DNA from: an alpha proteobacterium SCGC AAA536-G10
Lineage (GTDB): Bacteria > Pseudomonadota > Alphaproteobacteria > Puniceispirillales > Marisalimonadaceae
Direction: 5' to 3'
Length of the DNA stretch: 64,000 nt
NCBI GenBank assembly: GCA_000384615.1
Contig: ARQU01000002.1
Coordinates: forward strand, 62,001 to 126,000
This document shows, in pieces, positions 1 to 64,000 of this stretch. Both the position numbers and the translations under genes were made by a program. Numbering within the stretch: the stretch's first letter is position 1; each line of letters starts with the position of its first letter. The notes under the pieces were generated by a model, which saw only the letters and a program-made list of their open reading frames with translations, ran no database searches and was not told the origin of the DNA.

Positions 1-6
1 TATGTA

Positions 7-2619
7 GTGGCAGTTGATTATTTAAGTGCGATAAATAACTCTGGAAGTGGGTTAAACATTACTCAAATTGTAGATAGTTTAGTAGATGCTGAAAAATCAC
101 CTCAAGAAAATATTATCCAAAATAAAATAGATGAAAATAATACCTCTATCTCCTCCATAGGTGAAATTAAAAGTGCTTTGTCTAAATTGTCTACGTCTCT
201 TACCTCTTTAACTGGTAACACTTCCTTAAAGACATCCTCTACAGGATCTTCTTTATCAGCGATAATAACCAATCCCTCAGATGCAAAAACAATAAACTCA
301 ACTATTAGTGTAACTACTCTTGCCAAAGGACAAACATTAGCATTTTCTGGATATTCATCAAATACGACAGTAGTTGGTTCAGGTTCTCTTAGCTTAGAAA
401 GAGGTGATTGGTCTTCAGGTAGCTTTGTTGCTAGTTCAACAGTATCGTCCACCTCTGTAACTGTTACATCAACCGATACACTTGAATCTTTAAAAGATAA
501 AATTAATGCTCTTGATTATGGGATTGTTGCAAGTGTAATCGGAGCTGGCGACGATACTTATACTCTTGTTATAAAATCTGGAGAAGGTAAAAAAAATGCC
601 TTAAGAGTAACTGCTACAGAAAGTCCTTCAGGATCAGGTTTATCTTCAATAGATAATACGTCAACAAATGGGTCTAAACAAAAAGTTGCTGGTACAGACG
701 CATCTTTAAGTGTTGATGGTATTTCAATAACTAGATCTACAAACAATATCACTGATTTATTTGAAGGTTATCAAGTGAATTTGTCAAATGTAACAAATTC
801 TACTGGAAGTGATATACCAGTAAATTTAACTAGTGCAGTTGACGAAGCTGCAGCAGAAACAAATCTTAAATCTTTTATAAATGCTATCAATGATGCTCGT
901 TCGATTATAAACGAAAAAACTTTCAGAGGTTCCGCTTCTAAAGAAGCTGGAGATTTATCTAGTGATCCTGTTATAAAAAATATTAAAAAAGAAATTGAAA
1001 ATCTTACCAGTACAGCATTATCAGGTTTTAGCAGTAATGGGGTATATATTTCAAATTTAGGAGTTAGAACTGAAAGAGATGGTAAACTATCCTTAAATAC
1101 AACAATTTTAAAAAATGAATTGAAAAACAACCCTACTTCTTTAGATGCAATTTTTAATTCTATGTATTCTTCATCTTCAAGTTTGTTAACCGTTAGTGGA
1201 GGATCCAATAAAGCACCAGTAGCAGGATCATATACATTTGTTATGACCGCTTTTGTATCTGGAAATGTTACAGGTTTAAAAAGTAATGATACATCTCCAA
1301 ATGTTACTGCCTCTAATAATACAATTCAATTAACTGTTGATGGTACTACCTCTGGAACTATTACAGTTCCAGCATCTCACTACAGCTCCGAAGATGCATT
1401 AGCGACCGCTATTCAAACTGCAGTCAATGCTGATACAACATTATCCAATGCTGGTAAATCTGTAACAATAACACATTCAGATGGTAGTTATAAAATAAGT
1501 TCTTCATCAACTGGATCGTCGACAAGCATGGTAGTAAACAATATTGGTTCAAATTTAAATGGTTTCTTAAAATTGACTGGAACAGCAGATGACAATGGTA
1601 TTTCAACTTCGCAATCTGGAACTGCTTCAACAGCATTAACTATTAACGGCGCGTCATCTGTCCCATCTGATACTGATGGATTAGTCGATAATGAAACTTT
1701 AGGGTCTTCAGGTGATTTCTCCATTGATGGAGCGTTACAATCGCAAGCAGCAAGTGGTATTAATTCATTTATTACTATATCAAGCGCAAGTAATAATGCA
1801 TCAGTAACCTTTACGGTTCATGGTACTAATATTGATGGAACTTCTATAAGTGAAACAATTACAGGCGTAAATAATAATACAGTTACATCTACTAATTTAT
1901 TTGCAACAGTAACAAGGGTTAGTTCTGATGCAGGTGCAAATGCTGTTAATGTAGGTAATTCACCTGCGATAGTAAAAACTACTGGAACAAGAGCCTCAAT
2001 AACAAGTGCAGGTAATGATGAAAGTTCAAATAGTTTTACAATTATAGGAACGGATTTATCTGGGGTTTCACAGACAGAAGTTGTAACAGGTCCAACTGCA
2101 AACGGAACTTCATTTGGAAGTAAAACCTTTAAAACAATTACTTCTATAACTCCGACAAATAATACGTCTGGCTCAATTAAAGTAGGTGTTACGTCTCATG
2201 GTATTACCACAGCCGGTGTTACAGGTTCAGCAACTCTTGATAGCGTCACTATGTCAGCAGATTCAAATAATCAGACATTTACAGCAATTTCAGGAAATGC
2301 AGCAGGTTTAAAAGTTAAATATTCTGGAGTAGGTGAAAATTCAACATTATTTTATGGTCAAAGTTTAATCGAAAAATTTTCAGATTATTTAACTAATATA
2401 CTTAATACTACAAATGGACAGATAGCAACTAGGGAAACAACAATAAGTCAAGAAGTAACAGATCAATCAGCTTTATTAATTGACTTAAATACACAAATGG
2501 AATCTCTTAGGTCAAGATACATCGAACAATTTACTGCCATGGAGCAGGCAGTTACAAGTTTAAAATCAACGGGTGAGTATTTAACTAATTTATTTGAAGC
2601 TATGAACAAAGATGACTAA
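7..2619 (+). CDS. fliD: Flagellar filament cap protein FliD (HAP2), enlarged
   Basis: FliD caps the growing flagellar filament outside the cell and guides flagellin insertion. The N-terminus carries the FliD_N signature, with GLNITQIVDSLVDAE at about residues 15-29. The last 80 residues form the heptad-rich FliD_C end that contacts the filament. At 870 aa it is much longer than common FliD proteins (about 450-650). The extra length is a Ser/Thr/Asn-rich, beta-type surface region, roughly residues 400-770, that includes two tandem copies of a module also found in flagellins 1 and 2. The start is taken as GTG at 7 because MAVDYLSA is a typical FliD beginning. The frame stays open to the window edge (only two codons), so an upstream start cannot be excluded. 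A Ser/Thr-rich exposed domain would suit glycosylation by the neighbouring GT41 enzymes (inference). Confidence 0.93.
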   Translation: MAVDYLSAINNSGSGLNITQIVDSLVDAEKSPQENIIQNKIDENNTSISSIGEIKSALSKLSTSLTSLTGNTSLKTSSTGSSLSAIITNPSDAKTINSTISVTTLAKGQTLAFSGYSSNTTVVGSGSLSLERGDWSSGSFVASSTVSSTSVTVTSTDTLESLKDKINALDYGIVASVIGAGDDTYTLVIKSGEGKKNALRVTATESPSGSGLSSIDNTSTNGSKQKVAGTDASLSVDGISITRSTNNITDLFEGYQVNLSNVTNSTGSDIPVNLTSAVDEAAAETNLKSFINAINDARSIINEKTFRGSASKEAGDLSSDPVIKNIKKEIENLTSTALSGFSSNGVYISNLGVRTERDGKLSLNTTILKNELKNNPTSLDAIFNSMYSSSSSLLTVSGGSNKAPVAGSYTFVMTAFVSGNVTGLKSNDTSPNVTASNNTIQLTVDGTTSGTITVPASHYSSEDALATAIQTAVNADTTLSNAGKSVTITHSDGSYKISSSSTGSSTSMVVNNIGSNLNGFLKLTGTADDNGISTSQSGTASTALTINGASSVPSDTDGLVDNETLGSSGDFSIDGALQSQAASGINSFITISSASNNASVTFTVHGTNIDGTSISETITGVNNNTVTSTNLFATVTRVSSDAGANAVNVGNSPAIVKTTGTRASITSAGNDESSNSFTIIGTDLSGVSQTEVVTGPTANGTSFGSKTFKTITSITPTNNTSGSIKVGVTSHGITTAGVTGSATLDSVTMSADSNNQTFTAISGNAAGLKVKYSGVGENSTLFYGQSLIEKFSDYLTNILNTTNGQIATRETTISQEVTDQSALLIDLNTQMESLRSRYIEQFTAMEQAVTSLKSTGEYLTNLFEAMNKDD
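1750..2200 (+). repeat. Tandem surface module in FliD (shared with flagellins 1 and 2)
   Basis: Two copies of a roughly 70-75 residue beta module lie at about residues 581-731 of FliD. The pattern is: INSF-I-T-I, then FT[IV].GT[ND].DG, then ETITG or EVVTG, then T.LFATVTR or KTFKTITSI, then a closing [VI].VG. The same two-copy arrangement, in the same order, occurs in flagellin 2 and in diverged form in flagellin 1. This was seen directly by comparing the translations. Its likely role is an exposed outer domain. Confidence 0.75.
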
Positions 2620-2636
2620 ATAAAATACTTTTATTT
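2618..2636 (+). terminator. Possible weak terminator after fliD
   Basis: AAATAAAA and TTTTATTT form a perfect inverted repeat around a 3-base loop, starting inside the fliD stop codon and followed by more T. It contains no G-C pair, so a strong hairpin is unlikely. It is recorded as a weak candidate only. Confidence 0.25.
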
Positions 2637-2779
2637 TATCACCAATAGATAAATTATTATTGTTTTTCTCTTTAAAAGTGTATCCAAATTTATATTAAAA
2701 TTTTAAGTCATGTTTTTTAATTAGTTTTAATTTACATGAAATTTTATAAAAAATATTAAATATAATTCATAATCTGATA

Positions 2780-5401
2780 CTAACTTTCGTTAAATATTTG
2801 AATATATGCTTTTTCAATTTTTGTAGTAAAATTTTGCCCATCACAGAGTACTGAATTTTTTAATCTAACTCTCAGTTCATTTTGGTATGACTGTAGTCTG
2901 TTAAAATTTTTAGATAATTGTTTAGCTTTATAGATATAATCATCTACATCTTCTGCAATCAATTCGTTAAGATTTAAATTTCTAAGGATACTGGTCCCAA
3001 CTCTTGATACGTGAGCTTCACCAGTAAGAGTAATGACAGGAACTCCCATCCATATAGCTTCCATTGTTGTAGTTGCACCATTAAACTGAAAAGTATCTAG
3101 ACAAATATCAACCATATTGTACATAGCCAAGTGACCATGGGTAGATTTTATAAAGGGTAAAAGTTTAATTCTATTAATATCAACATCATTTTCTTTAAAA
3201 AATTTAATAAAATCTTCAGTTTTTTGTTCTGATGTAAATTGATGAGATTTTAAAACTAATTGTGAATCTGACACATTTTTTAAGATTGCAATCCATGCTT
3301 TTAAATTCTTCTCCGTTATTTTTGATATGTTATTAAAGCTTCCAAATGTAACAAAACCATTAACTTCGAATGGTTTAGTTTTTGAAATTGCAGTATCACA
3401 AGAGTTTTTATAACATAAAAAACTATCTTCTATTCTATATAGTTTTTCTGTATAGAAGTTTTCAGATGTGTTGAGAGGGTCTACTGTTATATCTGTAAAT
3501 TTATAGTCTATCGAACTTAAACCAGTAGTCGCGGGATATCCAAGCCAGGATATTTGCTTGAAGGCAGGTTTTTTTCTAAAAATCTCCAGACGGTTCCCTT
3601 TTGTATGTCCTGATAAATCAACTAAAATGTCAATTCTATCATTTTTAATTAAATTTAATAGATAATCATCATCAAATTCGTAGACATTTCTCCAATTTTT
3701 ACAATAACCTTGTAGAATTTTATTTTTATCATCAAATTTATTATTGTTATAATAAGTAAAGATTTCAAATTTATCTAAATTATGATTTTCAATTAAAGGC
3801 TCAAAAAAGTATCCTACTGAGTGATAATTCAAATCTGCTGAAACATATCCAATCCTAATCTTTAAATTTTTATTTTTTCTAATTTTTATTTTTGTGCTTT
3901 TATTATCTTTCCCAAAATATTTATGCATTTCAAATATCTTTTGAGGAGATAATTCATCAGAATACAATGATGTTAATAAGTGCGAGGAAATTTGTTGTGG
4001 AGTAATTTTCTCTGTATTTAATTTTTTGTGTATCTCTCTAAGGTAACTTTTGTTTGTTTCGAGATTGTTATATTTTGAATTATTGATTAAAAGATCGAGC
4101 TCAGGATTTTGATTACCTAGACCTTTAGAGGTTATTAATGCTTCTAAGGCTTCATTTGTTCTTCCGTGATTTAAACAAAATAAGCCATAATTAAACCACC
4201 CAAGGTATGAATTTGGATTAAGTTTAATTGCATTGTGATAGTTTTCTAAACATTTGGGAATATCATTTTTATGACCATAACACATAGCTAATAAATTATA
4301 GGGATTAAAAAAATCTTTATCTATTTCAATTGCAGATTTACAATATCTGATAGATATATCATATAAATTTTGGTTGTGATAACTTAGTGCTATATTATAT
4401 AAAATTTCTTTATTTTTAGGGTTTAAAGTTTCTGCTTTGGTGAAGTAAAGATTGGCTTTTTCATAATATCCTATATGAGAATTAAGATTGCCTAAGTTAT
4501 TTAATAACTTAATATTATTTGGATATTCAGCCAATGCTTTTTCATTAATTTCTAAAGATCTTTTTATCTTTCCGCATTCGAACAAACATAAACCATAATC
4601 TATTAAACTAGAATTATCTAAGTAATTATTCTTAAAACCGTTTTCAAAAATTTTTAGAGCTTCATCATATATTTTTAATAACATTAATGTTAATGCTTTA
4701 TTATGGTTCAGTTGAGCTGAGTTTTTATTGTGTATCAATCCTTTATTGTATAAAGATAGAGCTTCTTCGATTTTATTCATTCCCAAATATGCGTTTCCGA
4801 GATTACAAAACCCTTTATCTGCATAAGATTTAGATAAAGTTAATTTAGTTGCAAAATATACAGCCTCTTCATGTTTACTCATTAAGTTATAAAGACTAGA
4901 TATTTTTATAAGAGCTGTAACAGATTCAGGATCGATTTTTAATGCTTCTTTATATTTTTCAACAGCTTTTAAATAATTCCCATTTTTTTGGAGTGCATCT
5001 CCAAAATTAATTAATAATTCTTTATCCTGACCATATTGTTTTATTGCAATTTTGTAGTTATTTAAACTTTCTAATAACTTATTTTGTTTAATTAGGCATA
5101 AACTTAGAATTATATATATTTTTTTTGAATAAAAATTTGATTTTATTAATTCCTTAGAATGTTTTTCACACTCAACATATTTTTGATCATTAAATAGTTT
5201 CTTAATTTTGTATATTTTATTGTCTATGAACTTTGAGTTGTTAGGTAAGTCAGCGTGAGTATTATTTAAATTGAGCTTTGTTTTTAGATTATAATATAAA
5301 TAGTCATTTTTTTTTAAATTTTTTTTCGGCAAATCACATTTTTCATTTAAGCCTATGTTATAATGTAAATTCTCAGATCTTTTTTTTGAATTTTTGTGCA
5401 T
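2780..5401 (-). CDS. TPR-repeat GT41 (OGT-like) glycosyltransferase 1, candidate flagellin glycosyltransferase
   Basis: The protein has a long N-terminal TPR superhelix (about residues 60-440, many A..Y..AL....N copies). A C-terminal GT41/SPINDLY-type catalytic domain follows (about 513-873). Diagnostic segments are RIGYVSADLNYHSVGYF, ILVDLSGHTKGNRL, QISWLGYPATTG, FGSFNNISKI and the sugar-nucleotide region LDTFQFNGATTTMEAIWMGVPV. GT41 enzymes transfer GlcNAc or related sugars to Ser/Thr in the cytoplasm, and the TPRs choose the protein substrate. The gene sits between fliD and flagellin 1, so Ser/Thr-rich flagellin or FliD is the natural substrate (inference, by analogy with TPR glycosyltransferases such as Caulobacter FlmG). 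ATG at 5401 is preferred over the upstream TTG at 5434 because GGAAAAAAG precedes it. The sugar cannot be told from sequence. Confidence 0.88.
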   Translation of the reverse strand: MHKNSKKRSENLHYNIGLNEKCDLPKKNLKKNDYLYYNLKTKLNLNNTHADLPNNSKFIDNKIYKIKKLFNDQKYVECEKHSKELIKSNFYSKKIYIILSLCLIKQNKLLESLNNYKIAIKQYGQDKELLINFGDALQKNGNYLKAVEKYKEALKIDPESVTALIKISSLYNLMSKHEEAVYFATKLTLSKSYADKGFCNLGNAYLGMNKIEEALSLYNKGLIHNKNSAQLNHNKALTLMLLKIYDEALKIFENGFKNNYLDNSSLIDYGLCLFECGKIKRSLEINEKALAEYPNNIKLLNNLGNLNSHIGYYEKANLYFTKAETLNPKNKEILYNIALSYHNQNLYDISIRYCKSAIEIDKDFFNPYNLLAMCYGHKNDIPKCLENYHNAIKLNPNSYLGWFNYGLFCLNHGRTNEALEALITSKGLGNQNPELDLLINNSKYNNLETNKSYLREIHKKLNTEKITPQQISSHLLTSLYSDELSPQKIFEMHKYFGKDNKSTKIKIRKNKNLKIRIGYVSADLNYHSVGYFFEPLIENHNLDKFEIFTYYNNNKFDDKNKILQGYCKNWRNVYEFDDDYLLNLIKNDRIDILVDLSGHTKGNRLEIFRKKPAFKQISWLGYPATTGLSSIDYKFTDITVDPLNTSENFYTEKLYRIEDSFLCYKNSCDTAISKTKPFEVNGFVTFGSFNNISKITEKNLKAWIAILKNVSDSQLVLKSHQFTSEQKTEDFIKFFKENDVDINRIKLLPFIKSTHGHLAMYNMVDICLDTFQFNGATTTMEAIWMGVPVITLTGEAHVSRVGTSILRNLNLNELIAEDVDDYIYKAKQLSKNFNRLQSYQNELRVRLKNSVLCDGQNFTTKIEKAYIQIFNES

Positions 5402-5478
5402 CTTTTTTCCATTTATTTTTACCAAGATCTGCAAAAGTTATACCATTTAAATAAAGATAAAATGATTTTATAAAATTC

Positions 5479-5504
5479 TAAACAAATTTTAAGTGTGTCG
5501 TAAT
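5479..5504 (+). promoter_or_regulatory. Sigma-28-like promoter candidate for flagellin 1
   Basis: TAAA (5479-5482), 14 bases, then GTCGTAAT (5497-5504). This resembles the FliA consensus TAAA-N15-GCCGATAA. The same block (TAAACAAATTT..., then GTCGTAAT) precedes flagellin 3 and no other gene here. No sigma-54 -24/-12 pair is present upstream of this gene. Confidence 0.5.
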
Positions 5505-5544
5505 GATTATCAAGAACACCCTTACAGGGTCAATTTTAATCATT
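5502..5544 (+). promoter_or_regulatory. Nested inverted repeats in the flagellin 1 upstream/leader region
   Basis: The outer arms AATGATTA (5502-5509) and TAATCATT (5537-5544) are perfect complements. They enclose a tight hairpin ACCCT-TAC-AGGGT (5518-5530). The Shine-Dalgarno GGAG starts three bases after the outer arm (5547-5550). In RNA the structure could occlude the ribosome site. In Caulobacter, FlbT acts on the 5' UTR of a flagellin mRNA, so post-transcriptional control is plausible. If the promoter call is right, the outer left arm overlaps the -10 and only the inner hairpin is transcribed. Confidence 0.5.
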
Positions 5545-5557
5545 TCGGAGAACTTAA

Positions 5558-8308
5558 ATGAATAGCATAAATACTAATATGAGTGCGCTTACCGCTCAGA
5601 AAAATATGCAAGCTCAGAATAATGAATTAAACGAGGCAATGACACGCTTATCCTCTGGTTTAAGAATTAATTCTGCAGCAGATGATGCAGCTGGTTCTGC
5701 AATCGCAAGTAAAATGGAAGCTCAAGTTAGAAGTTTGGATGTTGCAGTAAGAAATTCTTATGATGCTATATCCATGACACAAACTGCTGAAGGTGCTCTA
5801 GGTGAGATGGAAAATATCTTGCAAAGAGTTAGAGAATTATCAGTACAAGCTGCTAATAGTACTTTATCTGCCAATGATAGAACACAGATTCAGACTGAAG
5901 TTGATACTCTAATATCAGAAGTTGATAACATTGCTTCTAAAACTCACTTCAACAATGTTAAACTTTTAGATGGTACTAATACTGATGTTACATTTCAAAT
6001 CGGGATTAATAGTACTGACAGTATTAAAGTTAATCTAGAACAGTCTGACTCTACTTCATTAGGACTAAATGCTTCTGTAGGTGTTAATAAACTGACCTCA
6101 GAAAGAATTGGTAAAGTTGACTACAGAGCAACTGCATATGGCACAATTGCAGTAGATGATGTAAAAATCAATGGTTTTAATGCTTTATCTGCAGCGTTTA
6201 CAACAGATTTAACAGTAGTAGCAACTAACACAGCAAAAGCTATTGCTGATGCTATAAATGCTAATTCTGGTGTTCATGGTGCTGAAGCCGACGCTTTTAA
6301 CTCTTTTACATCTGATGCTGTTGGTACTTTTAATCAATTAGGTTCTTTTACAATTAATGGTGACACAATTGAAACTGCCGCATCTTATGCTGGACTAGTA
6401 GCAAACATCAATGAGTCTGTTTCTGGGGTACAAGCTTCATTAAATGATGATAATACTATTACATTAACTAACACAAACGGTGATGACATCATTATTGCTG
6501 GTACAGCAGCTAACTCACAATCTGTTGGTTTTGGTGGAAACGCTACTTATACAGGTATGGTTTCTTTAGAAAACATAGATGGATCGGATCTTACTATTGA
6601 AGCTGGTAGTGTAGAAAATGGTTATACAGGTGGTTCTGGTACTATCGCAGATGTTAATGCTTTAGGTTTTAACGAATTCTCAGTTGCTGGTGCGCTTGAG
6701 ACTGCAGTAGTTAGTGGAACTGCTTTAAGCAATAATGAAATCAAGGTTAACGATGTATTAATAAGTGAATCACTTTCTGGTTCTGCTTATCATGTAGCAT
6801 CATCAATTAATGCAAAAACGTCAGAGCATGGTGTTACTGCAGATGCGCACAACAAAGTTAATTTAGATTTAGACTATGAAGCAAGACCAAGTACTGCGAC
6901 TGCCTTCGCTGTTAACGGTACGACTATTGATGTAAGAACTGCAAATAACTCTGCGGATTTTGTAACATCGTTTAATGCTCTAAATATTGGTGATCTAAGA
7001 GCATCAAGTAATTCAGACGGTACTGTTGATATTACAAGCAAGTCTGGTCTGGATATTGTTGTTTCAAATACTGACAATGACTTCGTAATAGCAGCTAAAG
7101 ACCTTCATGGATCTACTCTAAATACTGGTCTTGGTAATGGTACTTTTGACCATGATGGTATCCTAGATGGCGGTCAAGCTAACTCAGCACCTTGGAGTGC
7201 AGCTTCAACTGAATTACCTCTTTCAGGCGGAGCTTTAGCTGGTCAAGTTATTAATAGTCAGATATTAATCACTCAAAATACTACTCAAGATTATACTAGT
7301 GTAACTTGGACTATTACTGGTAAAAATGCAGACGGTGATACTATCACTGAAGCTCTTACTGGTTTAAACGTTGGTGCTAATGGTATGCATGATAAGATAC
7401 TTGGAACTACTGTTTTCCATACAGTGACTAAGATTGCAACCAGTGCTGCGATGACATACGAGTATGATATTGGTGTACATAGTACTCAAACAACTGAGTT
7501 TGATATTAACTCACTTAAAACTGCTGCAACTTTAGCATCTGCTGGAACAATCGCTCTTGAGAGTTCAGTCGCAACAACTGAGTTTAATAATGCAATTGTT
7601 ACTTTTCATAATACAACTGACCACTCAGCTGCTCCAATAACATTCACAATAACTGGTGAAGATGCATTTGGTGCAACAGTAACAGAAGCAGTGTCATATG
7701 GAAGCGAAAATATCCAGGATACAACTGTAACTGTTCATGGAACTCAAGCTTTCCACAAAATTACTACTATTCACGCAAGTGCTGGTACAACATCTGATCT
7801 TCAGATTGGTACTATGCAGGTTGGTGATGTTGTAAAAGCTAGAGGTAATATGACATTAACAAATGAAAAGGCTACACCGATTAAGGTAGAATCAGTTGCA
7901 AAGGATAGCAATGCGCTTAACCTTGCAGCTGGAGCAACTGGTACAATTATGGCCAAAATGGGTATACAAGCTCAAGGCGTGTCTTTTGAGGTATCAGGAG
8001 CTGGTGTTGATGTTTCTAGTTTATCTGGAGCCAATAGTTCTTTGGCTTTAATAGATAAAGCTATTGACAAGATATCACTATTTAGATCTTCATTTGGTGC
8101 TGTCGAAAATAGGATTGATGCTTCGATTAATAACTTAACAACTTTAAAAGTTAATACTCAAGCCGCACAATCAAGAATAGAGGATGCCGACTTTGCTGCG
8201 GAGACTTCAAGAATGACTAAAAGTCAGATTCTGTCTCAAGCTGCAACATCTATGTTAGCTCAGGCAAATGCATCTAAACAAAATTTATTAGCTCTTCTTC
8301 AAGGATAA
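5558..8308 (+). CDS. fliC: Flagellin 1, giant (916 aa)
   Basis: This is a structural subunit of the flagellar filament. The flagellin N domain (MNSINTNMSALTAQ, RLSSGLRINSAADDAAG, residues 1-140) and C domain (RIEDADFAAETSRMTKSQIL...LLALLQG, about 825-916) are both intact. They match the polymerising D0/D1 core of flagellins. The central region of some 680 residues replaces the usual short D2/D3. Its first half (about 185-515) is homologous to the centre of flagellin 3. Its second half (about 563-753) holds the diverged module seen in FliD and flagellin 2. A clear SD (GGAG) precedes the ATG, and a strong terminator follows. It probably forms a thick, decorated filament (inference). Confidence 0.95.
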   Translation: MNSINTNMSALTAQKNMQAQNNELNEAMTRLSSGLRINSAADDAAGSAIASKMEAQVRSLDVAVRNSYDAISMTQTAEGALGEMENILQRVRELSVQAANSTLSANDRTQIQTEVDTLISEVDNIASKTHFNNVKLLDGTNTDVTFQIGINSTDSIKVNLEQSDSTSLGLNASVGVNKLTSERIGKVDYRATAYGTIAVDDVKINGFNALSAAFTTDLTVVATNTAKAIADAINANSGVHGAEADAFNSFTSDAVGTFNQLGSFTINGDTIETAASYAGLVANINESVSGVQASLNDDNTITLTNTNGDDIIIAGTAANSQSVGFGGNATYTGMVSLENIDGSDLTIEAGSVENGYTGGSGTIADVNALGFNEFSVAGALETAVVSGTALSNNEIKVNDVLISESLSGSAYHVASSINAKTSEHGVTADAHNKVNLDLDYEARPSTATAFAVNGTTIDVRTANNSADFVTSFNALNIGDLRASSNSDGTVDITSKSGLDIVVSNTDNDFVIAAKDLHGSTLNTGLGNGTFDHDGILDGGQANSAPWSAASTELPLSGGALAGQVINSQILITQNTTQDYTSVTWTITGKNADGDTITEALTGLNVGANGMHDKILGTTVFHTVTKIATSAAMTYEYDIGVHSTQTTEFDINSLKTAATLASAGTIALESSVATTEFNNAIVTFHNTTDHSAAPITFTITGEDAFGATVTEAVSYGSENIQDTTVTVHGTQAFHKITTIHASAGTTSDLQIGTMQVGDVVKARGNMTLTNEKATPIKVESVAKDSNALNLAAGATGTIMAKMGIQAQGVSFEVSGAGVDVSSLSGANSSLALIDKAIDKISLFRSSFGAVENRIDASINNLTTLKVNTQAAQSRIEDADFAAETSRMTKSQILSQAATSMLAQANASKQNLLALLQG
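7245..7815 (+). repeat. Diverged FliD-type surface modules in flagellin 1
   Basis: Two copies of the T[IV]TG....G......EA[LV] ... TVFHTVTKI or QAFHKITTI ... IG pattern occur here, longer and more diverged than in FliD or flagellin 2. They are inserted after the part shared with flagellin 3, making flagellin 1 look like flagellin 3 plus this block. Confidence 0.6.
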
Positions 8309-8323
8309 TTTGGAGATATAAGG

Positions 8324-8353
8324 AAAAAAACCACTCGAAAGAGTGGTTTTTTT
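8324..8353. terminator. Rho-independent terminator, bidirectional
   Basis: The stem ACCACTC / GAGTGGT has a GAAA tetraloop, flanked by an A-run on the left and a T-run on the right. This makes a terminator in both directions. It ends flagellin 1 transcription and abuts the stop codon of the convergent glycosyltransferase 2. Confidence 0.9.
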
Positions 8354-10606
8354 TTATTTTATTTTATCAAACATTTTATAATATTCTTTTTCAATATTCT
8401 GAGCAAACAACATTCCATTGCATAAATAAGAATTCTTAATTTTATCTCTCAGATTTTGTCTTAGATCAATAAGTTCATTTTTGTTTTCTATGGCTTCACT
8501 TCCTTTTTTGACAAAATCTTCTTCATCTGAAGCAATGTATTTATCCATTCCCAACACTTTAAGTACACTAGTTGAAACTCTTCCATGGTGTGTTTTTCCA
8601 GTAATTGTTAGGACAGGGACACCCATCCATAAAGCTTCAAGTGTAGTTGTGGCTCCATTGAATGGAAAAGTGTCTAATGCTAAATCTATATGGTTATATA
8701 ATTTTAAATGATCTTCACCAGTCATAGTTTTAGTGAGAATGTTAACTCTGGAACGATCTATATCTTGTCTTTCAAACTTTCTTAATAAATTTTCGTTAAC
8801 TAATTTATCTGCAGCTGTGCTTGATTTGAGTAACAAACGACTATTTTTATTTTGTTTTAAAAGTTTAGACCAAGCTCTTATTGTTTTTAAAGTAACCTTA
8901 CTCATATTATTAAAACTTCCAAATGTAAAAGTTTTATTCATTATAAAAGGAGGGTTATTTACGCTATAAACGTTGGTACCAGTATAACACAAAAATGTAT
9001 TTGGAAGGCGAATTAACTTTTCAGTATAATATTTATCCTCATTTTTATTTGGGTCAGCTTCAAATGTTGTAAATCTATAATCTATTGACTTTAATCCCGT
9101 TGTTGTAACATAACCAAGATAATTCACTTGTACAGGTGCAGGTTTTCGTGCAAAAATTTTAGATTTTCCACCTGCAAAATTACCAATTAAATCAACTAAT
9201 ATGTTAATATTATCTTTCTGGATTAGATTAATAATTTGTTCATCGTTTAGATCTTGTACTTCTCTCCATAATGTAGCAGTAGATTTAAAATGTGTCGTTA
9301 TTTCATCAGGTCGACCCGACATATTAGAATATAAAACTATATCAAATTTATCTTTATTATGATGAACCAAAAGCTGATTAAAAAAATATGCTACAGAATG
9401 GACTCTGAAATCAGGAGAAAAGTAACCAACCCTAATTTTACCATTTATTTTAGATTTTTGTTTTTCTAAGAAAGTATGATTAGATTTGTCATCAAATATT
9501 TTTGTGTATTTTCTATGTTCATCATAAATTTTTTTTAAATCGTCTGTTATATAAGTTAGGTTACACATATAATTTTGATAAATATCATACTTATTAGTAA
9601 ATTTTTGTGATTCCATATAATATTTATATGCTAACTTGTTTTCTCCTATTCTAACATAAGCATTAGCAATATTATTTAGTGGCCAACCTTTTTCGTCATC
9701 GTCAAGATAAATAATAGATTTTTTGTATAACTCTATAGCGTGGTAAATCTTTCCATATTGATGTTCAATCCAACCTAGTGATAACCAATGATTTCCATCA
9801 TGAGGATTTAATTTTACAGCAGAGATCAGATACTTCTTTGACTCTGGAATTTTATTTAGATTTTTTAAGATAGACGCAATATTAGAATATCTAATATCAT
9901 TCATTGGCTCTATTTCAAGTGCTTTTATTGAAAAGTTTAAAGCCTCTTTTAAACTTGCTGTTTTTACTAAAGCAGAAATTAAATTTTCTAATACACTTAA
10001 ATCTCTAGGAAGTTTTTTATGTAATATTTTTAATTTGTCTATGTAATACCTAATGTCATCATTTGTAGCATTAGGCATTGCATGAAGCCTAAAAATTGTT
10101 TCGTTATTATACTCATCAACCTCAAGTATTTCCTTCCTAAGGATATAAGAATTTTTTAGATCACTATTCTTTTCATATGCAGTTGCAAGATTCATTTTTA
10201 TTTGGATATTCTTAGGGCTTAATTTTAATGATTTTTCAAATGTATCTAAAGCTAATTTATTTTCACCATTATCAATATAAACTAATCCTAAATTATTTAG
10301 GATTATACCATCCTTTTTTAGTGATAATGCTTTTTTAAACGATTTTATTGCCTCATCATTTCTTTCTTGGCCAAATAAAGATAATCCTAAAAAGTTATAT
10401 GCATTTGGCGAATTATTATAATGTTTAGCAAATTCTCTCGCTAAAATTTCTGTTTCTAAAAATTTACTTTTAGAATGTAAATCATCAAGTTCAACTAAAT
10501 ATTGATCTTCTGTTTTAACTAAATTATTTATGTTTTGATTATTTAAGAGAAGGTTACTTCTAAAATCTTGTTGTATCGTTTCATTATTTTCATCCAAATG
10601 AGTCAT
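8354..10606 (-). CDS. TPR-repeat GT41 (OGT-like) glycosyltransferase 2, candidate flagellin glycosyltransferase
   Basis: The architecture is as in the paralogue at 2780-5401 but shorter (750 aa). TPRs span about residues 45-340. The GT41 catalytic domain spans about 390-750, with RVGYFSPDFRVHSVAYFF, ILVDLIGNFAGGKS, PVQVNYLGYVTTTG, FGSFNNMSKV and LALDTFPFNGATTTLEALWMGVPV. It lies 28 bases downstream of flagellin 2 on the same strand with no visible terminator between them. It is therefore probably co-transcribed from the flagellin 2 sigma-54 promoter, the strongest contextual link in this window between a GT41 enzyme and a flagellin. The two paralogues differ enough to suggest different substrates (flagellin types or FliD). 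Transferred sugar unknown. Confidence 0.88.
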   Translation of the reverse strand: MTHLDENNETIQQDFRSNLLLNNQNINNLVKTEDQYLVELDDLHSKSKFLETEILAREFAKHYNNSPNAYNFLGLSLFGQERNDEAIKSFKKALSLKKDGIILNNLGLVYIDNGENKLALDTFEKSLKLSPKNIQIKMNLATAYEKNSDLKNSYILRKEILEVDEYNNETIFRLHAMPNATNDDIRYYIDKLKILHKKLPRDLSVLENLISALVKTASLKEALNFSIKALEIEPMNDIRYSNIASILKNLNKIPESKKYLISAVKLNPHDGNHWLSLGWIEHQYGKIYHAIELYKKSIIYLDDDEKGWPLNNIANAYVRIGENKLAYKYYMESQKFTNKYDIYQNYMCNLTYITDDLKKIYDEHRKYTKIFDDKSNHTFLEKQKSKINGKIRVGYFSPDFRVHSVAYFFNQLLVHHNKDKFDIVLYSNMSGRPDEITTHFKSTATLWREVQDLNDEQIINLIQKDNINILVDLIGNFAGGKSKIFARKPAPVQVNYLGYVTTTGLKSIDYRFTTFEADPNKNEDKYYTEKLIRLPNTFLCYTGTNVYSVNNPPFIMNKTFTFGSFNNMSKVTLKTIRAWSKLLKQNKNSRLLLKSSTAADKLVNENLLRKFERQDIDRSRVNILTKTMTGEDHLKLYNHIDLALDTFPFNGATTTLEALWMGVPVLTITGKTHHGRVSTSVLKVLGMDKYIASDEEDFVKKGSEAIENKNELIDLRQNLRDKIKNSYLCNGMLFAQNIEKEYYKMFDKIK

Positions 10607-10634
10607 ATTCTACCCAGTTTAATATTAAATATTT

Positions 10635-12839
10635 TTAATTTTGAAGAAGTTGCAATACATTCTGCTGAGCTTTGCCTGCTTGAGCGATCATTGCCATAGC
10701 TGATTGTTGAAGTATTTGCGCTTTAGTCAGTCGTGCAGATTCTTTAGCAAAATCTGCATCTTGAATTCTTCCTCTAGAAGCATTCGTATTTAAAGCGACG
10801 TTTGATAAATTATCAATTGCTTTTTCCATTCTACTCATTAAAGCACCTAACTTAGCTCGTTCCTTATGGATTCTATCTAATGATCTATCAAGAACTCTCA
10901 AAGCATCAATTGAAGATTGTCTTGTTTTTACATTTACTGCAGATAATTTGTCTAATGATGCAGCACCTGGTGACGCTTCAAATAATCCTTTGCCATCTTC
11001 ACCAACAACAGTAAAACTATTACTTGAAGACATTTCAAGTTGTCCTGTTACAATAACTGAATCTGCTGCTTTTACACCTATAGTGATCGCACCTGTTGTT
11101 GCCGCTGAAGTAGTAACTGTATTTATAGTTCTAAAAATCTGCCTTCCTGTTACAGTTGCGTTTGCTGTCGGGCCCGTAATAATCTCGGTTAAACTTGTAC
11201 CATCCATACCAGTACCAACAACTGTAAATGTTTTTCCACTTTCATCACTTGCTGAACTAGTAATTGTTACAAGGGCACTTTGATTTACAATTGTATTTAA
11301 TTTTCCAACTGTTATGTCAGCAGCTACACTTCCGCTTACAGCAATTTGAGAAACTGTTCCAAAAACCTTTGTACTAGTTACAGTAGTTGCACTTGCAGCA
11401 CCAGTAATAATTTCTTCTTGGGCATTACCATCAACATCTGTACCTGTAACTGTAAATGTTCTTGAACTAGCATCAGCATCGCTTGTAATTGTTAAAAAGG
11501 AATTTATTGTTTGAGTTGCGCTAACCAAAGTTAAATTAGCTGCACCAAATGAATCCAGCGCTTGTGTTGTTACTATTGCATTTGCACTTGTTGCAGAGCC
11601 AGGTCCCGAACCAGTGAATGCTGTTGGGGTTGTTGTACCAACTTTACCACCAATTGTAATTATACCTCCAGGTGTTCCTGTATAAATGCCGTCAACATCA
11701 GTAGTTGTCGCACTAGTATCACCTAATAATACTGCGTTTCCGGCGACTACTTCGTCATTATCAAGACTAGTGACCATTAAAGTTCTTCTTGAGCCAGTTG
11801 TAGTAGTGTCGCCGTCAAAATTGACTGTTCCAAGTTTTATGTCATAACCTTCATTTTGAACCATTATTATAGATGATTTATCAGTTGAAAGAGTTGCTGT
11901 AATGCCAGTAGTAGTTGTATAATTATTAATAGAATCTCTTAAATTAGATAAAACAGAACTAGCCTTATTATTATTTAGTGTAATATTTGCAGCGATAGTT
12001 GTTGCAGTTGCGTTTTTACCCTGAATACTAAATGACAAGCTGGTCTGACCATTATAGGCATCATCTAATGACTTGGCTTCTAGTTTTAATTGAGTAGAAG
12101 CAATAGCACTAACACCAGTTGCATTAAATACTGCATTGACTGATGTAGCAATATCTCTAACGTTTGATCCAGCAGCTGCCGTAACACCGGAACTTCCCAA
12201 TATTCCGTGAATTGTAAAGGTTTCTGCTTGGACTAAATTTGTTTCAGTTGTGTCTGCGACTGCGTAAGCATTTAATGCTAAGTTATCATTTTTTCCTGAC
12301 GTATCTGTCCCATCTGACTTAGCTTTATATGCTCCTAGTGAATCCAATCTCATTGATGAGATTGATAGTGAAGCAAATTCTCTCTCGTGTGTTCCTATTT
12401 GAAAACGTCTATCAGCAAAAGAGCCGTCTAAAACAGCAATCTCATTGAAAGTTGTATCTCTTGTTACTCTATCTAATTCAGCCAACATCTGAATAACTTC
12501 TGCATCTAAATATGATCTTTCTTCAGCATTCATAACATCAGAAGCTGATTGGATGGCTAATTCTCTAATTCTTTGTAAAATGGCTGAAGATTCATCTAAT
12601 GCACCCTCAGTAACTTGTGCCATTGATATAACGTCAGCTGCGTTTCTTACAGATTGCTCTAATCCTTTAATTTGAGCTGTCATTCGATCTGCAATTGCCG
12701 CTCCAGCTGCATCGTCACCTGCATGATTTATTCGTTTACCCGATGATAAACGTTCCATTGCCTGAGTCATATCACGTTCTGTGACTGTCATCTTATTCAG
12801 CGCAAACATTGCTGCACTGTTAGAATTTACTGTTGGCAT
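10635..12839 (-). CDS. fliC: Flagellin 2 (734 aa), sigma-54 driven
   Basis: The N domain (MPTVNSNSAAMFALNKM, RLSSGKRINHAGDDAAGAAIADRM) and C domain (GRIQDADFAKESARLTKAQIL...NVLQLLQN) are complete. The central insertion of about 480 residues carries two clean copies of the module shared with FliD. The N domain differs from those of flagellins 1 and 3, so this is a distinct paralogue rather than a recent copy. The start is set at 12839: the in-frame ATG twelve bases earlier overlaps the SD (TGGAG), which is ideally spaced for the second ATG. A -24/-12 promoter lies 35 bases upstream. Glycosyltransferase 2 follows in the same direction. Confidence 0.94.
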   Translation of the reverse strand: MPTVNSNSAAMFALNKMTVTERDMTQAMERLSSGKRINHAGDDAAGAAIADRMTAQIKGLEQSVRNAADVISMAQVTEGALDESSAILQRIRELAIQSASDVMNAEERSYLDAEVIQMLAELDRVTRDTTFNEIAVLDGSFADRRFQIGTHEREFASLSISSMRLDSLGAYKAKSDGTDTSGKNDNLALNAYAVADTTETNLVQAETFTIHGILGSSGVTAAAGSNVRDIATSVNAVFNATGVSAIASTQLKLEAKSLDDAYNGQTSLSFSIQGKNATATTIAANITLNNNKASSVLSNLRDSINNYTTTTGITATLSTDKSSIIMVQNEGYDIKLGTVNFDGDTTTTGSRRTLMVTSLDNDEVVAGNAVLLGDTSATTTDVDGIYTGTPGGIITIGGKVGTTTPTAFTGSGPGSATSANAIVTTQALDSFGAANLTLVSATQTINSFLTITSDADASSRTFTVTGTDVDGNAQEEIITGAASATTVTSTKVFGTVSQIAVSGSVAADITVGKLNTIVNQSALVTITSSASDESGKTFTVVGTGMDGTSLTEIITGPTANATVTGRQIFRTINTVTTSAATTGAITIGVKAADSVIVTGQLEMSSSNSFTVVGEDGKGLFEASPGAASLDKLSAVNVKTRQSSIDALRVLDRSLDRIHKERAKLGALMSRMEKAIDNLSNVALNTNASRGRIQDADFAKESARLTKAQILQQSAMAMIAQAGKAQQNVLQLLQN
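11080..11515 (-). repeat. FliD-type surface modules in flagellin 2
   Basis: Two tandem copies share the pattern INSFLTITS, FTV.GT..DG....EIITG, KVFGTVSQI or QIFRTINTV, closing IT[VI]G. Order, spacing and linker (ITSS..DES, compare ITSAGNDES in FliD) match the FliD pair closely. This implies recombination or co-evolution between the cap gene and this flagellin gene. Confidence 0.75.
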
Positions 12840-12873
12840 GTTAATCTCCAATTTATTTTCTCAGGAAATTACT

Positions 12874-12888
12874 GCAATTGCTATGCCA
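12874..12888 (-). promoter_or_regulatory. Sigma-54 promoter of flagellin 2
   Basis: On the minus strand: TGGCAT-N5-TTGC (reads GCAA...ATGCCA on the plus strand), correct -24/-12 spacing, 35 bases upstream of the flagellin 2 start codon. Only the final C of TGGCAC is changed. Confidence 0.8.
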
Positions 12889-12907
12889 ATTTTAAAGGGT
12901 TTTGTAC

Positions 12908-13264
12908 CTAAGCGTATTTTTCAACAGACTTTTTTAGTTGAGTAAGCTTTAATGGGATAGCGCTAATCATGTTGTATCTTGTAGATATTTCATTATGTAA
13001 ATATGATGGTGATAATGAAGCACGAGACCTTATAAAGCTTTCTGTAAGTGATCCATTACTAGCTGTTTGATTATTTACATATACATGTCTAATGAAATTT
13101 GGTGGAGCATTATTCAGGGGTCTTTTTGCAACTCCAGGCTCAGAAACAATTCTGTTTTTTCTTGGCATGCTGTTTGCAAATAGACTACTACTCTCATTTT
13201 TTAAAGGCTGAGGGGCATAAACCCCACTAATGGTATATGGGTTTTGTAAATTATTTACATTCAT
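12908..13264 (-). CDS. Unrecognised small protein in the flagellin cluster (118 aa)
   Basis: I do not recognise this protein. It has no signal peptide or membrane segment. It starts MNVNNLQNPYTISGVYAP, has a basic, proline-rich middle and ends with a possible short helix (IPLKLTQLKKSVEKYA). It lies upstream of flagellin 2 in the same direction, with the flagellin's own sigma-54 promoter between them, and is divergent from fliS. ATG at 13264 is preferred to the ORF start at 13282, although neither has a good SD. Position suggests a role in flagellin export, regulation or filament assembly, but nothing in the sequence proves it. It could be a lineage-specific FlaF-like or secretion-associated factor. 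Confidence 0.6.
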   Translation of the reverse strand: MNVNNLQNPYTISGVYAPQPLKNESSSLFANSMPRKNRIVSEPGVAKRPLNNAPPNFIRHVYVNNQTASNGSLTESFIRSRASLSPSYLHNEISTRYNMISAIPLKLTQLKKSVEKYA

Positions 13265-13335
13265 GGTGTAAATTAAACACAAAATAGAAGATAAATCAAA
13301 TTTTTGACACTAATTATTTAAATTGAAATTTTACT

Positions 13336-13782
13336 ATGACAAATAATGAATACATAAGAGCTTATAAAAAGACACAACAATCGACGAATACCGTTACATC
13401 TTCTCACGAAATAGTTAGAACTTTGATGAAAGAGTTAATTAACTCAATGCAAAAGCTTGTTTTAGATATACAACATGAGAGAGCAAGAAAAGTAGATAAA
13501 TTTATAGCTGATAATGAGCACGAAGACAAAAATATGAAAAAAAAATCTAAAAACTTGAGTAAATCATTATCTATTATATATGGTCTTCAAACTAGCCTAG
13601 ATTTTGATAAGGCCCTAGAAATCGCTAATAATTTATTTCAATTATATGAATATTGTCGCCAAGAAATAATAAAGGGATTTAGTCAAAAAATTGAAGATGG
13701 TATTATTAAAGCCATTGATATAATAAAACAAATAATGGAAGGATGGGAAGAAATACCATCATTTGAGAGAAAAGATGGATAG
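13336..13782 (+). CDS. fliS: Flagellin export chaperone FliS
   Basis: FliS binds the C-terminus of unassembled flagellin in the cytoplasm and delivers it to the export gate. The helical pattern and family landmarks are visible: SSHEIVRTLMKELINSM (the usual SP.ELI..L), then SLDFDKALEIANNLFQLYEYCRQEI (usual SLD...G..IA.NL..LY.Y), and a C-terminal I...IKQIMEGWEEI. The length (148 aa) is normal, with a short charged insertion around residues 55-75. No strong SD precedes the ATG. The next gene overlaps it by 8 bases, as in fliS-fliT pairs. Three enlarged flagellins in one locus make it the probable common chaperone. Confidence 0.85.
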   Translation: MTNNEYIRAYKKTQQSTNTVTSSHEIVRTLMKELINSMQKLVLDIQHERARKVDKFIADNEHEDKNMKKKSKNLSKSLSIIYGLQTSLDFDKALEIANNLFQLYEYCRQEIIKGFSQKIEDGIIKAIDIIKQIMEGWEEIPSFERKDG

Positions 13783-14068
13783 TATTAATTCTGATTTAGA
13801 TTTATTAGAAAGTTTATCCAAAAAAATTTCTGATTTATTATATAATAATGAATTTTCTGAAATATCTGAGATAGATATCCAAAGAAAAGCATTAATTAAA
13901 AAAATTAAAGAAAGCCAGTTAAAGAAAAATAATATCAAGGCAAGAATAGGTCAATTATTACAAAATAATAACTCTATTGTTCGATCGACAGAGAAAAAAT
14001 TATATAAATTATCTAAAAATCATAATAATCACAATAAAAGATTAAAAGCATATTCTTTTAATAAGTAA
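13775..14068 (+). CDS. FliT-like small helical protein
   Basis: This is a 97-residue, almost entirely helical, Lys-rich protein. It overlaps the end of fliS by 8 bases, where fliT (chaperone for FliD) normally sits. The N-terminal pattern (LDLLESLSKKISDLL...EFSEISEIDIQRKALIKKI) is FliT-like in that short amphipathic helices surround a 'two-residue per turn' acidic and hydrophobic pattern. I see no decisive motif, so the name rests mostly on position. ATG at 13775 is preferred to the TTG at 13763, with GAGAGAAAAG just upstream as the SD. The tail (after about residue 65) is basic and Asn-rich. Confidence 0.5.
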   Translation: MDSINSDLDLLESLSKKISDLLYNNEFSEISEIDIQRKALIKKIKESQLKKNNIKARIGQLLQNNNSIVRSTEKKLYKLSKNHNNHNKRLKAYSFNK

Positions 14069-14117
14069 TTGAATTTATGAACTATTTCAAAATAATTGAT
14101 TATTTTTTTAAAAAAAT

Positions 14118-14144
14118 TAAACAAATTTAATTTTCAGTCGTAAT
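14118..14144 (+). promoter_or_regulatory. Sigma-28-like promoter candidate for flagellin 3
   Basis: TAAA (14118-14121), 15 bases, GTCGTAAT (14137-14144). The -35 side shares TAAACAAATTT with the flagellin 1 element and the -10-like octamer is identical. Spacing equals the FliA consensus (15). The start codon is 41 bases further on, after a strong SD (GGAGGAATT). Confidence 0.5.
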
Positions 14145-14185
14145 TACTGTTGTAATTTTATTATAATTCGTGGAGGAATTATTTA

Positions 14186-16186
14186 ATGCTTAACATTGGT
14201 AATTTAACGGCTTCTCAATTTATTCAAAGAAATATGTCTAGTCAAATTAGAGAAATAACAGAAAGTACAGAAAGACTTTCCTCAGGTAAAAGAGTAAATA
14301 CAGCTTCGGATGATCCTTCATCACTAGGATCTATTTCAAAAATAAAATCGGATGTCTTATCTATTGGAAAAGCTATTCAAAATGGAGCAGAGGGAAAATT
14401 AATAACACAAACTGCAGATAGTGGTTTGAAAGAAATTAATAATTTATTAGCAAGAGTTAGAGAGCTAGCTGTCCAAGGTGGTAGCTCTACATTAACGACA
14501 GCGGATAGGACAACACTTCAAGTTGAAGTAGATGCTTATTTAGCTGAAATAAATACTATCGCCTCTATAGTTAAATTTAATACTACCAAGCTTCTCGATG
14601 GCTCTCTTGATAAAATAAGCTTGAATGTAGGTATACAAAAAGACACTAATATTGATATTAGCTTAGTTAAGTCAGATAGTTCGGCCCTAGGTTTATCAGG
14701 AGCATCTGGTGTGAAAGAATTTACTAGTGGTAGAGTAACAAGTTTCAATTACAGTAGTAACCTGGCTGCAAGTGATATTAAAATAAATGGACAAAATGCA
14801 CTAGCGGCAACACTTACAAGCAATCTTACTTCAGGCAATAATACTGCAACTGCACTTGTTACGGCGATCAATGCAAATACTAATACTCATGGTGCAGAAG
14901 CTACAGGTTTTAATAAATTAAATTCTGCAGCAAAAAGTTCTTTAAGTATGTCCAATACTTTTACTATAAATTCAAATACTATTTCTGTGCAAACAAGTCT
15001 CACAGATCTAGTTACTGAAATTAATCAAGAAGCTTCTGGTGTTATAGCAACGCTTAATTCAGATAACACTATAACTTTATCAAATACTACTGGAAATGAT
15101 ATAGTGATTGGAGGAAGTGCCCCAACTGATGCTGGTTTTACTGCAGGTACCTATTTAGGTTATATAAAACTTACTAATGTAGATAGTTCTTTTGTTAAAA
15201 TAGAGGCTATGACAAAGGCAAATGGTTATGCTTCTAATAGCGGAAACATAGATGATTTAGCTAGATTTGGATTTAACGAAGTTGACTCAAGTACAGTTAT
15301 TAGATCGGACTTGGTTTCAACTAATGCTTTAACAACATCTCATGATATAAAAATCAATGATGTCGATATTGGTGCATCTGATAGCGCATCTGCAGCAGCT
15401 AAAGCTATTGCTATAAACGCTGTTTCCTCATCGACTAATGTAACAGCTTCTGGAAATAATGTCGTTACACTCGATATTAATGTTGGAGAAGCTTCATCAG
15501 CTGGCTCCGATATAAGCATTAATGGAAATACAATCAATTTTTCAAGCGTAACTAATACTACTGAAACTATTACTGCAATAAACAACGCATCTATAGGCGA
15601 TATTATTGCTTCGGCTAATACTGATGGTGATGTTGAATTAACAAGTGCAAGTGGAGCTGACATAATAATAACTCATGCTGGTACGGCAGGCGTATTCATA
15701 GATGCTCATACTGATGCGACGGGAGCCACAATATCTGTTGCTGGATCAGGAAGTTCAGTAACCTTCAAAGGACAAATTTTATTAACCCATACTGCTGGAG
15801 ATGTAATCAAAATATCTGGAGATGATGTTGGTGAACTTGGACTGCAAGCTCAAGCGTCAAGTAGTGCCTCAACCCCAGGCTCTATTTTATCATTATCTTC
15901 TATTGCAAATTCTAATACTGCCCTTACTAATATTGACACGGCCATTGATACAATAGCTAATACAAGATCTAAATTTGGAGCAACTGAAAATAGAATAGAT
16001 CATCGTCTGAATGATCTTTTAAACACCAGAAATTTATCTAATAATAGATTATCGAAATTAGAAGACGCAGATTTTGCACTTGAAACAGCTAGATTGACTA
16101 AGGCTCAAATTATGTCAAAAGCCGCTTCATCAATGCTTGCCCAGGCTAACGCAAATGGTGAAGTTTTTTTAAGATTAATTAATTAA
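14186..16186 (+). CDS. fliC: Flagellin 3 (666 aa)
   Basis: The flagellin N domain is MLNIGNLTASQFIQRNM...RLSSGKRVNTASDDPSS and the C domain is KLEDADFALETARLTKAQIMSKAASSMLAQAN. The C-terminus ends NGEVFLRLIN, unlike the LLQ[GN] ends of flagellins 1 and 2. The centre (about residues 185-500) aligns with the first half of the flagellin 1 centre: D.KING.NAL, INAN...HGAEA..FN, LN.DNTITL.NT.GNDI, IGD[IL].AS.N.DG.V..TS.SG. Its stop overlaps by four bases the stop of the convergent fleQ-like gene. SD GGAGGAA precedes the ATG. Confidence 0.93.
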   Translation: MLNIGNLTASQFIQRNMSSQIREITESTERLSSGKRVNTASDDPSSLGSISKIKSDVLSIGKAIQNGAEGKLITQTADSGLKEINNLLARVRELAVQGGSSTLTTADRTTLQVEVDAYLAEINTIASIVKFNTTKLLDGSLDKISLNVGIQKDTNIDISLVKSDSSALGLSGASGVKEFTSGRVTSFNYSSNLAASDIKINGQNALAATLTSNLTSGNNTATALVTAINANTNTHGAEATGFNKLNSAAKSSLSMSNTFTINSNTISVQTSLTDLVTEINQEASGVIATLNSDNTITLSNTTGNDIVIGGSAPTDAGFTAGTYLGYIKLTNVDSSFVKIEAMTKANGYASNSGNIDDLARFGFNEVDSSTVIRSDLVSTNALTTSHDIKINDVDIGASDSASAAAKAIAINAVSSSTNVTASGNNVVTLDINVGEASSAGSDISINGNTINFSSVTNTTETITAINNASIGDIIASANTDGDVELTSASGADIIITHAGTAGVFIDAHTDATGATISVAGSGSSVTFKGQILLTHTAGDVIKISGDDVGELGLQAQASSSASTPGSILSLSSIANSNTALTNIDTAIDTIANTRSKFGATENRIDHRLNDLLNTRNLSNNRLSKLEDADFALETARLTKAQIMSKAASSMLAQANANGEVFLRLIN

Positions 16187-17325
16187 GAATTGTTCTGATT
16201 AACATTTATCGAATATTTTTTCATTTTTTCAATTAATGTTGTTCGTCTTAACTTTAATTTATCGGCAGCTAAGGCTACTTTGTTATTTGTATTTTTTAGC
16301 GATTCTTCTATTAAAACAATTTCCACGTCTTGAAGGTGTCTTCTTAAGTCAATCTCATCATAGAAGGAAAACCAATTTTTATAATTTTTAGGATGAGGTA
16401 AATAATTTTCAGGGCTACTAACTAGATCATTGTCATCAATATTAGTGATGCCGCTTAAGTCTGCTGTCATTTCCCATAGGGCATCTTGTTCTTCTGCAAC
16501 AGAAGGTACCTTTAATCTAAGAAGGTTTTCATAGACATTTGAACTTGTTATTTCTTTACCAGGAAAAATTATACAAGCTCTTTCAATGACATTTTTTAAT
16601 TCACGTATGTTTCCGGGCCAGTTGTGTTTAGTAAGAGCTGTAATTGCATCCGGGGTAAAGATTGGTTTAGCATTCTCTTCCAATTTTAAATCTTTTAAAA
16701 GTTTTTCTTGAAGCCTTGGTATATCTATCCTTCTTTCAGCAAGAGAGGGTACATTGATTGGAAGAACATTAATTCTAAAAAATAAATCAGCTCTAAATTC
16801 ACCGCTTTCAACTTTTTTTTCTAAATCTCTATGTGTAGCGCAGATTAATCTTAAATCTATTTTAATATCTTCTGCACCTCCAACGCGTTGAATAGATTTA
16901 CTTTCAATGGCTCTTAGGAGTTTAGCTTGAAGAGGTAAGGGCATATCACCAATTTCATCGAGAAATAGAGACCCACCACTTGATTGTTCAAATCTACCTT
17001 TTCTTTGTTTGTCTGCTCCTGTAAAAGACCCTTTTTCATGACCAAAAAGTTCAGATTCTAACAATTCAGATGGAATTGCCGCACAATTGACAGTAACAAA
17101 GGTTCCCTTCTTCTTTGAACACTTATGAATGGCTTGTGCGACTATATCTTTACCAGTTCCTGTTTCGCCTAAAATCAGTGCTGTGCTATCTGTTTGAGAA
17201 ACCATTGCAATTAAGTTTTTCATTGATTTAGTTTCGGGACTTTCCCCGTCAATCATATGATTAAGTTTATCTAATATAGATATTGCTTGGGCAGACTTAC
17301 TTGATAATTTATCAACTACATTCAT
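16183..17325 (-). CDS. fleQ: FleQ-like sigma-54 activator without N-terminal domain
   Basis: This is an enhancer-binding AAA+ activator of RpoN promoters. The protein begins almost directly with the ATPase: Walker A GETGTGKD (53-60), the sigma-54 contact loop GSFTGA (99-104, Ser in place of the usual Ala), Walker B SLFLDEIGDM (119-128) and WPGNIRELKN. A Fis-type HTH lies at the C-terminus (about 346-374; VALAADKLKLRRTTLIEKMKKY), closely like the RRTTL.EKM.KY end of FleQ. The usual N-terminal FleQ domain of about 130-140 residues is missing, as described for Rhodobacter sphaeroides FleQ. It is divergent from the fleT-like gene and shares its upstream region, which holds a palindrome resembling a FleQ box. 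It is the probable DNA-binding half of a two-protein activator. Confidence 0.85.
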   Translation of the reverse strand: MNVVDKLSSKSAQAISILDKLNHMIDGESPETKSMKNLIAMVSQTDSTALILGETGTGKDIVAQAIHKCSKKKGTFVTVNCAAIPSELLESELFGHEKGSFTGADKQRKGRFEQSSGGSLFLDEIGDMPLPLQAKLLRAIESKSIQRVGGAEDIKIDLRLICATHRDLEKKVESGEFRADLFFRINVLPINVPSLAERRIDIPRLQEKLLKDLKLEENAKPIFTPDAITALTKHNWPGNIRELKNVIERACIIFPGKEITSSNVYENLLRLKVPSVAEEQDALWEMTADLSGITNIDDNDLVSSPENYLPHPKNYKNWFSFYDEIDLRRHLQDVEIVLIEESLKNTNNKVALAADKLKLRRTTLIEKMKKYSINVNQNNS

Positions 17326-17365
17326 TTAAAAATCCGTCAAATAATTGAATTAAATATTATTATAT

Positions 17366-17383
17366 ATGTCATAATAATGACAT
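17366..17383. promoter_or_regulatory. FleQ-box-like palindrome between the two activator genes
   Basis: ATGTCAT-AATA-ATGACAT is a perfect inverted repeat. Its core GTCA-N6-TGAC has the half-sites and spacing of the published FleQ box (GTCaNTAAAtTGAC) of Pseudomonas. It lies about 85 bases upstream of the sigma-54 promoter of the fleT-like gene and 41 bases upstream of the fleQ-like start. It could serve both as enhancer and as autoregulatory operator. Confidence 0.6.
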
Positions 17384-17467
17384 TCTTGCCAATAAATTAA
17401 TCCTATATTAAAAAAAACATTCTATATAAATATAGATTTAGCCATAAAAAATAACAAAAATTTAGAT

Positions 17468-17482
17468 TGGCAAGCTTCTTGC
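17468..17482 (+). promoter_or_regulatory. Sigma-54 promoter of fleT-fliEFGHIJ
   Basis: TGGCAA-N5-TTGC, exact -24/-12 spacing, 31 bases upstream of the fleT-like ATG. SD GAGGAG follows. Confidence 0.85.
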
Positions 17483-17513
17483 TTCTTTAAATTTATCAAT
17501 TGAGGAGTTTTTA

Positions 17514-18710
17514 ATGAGCCAAGTCATTGTTATAAAAAATAGTCTTAAAATAGCTAACAATTTATGCGATATTCTTGAAAAAAGAGATGTAACAGTTATT
17601 AAGGCAGGTACTGACAATTCAAAGCCTGATTTTTTGGGTATTGATCTAGTAGGCTACCAAGCTGACACAGTTGTATGCTCTGACATTTTTGAAAAAGAAA
17701 TTGGGGGTTCCTCAAAATTAGTAGCAGTTGCTAGACAAGCTAAATTATCCAAAATAATAATTATTGTGGAAGATATTAAAATTAAAGGAATTGAAATTAA
17801 AGACGAATTAGGTGGAGCTGTAAAAAGAATTACAGTTTCAGATTATACAGACCGATATGCATTAGAATTAATATTTAATACCTGCTGTCCAAACATTTCA
17901 TTTTCTGCAGGAGATACAAAAACTTATAAGCTTTTATCTTTAGCAAGAAGAGTAGCAATTACAGATGTAACAGTTTTTATTAATGGTCCGACTGGATCAG
18001 GAAAAGAAGTATTAGCAAATTACTTACATGAGAATTCTAATAGAAAAGAAGAACCCTTCGTAGCTGTAAACTGTGCAGCTATACCAGAAAATATGTTAGA
18101 AGCAATTTTATTTGGGCATGAAAAGGGTGCTTTTACAGGAGCCTCGAATGCAAACAAAGGAATTTTTAGGGCAGCAGATAAAGGTACACTTCTCTTAGAT
18201 GAAATTTCTGAAATGCCATTATCATTACAAGCTAAATTATTAAGAGTTTTACAAGAAAGAAAAGTAACACCAGTAGGTGGACAAAGAGATATTGATGTAA
18301 ATGTTAGAGTTTTGGCAACTTCAAACAGAGATATGGCTTATGAAGTCAATCAATCTAGATTTAGAGAAGACTTATATTACAGACTAAATGTGTTCCCATT
18401 ACAAACACGTAATTTATCATCCAGAAAAGATGATATTTTGCCAATTTCAATAAAGATTTTAGACAAACACAATAATAAAAGTGAAAATATGCCTTACATT
18501 ACTAATAATGCAAGAGAGTTATTATTAAGTCATAATTGGCCAGGGAATGTTAGAGAATTAGAAAATACACTTCAAAGAGCTTTAGTATTGTGCAAAGAAA
18601 ATATCATAGATGATACTTCAATAATGATAGATAAATCATTGTCAAATATAAATGAGAATTCAACTGTTGACACTTTTGCTGATCAATTAGCTTTTGCAAA
18701 AGTAACTTAA
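17514..18710 (+). CDS. FleT/FlbD-like sigma-54 activator lacking the DNA-binding domain
   Basis: The N-terminal 130 residues look like a degenerate receiver domain. The AAA+ core follows: Walker A GPTGSGKE (about 158-165), a complete GAFTGA loop (about 204-209), Walker B TLLLDEISEM (about 225-234), then WPGNVRELENTLQRAL. The protein ends about 45 residues after this motif, and no Fis-type HTH is present. FlbD-type activators normally carry one. The stop is followed directly by fliE, so there is no remnant and no sign of a frameshift. R. sphaeroides FleT also lacks the HTH, acts together with FleQ, and is encoded as the first gene of fleT-fliEFGHIJ. The context here is the same. Caulobacter FlbD is the alternative family name. 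Confidence 0.82.
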   Translation: MSQVIVIKNSLKIANNLCDILEKRDVTVIKAGTDNSKPDFLGIDLVGYQADTVVCSDIFEKEIGGSSKLVAVARQAKLSKIIIIVEDIKIKGIEIKDELGGAVKRITVSDYTDRYALELIFNTCCPNISFSAGDTKTYKLLSLARRVAITDVTVFINGPTGSGKEVLANYLHENSNRKEEPFVAVNCAAIPENMLEAILFGHEKGAFTGASNANKGIFRAADKGTLLLDEISEMPLSLQAKLLRVLQERKVTPVGGQRDIDVNVRVLATSNRDMAYEVNQSRFREDLYYRLNVFPLQTRNLSSRKDDILPISIKILDKHNNKSENMPYITNNARELLLSHNWPGNVRELENTLQRALVLCKENIIDDTSIMIDKSLSNINENSTVDTFADQLAFAKVT

Positions 18711-18722
18711 AGGGAATAAATT

Positions 18723-19037
18723 ATGCAGATTTCAAATCCAAATATCGGTGGCTCAAGCCTGTTAAGAGAAAACGTCCTAGAAAAGGCAAATCATGCATTT
18801 TCAGGTGGAGAAAAAGCAGAGAATTTTTCAAAGAAAATAAATGATGCTATTAATTCTGTAGCAGACAGTCAGAATAAAGCTTCAAAAATTACTAAAGACT
18901 ATGAGCTAGGAAAAGAAACTGACTTAACTAAGGTTATAATGCAGCAACAAATATCAAGCATAGCATTTCAAATGACCTTAAACATTAGAAATAAAGTTTT
19001 GAGTTCTTATAAAGATATAATGAATATGCCCGTTTAG
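18723..19037 (+). CDS. fliE: Flagellar hook-basal body protein FliE
   Basis: FliE joins the MS ring to the proximal rod. The 104-residue size is typical. The conserved C-terminal half is present: NKASKITKDYELGKETDLTKVIMQ, then a helix with ISSIAFQMTLNIRNKVLSSYKDIMNMPV, which matches the usual family ending (L....VRNKL..AY.EIM.M.V). It starts 12 bases after the fleT-like stop, with GGG just upstream as part of the SD, so it is co-transcribed with it. Confidence 0.93.
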   Translation: MQISNPNIGGSSLLRENVLEKANHAFSGGEKAENFSKKINDAINSVADSQNKASKITKDYELGKETDLTKVIMQQQISSIAFQMTLNIRNKVLSSYKDIMNMPV

Positions 19038-19060
19038 ATTAATTTTATTAGGAAAAGAAA

Positions 19061-20776
19061 ATGGCAGAAGCAACAACTGGAAATAATTTAACTGGAATGA
19101 GCCAAGGTACTGGTCTTATAAGTAGAATCTCTTCATCTATTTCAAATATTAGGAAAATGACGTCTGATCCTGCAGTTCAAAAATCAGTTCCATTAATTTT
19201 TGGAGTAATTGTTGCTTTCATAGGATTAATAGTTTTCTTCACCATGCAAAAATCAGATATGACAACATTATTTGCATCACTTCCAGAGAGTGAGAAAGCA
19301 AGTGTACTTCAAACACTAAAACAAAATGGGGTTGATGTTTCGTTAAATCCCTCAACGGGCGAGGTTATTGTACCAGTAAAGGATTATCATGAATCTAGAA
19401 TGTTACTTGCAGGTGAAGGCCTACCTTCTTCTATTCCAGATGGTTATGACACTCTAGGCGATATGCCAATGGGTACCAGTAGGTCAGTAGAGGCTATAAA
19501 AATAAAACAATCTTTGGAAACCGAATTAGCAAGATCTATAATCCATATTTCTGGGATAAGTTCAGCAAGAGTCCATTTAGCTATTCCCGAAAAGACAGTC
19601 TTTGCAAGAGAAATAGCATTACCTTCAGCTTCAGTGTTTGTTAAGTTATCTAATGGAAGATCGCTGGGAAGACAGCAAGTACAGTCGATCGTACATTTGG
19701 TTGCCTCTTCAGTTCCCAACTTACCTTCTGAAAATATAACTGTGGTAGACCAATTTGGTGAACTCTTGTCTAAGCCATCTAACGATGTTGCTACATCTGC
19801 GTCCAATGAGCAAATGTCTCAGACAATGAGATTAGGTGAAATATACAGATCAAGAATTATTTCACTATTAACACCTATAGTAGGCGCTGGAAATTTAAAA
19901 GCGGAAATTAATGTTGATATGAGTTTTACCAAAAGAGAGATAACAGAAGAATCTGTCGATCCAAAAGGAAACGCTCTTAGAAGTGAACAAACGTCTCTAG
20001 ATGAGAGTGCAAATCCAGAAGCTAGAGGAATCCCTGGTGCACTATCAAATGCGCCTCCTTTAGCACCGGATTTAAAAACAAAAGTTCCAGAAGGTAAAGA
20101 AGCAGGTGGAAGTTTAAAGCAGAGAAGTCAGACCTCTGTAAAAAATTATGAAGTAAGTAGAAAAGTTGAGACAACAACTGCACAATATGGAGAGATAAAA
20201 AAAATTAAGGCTGCTGTAATAATTAGAGAAAAGAAAATAATCACGCCTGAAGGATTGGTGACTTTTGAAAAATTTAGTGATGAAAAGCTATTAGAAATAA
20301 GATCATTAGTCCAAGAGGCTCTTGGTTTTGATGAAGTGAGAGGCGATAGTGTTACAGTAACAAGCAGTCCTTTTGTGGACATTCTAGAGGTGGACGTGGT
20401 TCCTTGGTATGAGAATGAATCAATAAAAGAACTTGCACAACAATTTGCAACCGTTTTAATTTTAGCAATAGTAATTTTTGGTGCGCTTCATCCTCTCCTA
20501 AAAAGGGTACTTGTTCCAGCTGGGTACACATCTGGACCTGGAGTAATGGCTGGAGATGATATTGATGATGCTGATGAAAAAATTGAAGTTCAAGAAGGTG
20601 AGTCGCTTGAAGACATAAAAGCAAAATTAAAGCCTAAAAAGTCTGCTATTTCAGCAGAAATGCTTGATACAGCAAATACTTATGATGATAAAGTTGCTGT
20701 GATTAGAATGATTGTTGGAGATGAGGCAGGTCGTGTTTCAAGTGTATTTAAGGGTATGATGGAACAAGATTCTTAA
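19061..20776 (+). CDS. fliF: Flagellar MS-ring protein FliF
   Basis: FliF forms the membrane ring that anchors the rotor and houses the export gate. The 571 residues show an N-terminal membrane segment (about 45-65, LIFGVIVAFIGLIVFFTM) and YscJ-type ring-building motifs (MTTLFASL, ESRMLLAGEGLPSS, VHLAIPE, SASVFVKL). A long periplasmic domain with NYEVSRKVE follows, then a second membrane helix (about 460-480). The acidic C-terminal cytoplasmic tail that binds FliG includes EESLEDIK-like acidic repeats and an AVIRMIVGDEAGRVSSVFKGMM helix. It is tightly spaced with fliE and fliG in one operon. Confidence 0.96.
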   Translation: MAEATTGNNLTGMSQGTGLISRISSSISNIRKMTSDPAVQKSVPLIFGVIVAFIGLIVFFTMQKSDMTTLFASLPESEKASVLQTLKQNGVDVSLNPSTGEVIVPVKDYHESRMLLAGEGLPSSIPDGYDTLGDMPMGTSRSVEAIKIKQSLETELARSIIHISGISSARVHLAIPEKTVFAREIALPSASVFVKLSNGRSLGRQQVQSIVHLVASSVPNLPSENITVVDQFGELLSKPSNDVATSASNEQMSQTMRLGEIYRSRIISLLTPIVGAGNLKAEINVDMSFTKREITEESVDPKGNALRSEQTSLDESANPEARGIPGALSNAPPLAPDLKTKVPEGKEAGGSLKQRSQTSVKNYEVSRKVETTTAQYGEIKKIKAAVIIREKKIITPEGLVTFEKFSDEKLLEIRSLVQEALGFDEVRGDSVTVTSSPFVDILEVDVVPWYENESIKELAQQFATVLILAIVIFGALHPLLKRVLVPAGYTSGPGVMAGDDIDDADEKIEVQEGESLEDIKAKLKPKKSAISAEMLDTANTYDDKVAVIRMIVGDEAGRVSSVFKGMMEQDS

Positions 20777-20804
20777 ATTTAGTCAAGGAAAGTAGGGTAA
20801 TATA

Positions 20805-21842
20805 ATGGCGGAAGCAGCAAAAAAACCTAATGCAAATGAAATTTATCAAGGATTAACAGGTACGCAAAAATGTGCAATTTTAATGATGTTAATAGGTGAA
20901 GATGAAGCAGCAGAGATAATGGGAAATTTATCCCCCAAAGAAGTACAGGTCCTTGGATCAGCGATGTATTCAGTTCAAGGTTTAGGCCAAGATACCGTTA
21001 ATTTAGTTTTAGACGAGTTTTTGGCAATTATTAAAGCTCAAACAAGCTTGGGTATCTCGGGTGGTAGCTATATAAAGAACGTATTAACTAAATCTTTAGG
21101 GGATGATAAGGCTCAAACTGTGTTAGGTAAAATTACTCCATCTGATAGTAATAAGGCTATTGAAATTTTAGACTGGCTTGACGCTAGATCAGTTGCTGAC
21201 TTAATTATTGATGAGCACCCCCAGATTGTTGCATTAATTATTTCTTATTTAGAGCCTGCAACGGCATCGGATGTTTTAAACTTTATGCCTGAAAATCGCC
21301 AAGCTGATATTATAAGAAGAATAGCAACTTTAGAAACTGTTCAACCAGAAGCCTTGAAAGAGTTAGACAGGGTTATGCAAAAAGTTTTCTCTTCAAATGC
21401 GAGTTTAAGAGCAAGTAAAGTTGGTGGTGTTCCAGCTGCTGCGAAGATAATGAATTTTTTGAGTGGTGATGGCGAAGCAAAAATCATGAAGGAAATATTA
21501 AAAGAAGACAAACAATTAATGTTATCCATTCAAGACAGTATGTTTGTATTTGAGACATTATTACTTTCTGATGATAAATCACTTCAAACACTACTTCGAG
21601 CTGTTGAAGATGACTTAATTATCCTTGCATTAAAAGGTGCTGACGAAGAATTAAGAACAAAATTATTTGGATGCATGTCTCAACGTGCGGCAGCAAATAT
21701 TCAAGATGAAATGGAAGCACTTGGTCCAGTAAGGTTAACGGAAGTACAAGAAGCTCAAAAGCAAATTATTGCTGTGGCAAGACGTATGTCTGACGAAGGA
21801 TCTATAGTTCTAGCGGGTCGTGGTGGCGATGACTTTGTATAA
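20805..21842 (+). CDS. fliG: Flagellar motor switch protein FliG
   Basis: FliG is the rotor switch subunit that contacts the stator. All three domains are evident in 345 residues. The N domain has LTGTQKCAILMMLIGEDEAAEIM. The middle domain has EHPQIVALIISYLEP and an Ala-rich region. The C domain has LRAVEDDLIILALKGADEELRTKLFGCMSQRAA, with the charged torque-generating residues, and ends R.TEVQEAQKQIIAVARRM. Length and motifs are ordinary for the family. It lies 28 bases after fliF. Confidence 0.97.
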   Translation: MAEAAKKPNANEIYQGLTGTQKCAILMMLIGEDEAAEIMGNLSPKEVQVLGSAMYSVQGLGQDTVNLVLDEFLAIIKAQTSLGISGGSYIKNVLTKSLGDDKAQTVLGKITPSDSNKAIEILDWLDARSVADLIIDEHPQIVALIISYLEPATASDVLNFMPENRQADIIRRIATLETVQPEALKELDRVMQKVFSSNASLRASKVGGVPAAAKIMNFLSGDGEAKIMKEILKEDKQLMLSIQDSMFVFETLLLSDDKSLQTLLRAVEDDLIILALKGADEELRTKLFGCMSQRAAANIQDEMEALGPVRLTEVQEAQKQIIAVARRMSDEGSIVLAGRGGDDFV

Positions 21843-21856
21843 ATTGAGAGAATATT

Positions 21857-22912
21857 ATGAATTTAAAAGAGAAATTTGATCAAGAAAATGATACACAAAA
21901 AAACATCGTACCATTACGTAATGATGAAATTAAGTCAATTTTAAAAACACAATCAGAAGCTGTTTTTGAAGATAAAAATTTAACTAATAATTCTAATTTT
22001 GTAAAAAAATCCTTAATAGATATTGCTTTGGATTTCAAATCAAAAGAAAGTAACAGTGAAAGCTCAGAAAATACTGAAAACATAAAAGAAAAGGGTACTG
22101 AACCTGAAATAAATAAGAATATAGAAGAAACATCAAATGAAGATGCTAATCAAACTAAAAAAATTGTTAAAGATGACACCTTAAACGAAATATATGAATT
22201 GGATAAGCCATCGAATAAAGTTTCAAGTGACCCTGAATTGACTAATCAAAATAATGATGAACCCAATACAGTTTCAAATGAGTTCAATAACGAAAATAAT
22301 CAATCAGAAAATATAATAAAAACTAATATGGAAATTGATGTTGAAAATGTTAAAATTCAAAATCAAGATCAGATAGATGAAAATGAAATAATCTCAGATA
22401 CTAATATTAAGATTGACGAAACCCAGCAAGCACTCGCGTCAGTTAGGGATGCCGTTTCTCAATCATTAAATAAAAGTGAGGATGAGAATAGTGAAATTTT
22501 AAATAAAAGTAAAGAAATCACCAAAGATAATTCTGAGATTATTTCAATGGATTTTGACAAATTTAAGAACATTTTTTCAAATTTATCTAATTTAGGTGAA
22601 AAAGCCATATATGAGGCGGTACATAGTAAAATCATTGATATTGCATATGAACTAGCAGGTTACCAAATAGATAAGATGCCTGAAAAATATGAAAAAAAAA
22701 TTAAGTCGCTTATTAAAAATATAAACTGTTTTGAAGATAAAATTAAAATTGAAGTCAATGATCAGGATTTTGATGCTCTTTCAAAAATAAAAAATTTTTT
22801 TGATAATCAAGACAAATCGACATTTGTATCCAACCAAGATCTCTCGAGAGGGGATATTATTTTAAATTGTGATGGAATGCATTATTCAGAGAAAAGCAAG
22901 AAGCCCTCTTAA
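21857..22912 (+). CDS. fliH: Probable FliH, flagellar export ATPase regulator, very divergent
   Basis: It sits between fliG and fliI, the place of fliH. FliH dimers bind FliI and regulate the export ATPase. The C-terminal third fits weakly: helices, then IEVNDQDFDALSKIKNF, and DLSRGDIILNCDGMHY, which follows the FliH/YscL pattern (V.V...D...L......, then D..L..GD..I....G). The N-terminal 210 residues are very acidic and rich in Asn, Glu, Ser and Lys. They look disordered and unlike typical FliH. It is 351 aa against the usual 220-260. It is followed 22 bases later by the true fliI start. Assignment rests on position plus the C-terminal pattern. Confidence 0.6.
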   Translation: MNLKEKFDQENDTQKNIVPLRNDEIKSILKTQSEAVFEDKNLTNNSNFVKKSLIDIALDFKSKESNSESSENTENIKEKGTEPEINKNIEETSNEDANQTKKIVKDDTLNEIYELDKPSNKVSSDPELTNQNNDEPNTVSNEFNNENNQSENIIKTNMEIDVENVKIQNQDQIDENEIISDTNIKIDETQQALASVRDAVSQSLNKSEDENSEILNKSKEITKDNSEIISMDFDKFKNIFSNLSNLGEKAIYEAVHSKIIDIAYELAGYQIDKMPEKYEKKIKSLIKNINCFEDKIKIEVNDQDFDALSKIKNFFDNQDKSTFVSNQDLSRGDIILNCDGMHYSEKSKKPS

Positions 22913-22934
22913 GCTAAACTTACGGACATATTCA

Positions 22935-24254
22935 ATGAACTTTGAAGCAAAATTAATACAAAATATTTCTCAGATCAAAAGACCTAAATATATTATAAGT
23001 TCTGGAAGAGTAAATCGGTTTGATGGAAATGTTATTTTTTGTGATCCTTTTCCGGTACCTATAGGAAGTTTATGCCTTGTTAAAGATCAAATTGGAAAAC
23101 AAATTCTAGCTGAAGTCATTCGATTTGATCAAAATCATAACATGCTAGCAATTTTAGAGCCCAGTTCTCATATTGTTGCAGGATGTGAAGTTTCTTTACA
23201 TGATGATGGAAAATATATAGACGTTGATGAAACATTGTTAGGTAGGGTAACTGATGCGTTCGGTAAACCTCTTGATGAAAAACCATTAGAAAAAATTAAT
23301 AATAAATGGCCATTGATGGGTAAAGTTATGAACCCTCTTAAAAGAAGTTTAATTAAAAAACCTTTAGATGTAGGAGTTAGAGTTATAAATTCCTTATTAA
23401 CAGTTGGACAAGGTCAAAGATTAGGAATTATAGCAGGTTCAGGTGTTGGAAAATCAGTTTTGCTTGGAATGATGAGCAAATATACTGAAGCAGATGTTGT
23501 GGTTATTGCCTTAATTGGAGAAAGAGCAAGAGAAGTTGGTGCAATGGTAAATGAATTATTCAAGGATGAAGCTTCTAAAAAAATAACTGTAGTTGCTGTT
23601 CCAGCGGATAGATCACCTTTAATGAGAATTAGAGCAGCAAATAGGGCAACAGCAATAGCAGAATACTTCAGGGATAAAGATAAAAATGTTTTACTTATCA
23701 TGGATAGCCTTACAAGAATTGCTCATGCTAAAAGAGAAATTGGTTTATCTTTAGGTGAAGCAGCTACCTCAAAAGGCTATCCAGCATCTGTTATTTCAAT
23801 GATCCCTAATTTGATAGAGAGAACAGGAACAAATGATAAAGGTGAAGGAAGTATTACGTCATTTTATACAATATTGGCTGATGGAGATGATAACAATGAT
23901 CCTGTTGTTGACACAGCAAGATCAATTCTTGACGGACATATTGTTTTAAGTAGGTTAAATGCCCAGATGGGTATTTACCCAGCCGTGGATATTCCTCATT
24001 CAATAAGCAGAGTGATGAATGATTTGGTTTCGGCAGATCATCTTGAATCTTCAAAATTATTTAGAAAACACATAAGTAGTTACATTGAAAACAAAGATTT
24101 GTTGTTAATGGGAGGTTATACTCAAGGTCAAGACAAAGATCTTGATGAAGCTATAACTATGTGGCCCAAATTGATTGAATTTATATCTCAAACTAATTCA
24201 CAAAAAGCAAACTTTGAGAGTGCTAAAACTGAACTGTTAAAATTATATCAATAG
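22935..24254 (+). CDS. fliI: Flagellar export ATPase FliI
   Basis: FliI is the hexameric F1-like ATPase of the flagellar type III secretion system. Walker A is GSGVGKS (about 167-173). GERAREVGAMVNELF, VVAVPADRSPLMRIRAA, the Walker B LLIMDSLTRIAHAKREIGLSLGE, and YTILADGDD are all present. The real start is ATG at 22935: the longer frame from 22869 runs back into fliH with an out-of-family N-terminus. At 439 aa it has normal length. It is co-transcribed with fliH upstream and fliJ downstream (9-base gap). Confidence 0.97.
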   Translation: MNFEAKLIQNISQIKRPKYIISSGRVNRFDGNVIFCDPFPVPIGSLCLVKDQIGKQILAEVIRFDQNHNMLAILEPSSHIVAGCEVSLHDDGKYIDVDETLLGRVTDAFGKPLDEKPLEKINNKWPLMGKVMNPLKRSLIKKPLDVGVRVINSLLTVGQGQRLGIIAGSGVGKSVLLGMMSKYTEADVVVIALIGERAREVGAMVNELFKDEASKKITVVAVPADRSPLMRIRAANRATAIAEYFRDKDKNVLLIMDSLTRIAHAKREIGLSLGEAATSKGYPASVISMIPNLIERTGTNDKGEGSITSFYTILADGDDNNDPVVDTARSILDGHIVLSRLNAQMGIYPAVDIPHSISRVMNDLVSADHLESSKLFRKHISSYIENKDLLLMGGYTQGQDKDLDEAITMWPKLIEFISQTNSQKANFESAKTELLKLYQ

Positions 24255-24263
24255 GTTATAAAA

Positions 24264-24656
24264 TTGGAAAAAAAAATTAAAAGGTTTCAAAGGCTTGCAA
24301 CTCTTCGAAAAAGAGATATGTCAAAACAAATTACAAATTCTAATTTGTTAGAAAACGAAATAATTAAAAATAAGAACCTTATTGAACAAATCAATATGAT
24401 TATGGACAGTAGTAAAGATGATCCATCAAAAAAAATAATTAGTTCAGGTTATTTTAAAAATAATGCTCAACTTTTAAATACTCTTCAAAGTCAAAAAAAT
24501 ATAGCATCTAACAGAAACAAATATTTATTGAACGAAAAACAAATAACACAACAAAAAATTTTAATAAATAATTTGAAAAAAAACAAAGCTGAAGATAAAA
24601 CTTTAGAGTATCAAAAATCTTATGTAAGGGAATTAGAAATAAAAAATAATAAATAG
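24264..24656 (+). CDS. fliJ: FliJ-like coiled-coil export chaperone
   Basis: This is a 130-residue protein, highly charged, with helical coiled-coil character throughout, starting directly after fliI. FliJ is the stalk-like partner of FliI that helps couple the ATPase to the export gate. The starting block KKIKRFQRLATLRKRDM and the even spacing of hydrophobics along two helices fit the family, although there is no absolutely conserved motif. The start codon is TTG, since the frame has no ATG in the first 18 codons. A new sigma-54 promoter follows at 24690, so this is the last gene of the first transcription unit. Confidence 0.7.
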   Translation: MEKKIKRFQRLATLRKRDMSKQITNSNLLENEIIKNKNLIEQINMIMDSSKDDPSKKIISSGYFKNNAQLLNTLQSQKNIASNRNKYLLNEKQITQQKILINNLKKNKAEDKTLEYQKSYVRELEIKNNK

Positions 24657-24662
24657 AATTTG

Positions 24663-24676
24663 ATCATTAAGATGAT
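24663..24676. promoter_or_regulatory. FleQ-box-like dyad upstream of the fliK promoter
   Basis: ATCA-TTAAGA-TGAT has the same geometry as the GTCA-N6-TGAC palindrome at 17368-17381, with both outer bases changed symmetrically. It ends 13 bases before the -24 element of the fliK promoter. Confidence 0.35.
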
Positions 24677-24689
24677 ATATTTGTATTTA

Positions 24690-24704
24690 TGGCACTCTAT
24701 TTGC
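24690..24704 (+). promoter_or_regulatory. Sigma-54 promoter of fliK-L-M-N
   Basis: TGGCAC-N5-TTGC, a perfect -24/-12 consensus. The transcription start would fall near 24715. This rules out an fliK start at 24660 and favours the ATG at 24732. Confidence 0.88.
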
Positions 24705-24731
24705 AGAAATCTTAAAAATATGGAATTTAAG

Positions 24732-26066
24732 ATGAACATTACTAGTGATGTAAATAAAAATATTGATCTATTATCTAGCGTTAAAAATGAAGAGCAAAAC
24801 TCTTCAATATTACGTTCGTTATTTTCTATAAATTTTGAAAGCGATGTCGAATCAGGACTAAATACTGAAAAAGAATATATTTTTAAAGATGATGAAGTTA
24901 AAATTATTGATTATTTGACAAACCTTATACCTAATTATCAAAATGAAAATACAAGTTTATCAGTTTTAAAAAAAATTAAAAATCAAATCAAAATAGATAA
25001 AAATATTAATCCCGAATTAAAAGAAAATTTTTTAAATTTTTTGAGTGCAGAAAAGTTTTCTTTAAAAAATTTTAATTTAAATATTGTAAAAAAAATTAAT
25101 GTTAATAATAAGAAATCTATCAATTACATTAACAATCCTAAAACGATTATTAATCAAAAAAATGAAACCCAAGCAAGTAATATAAATGAAAATAATCCTA
25201 CTAATAATAAACATTTGGATATCTCAAAAACTTTTGAAAATATAGACGTTGGAAATCACAATAACAAAAAAAATAATAATGGAAAAATTGAAAATATACA
25301 GTTTGTTAAAAAAATTAAAAAAAACAATCATCCAAATAAAATCTATCAATTACCTCAATCTAATTCATTAAAATATAAACAGTTAAATGATAAAATTTCA
25401 CAGACTGATCAAAAGCTAACTGGAAACACTCATTTTCATTTAATAAATAATCAATTAAATGAAGGTTCCAAAAAAGATAAGATAAATGAAATTAAAATGA
25501 ATAATAATCAAATATTAAATGTTCAACATTCTGTACAAGGTAACAATAGTGGTAGTAACTTTTCTCAACAGAATGACTCTTCATTTACAAATAGCAACTA
25601 TAATTCAGTTCTTGAAAATTTACTAGATAATCTTGACTTAACTCAAAAAGGTTGGACATCTAAACTTGCATCTAGGATAGAGAATGCAGTCGTAAATGGT
25701 GGGGAAGAAATTGAATTTAACCTTAAACCTAAAAATCTTGGTGTATTAAAGGTATCAGTTAAACTTAAAAATGGTATTGGTAACGTTAAAATTATTACTG
25801 AAAATAGTTTTGTTACAAGTGCGTTAAATCAAAATGAAAATTATCTTCAAAAACTTTTTAACGAGCAAGGCATAAATTTAGATTTTATAGCAGAAAATGA
25901 AGGTCAACAATTCGGCTCAAGAAACAATTTCAATCAAAATTCAAATAATGAAAATCAAAAAAAATCATTACAATCTGATACTGATATTAGAAAAATGAAT
26001 GACGAAGAAATTGATACTACAACTGAAAACAATTCATCTAGACATATCATAAACGTAATAGCATAA
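24732..26066 (+). CDS. fliK: Flagellar hook-length control protein FliK
   Basis: FliK is exported during hook growth, measures hook length and switches export specificity at FlhB. The long N-terminal region is Asn/Lys-rich and probably unfolded, as suits a secreted ruler. The C-terminal Flg_hook domain (about residues 305-380) carries the signature IEFNLKPKNLGVLKVSVKL (family L.P..LG.L.V.......V.......). ATG at 24732 (MNITSDV) has GGA seven bases upstream. Starts at 24660 or 24720 are in or just after the sigma-54 promoter and would leave little or no leader. Length is 444 aa. Confidence 0.9.
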   Translation: MNITSDVNKNIDLLSSVKNEEQNSSILRSLFSINFESDVESGLNTEKEYIFKDDEVKIIDYLTNLIPNYQNENTSLSVLKKIKNQIKIDKNINPELKENFLNFLSAEKFSLKNFNLNIVKKINVNNKKSINYINNPKTIINQKNETQASNINENNPTNNKHLDISKTFENIDVGNHNNKKNNNGKIENIQFVKKIKKNNHPNKIYQLPQSNSLKYKQLNDKISQTDQKLTGNTHFHLINNQLNEGSKKDKINEIKMNNNQILNVQHSVQGNNSGSNFSQQNDSSFTNSNYNSVLENLLDNLDLTQKGWTSKLASRIENAVVNGGEEIEFNLKPKNLGVLKVSVKLKNGIGNVKIITENSFVTSALNQNENYLQKLFNEQGINLDFIAENEGQQFGSRNNFNQNSNNENQKKSLQSDTDIRKMNDEEIDTTTENNSSRHIINVIA

Positions 26067-26093
26067 TATTAATAACTGTTAAGTGAGAAAAAA

Positions 26094-26696
26094 ATGGCAG
26101 AAGAAGTTGAAGAAGAACCCAAAAAGGGAAAATTATTAAAGATAATCATATTTGTAGTGGCAGGCTTGCTATTAATTGTAGTTGGTTTAGGCATAGGCTA
26201 CTTTATTTTTGGTGGAGAACCAGAACCTGATCCCTCTGCAGAAGTTAATCAAATAATTGAAGGTAAAGAAGCTGAAAAAAAAGAAAAAGAAAAAAGTGAA
26301 AATAATGAAGAGGGTGAAGAAGTAGGGGAAGATGGAATTATAAAGAAGAATGTTAAAGCCATCCCAGAAGTTGATAGTTATGAAACAACATACTTTGAAT
26401 TCCCCGGAGACTTTACAACAAATTTAAAGGGAAGTAGGAAATTCTTACAGGTCAGCGTCGGAGTTTCAACGCAATATGATGAAAAAGTTATGGAAATTGT
26501 AGATTCTCATCAGCTAGCGCTTCGTTCTGAAATATTGTCAACTATTAGTGATTTTACAGAAGAAGACATTTCAGGAAGTGATGGTAAGAAAATGCTTTCA
26601 GAAAGATTAATGGTAGTTCTCAATAAAAAGTTGGAGTCGCTTGACGAATTTCCTGGTATAGAAGATGTATATTTTACTGCTTTCATACTGCAATAA
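26094..26696 (+). CDS. fliL: Flagellar basal-body-associated protein FliL
   Basis: FliL is a single-pass inner-membrane protein around the stator. It has a short cytoplasmic Lys/Glu-rich head, one membrane helix (about residues 16-38) and a very acidic linker (about 40-95). A periplasmic stomatin-like domain follows with FEFPGDFTTNLKGSRKFLQVSVGV, and ends EDVYFTAFILQ (family: V..V.FT.F..Q). Length 200. It is third-from-last in the fliK-L-M-N unit, with a 27-base gap from fliK. Confidence 0.92.
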   Translation: MAEEVEEEPKKGKLLKIIIFVVAGLLLIVVGLGIGYFIFGGEPEPDPSAEVNQIIEGKEAEKKEKEKSENNEEGEEVGEDGIIKKNVKAIPEVDSYETTYFEFPGDFTTNLKGSRKFLQVSVGVSTQYDEKVMEIVDSHQLALRSEILSTISDFTEEDISGSDGKKMLSERLMVVLNKKLESLDEFPGIEDVYFTAFILQ

Positions 26697-26712
26697 ATAG
26701 GATTGTAGAATT

Positions 26713-27681
26713 ATGTCAAATACCTCTCGTAAATTGTCATCGGACGAAGTCTCAGCTCTAATGGAGGGGCTTCAATCTGGTGAAATCACAGCCAATTCTG
26801 GCGTCAATAATGATGTGGAAGTAACAGATTTCACGTTTGGTTCAGATAATCTAGAGCTTTTGGGTGATTATTATGCTTTAAGGTTAATTAATGAAAGATT
26901 TGCTAGATTAGTTAGAAGTATTTTTTTACCAATGATTAGAATGCAACCAAAGATTAACCCGTTTCCTCCCGAAGTAAAAACATATGACGAATATAGCGCC
27001 GGTCTAAATAGTTTTATGAGTTTAACTACTAGTAGAATTGACGAGTTAAGAGGTTCAATGTTACTTGTTCTTGAACCTTCTTTTATTAGTGTTTTAACAA
27101 ACTGTTACTATGGTGGTAAATTATCAAACTTTCCATCTACTAAAGCTGAGTTTACTGCTACAGAAGATAGAATTATTGAAATAGTCTCTGACGGCATGGC
27201 TCAATGTCTACAAACTGCGTGGAAAGACCTTATGCCTATTACAATTAGGCACCAAGCTAGGGAAATAAATCCTCAATTTGCTACCTTAGTAGAATCAACA
27301 GATTCTGTTATTATATGTTCATTTGTTGTACAACTTCCTAATATTGACTCTGCTTCATTTGATATAATCTATCCTTTGCAAACATTAAAGCCAATTGCGT
27401 CTCTCTTACGTTCAAGAGTGCAGTCTGATGTCATTGACGATGATACTAGTTGGAGAGAGCGTTTGGAGAAATCAGTATTAAATGTACCACTACCCATCTC
27501 AGCTATTTTAAGTGAACCGTCCGTATCTTTATCAAATTTAATTAAATATAAAGAGGGTGATATAATTAATCTTCCACCAGTTGACGGTGTTGATTTTTTT
27601 GTAAATGACAAACTTTTATTTAAAGCTGAAATTGGAGAAACAAATGGTCAAGTTGCAGTTAGTTTAAAGAACAGATTATAA
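26713..27681 (+). CDS. fliM: Flagellar motor switch protein FliM
   Basis: FliM is the C-ring subunit that binds CheY-P. It has an N-terminal LSSDEVSALMEGL motif (the usual LSQ.EID.LL), then FGSDNL, and the middle domain with ERFARLVRSIFLPMIR. The GGSML.V.EP..I-type part reads GSMLLVLEPSFISVLTN.YYGG. The C-terminal SpoA-like domain ends L.N.LLFKAEIGETNGQVAVSL. The CheY-binding N-terminus is short (the family LSQ motif appears as LSSDE). Length 322 is normal. It is co-transcribed with fliL (16-base gap) and fliN. Confidence 0.93.
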   Translation: MSNTSRKLSSDEVSALMEGLQSGEITANSGVNNDVEVTDFTFGSDNLELLGDYYALRLINERFARLVRSIFLPMIRMQPKINPFPPEVKTYDEYSAGLNSFMSLTTSRIDELRGSMLLVLEPSFISVLTNCYYGGKLSNFPSTKAEFTATEDRIIEIVSDGMAQCLQTAWKDLMPITIRHQAREINPQFATLVESTDSVIICSFVVQLPNIDSASFDIIYPLQTLKPIASLLRSRVQSDVIDDDTSWRERLEKSVLNVPLPISAILSEPSVSLSNLIKYKEGDIINLPPVDGVDFFVNDKLLFKAEIGETNGQVAVSLKNRL

Positions 27682-27698
27682 TTTATTAGGAGTGATTA

Positions 27699-28013
27699 AT
27701 GGCAGAAAATGAAGTAGAATCAACAAACGAAGATACTAATTCTGACAATGCTGGTATAGATAATATCAAAGTTTTAGAAAATATTGAAGTCAAACTTACA
27801 GTAGAAGTTGGTTCAACAGAATTGAAAATCAGAGATCTTTTAAGACTAAATGAAGGCTCTGTAGTTGAATTAGAGAGATTAGCGGGTGACCCTCTAGATA
27901 TATTAGCTAATGGTGTAAAAATAGCAAAAGGTGAAGTAGTTATGGTCGGTGAAAGATTTGGTATAAGATTTACTGAAGTAACTAATCCTGAAAATCGAGT
28001 GCAAAAACTATAA
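27699..28013 (+). CDS. fliN: Flagellar motor switch protein FliN
   Basis: FliN is a small C-ring subunit (104 aa). The SpoA domain is complete: VKLTVEVGSTELKIRDLLRLNEGSVVELERLAGDPLDILANGVKIAKGEVVMVGERFGIRFTEV is the entire family core (seen at residues 28-92; shown here only by its key blocks VEVG, LL.L..GSV.EL, G.PLDI, NG..IA.GEVV). The first 25 residues are an acidic flexible tail. It closes the fliK-L-M-N unit; a new sigma-54 promoter follows. Confidence 0.95.
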   Translation: MAENEVESTNEDTNSDNAGIDNIKVLENIEVKLTVEVGSTELKIRDLLRLNEGSVVELERLAGDPLDILANGVKIAKGEVVMVGERFGIRFTEVTNPENRVQKL

Positions 28014-28015
28014 TT

Positions 28016-28029
28016 TTCAAAATATTGAC
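28016..28029. promoter_or_regulatory. Weak FleQ-box-like dyad upstream of the fliO promoter
   Basis: TTCA-AAATAT-TGAC keeps one perfect half-site (TGAC) and a single mismatch in the other (TTCA for GTCA), at the same spacing as the dyad at 17368-17381. It lies 54 bases upstream of the -24 element of the fliO promoter. Confidence 0.3.
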
Positions 28030-28083
28030 AAGCTATGATAAGAAAATATTATATAAATCAATAGGTTATCTTTAACAGTAAAT

Positions 28084-28098
28084 TGGCACCTTTCTTGC
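28084..28098 (+). promoter_or_regulatory. Sigma-54 promoter of fliO-P-Q-R-flhB
   Basis: TGGCAC-N5-TTGC, a perfect -24/-12 consensus, 31 bases upstream of the fliO ATG, with AAGGAAAG as SD. Confidence 0.9.
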
Positions 28099-28129
28099 TT
28101 CTTTTATTCAAACATAAAGGAAAGCTAAA

Positions 28130-28561
28130 ATGTCACAAACAGTTCCAGACTTTACAACTGCAATAGTTACTATTTTATTTTTATTAGTATTGGGTATTGT
28201 TGCTTTTTTTATAAAGAAAAAAAGTGGTCCCTTAAAAAAAATTATTAAAAATCAAAATGATCTTGAAGTATTAGATCAATTACCACTTAGGAATGGGTAT
28301 TTGGCATATGTTTTAAAAGTTGGAAAAGAAAACTTTTTTTTTGTAGGTCATAAATCTGGAAGAGGTTCTTTAACTCAAATTAACATCCAGTATTCTAATC
28401 AAGAAAATACTAAAAATACAAATATTGATAAATTATCTTACAAAAATACTTTACAACCTAAAACCTCGCCTCCTCTAAAATCTAAAGAAACAAAACCTTT
28501 GCAACATGTAAATATTTCTGACTTATTAACAGCTCATAAAAAAGGTGGTAGAGATGCGTAA
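28130..28561 (+). CDS. fliO: Flagellar export protein FliO
   Basis: FliO is a small inner-membrane scaffold that helps assemble FliP. It has one N-terminal membrane segment (about residues 12-30, IVTILFLLVLGIVAFFI). A conserved cytoplasmic beta region follows (LEVLDQLPLRNGYLAYVLKVGKENFFFVGH), then a Lys-rich tail. Length is 143 aa. It is first in its unit, with its own sigma-54 promoter, and overlaps fliP by 8 bases. Confidence 0.85.
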   Translation: MSQTVPDFTTAIVTILFLLVLGIVAFFIKKKSGPLKKIIKNQNDLEVLDQLPLRNGYLAYVLKVGKENFFFVGHKSGRGSLTQINIQYSNQENTKNTNIDKLSYKNTLQPKTSPPLKSKETKPLQHVNISDLLTAHKKGGRDA

Positions 28562-29396
28562 AGCGATTTGTCCTCAACCAAATAAAAGAATCTATTTTTA
28601 CAATAAGCGTGAAAAAATTTTAAATCATTTAAAAAGCTTTTCTAAAGTTGTGTCTTTCTTATTTACTATTTTATTAATAAGTGGTTTACCAGTTCAAGCT
28701 TTTGGTGAAACAATATCTTCCGGTTTTCCTGCTTTAAGTGTATCTACTATCGGGGATACAACTGAATATTCATTCCCATTACAAATTTTACTATTAATGA
28801 CTGCTTTAACAGTTCTTCCCTCATTAGTATTAGGAATGACAAGTTTTACAAGAATTATAATTGTGATGTCAATCCTTCGTCAGGCTTTAGGTACTCAACA
28901 GACACCACCAAATCAAGTTTTAATAGCTATATCTTTATTTTTAACATTTTTCATAATGGCTCCAACTTTTAATAAAGTTTATGATAATGCTGCTGTTCCT
29001 TATATGGATAAAACACTACCAGCAGACCAAGCCCTTGAAACTGCAAGTGCTGAAATGAAAAAGTTTATGGTCAAAAATACAAGAAAAACTGATTTATTAA
29101 TGTTTTCTGAATTAGCTGGATTAGAAAAATTTGATAAAGTTTCTGACATACCCTTTCGAATTGCATTGCCAGCATTTATGACAAGTGAACTTAAAACAGC
29201 ATTTCAAATAGGTTTTTTATTATTTTTACCGTTTCTCGTTATTGATATGGTCATTTCATCTATTTTGATGTCACTTGGAATGATGATGCTCTCTCCAATG
29301 TTAGTAGCACTTCCATTTAAATTATTATTATTTGTTTTAGTGGATGGTTGGAGCATGACTGTTGGTTCTTTAGTAAGTACTTTTGCAGCAGGATAA
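28554..29396 (+). CDS. fliP: Flagellar export gate protein FliP
   Basis: FliP forms the core of the export gate pore with FliQ and FliR. The N-terminal signal-like segment (about residues 30-50, FSKVVSFLFTILLISGLPVQAFG) is normal for FliP. The diagnostic motifs are LLLMTALTVLPSLVLGMTSFTRIIIVMSILRQALGTQQTPPNQV, FPFLVIDMVISSILMSLGMMMLSP and the C-terminal SFAAG (given here as family blocks: TFTRIIIV, P.NQV, DM...S.LMS.GM). ATG at 28554 is preferred to the GTG at 28545. 280 aa. Confidence 0.95.
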   Translation: MRKAICPQPNKRIYFYNKREKILNHLKSFSKVVSFLFTILLISGLPVQAFGETISSGFPALSVSTIGDTTEYSFPLQILLLMTALTVLPSLVLGMTSFTRIIIVMSILRQALGTQQTPPNQVLIAISLFLTFFIMAPTFNKVYDNAAVPYMDKTLPADQALETASAEMKKFMVKNTRKTDLLMFSELAGLEKFDKVSDIPFRIALPAFMTSELKTAFQIGFLLFLPFLVIDMVISSILMSLGMMMLSPMLVALPFKLLLFVLVDGWSMTVGSLVSTFAAG

Positions 29397-29399
29397 AAT

Positions 29400-29672
29400 A
29401 TGAATTTTGATGAAAATATAAGTATGTTATCTATGGCCTTTTACCAAGTCTTATTGGTATCTGGTCCTATATTAGCTTTAGCTCTAGGTATAGGTCTTTT
29501 TATAGGAATTATTCAAGCGGCAACTTCAATAAACGAAATGACATTAAGTTTTGTACCTAAAGTTGTTGTTGTAATGTTAGGAATAGGTCTTTTGGGAAAC
29601 TTTTTTATGATGGGTTTAGTTGACTATTTTAACTTTATTTTTGACCAAGTTGCTGGTGTGGGACAAAATTAA
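29400..29672 (+). CDS. fliQ: Flagellar export gate protein FliQ
   Basis: FliQ is a two-helix inner-membrane protein of 90 residues. It has the family hairpin: first helix with GPILALALGIGLFIGIIQAATSINEMTL (key blocks GL.IGI.QAAT.I.E.TL), then FVPKVVVVMLGIGLLG as the second. It follows fliP with three bases between, and precedes fliR. Confidence 0.95.
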   Translation: MNFDENISMLSMAFYQVLLVSGPILALALGIGLFIGIIQAATSINEMTLSFVPKVVVVMLGIGLLGNFFMMGLVDYFNFIFDQVAGVGQN

Positions 29673-29690
29673 ATTTGAAAGAAATGTATT

Positions 29691-30506
29691 ATGAATGGAT
29701 CAGAATTTAACCTACCTGGAGTAAATTTATTCAACTTATACCAGTATTTGGTAATCTTTTTTGTGGCATCTTTAAGGATTTCGTCATTTTTAATTAGTGC
29801 ACCATTTTTTTCACTAAGTGGTATTCCACTTCAAGTAAGGATAGTAGCTAGCATTAGCCTGACAGCGTTTTTATTTCCCGTCATAAAAGTACCTGATATA
29901 CAAAACATGGAAGGTTTTAACTTATTTATATTAATTTTGTCAGAAATAGGTATAGGTTTATCAGTAGGGTTGATTTTAAATATTATTTTTTCGGCAGCAG
30001 CAGTTGCTGGCGAAAAGATTGCGTCGACTGCAGGACTTTCTATGTCTAATATGATTGATCCACAGTCTGGTGGTCAAACTTTAGTTCTTAGTACAGTCTT
30101 AACCCTATTTTTAATTTCCTGCTTTTTATCACTAGATGGACACTTATTTATAATTAAAATGTTATTAGAGAGTTATGTATATTTACCAATTGGTATTATT
30201 CTAAATTTTTCCCAAATAAGTAATATCGCGAGTGATACTTTTGGAAATATGCTTTACCTAGCTGCCCTGATAAGTTTACCAATTGTAGGTGGATTATTAT
30301 TAATACAGTGTTCCATTGGTATAATTACAAGATCAGCTCCATCTCTTAACCTTTTTTCCTTTGGTTTTCCGATAGCTTTGATAAGTGTTTTTATATTTTT
30401 GTTTGCTGGAGTAGGTCCTATTTCAGATGCATTTTCAGATTTGACAGGAACAGCTGTCAATTTAATTAATGATGTACTTCACTCAACCAAAAAGGGAACT
30501 TTTTAA
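29691..30506 (+). CDS. fliR: Flagellar export gate protein FliR
   Basis: FliR completes the FliPQR pore and contacts FlhB. It is a 271-residue polytopic membrane protein. The first part (ASLRISSFLISAPFFSLSGIPLQVRI) and the GLSMSNMIDPQSGGQ motif are family-diagnostic, as is the last third with its hydrophobic segments. The stop codon is directly followed by the flhB start (no gap), which suggests translational coupling. Confidence 0.93.
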   Translation: MNGSEFNLPGVNLFNLYQYLVIFFVASLRISSFLISAPFFSLSGIPLQVRIVASISLTAFLFPVIKVPDIQNMEGFNLFILILSEIGIGLSVGLILNIIFSAAAVAGEKIASTAGLSMSNMIDPQSGGQTLVLSTVLTLFLISCFLSLDGHLFIIKMLLESYVYLPIGIILNFSQISNIASDTFGNMLYLAALISLPIVGGLLLIQCSIGIITRSAPSLNLFSFGFPIALISVFIFLFAGVGPISDAFSDLTGTAVNLINDVLHSTKKGTF

Positions 30507-31670
30507 ATGGCTGAAGAAGATAATTCACAAGATAAAACCGAAGAACCTTCTCAACGAAAATTAGATAAAGCAGCTGAGGATGGTCAAGTATTATCCTCAA
30601 AAGAAATGTTCGTATTCACTACATTAATAATGGGCCTGATGGTATTAACATCATTACCTTTTTTTGTGAAAGAATTTTTAGCTGTCTGGAAAATGTTTTT
30701 CTTATTTGACTTAAATTATATTGTCAACGTTTCTCCAATGTCAGAAATAGAAAAATTAATAAAATACGTTATATACATAACTTTAATCATAGGCATTCCG
30801 TTGATACTTACAATTGTATTTACCCAAATGGCCGTAGGAGGTATTAACTTTGCTCCCAAAGGTTTCCATTTTAAATCTAATAGAATTAATCTTTTATCGG
30901 GCTTAAAAAGAATATTTTCGTCAAAAGGCCTAGTTGAATTAATTAAATCTTTATTAAAAGTTGGATTATTAGGTGGGATTACCTATGGTGTAATATATTT
31001 TAATATTCAAGACATAATCAATTTATCAGAACGCAACCTTTACACAGCTTTATCAAACCTTCTCGATAATTTCCCACAACTAACAATTGCTTTATTAATT
31101 GCCCTTGGTTTTATTGCTATTTTTGATTTTATTTGGCAAAAATATACACATCTAGAAAAATTAAAAATGACTATTAAGGAAGTAAAAGATGAACATAAGG
31201 ATACTGATGGATCTCCAGAGGTTAAGCAAAAAATAAGACGATTACAGAATGAAATCTCTAACAGGGCTGCCACTCAGACAGCTGCTCTTGATAATGTTAA
31301 AGATGCTTCAGCTATAATTACTAATCCCACACATTTTGCTGTAGCTATAAAATATGAAGTTGGTGAAACAGGAGCACCAACAATTTTAGCAATGGGAAGG
31401 GGAATGATAGCTGAAAAAATTATTAAGTTAGCCAATGAAAACAAAGTTACTGTTTTTCAGAGTCCTTTATTAGCTCGTGCTCTATATTTTACTGGAGAAA
31501 TAGGAAAAGAAATCTCAGAAGATTTATACTCAGCTGTTGCCACAGTATTAGCATATATATTTAAAATTGAAAGAGGTGAGGAAACTGAATATCCTGATTT
31601 TGAATTGCCTGAAGATATGAGTTTTGATGAATATGGTAAAACACTAACTGAAAATATGGAGAAAAAGTGA
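30507..31670 (+). CDS. flhB: Flagellar export specificity switch FlhB
   Basis: FlhB controls the switch from rod/hook to filament export. The N-terminal domain (about residues 1-210) has four membrane segments after the starter DKTEEPSQRKLDKAAEDGQV. The cytoplasmic domain carries the autocleavage site NPTH at about residues 271-274 (TNPTHFAVAIKYE), followed by APTILAMG and KVTVFQSPLLARALY. Length 387 aa. The stop overlaps by 4 bases (GTGA) the GTG start of the next gene, so the operon continues into the small genes that follow. Confidence 0.96.
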   Translation: MAEEDNSQDKTEEPSQRKLDKAAEDGQVLSSKEMFVFTTLIMGLMVLTSLPFFVKEFLAVWKMFFLFDLNYIVNVSPMSEIEKLIKYVIYITLIIGIPLILTIVFTQMAVGGINFAPKGFHFKSNRINLLSGLKRIFSSKGLVELIKSLLKVGLLGGITYGVIYFNIQDIINLSERNLYTALSNLLDNFPQLTIALLIALGFIAIFDFIWQKYTHLEKLKMTIKEVKDEHKDTDGSPEVKQKIRRLQNEISNRAATQTAALDNVKDASAIITNPTHFAVAIKYEVGETGAPTILAMGRGMIAEKIIKLANENKVTVFQSPLLARALYFTGEIGKEISEDLYSAVATVLAYIFKIERGEETEYPDFELPEDMSFDEYGKTLTENMEKK

Positions 31671-31891
31671 AAAGAAAAAAAACTTTTGGCCAAATAATAA
31701 TTACTGCGATGTTTTTATGGTCAGCTTTATTATGTCATTTTGAAGCAAGCTCTCTCAGAGAAGAGGGTGACTTGACGAATGCAACACTATATTGGTTTTT
31801 TGGTTTTACTGCTGTTATGGGAGCATTAAGATTTAAAATTGCCGAATTAATATATGGATTAATTGAATTAAAAAATAAAAATAAAAAATAA
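31667..31891 (+). CDS. Small unrecognised membrane protein translationally coupled to flhB
   Basis: I do not recognise this protein. Its 74 residues have two probable membrane helices (about 8-23 and 42-66), separated by an acidic loop (SLREEGDLTN), and a Lys/Asn-rich tail. GTG at 31667 overlaps the flhB stop codon, so coupled translation is very likely, placing it in the flagellar export unit. It may be a flagellar membrane accessory protein, but no motif indicates its function. Confidence 0.7.
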   Translation: MKRKKTFGQIIITAMFLWSALLCHFEASSLREEGDLTNATLYWFFGFTAVMGALRFKIAELIYGLIELKNKNKK

Positions 31892-31902
31892 AGAATTAAA
31901 TT

Positions 31903-32094
31903 GTGATTAATAATAAAAAAAATGAAAAGAAAATGGTTAAATGTAGTGGGTGCTATTATTTTTTTATTACTTATAAGAAAGAGCGTCCATGGGGTTGTAA
32001 GAAATTTGGTTTTATTTCGAAATCTATTCCTGCAATTGAAGTCTTTATTACAACTGGTATAGAATGTGCATATAGAAAAGAAAAAAATTTATAA
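31903..32094 (+). CDS. Small four-cysteine protein, conserved type
   Basis: The motif is C-x2-C, then PWGCKKFGF, S..IPAIEV, TTGIECAYR. That gives four cysteines with two residues between the first pair and a conserved spacer, in a 63-residue protein. It suggests a small zinc- or iron-sulfur-binding fold. The pattern resembles short uncharacterised proteins of other motile bacteria that carry C..C.HF..T....P.GC...GFKS...PS (recalled, not searched). The start could be GTG 31903 or ATG 31933 (MVKCSGC). It lies 11 bases downstream of the previous gene. Function unknown. Confidence 0.65.
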   Translation: MINNKKNEKKMVKCSGCYYFFITYKKERPWGCKKFGFISKSIPAIEVFITTGIECAYRKEKNL

Positions 32095-32125
32095 TTGTTA
32101 TATATAATTTTGCGGGATTAATAAA

Positions 32126-32839
32126 ATGGATACTAAATTAGAAGCTGTACAAGAAAGTATTAAATTAGCTTTAGATGCAGCTGATGCGGCTACTGACGTA
32201 ACCTCAGAATATAATAAAGTTAAAAAAGCTCATGCATTACTGGAGGCCAAAGTGAAACAAATTCATAAATATACTACTGTAGTATTTTTATCATCTATTA
32301 TTTCAGGATTAATTGTCATAGTGGTAAGTGCATTTTTATTTATGCAATCATCAGACAAATTGACAAATATGACAGAAACAAGTAGGGAAGCTCTAGTCGT
32401 TTTTGCAGAAAATGTGGATGGTGTTAATGCATCTTTAAGAAATCTTGATACGGCTATAAAGAAGCAAGGAGATTTGTTAGCAATTAATGAAAAATTAGTA
32501 ACTACTCTTAATAAAATTGAAAAGCGCGTTGAAAAATCTAATAAAAATACTATTAGCGAGTTACAATTAATTACGACTACCTTAATAAAAGAGTTGAGTA
32601 AGAATTCTCAAGTTAGTATAGAAAATAACAAAAAACTTACTGCAAACTTGGCTAAGCTAAACCGTTCTAATAGCAAATCAATATCTAAAGCTATTCAGCA
32701 AATAAGTAACAAAGCCATATATAAACAAATAGTAGCTAATCAAGCTATACAAGCCCAACAAATTTCTAAACTTGTAAAGCAAAACAATAATGTTTTAGGA
32801 AAAATTGCAGATAAAACAAGTAGAATTAAGTATCCATAA
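32126..32839 (+). CDS. Unrecognised single-pass membrane protein with long coiled coil
   Basis: The N-terminal helix (about residues 1-48) is followed by one strong membrane segment (about 52-72, VVFLSSIISGLIVIVVSAFLF). A long coiled-coil-like periplasmic or cytoplasmic domain of about 160 residues runs to the C-terminus, rich in Asn, Lys, Ser and Ile. No enzyme motif or HAMP/MCP signalling domain is seen. The architecture is that of a membrane-anchored rod or spacer. It sits in the flagellar unit 31 bases after the Cys protein, with its start preceded by CGGGA. Possibilities include a flagellar placement or stator factor; none is supported by a specific motif. Confidence 0.65.
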   Translation: MDTKLEAVQESIKLALDAADAATDVTSEYNKVKKAHALLEAKVKQIHKYTTVVFLSSIISGLIVIVVSAFLFMQSSDKLTNMTETSREALVVFAENVDGVNASLRNLDTAIKKQGDLLAINEKLVTTLNKIEKRVEKSNKNTISELQLITTTLIKELSKNSQVSIENNKKLTANLAKLNRSNSKSISKAIQQISNKAIYKQIVANQAIQAQQISKLVKQNNNVLGKIADKTSRIKYP

Positions 32840-32872
32840 CATTAATATATTTATTTTGACGAGCTCAATTAT

Positions 32873-33580
32873 ATGACTGAAGAAATTGAAACTACAAAAG
32901 AATTTTTACAAATTAAATCTATAAGAACCTCTTCTAATGCATATGTTATGAAGTTACATGAGGGTGATATAATTATAGCTCTTGATGGTTTATTGATAAA
33001 TAAAAGTTATGATGACTTGTCTAAAGAATTGAACGAAATAAAAGATAAAAAAATTCTTACATTATATAGGGATGGAGTATTTTTTAACACTTTTGTCTAT
33101 GGTTCTTTAGGTGTCATATGTGAAAATATTAATTCTAATACCATACCAGTTTTAGATAACTTAGATCCTAATAATTATTTCAATAAAGATGATTTTTATT
33201 TTCAGTTTGAAGTTTTTAAAAAACCAGGAAAAACAGCTATTCTACTAAATACTTTTCCTACAATACTTGCAAGCCTTGTCCCACCTTTGTGGATGTTACA
33301 AAATAGATTATGGACTTTTTTTTGTATTTCCTTAGTTTTTTATTTCTTTCTTTTAATGATTTCCCCTTGGTTATTTTTTATCGGTTGGATATTAAAATCA
33401 TGGTATGTTGGAAATAGCCAGATTGATATTTTAAGGCTTTTTTATAGAATGCATAACTATAGATTAAGCTTGAGTTTTTGTGCAAGGACTGAAAAGGAAG
33501 CTCAGGAGATTGCAAGGCAATTTGACGATAAAGTTGATTTTTATTATTCTTATCTTGAGCCTGTTATTTTAGAAGATTGA
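32873..33580 (+). CDS. Membrane protein with N-terminal PDZ-like domain, unrecognised
   Basis: Residues about 10-75 have a PDZ-like pattern (LHEGDIIIALDGLLINKSYDDLSKEL, then LTLYRDGVFF). The C-terminal half has two close membrane segments around residues 125-175, including PPLWMLQNRLWTFF and MISPWLFFIGWIL, and ends in a soluble helix. The PPLW..QNRLW stretch recalls DUF2628-type membrane proteins, but I am not sure. It is the last gene of the flagellar strand and overlaps by 12 bases the convergent SDR. PDZ domains hint at binding C-termini of partners, perhaps in membrane protein turnover or localisation (inference). Confidence 0.6.
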   Translation: MTEEIETTKEFLQIKSIRTSSNAYVMKLHEGDIIIALDGLLINKSYDDLSKELNEIKDKKILTLYRDGVFFNTFVYGSLGVICENINSNTIPVLDNLDPNNYFNKDDFYFQFEVFKKPGKTAILLNTFPTILASLVPPLWMLQNRLWTFFCISLVFYFFLLMISPWLFFIGWILKSWYVGNSQIDILRLFYRMHNYRLSLSFCARTEKEAQEIARQFDDKVDFYYSYLEPVILED

Positions 33581-34282
33581 TTTCATTACATCGATCGTAT
33601 CGCCTTTATAAAGTTTATCCAAAAAAATTATCTCTATTATTATTTTAGCTACTTCACTAGGATTTTGAAGATTTTCTATATTTTCTCCAGGCATTGCTTG
33701 ATTTCTTATTCGAGTATTAGTTTTGCCTGGGTTGATAATAGAAATAGATAAATTATTATGTTTATTTTCAGCTGACCATATTTTAATCATATGTTCGAGA
33801 GAAGCTTTAGATACTGCATAAGCTCCCCAGAATGGTCTAGCTTCAATAGCTACAGTTGAAGTCAAAAAACAAGCTTTGGGATTGTCACTTTTCTTTAATA
33901 GCGCGTCACATGAACGTATTAATCTATGGTTGCTTATTGAGTTAACCATCATAACTTCTAAAAATTCGTCATTGCTTTGATGGTGTATAGGTCCTAAAGT
34001 ACCTAGGATAGCCGCATTAGCAATTAAAATATCTAATTTCCCCCAACGTTTAAATATTTCTTTTCCTAAATTATCTAAGCCATGCAAATCTTTCATATCT
34101 AACTCAACAACAGTACAAGTACCTCCATTATCGATAATAGACTTCTCAGTTTTTATTAGTCTTGATAAAGACCTAGCAGTAATTATTGTATGAATATTTT
34201 TTTTTGCCAGTTGTTTTGCTATTTCAGCGCCTATGCCACGACTGGCTCCAGTTATTAGAGCAATTTGCTTGTTATTATTCAT
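33569..34282 (-). CDS. Short-chain dehydrogenase/reductase (SDR), unknown substrate
   Basis: This is an NAD(P)-dependent Rossmann-fold oxidoreductase. It has the cofactor motif TGASRGIGAEIA near the N-terminus, the structural NAA motif (ANAAILG), and the catalytic set Ser plus YAVSKASLEHM (Y..xK). NPGKTNT follows after the active site. 237 aa is normal for a classical SDR. It follows purF, overlapping it by 8 bases, as SDR genes often do in alphaproteobacteria. Substrate cannot be inferred. Confidence 0.88.
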   Translation of the reverse strand: MNNNKQIALITGASRGIGAEIAKQLAKKNIHTIITARSLSRLIKTEKSIIDNGGTCTVVELDMKDLHGLDNLGKEIFKRWGKLDILIANAAILGTLGPIHHQSNDEFLEVMMVNSISNHRLIRSCDALLKKSDNPKACFLTSTVAIEARPFWGAYAVSKASLEHMIKIWSAENKHNNLSISIINPGKTNTRIRNQAMPGENIENLQNPSEVAKIIIEIIFLDKLYKGDTIDVMKSIF

Positions 34283-35699
34283 TAATTTTTTTATTAATTT
34301 CTAAAATTTCGGTCACTTCTATGGGATACTCTCCTGTAAAACAATGATCTGTGAATTGAGGTGTTTCAGGGTTCCTTTTATCACATCCCATTGCTTTATA
34401 AGTTCCAGCTAAAGAAAGAAAAAATAAAGATTTTGCCCCTACAAGCCTAGTTATTTCTTTTAAATCAGATTGTGATGCTATTAATTCATTATAATTTGGC
34501 GTATCTATTCCATAAAAATCAGGATGCATAATAGGAGGGCATGATATTCCTAAATGAACTTCTTTTGCTCCTGCTTCATAAACCATTTTAACGATTTTGC
34601 TAGCTGTTGTTCCTCTAACTATTGAATCATCAATTAGAATAACTTTTTTATTTTCTATACATGATTTATTTACACTATGTTTAAGCTTGACTCCAAATTG
34701 TCTTATTGTTTGTGATGGTTCTATAAATGTACGTCCTACATAATGACTTCTTATAATGCCTAGTTCAAATGGTATAAATGATTTTTGCGAAAAACCTATT
34801 GCAGCAGAAACACCTGAGTCAGGAATAGGTACAACTACATCTGCTGTTATGTTATTTTCATTTGCTAATTGCTCTCCTAAAGCTTTTCTATAAGTATATA
34901 CAGTTTTATTTCCAACTATACTATCTGGACTTGCGAAATAAATTCTTTCAAAAATACAAGGTCTTTCGAGAACTTTCTGAAAGGGTTTAATCGATTCGAT
35001 TCCACTCTCAGTAATTATAACTATCTCACCATTCTCTACGTCTCTTATATATTTTGCTCCAATCATATCAAGGGCACAAGTTTCTGAAGCTAATACGGGA
35101 GAACCATCTTTTTTACCTAAAACTAAAGGCCTTATTCCAAATGGATCTCTTACTCCAATCAGTTTTTTGTTAGTTAGTATTACTAGAGAATAAGCACCTT
35201 TAATTTGATTGAGAGTGTCTATTAACTTATCAATTAATTTTTTCTTTTTTGACCTAGCAACTAATTGTAAAATAATCTCTGTGTCAGAAGATGTTTGAAA
35301 GATAGACCCGCTTCCAACTAATTTTTTTTTAATAGAATATGTATTAGTTAAGTTACCATTATGTGCACATGCAAAGCCACCAATTGCTAAATTTGCAAAT
35401 AATGGTTGCAGATTTTCAGGTTTAGACTCGCCAGTTGTAGAATATCTTACGTGACCAATCGCTGTTTTTCCTGGAAGTTGAGATAAGATATTAGTATTAT
35501 TAAAATTGTCTCCTACTAAACCTTGCTTGCGCACGGAATGAAAATTATTTCCGTCAAAACTAACTATTCCAGCACCTTCTTGACCTCTATGTTGAAGAGA
35601 ATGAAGTCCTAAAGTGGTTAACACAGAAGCTTCCTCGGTCCCAAATATTCCAAATACTCCACATTCATCTTTATATCTGTCGGTATATTTACAATACAT
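34275..35699 (-). CDS. purF: Amidophosphoribosyltransferase PurF
   Basis: PurF catalyses the first committed step of purine synthesis (PRPP plus glutamine to phosphoribosylamine). A 12-residue propeptide precedes the catalytic Cys13 (DECGVFGI), so N-terminal processing is expected. The glutaminase part has RHRGQEGAGI-type (LQHRGQEGAGI) and GHVRYSTTG. The phosphoribosyltransferase part carries the PRPP-binding VILIDDSIVRGTTASK. The Fe-S ligand positions of Bacillus PurF are not all kept (HPDFYG and TDHCFTG in place of HPCFYG and LACFTG), which is usual in alphaproteobacteria. 474 aa. Confidence 0.97.
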   Translation of the reverse strand: MYCKYTDRYKDECGVFGIFGTEEASVLTTLGLHSLQHRGQEGAGIVSFDGNNFHSVRKQGLVGDNFNNTNILSQLPGKTAIGHVRYSTTGESKPENLQPLFANLAIGGFACAHNGNLTNTYSIKKKLVGSGSIFQTSSDTEIILQLVARSKKKKLIDKLIDTLNQIKGAYSLVILTNKKLIGVRDPFGIRPLVLGKKDGSPVLASETCALDMIGAKYIRDVENGEIVIITESGIESIKPFQKVLERPCIFERIYFASPDSIVGNKTVYTYRKALGEQLANENNITADVVVPIPDSGVSAAIGFSQKSFIPFELGIIRSHYVGRTFIEPSQTIRQFGVKLKHSVNKSCIENKKVILIDDSIVRGTTASKIVKMVYEAGAKEVHLGISCPPIMHPDFYGIDTPNYNELIASQSDLKEITRLVGAKSLFFLSLAGTYKAMGCDKRNPETPQFTDHCFTGEYPIEVTEILEINKKINE

Positions 35700-35722
35700 T
35701 AAGAATCCTCAAAACTCATATT

Positions 35723-36262
35723 TTATATATCTTCTTTTTTTATTTGATCGTCTATTGGTTCAACCTGTTCAATAAAAAAATCACTTAAAGTATCCGTAGT
35801 ATTTTTTAAATATTCATAAGTATAAGCCTCTAAAATTAAATCTGGTAATTTTTTTTCTTTCCCTATTAAATAAAGAAACCCTAGATAAAGTAAAACAACT
35901 ATTAGCGCACCCCTAAAAATGCCAAATAAAAAGCCAAAAACTTTATCCAAAAATAATATTTCAGAAAAATTGAATTTTGGTGACAACCATTTTGAAATGA
36001 GGTGTGAAATGAATAAGGTTGTTAAAAAGGGAAAACTAAATGCAATAACGTCAATTATAATTTTTTGAGAAATATAATCTACTAGTTCTAGTTTAAACTT
36101 TTCAAATAAATTAAAAGCTACAAATAAAGAAAAAATCCAGGATATAATACTAAATGTTTCTTTTATAAAGCCTCTAAAAGTAGCGACTATACAAGAAGTA
36201 AGGATAATTATTAAAATTAATATATCAATTATATTAAAATAAATGTTGTTAAATATTTCCAT
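35723..36262 (-). CDS. cvpA: CvpA family membrane protein
   Basis: This is a four-helix inner-membrane protein of the CvpA/colicin V production family. It has an N-terminal helix with ILIIIILTSCIVATFRGFIKE and the conserved GF.KE...I..W pattern, a second and third helix around residues 60-120 and a charged tail. CvpA is linked to purF expression and envelope homeostasis in many bacteria. Here it lies between radA (1-base overlap) and purF (23-base gap), the standard alphaproteobacterial order. Confidence 0.9.
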   Translation of the reverse strand: MEIFNNIYFNIIDILILIIILTSCIVATFRGFIKETFSIISWIFSLFVAFNLFEKFKLELVDYISQKIIIDVIAFSFPFLTTLFISHLISKWLSPKFNFSEILFLDKVFGFLFGIFRGALIVVLLYLGFLYLIGKEKKLPDLILEAYTYEYLKNTTDTLSDFFIEQVEPIDDQIKKEDI

Positions 36263-37638
36263 TAGCTCAAATCATTCATAACATCTTTATTAATTAAATT
36301 TACTAAATCATTTAGTAGATTAATAGAGTTATAGTTCAAATTTTTTTGTATTATAGTTTTTTGTTTATTGGGTAAGTAAATTTCATTAAAGCCTAGTTTT
36401 AATGCTTCTTTAATTCTCACTTCAGGTTGAGTTACTTTTCTGATTTCACCTGAAAGACCAACTTCTCCAAAAAAAACACCAGAAAAAGACAAAGGAACAT
36501 TTTTTACTGAAGAAATAATTGACGCAGCCACAGCTAAATCAGCAGCTGGTTCAAATATTCTGATACCACCTGCAATATTCAAAAAAATATCCATGTTTGA
36601 TAAGTGGATTTTACATCTTGCCTCTAGAACTGCACATAACATTGAGAGCCTAGAGATATCCCAGCCAACGATAGTTCTTCTTGGAGAGGCGAGTGTTGAT
36701 GGAGTTACCAAAGCCTGAACTTCTACAAGAATTGGTCTCGTTCCTTCTAAACCTGCAAAAATTGCAGTCCCAGATACATTTTTTTGTCTATCAGATAAAA
36801 ATAAAGCTGAAGGATTTTTAATTTCTTTCAGCCCATCTCTTAACATTTCAAAAACACCAATTTCATTTGTAGGACCAAATCTATTTTTTATACTTCTTAA
36901 GATTCTATATTGAAGATTATTATCCCCATCAAAATATAAAACTGTATCTACCATATGTTCTAAGACACGAGGTCCAGCAATTGAGCCGTCCTTGGTAACA
37001 TGTCCAATTAAGATTAGGATAGAATTTGTTTTTTTTGCAGCAATAATTAATTCATGTGTACTTGCTCTAACCTGAGACACAGTTCCTGGTGAGCTGTCTA
37101 ATTGAGGTAAATACATAGTTTGAATAGAGTCAATTACCAATATATGTCTTTTTCCAATGGAACTTATGGTAGCTGCTATATCTGATGCATTTGTAACAGA
37201 AGCAAATTGAATATTATTGTCCTTTAACCCAAGTCTATCTGCTCTCATTTTTATTTGAGATAAACTTTCTTCACCAGAAATATATATACATTCTTCTTTA
37301 AGTTTTGATAAATTACCAACTAGTTGTAATAACAATGTTGATTTACCAATGCCAGGATCACCGCCAATTAAAGTAACTGATCCAGGTACAAACCCACCCC
37401 CAATAACTCTATCTACCTCACTTAAATTTGATGTAATTCTCGAATGATCATATGCTTCTTTTTTTAAATATTCAAAACTAATAGTTTGTCCATTTGATTT
37501 AGATAAAATACCAGATGGTTTTATGTTCTTTTCTTCTAGTAAAGTGTTCCACTCATTACATTGTTCACACTTACCAATCCATTTCTGATAAACTGATCCA
37601 CATGATTGACAAATATATTGTTTGTTAGATTTTGCCAT
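36262..37638 (-). CDS. radA: DNA repair protein RadA
   Basis: RadA is a RecA-like branch-migration helicase. It has an N-terminal C4 zinc finger (CQSCG...GKCEQCNEW), then Walker A GGDPGIGKST, Walker B-like HILVIDSIQTMY, the characteristic KNRFG motif and the C-terminal Lon-like domain with the GGIRI and GEVGLSGEIR blocks. Its 458 residues match family length. It overlaps by one base both mlaF and cvpA, so all are co-transcribed. Confidence 0.97.
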   Translation of the reverse strand: MAKSNKQYICQSCGSVYQKWIGKCEQCNEWNTLLEEKNIKPSGILSKSNGQTISFEYLKKEAYDHSRITSNLSEVDRVIGGGFVPGSVTLIGGDPGIGKSTLLLQLVGNLSKLKEECIYISGEESLSQIKMRADRLGLKDNNIQFASVTNASDIAATISSIGKRHILVIDSIQTMYLPQLDSSPGTVSQVRASTHELIIAAKKTNSILILIGHVTKDGSIAGPRVLEHMVDTVLYFDGDNNLQYRILRSIKNRFGPTNEIGVFEMLRDGLKEIKNPSALFLSDRQKNVSGTAIFAGLEGTRPILVEVQALVTPSTLASPRRTIVGWDISRLSMLCAVLEARCKIHLSNMDIFLNIAGGIRIFEPAADLAVAASIISSVKNVPLSFSGVFFGEVGLSGEIRKVTQPEVRIKEALKLGFNEIYLPNKQKTIIQKNLNYNSINLLNDLVNLINKDVMNDLS

Positions 37639-38408
37639 TAAATAAATAGCTTAGGATTTGTTGATTTAATAAAGTCTTTTATTTTTGGATTATTTGCTTT
37701 CAACATATCTTCAGGAGTTCCTGACCATGAAATAGTTTGCTTATCAATTAAAATTACTTTATCAGCTATTCTACATACTGATGCCATATCATGAGTAATT
37801 GTAATTGCACTACCACCAACTGTCTTTACAGCGGCTTTAATTAATTTGTCAATTAAGCTACCTGTTACTGGATCTAAACCAGATGTGGGCTCATCAAACA
37901 ACAATACTTTTGGGTCTCCGCATATAGCTCTAGCTATTGCAACCCTTTTCTGCATTCCTCCAGAAATTTCTGAGGGATAAAGGGTTAAAATTTCAGAATT
38001 CAAGCCTAATCGTTTTATTATTGATAATGCTAATTCTTTTGCATTTTTATTAGAAAGTTTTTCTTTATTTCTAATTTTGAAAACAATATTTTCCCAATTT
38101 TGCAAAGAATCAAATAATGCACCATGTTGAAAAGTAATTCCTAAATCAAGTAAAATTTTTTCTTTTATAGACCTTTTTAAGTTAACCATTTCCACACCGT
38201 TTATTTTAATGGAACCTTTATCTGGTTTTAATAAACCAATGATGTTTTTTAGGAGCACTGATTTACCAGATCCTGATGCGCCTATTATTGCTAAAGACTC
38301 ACCTTCCAATAGTTTAAAATTAATATTATTTAAAACCAAGGTGTCATTAAAACTTTTAGTAAGGCTTTTAACTTCAATAATTGTTTTATTATTTAATTTA
38401 TTTTTCAT
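37638..38408 (-). CDS. mlaF: Phospholipid-transport ABC ATPase MlaF
   Basis: MlaF is the cytoplasmic ATPase of the Mla system, which keeps outer-membrane lipid asymmetry. It has Walker A GASGSGKS, signature SGGMQKRVAIARAI, Walker B VLLFDEPTSGLDP and the switch His in ITHDM. The sequence after the Walker A (LKNIIGLLKPDKGSI) is typical of MlaF. It lies two bases from mlaE. No mlaD (the MCE substrate-binding protein) follows; radA is next. Confidence 0.93.
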   Translation of the reverse strand: MKNKLNNKTIIEVKSLTKSFNDTLVLNNINFKLLEGESLAIIGASGSGKSVLLKNIIGLLKPDKGSIKINGVEMVNLKRSIKEKILLDLGITFQHGALFDSLQNWENIVFKIRNKEKLSNKNAKELALSIIKRLGLNSEILTLYPSEISGGMQKRVAIARAICGDPKVLLFDEPTSGLDPVTGSLIDKLIKAAVKTVGGSAITITHDMASVCRIADKVILIDKQTISWSGTPEDMLKANNPKIKDFIKSTNPKLFI

Positions 38409-38410
38409 TT

Positions 38411-39196
38411 TTAACCAAAAAATAAAGCTGTTATAATATAAGTACTTGTTAATATCATTACTGACGAAATTACTACAGATGCTGTTGTAGCATAACCAAC
38501 TCCTTCGGCACCTTTGGTTGCATTAAAACCAAAATAACAACTTACCATTGATATTATTAACCCAAAAATTACTGCTTTAACTGTACCTTGAATAATATCA
38601 ATCCATTGTAGATATTCCAAAGTAGCATACAAATAAATGTTTGGACTAAATTCTAATTTAAAAATTGCAATTACATATCCACCCAAAATACCAATTGTAT
38701 TACCTAACAGCACTAAAACTGGAATACAAATTAGTGAAGCAATAATCTTCGGGGCAATTAAATATTGCATAGGCCTTGTTCCAAGAGTACCTAATGCATC
38801 TATTTGATCTGTGACCCTCATTGTTGCTATTTCGGCTGCCATCTTGGCTCCAATACGTCCAGCAACCATCAGGCCTGTTAAAACAGGTCCTAATTCTCTT
38901 GTGATTGAGGTTAATACAACTCTTGCCACAGTTGTTTCAGTATTTAGTTCAGTAAAACCATTGTAAGTTTGAAGAGCTAAAACCATGCCAGAAAAAAATG
39001 TGGTGAGACCTACTACAGGTAGAGAGAAATAACCAATGTCTATAATTTGATAAAAAATTTTCTTGAAATACCAAGGTGGTTTGAATATCCAAAAAATGGC
39101 ATTTACAAAAAAGACGAAAAAATGGCCAATATTAGATAAAAACTTTAAGAATTTTTGCCCTATAGAACCACAAATATTAAAAATCAATTTAATCAA
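38411..39196 (-). CDS. mlaE: Phospholipid-transport permease MlaE
   Basis: MlaE is the membrane permease partner of MlaF. The multi-span MlaE family protein has 261 residues. The motifs are FSGMVLALQTYNGFTE, REL(G)PVLTGLMVAGRIGAKMAAEIATMRVTDQIDALGTLG (given as the blocks RELGPVLTG.MVAGR.GA...AE...M.V..QIDAL) and the C-terminal YFGFNATKGAEGVGYATTASVV. An N-terminal amphipathic helix lies in front. It is directly upstream of mlaF and follows alr with a 28-base gap. Confidence 0.94.
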   Translation of the reverse strand: MIKLIFNICGSIGQKFLKFLSNIGHFFVFFVNAIFWIFKPPWYFKKIFYQIIDIGYFSLPVVGLTTFFSGMVLALQTYNGFTELNTETTVARVVLTSITRELGPVLTGLMVAGRIGAKMAAEIATMRVTDQIDALGTLGTRPMQYLIAPKIIASLICIPVLVLLGNTIGILGGYVIAIFKLEFSPNIYLYATLEYLQWIDIIQGTVKAVIFGLIISMVSCYFGFNATKGAEGVGYATTASVVISSVMILTSTYIITALFFG

Positions 39197-39224
39197 ATTT
39201 CTTACCTATTTTATAAATTATTTA

Positions 39225-40310
39225 TCAATTATATGTTCTCAATAAGCGGTTACCCATGATTGTTAATAGTTCATAGCTGATTATATCTAACTTTGTAACT
39301 ATGTTTTTAAAATTAGTGTTATCTAGCAAACATAAATAGTCACCTTCTTTTAGTAATTTTTCTTTTAAGTCAGTAACATCTAAAACAAAGCTATCCATAG
39401 TAACATTGCCAATAATCCTACATTTTTTTTTCATAATAAAGAAGGAGCTGTTGGGTTTTAATAATCTTAACCAACCGTCTGCATAACCAATTCCGATTGT
39501 AGCTAATTTAGATTTTCTTTTTGTCATATCAACACCTCCGTATGATATTTTTTCACCAATATCAACGTCTCTTAACTGAATTACGGGTCCATGTAAACTT
39601 AGTGGTAGCTTTAAACTCCTTGAATTTAATTCAATATTATTACCAAAATTGTCAATTCCGAATAATCCAATGCCAGGTCTAGTCTGATCAAGACAAAACT
39701 TTGATCCAAGCATTATTCCACCACTATTTGCTAAGCTTAATTTAATATTAGGTAAGTTTTTAGAAAATTGTAAAATTTTATCTAATTGTGTAAAGTTTTC
39801 TTTATTTTTTATTTGGTGAGCATTTGCAAGGTGGGACATTATAAAATCCCATTCAACAAAATTTAATAATTCTTTGTTAGTTAATAACAAACTAATTTCA
39901 TTTTGACTAAAACCTAATCTATTCATCCCTGTATCAATATTTAATATTGTTTTGATTTTGTATCCTTGATCAACAATTGCTTTCAACCTCATTAATTGAT
40001 TTAAATTATTAATTATTGGGTTTAATTTATATTTTACATAAGTTTTTTCAGTACCTTTAAAAAAACCTTCAAAAACAGCAATTTTGATATCTTTAGATTT
40101 TATTTTTTTTCTTAGTTCGATCCCTTCATCAAGGTTTGCAACATAAAAATAATTACATCCTGCTTCTATTAAAGTATTAGCTACTCTTATCATGCCCATA
40201 CCATAAGCGTTTGCTTTAATTACAGCCGCAGCTTTACCATTAGATGCGTTGTTTAGTGCAACCCAATTTGATTTAATATCTTCAAGAGAAATTTTTAGAA
40301 AACCTTGCAT
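39225..40310 (-). CDS. alr: Alanine racemase
   Basis: Alr makes D-alanine for peptidoglycan; it uses PLP. The PLP lysine lies in VIKANAYGMG (about residue 33). The catalytic Tyr lies in KISYGGVDMT (C-terminal half), and the GIGYADGW block is clear. Length 361. The gene is between dnaB and mlaE on the minus strand, with 32 and 28 bases, so it is in the same transcription unit. Confidence 0.96.
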   Translation of the reverse strand: MQGFLKISLEDIKSNWVALNNASNGKAAAVIKANAYGMGMIRVANTLIEAGCNYFYVANLDEGIELRKKIKSKDIKIAVFEGFFKGTEKTYVKYKLNPIINNLNQLMRLKAIVDQGYKIKTILNIDTGMNRLGFSQNEISLLLTNKELLNFVEWDFIMSHLANAHQIKNKENFTQLDKILQFSKNLPNIKLSLANSGGIMLGSKFCLDQTRPGIGLFGIDNFGNNIELNSRSLKLPLSLHGPVIQLRDVDIGEKISYGGVDMTKRKSKLATIGIGYADGWLRLLKPNSSFFIMKKKCRIIGNVTMDSFVLDVTDLKEKLLKEGDYLCLLDNTNFKNIVTKLDIISYELLTIMGNRLLRTYN

Positions 40311-40342
40311 AATAAAAGTTTATATATTTTTAAATAATTTTA

Positions 40343-41851
40343 CTAATAAATTTGATCTGGTAACCTATTATCTTGCACTAGGTCCATAAACCTAGTGAAT
40401 TTGGCCTCAAATTGTACTTGTATTATACCAGTTGGTCCATGTCTTTGTTTTGAAATGATTATTTCAGCCTTTCCTTCTGCTGAGTTTCGTTTATCTTGCC
40501 ATTTTGTAAAACGTTCGTTAAAACTTTCTTGATTTTCATTATCTCTTTGAGATGGTTCACTTTTATCTAAGTAATACTCTTCTCTATATACAAACATTAC
40601 CACATCAGCATCCTGCTCAATAGAACCAGACTCTCTTAAGTCCGCAAGAATAGGTCTTTTGTCTTCTCTTTGTTCAACAGCCCTGCTTAGTTGAGATAAA
40701 GCAAGAATGGGAACATTTAAATCTTTAGCTATAGATTTTAATCCTCTAGTAATACTCGAGACTTCTTGGACTCTACCTTGTGCCTCACTTGCTTTAGAGC
40801 CTTGGATTAATTGAATATAGTCAATTATAATTAAGCCTAATCCACTTTTTCTTTTTAATCTTCTTGCTCTTGATGCAATTTGACCAACAGATATAGCGGG
40901 AGTATCATCGATATAGAAAGGTAAGTTATAAATATCATTTTGTGTAGCAACAAGTTTTGAGAATTCTTTTTCATCAATATCTCCACTTCTTAATTTATGA
41001 GAGTCTATTGTAGATTGTTCGGCTAATATTCTTTGGGCTAATTGTTCAGCTGACATTTCTAATGAAAAAATTAAGATTGGATCATTTTTATCAGTGATAT
41101 TACTTTTAGCAGCATTAAATCCTATGTTTGTTGCTAAGGCAGTTTTCCCCATTGCAGGTCTACCTGCTAAAACTATTAAATCTGACTTGTTTAAACCTCC
41201 TAATTGACGATTCAAGCCTGAAAAACCTGTGTCAACACCGGATAATTTTCCTTTTCTAGTGAAAGCTTCATTTATTTGATTGGTAGTACTAGCTAAAACA
41301 GATTTAAAATCTAATGGTCCCGAATTAATTTGATCCTTCTCTGCCAAATTATATAACTTTTCTTCAGTTTCAGATATTTCGTCATCGGGAGTTGTTTCAA
41401 TTTTAGGATTAATGGACTTATTAATCAATTCATCAGCAATTCTTATTAAAGATCTTCTGATATAACAATTTCTTATTTCTTCAGCATAAAATTTTGCTTT
41501 GCTTAATGATAATACGCCTTCTCTAAGATCCAAAAGATATTTTTCAATATCAATATCTTTATTTAAATTCTCGTCATTTAAATAATTTTTAAGTGTTAGG
41601 GGATCAGCCAATTTACTAACATCTGTTAGGGATACACACGCTTCGTAAATACTTGAATGCAATGGATCAAAAAAATATTGGCTGTTAAAATTAGTCGGAA
41701 TATCTTCCAGGATTTTGTTATCAAACAAGATTGAACCTAAAAGACTTTGCTCTGCCTCAAGATTTTGAGGCATTTTTTTTTCATTACTATTTAGATTGTC
41801 TGAATGGAAATTTCCAGAGTTAGTATAATTTTCAATTAGACTATCAACCAT
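40343..41851 (-). CDS. dnaB: Replicative DNA helicase DnaB
   Basis: DnaB is the hexameric 5'-3' helicase of the replication fork. The N-terminal domain (MPQNLEAEQSLLGSIL...) and C-terminal RecA-like domain are complete: Walker A AGRPAMGKTA, DYIQLI, LSQLSRAVE.R...RP..ADLRESGSIEQDAD, then KQR.GPTG. 502 aa. No intein or insertion is seen. In the alphaproteobacterial cluster rpsF-rpsR-rplI-dnaB-alr, with a 66-base gap to rplI. Confidence 0.97.
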   Translation of the reverse strand: MVDSLIENYTNSGNFHSDNLNSNEKKMPQNLEAEQSLLGSILFDNKILEDIPTNFNSQYFFDPLHSSIYEACVSLTDVSKLADPLTLKNYLNDENLNKDIDIEKYLLDLREGVLSLSKAKFYAEEIRNCYIRRSLIRIADELINKSINPKIETTPDDEISETEEKLYNLAEKDQINSGPLDFKSVLASTTNQINEAFTRKGKLSGVDTGFSGLNRQLGGLNKSDLIVLAGRPAMGKTALATNIGFNAAKSNITDKNDPILIFSLEMSAEQLAQRILAEQSTIDSHKLRSGDIDEKEFSKLVATQNDIYNLPFYIDDTPAISVGQIASRARRLKRKSGLGLIIIDYIQLIQGSKASEAQGRVQEVSSITRGLKSIAKDLNVPILALSQLSRAVEQREDKRPILADLRESGSIEQDADVVMFVYREEYYLDKSEPSQRDNENQESFNERFTKWQDKRNSAEGKAEIIISKQRHGPTGIIQVQFEAKFTRFMDLVQDNRLPDQIY

Positions 41852-41917
41852 AATTAATTTTTCTTTATTTATTTGAGATTTAATAGCAAGAGCTTCAAAT
41901 CTATTTAATATTAAAAA

Positions 41918-42577
41918 TTATTTATCTTTATCTTTTTGTTCCTGAATTTTATCATTATTAACATTTTTTGAAATTTCTAACTTTTCATCATTTTCATTAA
42001 CTGGTTTTGTTGAGTTATCTTTTTTATTGAACCTTTTTGCATCTTTCTGAGCTCTCTCTGATCTAATGTCTCCACCGGTTATTTCATTTGTAATTATAGC
42101 TTTCCTAGATTTAGTTTGTTCTCTTGCTTCTTCTATAGATCTAGCTATGTTTAATTTTAAATTTATTGAGATTTCAGGATGTAATTTAATAGATATATCT
42201 TCATATGAAAGTGTTTTAAGCGCCTTATTCAAGTCAACTTGAGATTTATTTATTGAAAGTCCAGCCTCAGTAACAGCTTTAGATATATCTTTTGCAGAAA
42301 CTGAGCCATATAGTTGACCAGACTCACTAGCAGCTCTTATAACAACTACTTCTTTAAAGCTAATATTATCCGCTAAATTTTGAGCCTCTGTTTTTCTAGT
42401 TATATTTTCACCCTCTAATTGAGATTTCTTCTCTTCAAACATTTTTATATTTTCTTTTGAAGCAAATACAGCTTTACCTTGAGGAAGCAAAAAATTTCTA
42501 GCATAACCTGATTTAACTGAAACTAACTCACCCATTTGTCCAAGCTTTTCAATACGTTCTAACAATATAATATTCAT
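41918..42577 (-). CDS. rplI: Ribosomal protein bL9 with long charged C-terminal extension
   Basis: bL9 is a two-domain large-subunit protein. The N-terminal domain signature is MNIILLERIEKLGQMGELVSVKSGYARNFLLP with the connecting helix KAVFASKENIKMFEEKK. The C-terminal domain carries GQLYGSVSAKDI. At 219 aa it is longer than the family's usual 150. The extension after residue 150 is Lys/Asp/Asn-rich and probably disordered, as in many alphaproteobacteria. SD is AAGGAA-like; the gap to rpsR is 14 bases. Confidence 0.96.
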   Translation of the reverse strand: MNIILLERIEKLGQMGELVSVKSGYARNFLLPQGKAVFASKENIKMFEEKKSQLEGENITRKTEAQNLADNISFKEVVVIRAASESGQLYGSVSAKDISKAVTEAGLSINKSQVDLNKALKTLSYEDISIKLHPEISINLKLNIARSIEEAREQTKSRKAIITNEITGGDIRSERAQKDAKRFNKKDNSTKPVNENDEKLEISKNVNNDKIQEQKDKDK

Positions 42578-42591
42578 TTTATTTTCCTGAT

Positions 42592-42846
42592 CTAACCAAC
42601 AACATAAGGCATTAATGCTAGAAATCTTGCTCTTTTAATAGCTTTAGAGAGTTCACGTTGTTTTTTTGCCGATACAGCAGAAATCCTAGAGGGTATTATT
42701 TTACCTCTTTCAGACACATACCTAGTAAGAACTTTCAAATCTTTATAATCTATTTCCGGTGTGTTAGGAGCTGAAAAAGGGCATGATTTTCTTTTTTTTT
42801 GATTAGGCTTTCTTAGAGCTTCTCGTTTAATATCAAGTTGTGTCAT
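42592..42846 (-). CDS. rpsR: Ribosomal protein bS18
   Basis: bS18 of 84 aa. Family core: [25 protein letters not shown] and the C-terminal [20 protein letters not shown]. The N-terminal basic [12 protein letters not shown] is intact. It follows rpsF by 17 bases and precedes rplI, giving the S6-S18-L9 operon. It forms a heterodimer with bS6 in the 30S platform. Confidence 0.97.
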
Positions 42847-42863
42847 CTAATTCTTCCTTTCAC

Positions 42864-43244
42864 TTATGCATTAGTTGTTGAAACAGTTTCTGAAATAAAA
42901 ACTTCATTTTTGTAACGATCGGATTTATTAATTATTAGAGGTGAAGGTTTTTCATCAATTGAATTTATGCGAATTGTTAAAAATCTAATGATGTCTTCAT
43001 TTAATTTCATTACTCGTTCAAATTCTAAAATTGCATCAGAAGAACTATCAATATTTAAAAGTATGTAATGACCTTTTCTGTTTTTATTAATTTTGTAAGC
43101 AAGATTTCTAATACCCCAATTTTCTCTTTTTTTAATAACACCATTATACGTTTCAATAATTTTAATGAACTCTTCTACAAGCTCTTCAAACTGACTAGGT
43201 GTTAAATCTTGTCTTCCTATAATTACACTTTCGTATAATGCCAT
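42864..43244 (-). CDS. rpsF: Ribosomal protein bS6
   Basis: bS6 is a small-subunit protein of 126 aa. The signature start is MALYESVIIGRQDLTPSQFEELVEEF. A middle RRENWGIRNLAYKINKNRKGHYILLNID (as NWG.R.LAY.I.K...G.Y.L), and an acidic/hydrophobic C-terminus follow. The start at 43244 is chosen because AAGGAG lies six bases before it; the ATG at 43250 would touch the SD. Likely autoregulated with bS18 through the leader just upstream. Confidence 0.96.
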   Translation of the reverse strand: MALYESVIIGRQDLTPSQFEELVEEFIKIIETYNGVIKKRENWGIRNLAYKINKNRKGHYILLNIDSSSDAILEFERVMKLNEDIIRFLTIRINSIDEKPSPLIINKSDRYKNEVFISETVSTTNA

Positions 43245-43258
43245 CTTCATCTCCTTAT

Positions 43259-43306
43259 GGCTAGTTGGGATTTTCCCAGGTTAGCCAGTTAAACTGAATT
43301 AACTGG
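43259..43306 (-). promoter_or_regulatory. Two-hairpin leader of the rpsF operon (candidate S6-S18 mRNA binding site)
   Basis: On the minus strand the leader contains CCAGTTAA-N6-TTAACTGG (43306-43285). It is followed by an imperfect hairpin with arms GGCTA/TAGCC around an internal loop and inner TGGGA/TCCCA (43286-43259). The second ends 3 bases before the SD. The two share the CC/GG edge, so they cannot both be fully formed. Bacterial rpsF leaders are often bound by S6:S18; the structure here fits that position, but I did not check the conserved loop. Confidence 0.5.
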
Positions 43307-43424
43307 CAAGGAGGACATAAAATATTAAATTTTATGCTGGTAATTTTAACTAATGTGCAACATAAATGTTTATTAAAAATATGCAATAAATAATTAAATA
43401 AATTTAACATTTGTAGGGCTTGAA

Positions 43425-44354
43425 ATGAATTTTATTGTTTTTCCAGGGCAAGGATCCCAGAAGATTGGAATGGGTAAAGAACTATCAGATAATTTTTCTG
43501 AGGCTAAACAAGTTTTTGAAGAAGTAAATGATGCTCTGAATTTTAATTTAACAAAAGTTATGTGGGATGGTTCAGATAAAGAAATTTCTCTAACCTCTAA
43601 TGCTCAACCCGCGTTGATGGCATGCAGCATAGCTGCATTAAGAGTTTTAAACAAAATTACTAATAAAAAATTGTCAGATTTAACAGACTATGTCTGTGGA
43701 CATTCTCTAGGGGAATATACAGCTATGACTGCTACAGAAGTTTTCTCTCTAAATCAATGTGCAAAATTATTAAGATTAAGAGGAAATGCAATGCAAGAAG
43801 CAGTTCCAATTGGAAAAGGAGGCATGGCTGCTTTGATAGGGACAAATATTGAAACAACAAAAAAAATTATTGATAAAGCAAATTCTTATGGAATTTGTGA
43901 CATTGCTAATGATAATTCTAATGTACAGGTGGTAATTAGTGGTGATATATTAGCTGTTGAAATTGCAATGAAACTCTCCAAAGATTTAGGAATTAAAAAA
44001 GCTGTCCTTCTTCCAGTAAGTGCCCCATTTCATTGTAGATTGATGAAACCCGCTCAAATAATCATGGAAGAAGCTTTTAAAAAAATAGATTTTAAAACTC
44101 CTATTGTTCCAATTATACCCAATGTAGATGTATTACCCGAAAATGACCCAGATAAATTAAAAAAAAATTTAATTGATCAGGTTACTGGAACTGTTAGGTG
44201 GCGAGAGACTATGGAATTTGCTAAAAAACTGGGTGCAAAAAAAATTATGGAATTGGGAAGTGGAAAAGTTCTCTCAGGTATTGCAAAAAGAATGATTAAA
44301 AATATTATAACTATTAATATTGAAACCACAGAAGATTTTGAAAATTTTATATAA
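43425..44354 (+). CDS. fabD: Malonyl-CoA:ACP transacylase FabD
   Basis: FabD loads malonyl onto acyl carrier protein. The catalytic Ser lies in CGHSLGEYTA. The motif FPGQGSQKIGMGKEL starts the protein, and the active-site His lies in PVSAPFHCRLM. Length 309 is normal. It starts a plus-strand fatty-acid unit divergent from rpsF, followed by fabG, acpP and fabF. It is the only fabD seen. Confidence 0.97.
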   Translation: MNFIVFPGQGSQKIGMGKELSDNFSEAKQVFEEVNDALNFNLTKVMWDGSDKEISLTSNAQPALMACSIAALRVLNKITNKKLSDLTDYVCGHSLGEYTAMTATEVFSLNQCAKLLRLRGNAMQEAVPIGKGGMAALIGTNIETTKKIIDKANSYGICDIANDNSNVQVVISGDILAVEIAMKLSKDLGIKKAVLLPVSAPFHCRLMKPAQIIMEEAFKKIDFKTPIVPIIPNVDVLPENDPDKLKKNLIDQVTGTVRWRETMEFAKKLGAKKIMELGSGKVLSGIAKRMIKNIITINIETTEDFENFI

Positions 44355-44372
44355 ACTATGATGGAGAATTGG

Positions 44373-45110
44373 ATGTTTGATTTAACAGACAAAGTTGCCC
44401 TAATAACAGGAGCTACAGGTGGAATTGGAATGTCTATAGCAAAAAAAATGAAACAGAGTGGGGCTAAGCTAATTCTTTCAGGAACTAGACAAAATATTCT
44501 AAGTGATTTAGCGTCAGAATTGGGAAATGATGTTAAAACAATTACCAGTAACTTAAATAGTAAAGATGATATTTTAAATTTAGCACAACAATCTGAAGCA
44601 AGTTTTGGTCATATTGATATATTAATAAATAATGCAGGTGTTAATGCAGACAATCTTTTTTTAAGAATGAAAGATGAAGATTGGGACAAAGTAATTGATA
44701 TAAATTTATCAGCACCAATGAGATTAACAAGGCAAGTTATTAAAAGTATGTTGAAAAGGAAATATGGAAGAGTAATATTCATTACTTCCATTGTTGGCTA
44801 TACTGGAAATGCAGGACAAAGTAATTACGCTGCATCTAAATCTGCTTTAACAGGCTTTACGAAATCAATAGCTTTAGAAGTTGCCAGTCGAGGAATTACC
44901 TGTAACTTGATTGCTCCTGGATTTATTGCCACACCTATGACTGATAAGCTCTCAGATGAACAGAAAAAAAATATAGTAAAAAATATTCCAATAAATCGAT
45001 TAGGAAATGTTGATGATATCTCTAATGGTTGTATTTATTTAGCCAGCGAAGAAGCCGGTTTTATAACTGGTACTACATTACATATTAATGGTGGTATGAG
45101 TATGATCTAG
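44373..45110 (+). CDS. fabG: 3-oxoacyl-ACP reductase FabG
   Basis: FabG is an NADPH-dependent SDR of fatty-acid elongation. The cofactor motif is ITGATGGIG. The catalytic triad Ser-Tyr-Lys lies in TSIVGYTGN...YAASK, and the NNAGVNADNL and GFIATPMTD blocks are typical of FabG. The start at 44373 (MFDLTDK) has GGAG eight to ten bases upstream; the earlier ATGs at 44358 overlap the SD. 245 aa. Confidence 0.95.
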   Translation: MFDLTDKVALITGATGGIGMSIAKKMKQSGAKLILSGTRQNILSDLASELGNDVKTITSNLNSKDDILNLAQQSEASFGHIDILINNAGVNADNLFLRMKDEDWDKVIDINLSAPMRLTRQVIKSMLKRKYGRVIFITSIVGYTGNAGQSNYAASKSALTGFTKSIALEVASRGITCNLIAPGFIATPMTDKLSDEQKKNIVKNIPINRLGNVDDISNGCIYLASEEAGFITGTTLHINGGMSMI

Positions 45111-45213
45111 CATTTTTTCAACTAACATCACAATATGCTTGGCATGAATTCATATTTATGTTACTCGAAACTCTTAAAGATTAAGAATTTATATTAAACT
45201 AAAGGGGATTTTA

Positions 45214-45447
45214 ATGAGCGACATAGCTGGTAGAGTAACAAAAATTGTAGTTGAGCATCTTGGGGTTGAAGAATCCAAGGTGGTAGATAGTGCGAGCTTC
45301 ATAGATGATTTAGGTGCTGATAGTTTAGATACAGTTGAATTAGTTATGGCTTTCGAAGAAGAGTTTGAATGCGAAATACCAGATGATGCTGCTGAAAAAA
45401 TTCAAACTGTTAAAGATGCAATAGACTTTATTTCCTCAAATAGTTAA
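45214..45447 (+). CDS. acpP: Acyl carrier protein
   Basis: ACP of 77 aa, acidic and helical. The phosphopantetheine Ser is in [25 protein letters not shown] stands seven bases before the ATG. The upstream gap of 103 bases suggests it may also have its own promoter, as acpP often does; no clear -10/-35 pair stood out to me. It lies between fabG and fabF, the standard order. Confidence 0.98.
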
Positions 45448-45490
45448 TATATTCAAAGTTTCTTACTCGATTAAATATTAGGAGTTTATA

Positions 45491-46759
45491 ATGCGTCGAG
45501 TTGTTGTTACTGGATTAGGTTTGGTAACGCCTTTAGGAGTTGGCGTGGAACATAACTGGAAAAGACTCATTTCAGGCACAGTTGGCATAAATAAAATAAA
45601 TGATTTTAACGTTTCAGATCTGCCTTGCAAAATAGCGGGACAAATCCCGTCTAAACTTGAAGATAATGAAGCTGGTTTAGATTTAGATAATTGGATAGAA
45701 CCAAGAGAATATAAGCGTATTGATCGGTTTATAACTTATGGGATAATTTCAGCCATTCAGGCTGTAGAAGATTCCTGTTGGAAACCACAAAATGAAAATG
45801 AAAAGAATAGAACAGGAGTAATTTTAGGTTCAGGCATTGGGGGGCTTGAGACTATAGCTAAAACTTCAGAATTACTTAATTCAAAAGGACCCAGAAAAGT
45901 AAGTCCATTTTTTATACCCTCTGCGCTCATTAATTTATTATCTGGTCAAGTTAGTATTAGATATGGTTTTAAAGGACCTAACCATTCGGTCGTAACAGCT
46001 TGCTCAACTGGTGCTCATGCTATTGGTGATGCATCAAGAATAATTAGGTATGGTGATGCAGATGTAATGGTTGCAGGAGGAGCAGAAGCTGCTTGTTGCC
46101 GAATAGGTATGGCGGGATTTGCTGCAGCTAGAGCTTTAAGCACTAATTTTAATAATGATCCTATGTCCAGTTCAAGACCTTGGGATAAAGACAGAGATGG
46201 TTTCGTTATGGGTGAAGGTTCTGGCGTTATAGTTTTGGAAGAAAGAGACCACGCTATTGCCAGAGGAGCTAAAATATATGCTGAAATAAAAGGTTATGGG
46301 TTATCAGGCGATGCTTATCATATTACTGCACCTGCAGAAAATGGTGATGGGGGGTTCAGAGCAATGAAATCTGCATTGAATGATGCAAACTTAAATAGTT
46401 CAGATCTTGATTATATAAATGCTCATGGGACTTCAACTCCACTTGGAGATATGATTGAGTTAAAAGCAATAAATAGATTATTTGATCAAAAAATAGAAAA
46501 CATAAGTATTAGCTCAACTAAATCAGCAACTGGACATCTTTTAGGTGCCGCGGGCGCGATTGAAGCTATATATTCAATTTTATCAATAATTAATCAAACG
46601 GTGCCTCCTACAAATAATTTGATAACTCCTGATAAAGAAGCTCTAGGGTTTGACTTGGTTCCAATTCATTCAAAAAAAAGAAGCATTAAAAACGTTCTTT
46701 CGAATTCATTTGGCTTCGGAGGAACCAATGCCAGTTTAGTAATTAGTTGTTCAGATTGA
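45491..46759 (+). CDS. fabF: 3-oxoacyl-ACP synthase II FabF
   Basis: FabF elongates acyl-ACP by condensation with malonyl-ACP. It has a catalytic Cys in VTACSTGAHAIG and the His pair in INAHGTSTPLGD and KSATGHLLGAAGAIEA; NSFGFGGTNASLV ends the protein. Length 422 aa. It is preceded by AGGAG and overlaps mltG at its stop. Confidence 0.97.
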   Translation: MRRVVVTGLGLVTPLGVGVEHNWKRLISGTVGINKINDFNVSDLPCKIAGQIPSKLEDNEAGLDLDNWIEPREYKRIDRFITYGIISAIQAVEDSCWKPQNENEKNRTGVILGSGIGGLETIAKTSELLNSKGPRKVSPFFIPSALINLLSGQVSIRYGFKGPNHSVVTACSTGAHAIGDASRIIRYGDADVMVAGGAEAACCRIGMAGFAAARALSTNFNNDPMSSSRPWDKDRDGFVMGEGSGVIVLEERDHAIARGAKIYAEIKGYGLSGDAYHITAPAENGDGGFRAMKSALNDANLNSSDLDYINAHGTSTPLGDMIELKAINRLFDQKIENISISSTKSATGHLLGAAGAIEAIYSILSIINQTVPPTNNLITPDKEALGFDLVPIHSKKRSIKNVLSNSFGFGGTNASLVISCSD

Positions 46760-47712
46760 TATTTAAAAATAAATTTATTCTTTTAATAATTTTTAAAATT
46801 TTTTTGGTTTGTGTAGGTTGGATCTACTTCGAAAATAAAAGAGTTCAACATGTAGTCTTTGAGGATACTTATTATTTACTAAAAAAAAATACGAACCAGA
46901 AACATATTTTAAAACAACTAAATCTTAAAAAAATTAATATTGAATATTTTAATTGGAGAATAATATCATTAATGCGTGATGATCAATTTGTTCCTAAAGC
47001 TGGTGAGTATTTAATTAAAAAAAATTACAGTATAAAAGATATACAAGATATTTTTCAAAATGGAAAAACGATTGTAAGAAGTTTTCAACTTATTGAAGGA
47101 ACAACTTCACACGATTTAAAAAAAAAATTACTTGAAAATCCATATTTATCAGGAAAAATTAAATCTTTGGAAGAAGGAATATATAAACCAGATACATATA
47201 ATTTTAGTTATGGGTTTCCTAGAAATAAATTACTAGAACGTATGACATTAGCCCAAGAAAAATTAATAGATAATGTTTGGAAACATAGACCTAAAAATTT
47301 TATCATAAAAAATAAAAAAGAATTATTAATTTTGGCATCGATTATACAAAGCGAAACTAGTGACTTGAATGATAGTAGAATTGTAGCAAGTGTTTTTATT
47401 AACAGGCTTGAAAATAATATGAAGTTACAATCAGACGTTACTTTAGCATACGGTTTAAATATTAATGGTCAAAAAATTACAAGAAATATGCTAAAATCAG
47501 ATAATCCTTTTAATACATATTATCACAAAGGTTTACCCCCAAATCCTATATCATACCCAGGTGAAAACGCTTTAAATTCTCTAAAAAACATAAAAAAAAC
47601 TGATTTTTTTTATTTTGTTAGTAATGGTAAGGGACAGCATAGATTTTCTAAAACATATAGTTTACATAAGAAAAATATAAAATTATGGAAAAACAATATT
47701 GCTAAGGATTAA
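46756..47712 (+). CDS. mltG: Endolytic murein transglycosylase MltG
   Basis: MltG cleaves nascent glycan strands and is thought to end their elongation. One N-terminal membrane helix (about residues 5-22) is followed by a LysM-like and YceG catalytic domain. The motifs LILASIIQSETSD (family: LASIVEKET), VASVFINRLENNMKLQSDVTLAYG and NPFNTYYHKGLPPNPISYPG, FYFVSNGKGQHRFS are clear. In the catalytic segment, the usual EKET reads QSET: the second Glu is kept and the first is changed. There is no ATG near the start: TTG 46756 overlaps the fabF stop as TTGA, an alternative being TTG 46747. 318 aa. Confidence 0.9.
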   Translation: MIFKNKFILLIIFKIFLVCVGWIYFENKRVQHVVFEDTYYLLKKNTNQKHILKQLNLKKINIEYFNWRIISLMRDDQFVPKAGEYLIKKNYSIKDIQDIFQNGKTIVRSFQLIEGTTSHDLKKKLLENPYLSGKIKSLEEGIYKPDTYNFSYGFPRNKLLERMTLAQEKLIDNVWKHRPKNFIIKNKKELLILASIIQSETSDLNDSRIVASVFINRLENNMKLQSDVTLAYGLNINGQKITRNMLKSDNPFNTYYHKGLPPNPISYPGENALNSLKNIKKTDFFYFVSNGKGQHRFSKTYSLHKKNIKLWKNNIAKD

Positions 47713-47713
47713 A

Positions 47714-48337
47714 ATGAACAATAATATCCGAAGAGGGCTTGTATTAGTAATCTCTTCACCCTCTGGAGCAGGTAAAACAACTATTTGTAAAAAAATAATT
47801 CAAGAGATTGATAGTATTGAACTTTCTGTTTCAGTAACCACACGTCAAAAAAGAAAAAACGAAATTGATGGTAAAGATTATTTTTTTAAGAGCGACAATC
47901 AATTCAGCATCTTAAAAAATAATAAGAGTTTTTTAGAAACCGCGGATGTCTTTGGTTTTTCTTATGGAACTTTGAAAAAAGAAGTTATATCAAAAATTGA
48001 AAAAGGAATTGATGTTATAGTGGATATAGATTGGCAAGGCACAAGACAAATACAAAAGCATATACCTAATGATATAGTCAAAGTCTTTATTTTACCTCCA
48101 TCCATAAAAGAGCTTGAAGATAGACTTGGAAAAAGAGCAAGTGAAGATAAAAAAAATTTTTTAAAAAGAATGTCAGAGGCCAGAAAAGAAATAAGTCACT
48201 ATATTGAATATGATTTTGTTATTATAAATAATGAAATCGAAAAAGCTGTTAGTCAGATTAAGTCAATTCTCTTTTCTGAAAGACTCAGAAGACATAGACA
48301 ATTAAATTTAAACAAAGTTACTAACAATCTTAAATAA
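47714..48337 (+). CDS. gmk: Guanylate kinase
   Basis: Gmk phosphorylates GMP to GDP. The P-loop is SSPSGAGKTT, followed by SVTTRQKR..E.DGKDYFF (GMP binding) and DIDWQGTRQI, then VFILPPS and the C-terminal YDFVIIN. Length 207. The start is ATG 47714 (MNNNIRRG), with AAGGA six bases upstream; a TTG at 47699 would overlap mltG. It is convergent with rsmA. Confidence 0.96.
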   Translation: MNNNIRRGLVLVISSPSGAGKTTICKKIIQEIDSIELSVSVTTRQKRKNEIDGKDYFFKSDNQFSILKNNKSFLETADVFGFSYGTLKKEVISKIEKGIDVIVDIDWQGTRQIQKHIPNDIVKVFILPPSIKELEDRLGKRASEDKKNFLKRMSEARKEISHYIEYDFVIINNEIEKAVSQIKSILFSERLRRHRQLNLNKVTNNLK

Positions 48338-48344
48338 ATTTTAA

Positions 48345-49172
48345 TTACTTCTCATCTGATATTTTAGCTATTTTGCAAAAATCAATGATAGATAAGTTTT
48401 CTGGCCTTAGGTTTGGTGAAATATCAAGTTCCTTTAACATTTTTTCTCCATTTATTGATTTTAGACTAGTTTTAAGCATCTTACGTCTTTGGCTAAAGGC
48501 CATTTGTGTAATTTTTTCAATAGATTCGAAAGATACATCATAAAGGGGTTTTTCTAATGGTTTTAATTGTATTACACTCGAAGTAACTTTTGGCTTAGGT
48601 GTAAAGGCATTACTCGGTATATCAAATAATTTTTTACTTTTTGTTAACCAATTCGTTAAGATTGATAATCTACCGTAATTTTTAGATCCTGGTTTAGCAA
48701 TTATCCTGTCAGCAACTTCTTTTTGAAACATTAAAGTAAGCAAATCAAAATGTTGGATATGTTTCAACCATAACGTCAGCATTTTGGTTCCAATATTATA
48801 AGGTAGATTGGCTATAATCTGTCTTGGTGACACACCTAATTCCCATATAGGATAATGAAGCGCATCACCAGTAATTATGATGAGGCTATTTTTATATATT
48901 TTTTTAACGTCAATTAACATTTTTTCTGATTGTTTATCCTTGTCTATTGTGTAAAGTACATTTGGTTTTTTCTTCAAAATTGATCTAGTTAAACCTCCAG
49001 GACCTGGACCAATTTCAATTACAGTTGGACAAATTGGTTCAGAATTTTTTACAATTTTATCAGTAAGGTTCAGGTCAAACAAAAAATTTTGACCTAATGA
49101 TTTGTTAATTTTTATATTATTTTTTTTTAAAGTTTCTTTTATTGTGGGTAATTTAAAATCATTATTATCCAT
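48345..49172 (-). CDS. rsmA: 16S rRNA dimethyladenosine transferase RsmA
   Basis: RsmA (KsgA) methylates two adjacent adenosines near the 3' end of 16S rRNA. The SAM motif is VIEIGPGPGGLTRSIL, preceded by KSLGQNFLFDLNLTDKIV. The catalytic NLPYN motif is in IIANLPYNIGTKML. The C-terminal domain has FSQRRKMLKTSLK. 275 aa. It overlaps pdxA by 8 bases, which indicates an operon. Confidence 0.97.
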   Translation of the reverse strand: MDNNDFKLPTIKETLKKNNIKINKSLGQNFLFDLNLTDKIVKNSEPICPTVIEIGPGPGGLTRSILKKKPNVLYTIDKDKQSEKMLIDVKKIYKNSLIIITGDALHYPIWELGVSPRQIIANLPYNIGTKMLTLWLKHIQHFDLLTLMFQKEVADRIIAKPGSKNYGRLSILTNWLTKSKKLFDIPSNAFTPKPKVTSSVIQLKPLEKPLYDVSFESIEKITQMAFSQRRKMLKTSLKSINGEKMLKELDISPNLRPENLSIIDFCKIAKISDEK

Positions 49173-50178
49173 TATTTTTATTTACACTCATTTCATAGGC
49201 CAAATTTATTGCCGCTATTAAACTAAAAGGGTTAGCAATATTCTTACCTGCAATATCAAATCCAGTCCCATGGTCAGGTGAAGTTCGAATAAAATCTAAA
49301 CCTAAAGTTACGTTAACACCATTAAAAAAATCTAATGTTTTGATAGGAATAAGAGCTTGATCATGATACATGCAAATAGCTAAATCATATTCCTTTCTTT
49401 TTTCTGATGAAAAAGCTGTGTCTGCTGAAATTGGTCCTTCTAAAAAACAATCTTGTTTTTGTTTGACTTCATTAATTGCTGGTATAATTATTTTTTCTTC
49501 TTCATCTCCTATTTCACCATTTTCACCAGAATGAGGATTTAAACCAGTTACAACTATTCTTGGTTTAGAAATCTTAAATAAAGAAATTAAACTTTCTTTT
49601 GCAATATCTATTGTAATCTTAATAAGATCTTTAGATATAAGTTTGGGAACATTTTTTAGAGGGACATGAATTGTCAACGGAATTGTTTTAAGTTCACTAT
49701 TAACTATCATCATGACGGGATATTTTCTTTTTTTTGATAGTGAAGCAAGAAAATCTGTGTGTCCTTGAAACTTAAATCCAGATCTATACATCATTTTTTT
49801 ATTTATTGGATTTGTAACAATAGCAGAAGCAATACTTTCCATCTGAGTTTTTACACAAGTAATAATTGAGTTTTTAATAAAAGAAGCATATTTAATATTT
49901 TCTTCTCCTAAAATTATATTTTCTGGTATTTTTATAGCCATAATATTTAATTGATTTTCTTGAAAGTCAGAAAAATTAACTTTATCCTCAATTTCATTCA
50001 ATTGAATATTACTTTTTATTACTTTTTTACATTGTTCTATTAATTTTGGATTACTAACAAGTATAGGTTTTACATTTTTATTAATTTTAGAGCTTTCAAT
50101 TGCTTTTATAGTAATTTCAGTTGAAATGCTGGCAGGATCGCCAGCAGAGATTAGGATAACTTTTTTCATAGAATTCAT
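49165..50178 (-). CDS. pdxA: 4-hydroxythreonine-4-phosphate dehydrogenase PdxA
   Basis: PdxA is an enzyme of the DXP-dependent vitamin B6 pathway. Its family blocks are visible: SAGDPASISTEIT near the start (usual GDPAGIGPE), FQGHTDFLASLS, the metal-binding LNPHSGENGEIGDEE, SADTAFSSE and MYHDQALIPIKTLDF with the metal His, followed by VTLGLDFIRTSPDHGTGFDIAG. 337 aa. The start could also be the ATG of MKKVIL nine bases inside. Between surA and rsmA as usual in alphaproteobacteria. Confidence 0.95.
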   Translation of the reverse strand: MNSMKKVILISAGDPASISTEITIKAIESSKINKNVKPILVSNPKLIEQCKKVIKSNIQLNEIEDKVNFSDFQENQLNIMAIKIPENIILGEENIKYASFIKNSIITCVKTQMESIASAIVTNPINKKMMYRSGFKFQGHTDFLASLSKKRKYPVMMIVNSELKTIPLTIHVPLKNVPKLISKDLIKITIDIAKESLISLFKISKPRIVVTGLNPHSGENGEIGDEEEKIIIPAINEVKQKQDCFLEGPISADTAFSSEKRKEYDLAICMYHDQALIPIKTLDFFNGVNVTLGLDFIRTSPDHGTGFDIAGKNIANPFSLIAAINLAYEMSVNKNNG

Positions 50179-50186
50179 TTAAATTA

Positions 50187-51455
50187 TTAATTTAATTTTT
50201 TGATGTAAGATATGTTAGCCTCTTTATAAAGACGTTTTAAATGTCTTTCACTATAAATTAAAAATTGTTTTTGCATTATTTTATTCTTTAATTCTAAAAT
50301 TGTTTCTCTTTCTGGCTTTGGTTTTTTAGTATCACATATAATGTAAGTGAATCCATGGTTACCAAAAAATATTGGCTGTGATATTTTATATAATTCAATA
50401 TTTCTAATAACAATTTGTATTTTTGAACTTAAGTCTGCAATTCTTGATTTTATAATATTTAGGCTATGATTTTTGTTTTGTTTTTTTAGTAGATTTAAAT
50501 TTTTACAATTTTGTTGATTAAATAATAAACCTTTAAGTTCATTTTTGATTTTATTGTAAGCGACTTCTTTTTTTTGAAAGTTTATTGGAAATTTTATTTG
50601 CGCAATTATAACTTCCATTTCACTTTTGCTAAATTTTCCATTTATTCTTTTAGCGAGTATTTTAATAATCTTGACTTTATCATTAGTTGCATAACTTATA
50701 ATATCCCCTTCATTTAAATCAATCTTTTTGGACTTTATATAGTTTGGTAAATTTTGATAATTTTTCCATCCAATTTTACCTTTATACTTAGATGAACTGC
50801 TTATTGATATCTGTTTAGCTAAATCTAAAAAACTTACACCTCTATTCAAAGCAGATTTAATTTGATTTAGTAAAATTTTATTATTGTCTTTACTTATAAC
50901 AATTTCTGCCAAATCATAAAGATCCTCAGCTTTTCTATTTTTTTTATCTTCAAGATCATTCTCAACAATCTGGTCTAATTTTTCTAACTGTTTGTTAAAT
51001 TTATTTTTGAGTACTAAACCCCAAACCAATTGTGATTGGTATTTTTCTAATAATTTAGTCTTTGGTATAGATAGTTCGTTAATGAATTTCTTTAATTTAT
51101 CTTCAGAATTATTAAATTCATTTAAAAGTAATTGATTGGCTCTAGGAGTAACTATTTCAATAATATTTTTTTTGATTTTAAGTCCTGCAGATAAGATGAT
51201 TTTTTCATTAATAAGAGAATTCAATGATTGGTTATAAAAGTTAATTAAATTTCTAGGATCATTTTTATTTTCCAGAGAAAATAAAAGCAATTTTGCACGA
51301 TTGATAACATCTTTTTTTGTAATAGGAATTTTGTTAACAGTAGTTACAATAAAATTTTCTCTACTAAATGCATTGCTAAGAAAAATATTACTAAGAATAA
51401 TGTTTATGATTATTAATAATTTTAATTTTATAAATTGTTTAATTATTTTTTTCAC
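50187..51455 (-). CDS. surA: SurA-like periplasmic chaperone / peptidyl-prolyl isomerase
   Basis: SurA guides outer-membrane proteins through the periplasm. A signal peptide is evident (KKIIKQFIKLKL..., hydrophobic to about residue 30). The SurA N domain (FIVTTVNKIPITKKDVINRAKLLL) and a parvulin-like segment (about 180-270: LAEIVIS, LNQIKSALNRGVSFLDLAKQIS, GKIGW) follow. The C-terminal parvulin part is weak, and the protein is diverged. 422 aa is normal length. It overlaps lptG by four bases (start of surA in lptG stop). In most alphaproteobacteria lptD lies between lptG and surA; here it is missing. Confidence 0.78.
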   Translation of the reverse strand: MKKIIKQFIKLKLLIIINIILSNIFLSNAFSRENFIVTTVNKIPITKKDVINRAKLLLFSLENKNDPRNLINFYNQSLNSLINEKIILSAGLKIKKNIIEIVTPRANQLLLNEFNNSEDKLKKFINELSIPKTKLLEKYQSQLVWGLVLKNKFNKQLEKLDQIVENDLEDKKNRKAEDLYDLAEIVISKDNNKILLNQIKSALNRGVSFLDLAKQISISSSSKYKGKIGWKNYQNLPNYIKSKKIDLNEGDIISYATNDKVKIIKILAKRINGKFSKSEMEVIIAQIKFPINFQKKEVAYNKIKNELKGLLFNQQNCKNLNLLKKQNKNHSLNIIKSRIADLSSKIQIVIRNIELYKISQPIFFGNHGFTYIICDTKKPKPERETILELKNKIMQKQFLIYSERHLKRLYKEANISYIKKLN

Positions 51456-52609
51456 TTTAAATCCTTTTTAATATTCACTTTTTTTGCTTCGTCAATGTCA
51501 CTTGTTAAATAACAACCGGCAAATAAACCAATTAGGGTTGGTCCAAATCCAGATAGTAAGGGTGGTAACTTTTCAGAAGAGCCCAAAGCAAAAATAAAAT
51601 CACCAATAAAATATAAACTAAAACCAACAACTAGCGAAAGTGAAACTATACCAACCTCAACTTTTCTTTCACTACTCCTTAACATTAAGGATGCTGAAAG
51701 TAAAATCATCGATAAAATCAAAAATGGCTGACATACTAATTTAAAAAAATGTAATAGATGTTTAGAAGTGTTTAGTCCATATAATTGCATTTGTTTCAGG
51801 TAACTTGGAAAATCAAATATAAATATTTTTTCAGGTTCTACAGTTGCGACATTTAGATTTTTGGGATTAGATTTTATAAATAATGTTAGTTTATTAAATA
51901 TTTCTATTTTAGAATCATTTTTGGTTAATTGACCTTCAAAAAGATTAAGTTTTTTTTCAGAAAATACTGCCCGTTTTGCAGATATTCTTTTTTTAAAGAT
52001 TTTATTATGATCATAAATAAATATATGCACATTAAATAACGTGTTTAAATTTTCATTTATTTTGTTAGCATTAATTATTAAATATTCTTCCTTTGAAATT
52101 TCTTTAATCCAAAATCCTTTTGTGTCAAAAGAAAATGTTTTTAAATTTTTTTGGCCAAAGAAAAAGGTTTGTAAATTTTCATATTTATTATTTAAGAGAG
52201 TTGCAAAAGGGTTTAGTATTACTACGGAAATAAGTCCTATTAAAAAAAAAGAAACTAAAATGGGAGAAAGTATTCTCCAAAGAGAAATTCCTGAAGTTTT
52301 GCATATAATGTAGTAGTTTTTTTTTCGCCATTGATAAAAACATGATATTGAACCAATTAGAACAGCAAAAGGTAAAATTTTTAAAACATTTCCAATGATT
52401 TTTAATAGAGCCATACTAAAAAGATCAAATGTATCAGCTTTAGCAAGATGATTTACAGCTACTTTGTTGGAAGAACGTCTAAATAATTCAATAACATCAA
52501 TAAAAAAAATTAATATTATTAGAGCAAACAAAGCAAATAAAAAATATTTAAATAGGTCTTTTGTTAAATATTTATAAAGAATGATAGGTTGATTATTTGA
52601 TATAAACAT
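51452..52609 (-). CDS. lptG: LPS export permease LptG
   Basis: LptG is one of two transmembrane partners of the LptB2FG LPS exporter. The YjgP/YjgQ architecture is visible: two N-terminal helices with FFALFALIILIFFIDVIELFRR, a cytoplasmic coupling segment (LKILPFAVLIGSISCFYQW), a periplasmic jellyroll and four C-terminal helices (GVVSLSLVVGFSLYFIGDFIF). 385 aa. The 14-base gap to lptF and four-base overlap with surA show one operon. Assigned G rather than F from order and the ELFRR region. Confidence 0.9.
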   Translation of the reverse strand: MFISNNQPIILYKYLTKDLFKYFLFALFALIILIFFIDVIELFRRSSNKVAVNHLAKADTFDLFSMALLKIIGNVLKILPFAVLIGSISCFYQWRKKNYYIICKTSGISLWRILSPILVSFFLIGLISVVILNPFATLLNNKYENLQTFFFGQKNLKTFSFDTKGFWIKEISKEEYLIINANKINENLNTLFNVHIFIYDHNKIFKKRISAKRAVFSEKKLNLFEGQLTKNDSKIEIFNKLTLFIKSNPKNLNVATVEPEKIFIFDFPSYLKQMQLYGLNTSKHLLHFFKLVCQPFLILSMILLSASLMLRSSERKVEVGIVSLSLVVGFSLYFIGDFIFALGSSEKLPPLLSGFGPTLIGLFAGCYLTSDIDEAKKVNIKKDLK

Positions 52610-52623
52610 TGAAAAAAAACCTT

Positions 52624-53715
52624 CTAAAAAGACAATCTTTTGAAGAGATTAATTTTTTTGTTTAATAAAATAAAACACAAAACTAAAATTGAGGTTGGAA
52701 ACAAATACATTAAGGGTAAAAGAGAGATATCATTGTGGACTGCATTTTTTAAAATTATAACTAAGCTTTGAAATATAAAAATTAATCCAATAGCAAAACT
52801 TTTTTTATATGTGGTCATTAATCTTGAGTAATTATCATTAAGTATTATTAACATAACAATTAAGGTGAAAACAATAGGCATGAATATTACAGTATTTCTT
52901 GTATGAGCTTCAGCTAATAATTTTCCATGATTTGCAAATTTTTCATCTGCTTTTTTTATTAATTCGAAAAAACTATATTCATTGTACTCAACAACTCTAT
53001 TGCTTAAAGATTTATTTTCATCTTTCTGAATTTTTAAATTATAATTGTCAAAATTCAAAATGGTTGAACGACCTTTCTTATCAGTTGATACTCTTGTTCC
53101 TTTTATCATTGTTAAATTTATAGTATCTTCAATATTTACATAACCACTTTTTGAGAAATATTCGACTAAATATAAACTGTCAGTTTTATCTTGAATAAAT
53201 ATTTCTTCTAGAACATTATTTTTATTAACTTTCCCAATAAAAATTGTTTGATATTTATTAATATTTATAAAGACGTTATCTCTTAAAATAATTTTTTGTT
53301 CACTATTTCTAATGTTATCCTGTAATTCTTTAAAGTTTGTATAAGTTTTTGGAAGAATGAAATGGGATATAACAAACAAAATGATAGAAGAAACTAAAGC
53401 TACTAATAGAGCTGGCTTACTAATTTTAAAAGGACTAATGCCAGCAGACTTCATAACTATAATTTCTTTATCATTTTGAAGTTTCAAGTAAGAAATCATA
53501 CAGCCTGCGAAAGTTCCAAAAGGCAACGCTATTATCAACCAACTTGGTAAGCTAAAAAAAGATAAAAGAAAAAAATCAAAAAGATGAGCACCTTTTTCAA
53601 TTATTAATTTTATGCTTCTGAATGATTGACTTAACCAAATTACTCCTAAAAAAACACATGTTGAAACAAAAACACTTTTTAACGTTTGTTTAAATATATA
53701 GCTTGTTAAAATCAT
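52624..53715 (-). CDS. lptF: LPS export permease LptF
   Basis: LptF is the partner of LptG. It has the same fold: two N-terminal helices with SLPSWLIIALPFGTFAGCMISYLKLQNDKEIIVMKSAGIS (key blocks LP......F.......L..D.E..VM.SAG.S), a periplasmic domain (about residues 120-260) and four C-terminal helices. 363 aa. It is the first gene of the minus-strand unit, divergent from pepA, as in other alphaproteobacteria. Confidence 0.9.
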   Translation of the reverse strand: MILTSYIFKQTLKSVFVSTCVFLGVIWLSQSFRSIKLIIEKGAHLFDFFLLSFFSLPSWLIIALPFGTFAGCMISYLKLQNDKEIIVMKSAGISPFKISKPALLVALVSSIILFVISHFILPKTYTNFKELQDNIRNSEQKIILRDNVFININKYQTIFIGKVNKNNVLEEIFIQDKTDSLYLVEYFSKSGYVNIEDTINLTMIKGTRVSTDKKGRSTILNFDNYNLKIQKDENKSLSNRVVEYNEYSFFELIKKADEKFANHGKLLAEAHTRNTVIFMPIVFTLIVMLIILNDNYSRLMTTYKKSFAIGLIFIFQSLVIILKNAVHNDISLLPLMYLFPTSILVLCFILLNKKINLFKRLSF

Positions 53716-53819
53716 AAAAAATATTGTCAGAAAAGTTAAAATTAACTGTTTTAAATATTTGAATTAATATATCTTATTTTGATTAATACACTAGTATAAT
53801 CTTAACTAAAGGAAAAAGT

Positions 53820-55283
53820 ATGCTTGTTAATGATAGGTTTGTTAAATTTAAATTTGAAAAACCAAATGATAATTTGAAAATTAATTATAATAAGATAAAT
53901 GTTTTATTTTATTCAGAAACCAACCTTTTATTATCCGACGGGTTGACTAATGATAAAAGTTTAGCAAAATTTTTAAGTAAAAATATTGAAAATAATTCGG
54001 AAAACAATTGTATTGTAAGATCTGAGCAGGGTACATATTTTTTAATTAAAAGAAAAGATCAAAAAAATGACTTAACCTATAAATATTTAGAAGACCTTGG
54101 TGGAACTATATTTAATAAAACTAAAGCCATCGGGTGTTCTGAGGTGAGAATTTTTGAAAATAACAAAGATTTAATTAAATGGATTGCCTTAGGTATTTTA
54201 TTAGGTTCATATAAATTTAATAATTATAAAAAAAATAAATCAAAAGAAATAATTGATATAAAAAATATTACATTTATTTCGGATAATCCAAAAAAACATT
54301 CTCAAATCATACAAGAAATAAAAAATATAGCTAATGGAGTTTTTACAGCAAGAGACCTAGTCTGGCAGCCTCCTAATGTTTTGTTCCCGTCAAGTTTTTC
54401 TAATGAGTGTAAAAAACTTAAAAAAATTGGAGTTAAGGTTACCATTTATAATGAGAAACAATTAGAAAAAATTGGGATGGAAGCGTTATTAGCGGTTGGA
54501 CGAGGCTCAAGGAAAGATAGTCAAGTTGTTGTTTTGGAATGGCTAGGAGGGAAAAAAGGATCTTCTCCTATGGCATTTATTGGAAAAGGAGTTTGCTTTG
54601 ACTCCGGAGGATTATCTTTAAAACCTTCAAAATCCATGGAAGATATGAAATGGGATATGGGTGGTGCCGCAACCGTGACAGGATTAATTGAGGCGGCAGC
54701 GTTGTCTAAGCTTAAACATAATTTAATTGGTATATTAGGGCTTGTTGAAAATATGCCTGATGGTGATGCGCAAAGGCCTGGTGATGTAATTAAATCAGTA
54801 TCAGGACAAACAATTGAAGTTTTGAATACAGATGCAGAAGGTAGACTAGTATTGGCTGATATTCTCTATTGGACAGAAAAAAAATATAAGCCTAAGCTTA
54901 TGATAAATTTAGCAACATTAACTGGAGCTATGATAGTTGCTTTAGGTGATATTAGAGCAGGATTGTTTTCAAATAATAAAGATGTTTCTAAAGCTATTTT
55001 TGATGCTGGAGAGATTACTGGAGAAAAGGTCTGGGAAATGCCTATGGATGACGAATATGATCAATTAATCAAAACAGAGATTGCAGATATGAAAAATATT
55101 GGAGGACCTGGAGCTGGATCTATTACAGCTGCTTGTTTTTTAAAACGACATGTTGAAAAAACCCCTTGGGCCCATTTAGATATTGCTGGAGTAACATGGA
55201 AAAATAAATCAACTCCTTCAATTCCATATGGTGGTGTAGGTTGGGGAGTTAGAATGTTGTATCACTTGATTAAACATTATTAG
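53820..55283 (+). CDS. pepA: Leucyl aminopeptidase PepA (M17)
   Basis: PepA is a hexameric two-metal cytosolic aminopeptidase. The catalytic C-terminal domain (about residues 175-487) has the metal-binding GKGVCFDSGGLSLKPS, DMKWDMGGAATV and the signature NTDAEGRLVLADIL. The conserved Lys and Arg are present. The N-terminal domain (1-170) is diverged and Lys/Asn-rich. A plausible -10 (TATAAT at 53795-53800) precedes, with GGAAAAAG as SD. PepA may also act as a DNA-binding protein in some bacteria; not visible here. Confidence 0.96.
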   Translation: MLVNDRFVKFKFEKPNDNLKINYNKINVLFYSETNLLLSDGLTNDKSLAKFLSKNIENNSENNCIVRSEQGTYFLIKRKDQKNDLTYKYLEDLGGTIFNKTKAIGCSEVRIFENNKDLIKWIALGILLGSYKFNNYKKNKSKEIIDIKNITFISDNPKKHSQIIQEIKNIANGVFTARDLVWQPPNVLFPSSFSNECKKLKKIGVKVTIYNEKQLEKIGMEALLAVGRGSRKDSQVVVLEWLGGKKGSSPMAFIGKGVCFDSGGLSLKPSKSMEDMKWDMGGAATVTGLIEAAALSKLKHNLIGILGLVENMPDGDAQRPGDVIKSVSGQTIEVLNTDAEGRLVLADILYWTEKKYKPKLMINLATLTGAMIVALGDIRAGLFSNNKDVSKAIFDAGEITGEKVWEMPMDDEYDQLIKTEIADMKNIGGPGAGSITAACFLKRHVEKTPWAHLDIAGVTWKNKSTPSIPYGGVGWGVRMLYHLIKHY

Positions 55284-55372
55284 CAATATAAATTTAAATT
55301 TATAAAATATCTATTATAAAGTTATTGATCATTTATATAATCACGTGATAAATAAAATTTTTGGAGACTTTA

Positions 55373-55795
55373 ATGAAAATTGAAAATACGTTATCAATAA
55401 TTAAACCAGACGCAACTAGAAGAAATTTAACGGGCTCTATCAACACTAAATTTGAAGAGGCAGGCTTAAATATAGTTGCACAAAAGCGATTGCAATTGAC
55501 AAAAGATATGGCCCAAAAATTTTACGGAATTCACAAAGACAGACCATTTTTTAATGATTTAGTTGATTTCATGATTTCAGGTCCTATTATTGCCCAGGTT
55601 CTAAGAGGTGAAAATGCTGTAAAGCTTAACAGAGAAGTCATGGGAGCAACTAATCCAAAAGAAGCAGAAAAGGGTACAATTAGAAGTGAGTTTGCAGAGA
55701 GCATTGAAGCAAACTCAGTTCATGGCTCTGACAGTTTACAAAACGCAAAAACTGAAATTGCATTTTTTTTCGCTGAAATTGACCTGATTTACTGA
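55373..55795 (+). CDS. ndk: Nucleoside-diphosphate kinase
   Basis: Ndk exchanges the terminal phosphate between NTPs and NDPs through a phospho-His. Family blocks: [12 protein letters not shown] at the start, [35 protein letters not shown] and the catalytic His in ANSVHGSDS. 140 aa. The start is ATG 55373 (MKIENT) with GGAG eight bases before; the TTG at 55361 is part of the SD region. TATAAT at 55336-55341 is a possible -10. It faces the short coxIV gene. Confidence 0.97.
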
Positions 55796-55798
55796 TTG

Positions 55799-55927
55799 TT
55801 AGACCAGAAAAATCGCCATTAATGCTACAATCGCAATTATGATTACTGTACTGTATGTTGTGAATTTTAAGAAATTTTCATAAAATACTTTATGTTCTCT
55901 TGTCTCTTTATCGATTTTGTTACTCAT
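55799..55927 (-). CDS. aa3-type cytochrome c oxidase small subunit IV
   Basis: This 42-residue ORF begins MSNKIDKETREHKVFYENF and continues as one membrane helix ending IVALMAIFLV. It matches the bacterial aa3 oxidase subunit IV type (short cytoplasmic head, DI..H...Y..F.K.T..S, then a single helix ending in AL). GGAG lies nine to ten bases before the ATG. It is convergent with ndk; only 3 bases separate the stops. Such proteins are alphaproteobacterial and associate with the respiratory oxidase; no other cox gene is near. I read it by hand; it is below usual gene-calling sizes. Confidence 0.8.
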   Translation of the reverse strand: MSNKIDKETREHKVFYENFLKFTTYSTVIIIAIVALMAIFLV

Positions 55928-56019
55928 ATAATACTCCATAAGTTTTTAAATATTTATAAAAAACTTATTGTCTAAATTATTGATTTTATAGATTAACATT
56001 AAATTTATTTCAATAAAAA

Positions 56020-57096
56020 TTAAAGATCCCATCCATCAAATACGACGTTTTTATTAGTTGTATTTTTAATCATTGAACCAATTACAAATGAATGATATCC
56101 AACTTCGTTTACATTCCTCATTACTGTCTCTAAATCTTTTTTATTTACAAAAATTAAAAGTCCAATTCCGCAGTTGAAAGTTTTAGCTAGCTCAAAAAGA
56201 GAAATATTTGCTTTATTTTGCAGCCATTTAAATAATGGAGGAAGTTCATAATCTTTCATATTAAATTTTATAGTCAAATCTGTATTAAATGCCCTTGGAG
56301 GATTTTCAATCAAACCCCCACCAGTAATATGACATATTGACTTTATCTCATTTTTTTTATTTCCTGCTAAAAATGCATTTGTATATAATGTTGTAGGCTT
56401 CATTAATATGTCAGCCAGTATTTTTTTTTTATCAAATTCAGCTTTTTGAAATATATTAATTGAATAAGTTTCTAATATTTTTCTTACTAGTGAGTATCCA
56501 TTTGAATGAATACCACTACTAGATAAGCCAATAACATAATCACCACTTTTAACAGAACTTTTTTTAAAAATACTATTCCTTTCTACAGCACCTACACAAA
56601 AGCCAGCTAGGTCAAAATTATCATTTTCATAATGTCCTGGCATTTCAGCAGTCTCACCACCAATAAGAGCGCAACCTGATAGTTTGCATCCTTCTGCTAT
56701 TCCCTTAATAACTTCAATTGCTACATTTTTATCTAATTTTCCAGTAGCATAGTAATCCATAAAAAAAAGTGGCTTTGCTCCTTGAGCCAATACATCATTT
56801 GCGCACATTGCCACCAAATCAATTCCAATATTAAAATATGATTTAGTTTTAATAGCTAACTTTAATTTTGTTCCAACTCCATCAGTACTGGAAACAAGAA
56901 TAGGATCTTGAAAGCCAGCTTTTTTTAAATCAAATAATCCAGCAAATCCACCTAACTCACTCGTCGTCCCATTTATTGAAGTAGCTTTTGTAATATCAGA
57001 TATTTCAGAAACAAGCTTATTTCCTTCATCTATGTTTACACCAGAATCTATGTACTTAATTGAGTGATTAATTAATTTATTTGGTTTTTTTGCCAT
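56020..57096 (-). CDS. purM: Phosphoribosylformylglycinamidine cyclo-ligase PurM
   Basis: PurM (AIR synthetase) closes the imidazole ring in purine synthesis. Family blocks are present: YIDSGVNIDEGN, SSTDGVGTKLKLA, DLVAMCANDVLAQGAKPLFFMDYYATG, GGETAEMPGHY, GLSSSGIHSNGYSL and HITGGGL..NPPR. 358 aa. It stands alone on the minus strand, divergent from the DUF2066 gene. purN is not downstream. Confidence 0.97.
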   Translation of the reverse strand: MAKKPNKLINHSIKYIDSGVNIDEGNKLVSEISDITKATSINGTTSELGGFAGLFDLKKAGFQDPILVSSTDGVGTKLKLAIKTKSYFNIGIDLVAMCANDVLAQGAKPLFFMDYYATGKLDKNVAIEVIKGIAEGCKLSGCALIGGETAEMPGHYENDNFDLAGFCVGAVERNSIFKKSSVKSGDYVIGLSSSGIHSNGYSLVRKILETYSINIFQKAEFDKKKILADILMKPTTLYTNAFLAGNKKNEIKSICHITGGGLIENPPRAFNTDLTIKFNMKDYELPPLFKWLQNKANISLFELAKTFNCGIGLLIFVNKKDLETVMRNVNEVGYHSFVIGSMIKNTTNKNVVFDGWDL

Positions 57097-57221
57097 TTTA
57101 ACACTAATTTAACATAACAAGTTATCGTAACTAATACTTAATTAAATTTATTCAACGATTTATATATTGATATATCGATGTTATAGTTACATATCAATTA
57201 AAAAAGTCAGGTACTTATTTA

Positions 57222-58562
57222 ATGTTTTCAAAATTCTTAAAAATAATTATTACTATAATCTTTAAACTATTTTTTTTTATTTCAATTTCCTTTGCATCAA
57301 TAAATGAGGATTGTCAGAATTCACCATTTTATGTGGAAAATATTAACGTCGATTTAACAAAAGAATCAATAAATGAGGCTAGATCTGAAGCTGAAAATAA
57401 AGCAAAATTATTAGGTATAAGAAGGTTAATAAATAGATTAATTGTAAACAAAAATAGTTTAGAATTTAAAAAAAATGAAATTTTGACATTAGTTGATTAT
57501 TTGAAAATTAACAAAGAAGCTAATAGTGACAGAAGATATTTAGCTAATTTTGATATTTGTTTTAATAGAAACTTAGTAATTAATTTTTTCCGTAAAAAAA
57601 ATCTGAAATATTCTGAAACTTACAGAGAACCAATTTCTATACTCCCAATATTTAAGAGCCCTAGAGGGCTTGTTATATGGGATGAAAAGGATGAATGGTA
57701 TAAAAAATGGAAAAAAATTTTAAAATTAGCTGACGGATTAGTTAAACTAAAACTTGCTCAAGGTGATTTTCAGCTCAATAGAACTATAAGCACGGATGTT
57801 TTTGTAAATTCAGACAGAAAATTTATCCAGACATTAATTAAAAGAGAAAAAACAAATGCATTATTGATAGTAACAGCAGAACCTATTTTACAAACTGATG
57901 GAAAAACTTTTTTAACTTCTTTTGCAAAGTATTACAATTTAAATGGAAAATTGGTTAATACAGTTTACAGAAATAAGATACCTCTTAATAAGACTTCTTC
58001 TTTATATAATGTGGATAAAACCTTAATAAGAAAAGAAATAATAAATATAATTAATTCAATTGAAAAAAATTGGAAACAAAATAATTTAATAGATACTAGT
58101 ATTATAAATGAAGTAGATTTAATAATCCCAATCACTACTATTTCTTCTACTAAACTAGAAAATGAATTATTATTTAACGATAAGGTAGTAAATGTAAAAT
58201 CAACAAAAGATTTTAAAAACAAAGGTGTATTTAAAATTGGTAATGAGATTGTTTTTTATGAAAATAAAACACCCAAAAGTTTTCAAAATATTACAAGAGA
58301 TATATTCAATTCTATTAGGCCTTTGAAATACAAAAAAAATACTGTTTTAGACCAGAAAGATATAAGTATTTGGCCTACAGTTTTAAAAAAACTTGAAAAT
58401 TTACCTTTTATTATCGATGTTAATGTAGTTCATATCAACAATTCAGAGGGTAGAATTATATTAAAATTCATGGGAAATAAAAAAACATTCTTTCAAGCTG
58501 CGAACGAAAAAAAACTAGTGTTCAAAAATTTAAACTCTAGACAATATATACTTGTTTATTAG
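57222..58562 (+). CDS. DUF2066-type exported protein
   Basis: A signal peptide is likely (hydrophobic about 7-25, ending ISFASINED). The first mature domain reads FYVENINVDLT...EARSEAENKAKLLGIRRLINRL, which fits DUF2066 proteins. These begin with a helix repeated in this way and commonly stand just upstream of AI-2E permease and hdaA genes in alphaproteobacteria. The rest alternates beta and alpha segments without catalytic motifs. Function is not known; the neighbourhood implies envelope biology. 446 aa. Confidence 0.65.
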   Translation: MFSKFLKIIITIIFKLFFFISISFASINEDCQNSPFYVENINVDLTKESINEARSEAENKAKLLGIRRLINRLIVNKNSLEFKKNEILTLVDYLKINKEANSDRRYLANFDICFNRNLVINFFRKKNLKYSETYREPISILPIFKSPRGLVIWDEKDEWYKKWKKILKLADGLVKLKLAQGDFQLNRTISTDVFVNSDRKFIQTLIKREKTNALLIVTAEPILQTDGKTFLTSFAKYYNLNGKLVNTVYRNKIPLNKTSSLYNVDKTLIRKEIINIINSIEKNWKQNNLIDTSIINEVDLIIPITTISSTKLENELLFNDKVVNVKSTKDFKNKGVFKIGNEIVFYENKTPKSFQNITRDIFNSIRPLKYKKNTVLDQKDISIWPTVLKKLENLPFIIDVNVVHINNSEGRIILKFMGNKKTFFQAANEKKLVFKNLNSRQYILVY

Positions 58563-58581
58563 GTTAAATCGAGGTTTTTAC

Positions 58582-59598
58582 ATGACAGATTATTCAAAAA
58601 AAATTTATCTTTACATAATGATATTAGTATTATTATTAATTATAATTTATCTGTTTGAGGTGTTAACTCCGTTTGCAATAGCCTTTATCATTGCTTATTT
58701 AGTAAATCCCTTAAAAATAATTTTTGATAAATACCTCAACCAAACATTTTCAAGTTTTTTATCGGTAATAATTTTTGTTTTAGGTTTTTTCTCATTATTA
58801 ATTTTAATTCTACCTATTATTTTTCATCAAATACAAAATCTAATTATTATTATTCCAGGATATTTGAGTGAGGCTGAAAATTTTATAAAAGATATAAATG
58901 ATAAATTTTTATTTAATGAAAAAATAAAAAACATTGATTATGATAGTTTTTTTAAGCCTTTATCTAAAAATCTTCTCACTTCTAGTAATCATTTAATTAG
59001 TAATGGGATAGATTTTTTTAATAATGTGTTTAATATTATTTTAACATTTATCATTAGCTTTTATATGAGTTTAGAATTTAATAAAATTAAACTATTTTTA
59101 TATAATTTTGCTAATAAATCTAATTTTGAAGATTTCCCAATTTTAATAAAAGAGATAGATCAAGTTTTAGCTAAATTTATACGTGGTCAAAGTTTAGTAT
59201 GTTTTATTTTGTCTATTTTTTATGGATTAGGATTATATCTAGTTGGTATAAAATTTGGAATTTTACTTGGTATTTTTGCAGGTATTATTTCATTTGTGCC
59301 TTTTGTTGGCGCTTTTTTAGGGGGTGGACTTACTATAATTTTGGGCTTTGCTCAATTTGGTATTTCTTTTGAGTTACTAACATTATCAATAATCTTTGTA
59401 CTTGGACAATTACTTGAAAGTTATTTTCTAACACCAAAATTAGTTGGAGACGCCATAAATTTGAATCCAGTTTGGATCATTTTTGCTCTATCAACAGGAG
59501 CTTTTTTATCAGGATTTGTTGGTTTGTTAATTTCATTGCCTGTAGCGGCAGTTTTAGGTGTGTTAGTTAGGTTCTATTTTATCAAAATACTTAAATGA
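58582..59598 (+). CDS. AI-2E family (PerM) membrane protein
   Basis: This is a polytopic membrane protein of the AI-2E/PerM family with eight or so membrane segments. Family blocks: PFAIAFIIAYLVNPL near the N-terminus, then FIRGQSLVCFILSIFYGLGLYLVGIKFGILLGIFAGIISFVPFVGAFLGG (as GQ.....I...Y..GL...G......LG...G....IP..G), and LTPKLVGDAINLNPVWIIFALSTGAFLSG. The ATG at 58582 is chosen over the TTG at 58552 that overlaps the previous gene. Members export small molecules or act in Na+/H+ exchange; the substrate here is unknown. 338 aa. Confidence 0.88.
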   Translation: MTDYSKKIYLYIMILVLLLIIIYLFEVLTPFAIAFIIAYLVNPLKIIFDKYLNQTFSSFLSVIIFVLGFFSLLILILPIIFHQIQNLIIIIPGYLSEAENFIKDINDKFLFNEKIKNIDYDSFFKPLSKNLLTSSNHLISNGIDFFNNVFNIILTFIISFYMSLEFNKIKLFLYNFANKSNFEDFPILIKEIDQVLAKFIRGQSLVCFILSIFYGLGLYLVGIKFGILLGIFAGIISFVPFVGAFLGGGLTIILGFAQFGISFELLTLSIIFVLGQLLESYFLTPKLVGDAINLNPVWIIFALSTGAFLSGFVGLLISLPVAAVLGVLVRFYFIKILK

Positions 59599-59608
59599 CA
59601 ATTGCTAT

Positions 59609-60325
59609 ATGACCCTAAAAACAAAAAATATAAGTACAAAAGTTTTTAATAAACAAATGGCGCTGCCATTATCTTTTAAAACAATTAAAAACAGACAAAA
59701 TTTTATTGTTTCAAAATGTAATGAAGAATCTGTCAAATTGATAGAAAACTCAGCTTTTTGGCAGAATAAAAGAAAAATTAATTCTATACCTGCAGCTATT
59801 ATTTATGGACCCAAAGGTTCTGGTAAAACTCATCTATCTCATATATTTAGAGAATATAACCAATGTGAATATTTATCCTCTCTAATTAATTTTAATTTAG
59901 ATAAAATAGAAGAGGGTAAAAAATTCATCATAGATGATTTTATTCCTGGCAAAAAATATCCATCAGAATTAGTTATGCATTTTTTAAATAGAATTACATA
60001 TAAAGATGGATCAGCTTTATTTCTATCAAATTTATCGCCCTCAAGCATGGACTGGAAACTTGACGATCTCAATTCTAGAATTCGCAGTTTAATGTTTTGT
60101 GAAATAAGGTTGCCAGACGATATGATACTATATTCCTTTATGGTTAAATATTCAATTGAGAAAAAATTATTTATAAATGATAAACAACTAATATATATAT
60201 TAGAGAGATTAGAAAGAAACTTTAATAGTGTTATTAGTTTTATTGATAGGCTAGATGTATATTTATTAGAAACAAAAAAAAAAATTAATTACAAAATCAT
60301 AAATAATATTTTAAATGAAATTTAA
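59609..60325 (+). CDS. hdaA: HdaA-type DnaA paralogue
   Basis: Hda-type proteins stimulate ATP hydrolysis by DnaA together with the sliding clamp, limiting initiation. The N-terminus has a likely clamp-binding motif QMALPL (residues 16-21), followed by FIVSKCNEESV and Walker A YGPKGSGKTHLSH. The Walker B is FIIDDF. RIRSLMFCEIRLPDD follows (DnaA-like sensor). It has no DNA-binding domain IV. Length 238 is normal. It is co-transcribed with the AI-2E gene (10-base gap) and convergent with rnd (4-base overlap). Confidence 0.88.
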   Translation: MTLKTKNISTKVFNKQMALPLSFKTIKNRQNFIVSKCNEESVKLIENSAFWQNKRKINSIPAAIIYGPKGSGKTHLSHIFREYNQCEYLSSLINFNLDKIEEGKKFIIDDFIPGKKYPSELVMHFLNRITYKDGSALFLSNLSPSSMDWKLDDLNSRIRSLMFCEIRLPDDMILYSFMVKYSIEKKLFINDKQLIYILERLERNFNSVISFIDRLDVYLLETKKKINYKIINNILNEI

Positions 60326-61476
60326 TTACTGTAAAAATTTATTTTTTTAACTTTGTAATTTTCAATGGTAAAGCCTAATTTACCTTCTAATAACAAGTTT
60401 ACAACTTTACCAAAAACCTCATATCTCCATCCTTCAAACACCTTAAGTCCTTCTCTTTTACCCCCTAAGATAGATTTAAGATCAGCAGTGTCAGCAATTA
60501 ACTTTTCAGCTAACCCACTTTTTTCGGAACAATATACTAGTAAAAGTTTTAATAAGTCTAAACTACATTTATCAATGTTAGAGTTTTTGTAAAATTTAGA
60601 AACTTTTGGCCAATTATTAGGATCGATTTTTTCTGCAATTTTAATCATTTTTATAATTTCATATAAATCATTACGAGAGAGGTTTTTAGGCATACCTCTA
60701 ATTTCTTTAAATAATTCAATTTTGTTGGGTTTAAATAGAGATATATTTACTAAAGCTTCATCTCTAATTAATCGGTTTCTTGGAATATTTCTTTGTTTAC
60801 ATTTATCCTCTCGCCACTTTGCCAAATATTTGAGTATATTTAATGTTTCAGATTTAGAATATTTTATTTTAATTCTTTTCCAAGCTTCTTCAGAATTTAC
60901 ATCATATAAATCTGTATCGTAAAGTCGTTTAATCTCTTTACTAACCCATTCTTGTCTGCCTGAATCTTGAATTAATTTATTAATTGAAGGAAATATTCTT
61001 ATTAAATGAGTTACATCTGAAATCGCATAATCTAATTGACTTTTTGTTAGTGGTCTTTGTAACCAATTTGTAAATTGATTTTCTTTATTTATAGATAAAC
61101 ATAAAAACTTTTCTACTAATCTCTCATAACCTACTTGGTCACCTAATCCACAAAACATAGCAGCTATTTGTGTGTCATAAATTGGCTTTGGAATCTCACC
61201 AGTTAAATGTAAGAAAATTTCTATATCTTGCCTTCCAGAGTGGAAAATTTTTAAAATATTTTCATTTGAAAGTAGATCCCATATTGGTTTCATATCGATC
61301 CCAGAAAGTGGGTCAATTGCAGCCGCAAAATCTTCACCGGCAATTTGAACCAAACCTAATATAGGATAGTAAGTATTATCTCTAATAAACTCAGTGTCGA
61401 CTGCTAATACTTTTTGTTTTAAACATTTATTAATAAATTTATTTAATGTATCATTATCTGAAATAATTTTATTCAT
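60322..61476 (-). CDS. rnd: Ribonuclease D
   Basis: RNase D trims tRNA 3' ends. The DEDD exonuclease motifs are all present: AVDTEFIRDNTYYP (D, E), KIFHSGRQDIEIF (D), YAISDVTHLI (Y, D). HRDC helices follow (KYLAKWREDKCKQRNIPRNRLIRDEAL). 384 aa. The gene overlaps hdaA at the stop and is divergent from eipB, the usual alphaproteobacterial neighbourhood. Confidence 0.95.
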   Translation of the reverse strand: MNKIISDNDTLNKFINKCLKQKVLAVDTEFIRDNTYYPILGLVQIAGEDFAAAIDPLSGIDMKPIWDLLSNENILKIFHSGRQDIEIFLHLTGEIPKPIYDTQIAAMFCGLGDQVGYERLVEKFLCLSINKENQFTNWLQRPLTKSQLDYAISDVTHLIRIFPSINKLIQDSGRQEWVSKEIKRLYDTDLYDVNSEEAWKRIKIKYSKSETLNILKYLAKWREDKCKQRNIPRNRLIRDEALVNISLFKPNKIELFKEIRGMPKNLSRNDLYEIIKMIKIAEKIDPNNWPKVSKFYKNSNIDKCSLDLLKLLLVYCSEKSGLAEKLIADTADLKSILGGKREGLKVFEGWRYEVFGKVVNLLLEGKLGFTIENYKVKKINFYSN

Positions 61477-61552
61477 TTTTAATAATCTAACTTAGTTCTT
61501 CTGAGAATATATTTAAATAATTAATAACATGATATTGGTAACGGAGTGTAAA

Positions 61553-62344
61553 ATGTTTTTTAAAAATTATATATATCTTCTATCTGTTTTTTTAATTATT
61601 TCCAGCCCATCTTTTGGTATAAAGCTTTTATCTCATAAAGCTACTTATACACTTGAAGTAGAGGATATAGAAGAAAACAGTTTTCTTGAAGGTGGGCAAG
61701 GACAAACTTATTTTGAAATAATAGAAAATTGTGAAGGTTGGAATGTTAAAGAAGATTATGTCCTTATATACGAGTTACCTAATAAAAAAATGACTAATAG
61801 TTATTCTAGTTATTCAACTTTTGAAAATTTTTTAGGTACAAAACATAGTTTTGAATTAAATGAAAAAAGTGAATTAAATGGAGATAATTCATATCAAGGT
61901 TTTGTAGAAAAAAATAATATTAATATTTCTGGTTCAGTAATTAAAAATTCTATAAAAAAATTATCGTTCAAAAAAGATATTTTATTACCTATAGAACATT
62001 TAAAAAAACTTATTGAAGCTGCGAAAAATGAAAAAAAAATATTCACACAAAAAGTTTTTTTTGGGAATGAGGACAAAGAATATATAAAAATTGTATCTGC
62101 GTTTATAGGTGTAAAAAGAAATTCTAAATTTAAAGATTTTGAATATTTTAAAGATAAAATAGTTTGGCCAATGAAAATAGCCTTTTACAAGGAAAATTCT
62201 AAATCGGAAAACCCTGACTATGAAATTAGTTTAGAGTTAGATGAATTTGGTGTTGTTCATTCTTATGATGTGAATTATGGAAATTTTAAAATTAAAGCGG
62301 TGCTAAAAGATTTTACTGTTATGAAAAAAAAGAGCTGTGATTAA
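61553..62344 (+). CDS. eipB: EipB-type (DUF1849) periplasmic envelope protein
   Basis: EipB proteins are beta-spiral periplasmic proteins important for envelope integrity in Brucella. A signal peptide is present (about residues 5-20, cleaved near SFG), followed by LLSHKATYTLEVED, ENSFLEGGQGQTYFEI, CEGWNVKEDYVL (family: L..HRA.Y.L......, C.GW....R..L) and YSSYSTFENFLG. A second Cys lies near the C-terminus (KKKSCD), matching the disulfide pair of EipB. The start at 61553 has GGAG; 264 aa. Confidence 0.8.
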   Translation: MFFKNYIYLLSVFLIISSPSFGIKLLSHKATYTLEVEDIEENSFLEGGQGQTYFEIIENCEGWNVKEDYVLIYELPNKKMTNSYSSYSTFENFLGTKHSFELNEKSELNGDNSYQGFVEKNNINISGSVIKNSIKKLSFKKDILLPIEHLKKLIEAAKNEKKIFTQKVFFGNEDKEYIKIVSAFIGVKRNSKFKDFEYFKDKIVWPMKIAFYKENSKSENPDYEISLELDEFGVVHSYDVNYGNFKIKAVLKDFTVMKKKSCD

Positions 62345-62351
62345 TATGACT

Positions 62352-62519
62352 TTACTTAATTTTAGCTTCTTTAAATAATACATGCTTGCGGACCTTAGGA
62401 TCATATTTCATAAGTTCTAATTTTTCTGGCTTAGTTCTAGGATTTTTTTTTGTAACATAAAAAAAACCTGTATCCGCAGAACTGAGTAGTTTTATTTGTA
62501 AAGTAGCTGGCTTAGCCAT
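62352..62519 (-). CDS. rpmG: Ribosomal protein bL33
   Basis: This 55-residue ORF reads [20 protein letters not shown], then [35 protein letters not shown] (given in two parts; family: T.KNPR..P.KLEL.KYDP..R.HV...E.K.K). There are no cysteines, so it is the non-zinc form. SD GGAG stands ten bases before the ATG. It is transcribed after rnr on the minus strand. It was read by hand because it is small. Confidence 0.94.
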
Positions 62520-62541
62520 AATAACTCCTATTTATAAATGG

Positions 62542-62569
62542 AATTTAGCTTTTTTTTTGATAAAGTCAA
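62542..62569 (-). promoter_or_regulatory. Candidate sigma-70 promoter of rpmG
   Basis: On the minus strand: TTGACT (62569-62564), 16 bases, TAAATT (62547-62542), 22 bases before the start codon. This is a plausible housekeeping promoter between the rnr stop and rpmG. Confidence 0.4.
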
Positions 62570-62586
62570 GGTGCAGAATTTTATTT

Positions 62587-63999
62587 TTAATTTGATTTCT
62601 TTTCTTTCTTTTGTTTTCCCATCTTATTACTTATCCATTTAACAGTAATGCTTCCGGTTAAAGGAACAACTTCTACAATCTTTACCTTCAATCGCATTCC
62701 GACATTAAATTTATTACCACTACGTTCTCCAACTATTGCTTGTTTTATTTGGTCAAAATCATACCAGTCATTGGGTAGCTCTCTTATAGGAAGTAATGCG
62801 TCAGCAATACCATTATCTATAGACACAAAAACACCAAATTTATGTATTGATATTATTGAGCAATCGACAATTTCATTTATCTTTTTTTGGTATAATAATG
62901 AGACATATCTATCAACAGTTTTTCTTTCTGCAACGATTGATTTCCTTTCGGTGTTTGAAATATGATCACATATTGATTTAAGGTCATTATTTTCATCTTT
63001 TTTAATTAACGTTTTATTAATTATTGAAATAATTTGTCTATGAACTAATAAATCAGCATACCTTCTTATAGGTGAGGTAAAATGAACATAGTTTTTTAGA
63101 GCTAAACCGAAATGTGATTTGTTTTTATTCTCGTATTTTGCTTGAGATTGACTTCGCAAGATTGACTGATTAACAGACTCATATTCAGGAGAACTTTTAC
63201 TTTTATATAAAATTTTATTCATCAATGAAGGATGAGGTACTTTACCAATTAAGATTTTTGATAAAGGTTGTCCTATCAAATCTATCAATGATTTATATTT
63301 TTCTGGGCTTGGAGGTTCGTGAGATCGGTAAATTGATTGATTTGTTGCCTTATTTATTTCTTCAGCAGCAGCTACGTTTGCCAAAATCATTAATTCTTCA
63401 ATGATTTTATTACTTGTTACTCCATATATATTTTTAATATCTTGAGGCCAACCATCCTCATCAAATAAAATTTTCTTTTCAGGTAATTCTAGATTTAAAG
63501 CACCTCTTTTTTCTCTGATATTTTCCAAAATTTTATAAATATCTTTAAGAGACTTAATTACTTTTAAGATATTTGGTTCAATACTTTGATCTATAAATTT
63601 ATTATTGATAATATTTTCAACTTCATTATATGTCAGGCGTTTTTTTGAGTTAATTATAGATCTGTAAAAAGAATGAGACTTTTTTAATCCATTCTTATCA
63701 AGAATAATTTCAACTGTTAAGCATGCTCGATCAAGATTGGGTTTAAGAGAGCATAGGTTGTTTGACAACTCTTCAGGGAGCATTGGAATCACATAGTTGG
63801 GGAGATATACTGAATTTCCTCTAAGTCTTGCTTCTTTGTCAATATAAGAGTTTTCTTTAACAAAATGTGACACGTCAGCAATAGATACTAGAATACGCCA
63901 TCCTCCTTTTTGACTTAATTGTTCCGTATAAACAGCATCATCAAAATCTTTTGCATCTTCTCCGTCTATTGTAACAAAGAACATTTCTCTTAAGTCCAT
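62587..63999 (-). CDS. rnr: Ribonuclease R, 3' part (5' end beyond the window)
   Basis: RNase R is a processive 3'-5' exoribonuclease. The RNB catalytic domain begins at the right edge with TIDGEDAKDFDDAVY, the metal-binding D...DFDDA, then SIADVSHFV, YLPNYVIPMLPEELSNNLCSL and the HFTSPIRRYADLLVHR block. The S1 domain lies near the C-terminus. The Lys-rich tail (GKQKKEKKSN) is a typical basic tail. Full-length RNase R is about 750 aa; 470 are visible. The cold-shock and HTH-like N-terminal part is off the window. It is upstream of rpmG, as in other alphaproteobacteria. Confidence 0.95.
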   Translation of the reverse strand: MDLREMFFVTIDGEDAKDFDDAVYTEQLSQKGGWRILVSIADVSHFVKENSYIDKEARLRGNSVYLPNYVIPMLPEELSNNLCSLKPNLDRACLTVEIILDKNGLKKSHSFYRSIINSKKRLTYNEVENIINNKFIDQSIEPNILKVIKSLKDIYKILENIREKRGALNLELPEKKILFDEDGWPQDIKNIYGVTSNKIIEELMILANVAAAEEINKATNQSIYRSHEPPSPEKYKSLIDLIGQPLSKILIGKVPHPSLMNKILYKSKSSPEYESVNQSILRSQSQAKYENKNKSHFGLALKNYVHFTSPIRRYADLLVHRQIISIINKTLIKKDENNDLKSICDHISNTERKSIVAERKTVDRYVSLLYQKKINEIVDCSIISIHKFGVFVSIDNGIADALLPIRELPNDWYDFDQIKQAIVGERSGNKFNVGMRLKVKIVEVVPLTGSITVKWISNKMGKQKKEKKSN

Positions 64000-64000
64000 T

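What the first reader, a model, noticed from the sequence alone, without database searches (positions are those of the whole stretch)
1750..11515. One surface module shared by the filament cap FliD and two flagellins
FliD (about residues 581-731), flagellin 2 and, in diverged form, flagellin 1 carry tandem copies of the same beta module (FT[IV].GTD..G....E.ITG...F.T[VI]..I...VG). FliD and flagellin 2 keep the same order and the same linker. Cap and filament usually share no outer-domain homology. Exchange of a domain between them suggests a common selected surface, e.g. one glycan receptor, phage binding or adhesion. Similar repeats, as I recall, occur in structural proteins of marine phages, so acquisition from phage is a possibility to test.
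Basis: partly seen in the sequence, partly recalled or inferred. Interest (0 to 1): 0.8.

Follow-up and report, generated by a model that had tools for sequence, protein, structure and literature searches.

The report
Shared, swapped modules on SAR116 flagella
In a family of SAR116 ocean bacteria the tip, the base joint and the shaft of the flagellum carry copies of one roughly 100-residue protein module, which has been swapped and copied between these different genes and also occurs in probable particle proteins of phages, ocean phages among them.

Summary
FliD (two copies), flagellin 2 (two) and flagellin 1 (two, diverged) share a ~67-residue core, part of a ~100-residue module. The copy-rich protein lies outside the window: FlgK, the hook-filament junction protein, has seven. 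All 13 copies found in this (incomplete) SAR116 genome lie in these four proteins. FlgK, not flagellin 2, is FliD's closest partner.

Exchange between genes is visible in relatives: a FliD-type cassette (86% aa, 77% nt) sits as a clean insertion in one FlgK; a FlgK-type copy sits in a giant RTX protein; five FliDs carry a module at another site. Between close relatives single modules of FlgK and flagellin 2 drop to about 50% identity inside 90-91% identical proteins, with a jump at synonymous sites.

Phage proteins beside capsid genes carry the module, once as a block of about 110 residues in a structural protein; direction is unresolved. Other SAR116 families share other cap-filament stretches (6 of 17 loci, three genera; 1 of 31 elsewhere in the class). 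Fold and function are untested.

The parts
7..2619 (+). fliD, filament cap protein, 870 aa (FliD_N, FliD_C)
1624..1764 (+). leader of the FliD cassette (residues about 540-586), shared with FlgK and in part with phage copies
1765..1959 (+). FliD module 1 (residues 587-651)
1987..2190 (+). FliD module 2 (residues 661-728)
5558..8308 (+). flagellin 1, 916 aa
7262..7477 (+). flagellin 1 module 1 (residues 569-640), diverged
7592..7813 (+). flagellin 1 module 2 (residues 679-752), diverged
10635..12851 (-). flagellin 2, 738 aa
11301..11501 (-). flagellin 2 module 1 (residues 451-517); inside the stretch that differs sharply from the closest relative
11073..11276 (-). flagellin 2 module 2 (residues 526-593)

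Best explanation
The module is an outer-domain cassette of flagellar axial proteins. Cassettes move by recombination between strains and between different axial genes, and at least once between flgK and the gene of a giant RTX protein; phages have the same domain in probable virion proteins. Most likely the exposed modules diversify under pressure from agents that recognise flagella (phages, grazers), and copies spread to the less abundant parts (cap, junction) because an assembled surface that is alike is favoured. Shown by sequence: homology, copy distribution, gene-to-gene movement, sharp single-module divergence with a synonymous jump, phage homologues. Inferred: surface exposure (from the known layout of these proteins), recombination as the mechanism, selection, and what recognises the surface.
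For: 13 of 13 copies found in the genome lie in FlgK, FliD and two flagellins. All 35 genomes of the family with a fliD hit also have the module somewhere; of 34 fliD-bearing genomes of other families of the order one has it, on a contig that looks like contamination (G874 contig equal in length to that of L101). One relative's FlgK (G026) has a clean insertion of about 106 aa, 86% identical in protein and 77% in DNA (321 nt) to FliD cassettes of other relatives. A FlgK-type module sits in a 4228-aa RTX protein, 77% aa and 71% nt. FliD of G800 and G803 carries a module near residue 137 of the window FliD's numbering rather than in the C-terminal half, and it groups with FlgK modules (100/99). 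On a 98-row tree FliD needs 5 label changes, at least 4 forced by well supported branches. FlgK of the window genome and G035: 91% overall, 48% across module 4, 4-fold sites 13 of 41 inside against 660 of 856 outside (p 2.5e-9); flagellin 2: 90% overall, 51% across module 1, 14 of 39 against 175 of 289 (p 0.005). Six of 17 loci of other SAR116 families share another stretch between FliD and flagellin, against 1 of 31 elsewhere in the class.
Against: In the window's own genome no recent exchange is visible: FliD/FlgK 4-fold identity is 24 of 71, and the apparent closeness of this FliD pair to FlgK is not significant against one FliD clade (AU p 0.17 for the pair, 0.12 for module 1). The low-identity stretches were found by scanning; the two FlgK module-4 types are sisters in one clade, so fast divergence in place is not fully excluded, and in other flagellin 2 pairs the low stretch is often wider than the module. 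Window FliD against G035 FliD shows only a shallow dip (40-56% around module 1, 69% overall). Flagellin 3 carries no module. The six order loci come from three genera only. Most genomes are incomplete (51-100%) and many are single-cell or metagenome assemblies (titles).
Confidence: 0.6

Rival explanations
1. Binding function: the module binds a glycan or a surface, and was spread over cap, junction and filament to make the whole flagellum adhesive; the RTX protein and the phage proteins use it for the same purpose.
For: The same module sits in a giant RTX protein, in phage proteins including one of a tail-structure or structural protein family, and in a BNR-repeat protein of another genome of the class.
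Against: No described family covers the module in Pfam, PHROGs or NCBIfam searches. Invariant and nearly invariant columns are Gly, Phe and Glu, with no obvious binding site by eye. Flagellin 3 and several flagellin 1 proteins lack it.
Confidence: 0.25
2. Neutral shuffling: outer regions tolerate insertions, neighbouring genes with repeated modules recombine easily, and sharing between cap and filament is a by-product without selection for a common surface.
For: FliD, flagellins and FlgK lie on one contig within about 30 kb; copy number varies between species.
Against: In 31 loci of the class fliD also has a flagellin-like gene within about 10 kb, yet only 1 shares a stretch, while other SAR116 families do so with another stretch. 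All 35 family genomes with a fliD hit keep the module.
Confidence: 0.15
3. Direct acquisition from phage: the module entered SAR116 flagellar genes from a phage gene such as those of the HMO-2011 type.
For: Homology over about 100 aa (FlgK to L061 41% over 121 aa, E 2e-16 for the single comparison); the carrier L061 belongs by its capsid to the group of SAR116 phage HMO-2011 (69% capsid identity); the module is one block of about 110 residues there relative to phage CRP-9.
Against: Phage rows scatter in an unresolved part of the tree; the homologous proteins of HMO-2011, CRP-9 and CRP-212 lack the module and protein searches of GenBank phages found it in HTVC023P only; other families of the order lack it apart from one probable contaminant; GC3 shows no foreign signal in FliD or FlgK. 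Transfer could have gone the other way.
Confidence: 0.15
4. Artefact of low-complexity Ser/Thr/Gly composition.
For: FliD and flagellin 2 module stretches hold 35% Ser+Thr.
Against: Shuffled sequences of the same composition never exceed 8.5 bits against 15 to 102 for real copies; composition-adjusted E-values 6e-56 to 1e-8.
Confidence: 0.01

Closest known systems
Flagellin hypervariable region (D2/D3) diversity and turnover (PMC7018530; passages read)
   Same: Exposed outer region replaced by recombination between conserved ends; phage and immune systems proposed as drivers.
   Different: That survey concerns flagellin (the word FliD does not occur in the held text); here the unit is a single ~100-aa module within the outer region and it moves between FliD, FlgK, flagellin and an RTX protein.
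Giant flagellins with tandem DE repeats in Oceanospirillales (PMC6248924; passages read)
   Same: Large flagellins enlarged by tandem repeats of a domain in place of D2/D3.
   Different: The DE region was described in flagellins; FliD and FlgK do not occur in the held text. I did not compare the DE sequence with this module.
Flagellin_IN motif, Pfam PF07196
   Same: A motif of flagellar proteins; that it occurs in FliD homologues and is repeated there is recalled, not tested.
   Different: Hits in the window flagellins are weak (E 1.7e-4 to 0.05, all below cut-off), lie outside the module, and FliD has none at E up to 1.
Domain mosaicism of phage tail and receptor-binding proteins (PMC10684548; passages read)
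   Same: Exchange of protein fragments in phage proteins; the L061 insertion looks like such a case.
   Different: The held text has no word beginning with flagell; here the same module is shared with the bacterial flagellum.

Membership tests
FliD (filament cap) | FliD_N and FliD_C domains | tested here: met
   PF02465 E 5e-14, PF07195 E 2e-28
Flagellin | Flagellin_N and Flagellin_C | tested here: met
   flagellins 1 and 2, E 6.7e-44 to 3.8e-24
FlgK (HAP1) | FlgK_D1 helical domain, rod-type ends, position next to FlgL | tested here: met
   PF22638 E 5e-44, TIGR02492 above its cut-off, an ORF that I take for FlgL from its sequence and place follows at L008:14474; that ORF itself was not run against Pfam
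Flagellin_IN (PF07196) | match of the module to the profile | tested here: not met
   no match over the module in FliD, FlgK or flagellins
Described domain families (Pfam, PHROGs, NCBIfam) | a family covering the module | tested here: not met
   over the module only weak hits below or without a cut-off
Phage domain found here | homology over leader and core | tested here: met
   pairwise BLASTP E 1e-11, 2e-13 and 2e-16 for single comparisons; phage-only against flagellum-only profiles 99.3% over 69 columns of the core
Phage domain found here | same fold | not testable with these tools
   structure prediction switched off
Recombining flagellin hypervariable region | replacement of an outer segment between conserved flanks, synonymous divergence included | tested here: met
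   FlgK module 4 and flagellin 2 module 1, window genome against G035; no formal breakpoint test was run

The most novel reading that the evidence does not exclude
SAR116 flagella and the phages that meet them draw on one pool of exchangeable surface modules: the cell dresses cap, junction, filament and an RTX protein with cassettes from the pool, and phages display the same module on head or tail proteins, so that host flagellum and virus bear mutually mimicking surfaces in an arms race. Cap-filament matching would then be a selected principle that SAR116 families reached repeatedly with different domains.
Probability: 0.2. Interest if true: 0.9.

Novelty: new variant of a known kind. Interest (0 to 1): 0.72.

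Why it matters
Variation of the flagellar surface has been surveyed in flagellin (PMC7018530, passages). Here the same exchangeable module dresses cap, junction and shaft and moves between their genes, so cap and junction seem to take part in the same surface diversification. It gives a natural system for asking whether a filament and its cap must look alike, and links an ocean lineage to domains of phage proteins. In the listings of eight literature searches I saw no such case; these lists were capped at 10 to 15 titles with abstract starts, one search found no paper at all, and only open-licence papers are held.

Tried and rejected
Rejected: chance or composition (shuffles). Rejected: the module as Flagellin_IN. 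Not supported: recent gene conversion between FliD and FlgK in the window genome (4-fold 24 of 71; AU p 0.17 and 0.12). Not supported: a base-composition mark of foreign origin in FliD or FlgK (in flagellin 2 GC3 is 0.131 in the module stretch and 0.192 outside). Not supported: a fixed link with O-GlcNAc-type glycosyltransferases; the window has two GT41 genes beside these flagellins, but catalytic-half matches appear in only 7 of 24 relatives' regions searched, regions being partial. Led nowhere: FliD and FlgK queries against viral contigs (no relative confirmed), FliD and flagellin 2 queries against GenBank phages (none) and FliD against plasmids (none); a phage copy as query found one GenBank phage, HTVC023P. 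Solved structures: only hits with E 0.11 or worse. The first profile comparison of flagellar and phage copies mixed SAR116 rows into the phage side; it was repeated with separate sets. The first automatic search for FliD in class genomes missed most of them; it was redone from the coordinates.

Rows dropped before counts: two partial profile hits were not counted as copies (FlgK 493-539, flagellin 2 598-653). The 98-row tree used 12 selected genomes plus the phage, non-SAR116 and RTX rows, only copies of at least 92 aa, near-identical rows removed (243 to 111 to 98). Class survey: 40 of 47 fliD places were fetched; the seven left out were the window genome, G042 (already held), short or fragmentary FliD (G072, G204, G408, G200) and a second G119 place; 31 of the 40 had a flagellin-like gene. 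Order survey: 26 loci of 25 of the 34 non-family genomes with fliD; 17 had both genes. Part of the output (FliD rows) was cut and not seen.
Full report
The observation. Profile search in the axial proteins of this genome finds full copies of one module at FliD 587-651 and 661-728, flagellin 2 451-517 and 526-593, flagellin 1 569-640 and 679-752 and, outside the window, at seven places in a 2132-aa protein. That protein is FlgK: FlgK_D1, TIGR02492 above cut-off. It lies about 9.5 kb upstream of the window on the same contig. Two further partial hits (FlgK 493-539, flagellin 2 598-653) came in during profile iteration and I do not count them. A search of the held genome (90% complete) with the 13 copies returns those 13 and nothing else at E up to 1. 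Flagellin 3, FlgL and FlgE have none.

More than chance. A profile from FliD and FlgK copies scores 62 bits in flagellin 2 and 24 in flagellin 1; the best of 500 shuffles of each variable region is 8.5. BLASTP: FliD to FlgK 45% over 335 aa (E 6e-56), FliD to flagellin 2 45% over 146 aa (3e-27), FliD to flagellin 1 28% over 202 aa (1e-8). The FliD-FlgK match includes a leader upstream of module 1.

Who has it. Record titles of the nearest loci name the SAR116 cluster, and one locus comes from SCGC AAA536-K22, whose contig has the length of G035 C1. In the order 48 of 136 genomes match: 47 of the 58 listed for the window's family and 1 of 78 others (unlisted genomes all lack a match and follow in order of kinship). 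That one (G874) has it on a 10,341-base contig, the length of the contig of L101, with a fliD of the window genus's type beside a second fliD elsewhere, so contamination is likely. With fliD as control, 35 of 35 family genomes with a fliD hit have the module somewhere, against 1 of 34 others. In the class sample 5 of 385 genomes match, the window genome included (profile of the core only); in the phylum sample 2 of 398, the window genome included.

Copy number and site. In relatives FlgK has seven to nine profile matches, some partial; FliD one or two; flagellin 2 two or three; flagellin 1 none to three; some frames are cut by contig or locus ends. Five FliDs have a single module; in the two of them that I aligned, module 1 with its leader part and linker is what is missing. 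FliDs of G030, G800, G803, G813 and G815 carry a module at about residues 126-257 (164-284 in G800, whose frame starts further upstream) instead of the C-terminal half. Their bit scores against the first 390 residues of the window FliD are lower (122-179, against 432-552 for untruncated others), in part because the insertion splits the match; the first 135 residues are 45-49% identical in G800 and G803. A second FliD lineage with its own insertion site is a likely reading, not a proven one.

Movement between genes. FlgK of G026 is 81% identical to the window genome's FlgK and has about 106 residues inserted near residue 1620 of the latter. The insert is 86% identical to FliD of G025 (106 aa) and G007 (100 aa) and 82% to FliD of L101; DNA identity is 77% over 321 bases with G007, and the insert includes the FliD leader. 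No fliD was found in the G026 assembly, 63% complete. A 4228-aa RTX protein of G016 carries a module 77% identical to FlgK module 4 of G026 (104 aa) and 71% in DNA to the window genome's flgK over 303 bases. In a 98-row tree FlgK modules mostly group by position across genera, but FliD rows need five label changes, at least four forced by starred branches; the G800 and G803 FliD modules group with FlgK modules (100/99). The tree does not give the polarity of each move.

Replacement of single modules. Window genome against G035: FlgK 91% identical, but residues 1346-1477 (G035 numbering; about 1351-1473 in the window genome) only 48%; flagellin 2 90%, but residues 430-553 (G035 numbering) 51%. 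At 4-fold sites with conserved codon class FlgK has 13 of 41 identical inside and 660 of 856 outside (p 2.5e-9), flagellin 2 14 of 39 and 175 of 289 (p 0.005); G020 against G032 FlgK shows a trough at the same module, 18 of 44 against 540 of 800 with a second low stretch included (p 0.0005). Of 35 FlgK pairs at 80% identity or more, 11 show a long trough at module 4, 13 only other or shorter low stretches, and 11 none (my count from its list); the 11 contrast the same two module-4 types, so they are not independent. The two types are sister groups, so an import would be of a diverged allele. In other flagellin 2 pairs the low stretch is often wider than the module. The stretches were chosen by scanning, which makes the p-values indicative. 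FliD of the window genome and G035 shows only a shallow dip: 69% overall, 40-56% around module 1.

What did not hold. In the window genome FliD and FlgK copies are near saturation at 4-fold sites (24 of 71). The pair tree places this FliD beside FlgK (98/96), but a single FliD clade is not rejected (AU p 0.17; module 1 alone 0.12), and module 2 groups with other FliDs (93/84). So I do not claim a recent conversion here.

Phages. The flagellin 2 query finds 30 viral contigs. Profile hits: small proteins of about 196-209 aa, with one or two open frames between them and a major capsid gene in L043, L049, L051 and L068, the four in which I checked the capsid by PHROGs and Pfam; a protein of 316-323 aa with two tandem copies in L041 and L168, in L168 also one frame beyond a capsid gene; and a protein of 631-637 aa (two cut by the locus end) in L060-L066; for L061 its relatives are 'tail structure' or 'structural' proteins of HMO-2011-type and other phages. 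HTVC023P gp42 has a copy two genes after the capsid gene. Relative to CRP-9 gp48 the L061 protein carries the module as one block of about 110 residues between flanks 82% identical; the homologous proteins of CRP-9, CRP-212 and HMO-2011 have no profile match worth the name. L061's capsid is 78% identical to CRP-9's and 69% to that of HMO-2011, whose host is a SAR116 strain (record; passages of PMC9038755). Window or FlgK proteins match these phage proteins directly (E 1e-11, 2e-13, 2e-16 for single comparisons), and separate profiles match at 99.3% over 69 columns. That these are virion proteins is inferred from place and relatives. Outside SAR116, two giant open frames (L115, titled Sphingomonadales, and G712) have two copies each, a BNR-repeat protein (G415) and a 237-aa protein (G156; 56% identical to the L043 copy) one each, and G200 and G388 weak ones.

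A wider pattern. Other SAR116 families lack this module (with the exception above), yet in 6 of 17 loci with FliD and a flagellin-like gene nearby the two share another stretch, up to 47% over 222 aa (E 2e-54) in G825, and as little as 62-149 aa in G038 and G044. The six come from three genera (G821, G825, G826; G840; G038, G044). The G825 and G840 stretches are at best distantly alike (E 2e-4). In 31 such loci from elsewhere in the class one shows sharing (Fisher p 0.005, not corrected for kinship). FlgL-like genes count among the flagellin-like ones.

Reading. Known anatomy of FliD, FlgK and flagellin puts central inserts outside the filament core; this is established knowledge, not tested here. 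The likeliest account is an exposed cassette exchanged by recombination, diversifying under attack, with copies spread to cap and junction. PMC7018530 names phage and immune systems as possible drivers for flagellin variable regions (passages). What recognises the module is unknown. I put this account at 0.6, a binding role at 0.25, neutral shuffling at 0.15 and phage origin, which can coexist with the others, at 0.15.

Limits. No fold. Incomplete assemblies. Literature: listings and passages only, open-licence papers only.

Noticed in passing
window 2780-5434, 8354-10606; L009:2840-4924: Two TPR proteins with GT41 (O-GlcNAc-transferase-like) domains beside fliD and the flagellins, and a third related protein just upstream (30-31% to the others in the catalytic half); matches in only 7 of 24 relatives' partial regions.
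   Followed up: partly
L008:447-4271: Hook protein FlgE is 1274 aa long and has at least two copies of another repeat (around residues 617 and 699, I[SA]YTGKTATT).
   Followed up: partly
L193, L194, L255, L258, L260, L261: In other SAR116 families FliD and flagellin share stretches without sequence match to this module.
   Followed up: partly
L172 (G712) and L115: A 9496-aa and a 3085-aa open frame in class relatives (one titled Sphingomonadales) carry two module copies each.
   Followed up: no
L173:2211-4160 (same gene as L071:688-2637): A 650-aa BNR-repeat protein with one diverged copy of the module.
   Followed up: no
L101 / L169 (G874 contig of 10,341 bases): Contig with flagellar genes of the window family's type inside a genome assigned to another family, which has a second fliD: probable contamination.
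   Followed up: partly
window 14186-16186: A third flagellin without the module, while its neighbours have it.
   Followed up: no
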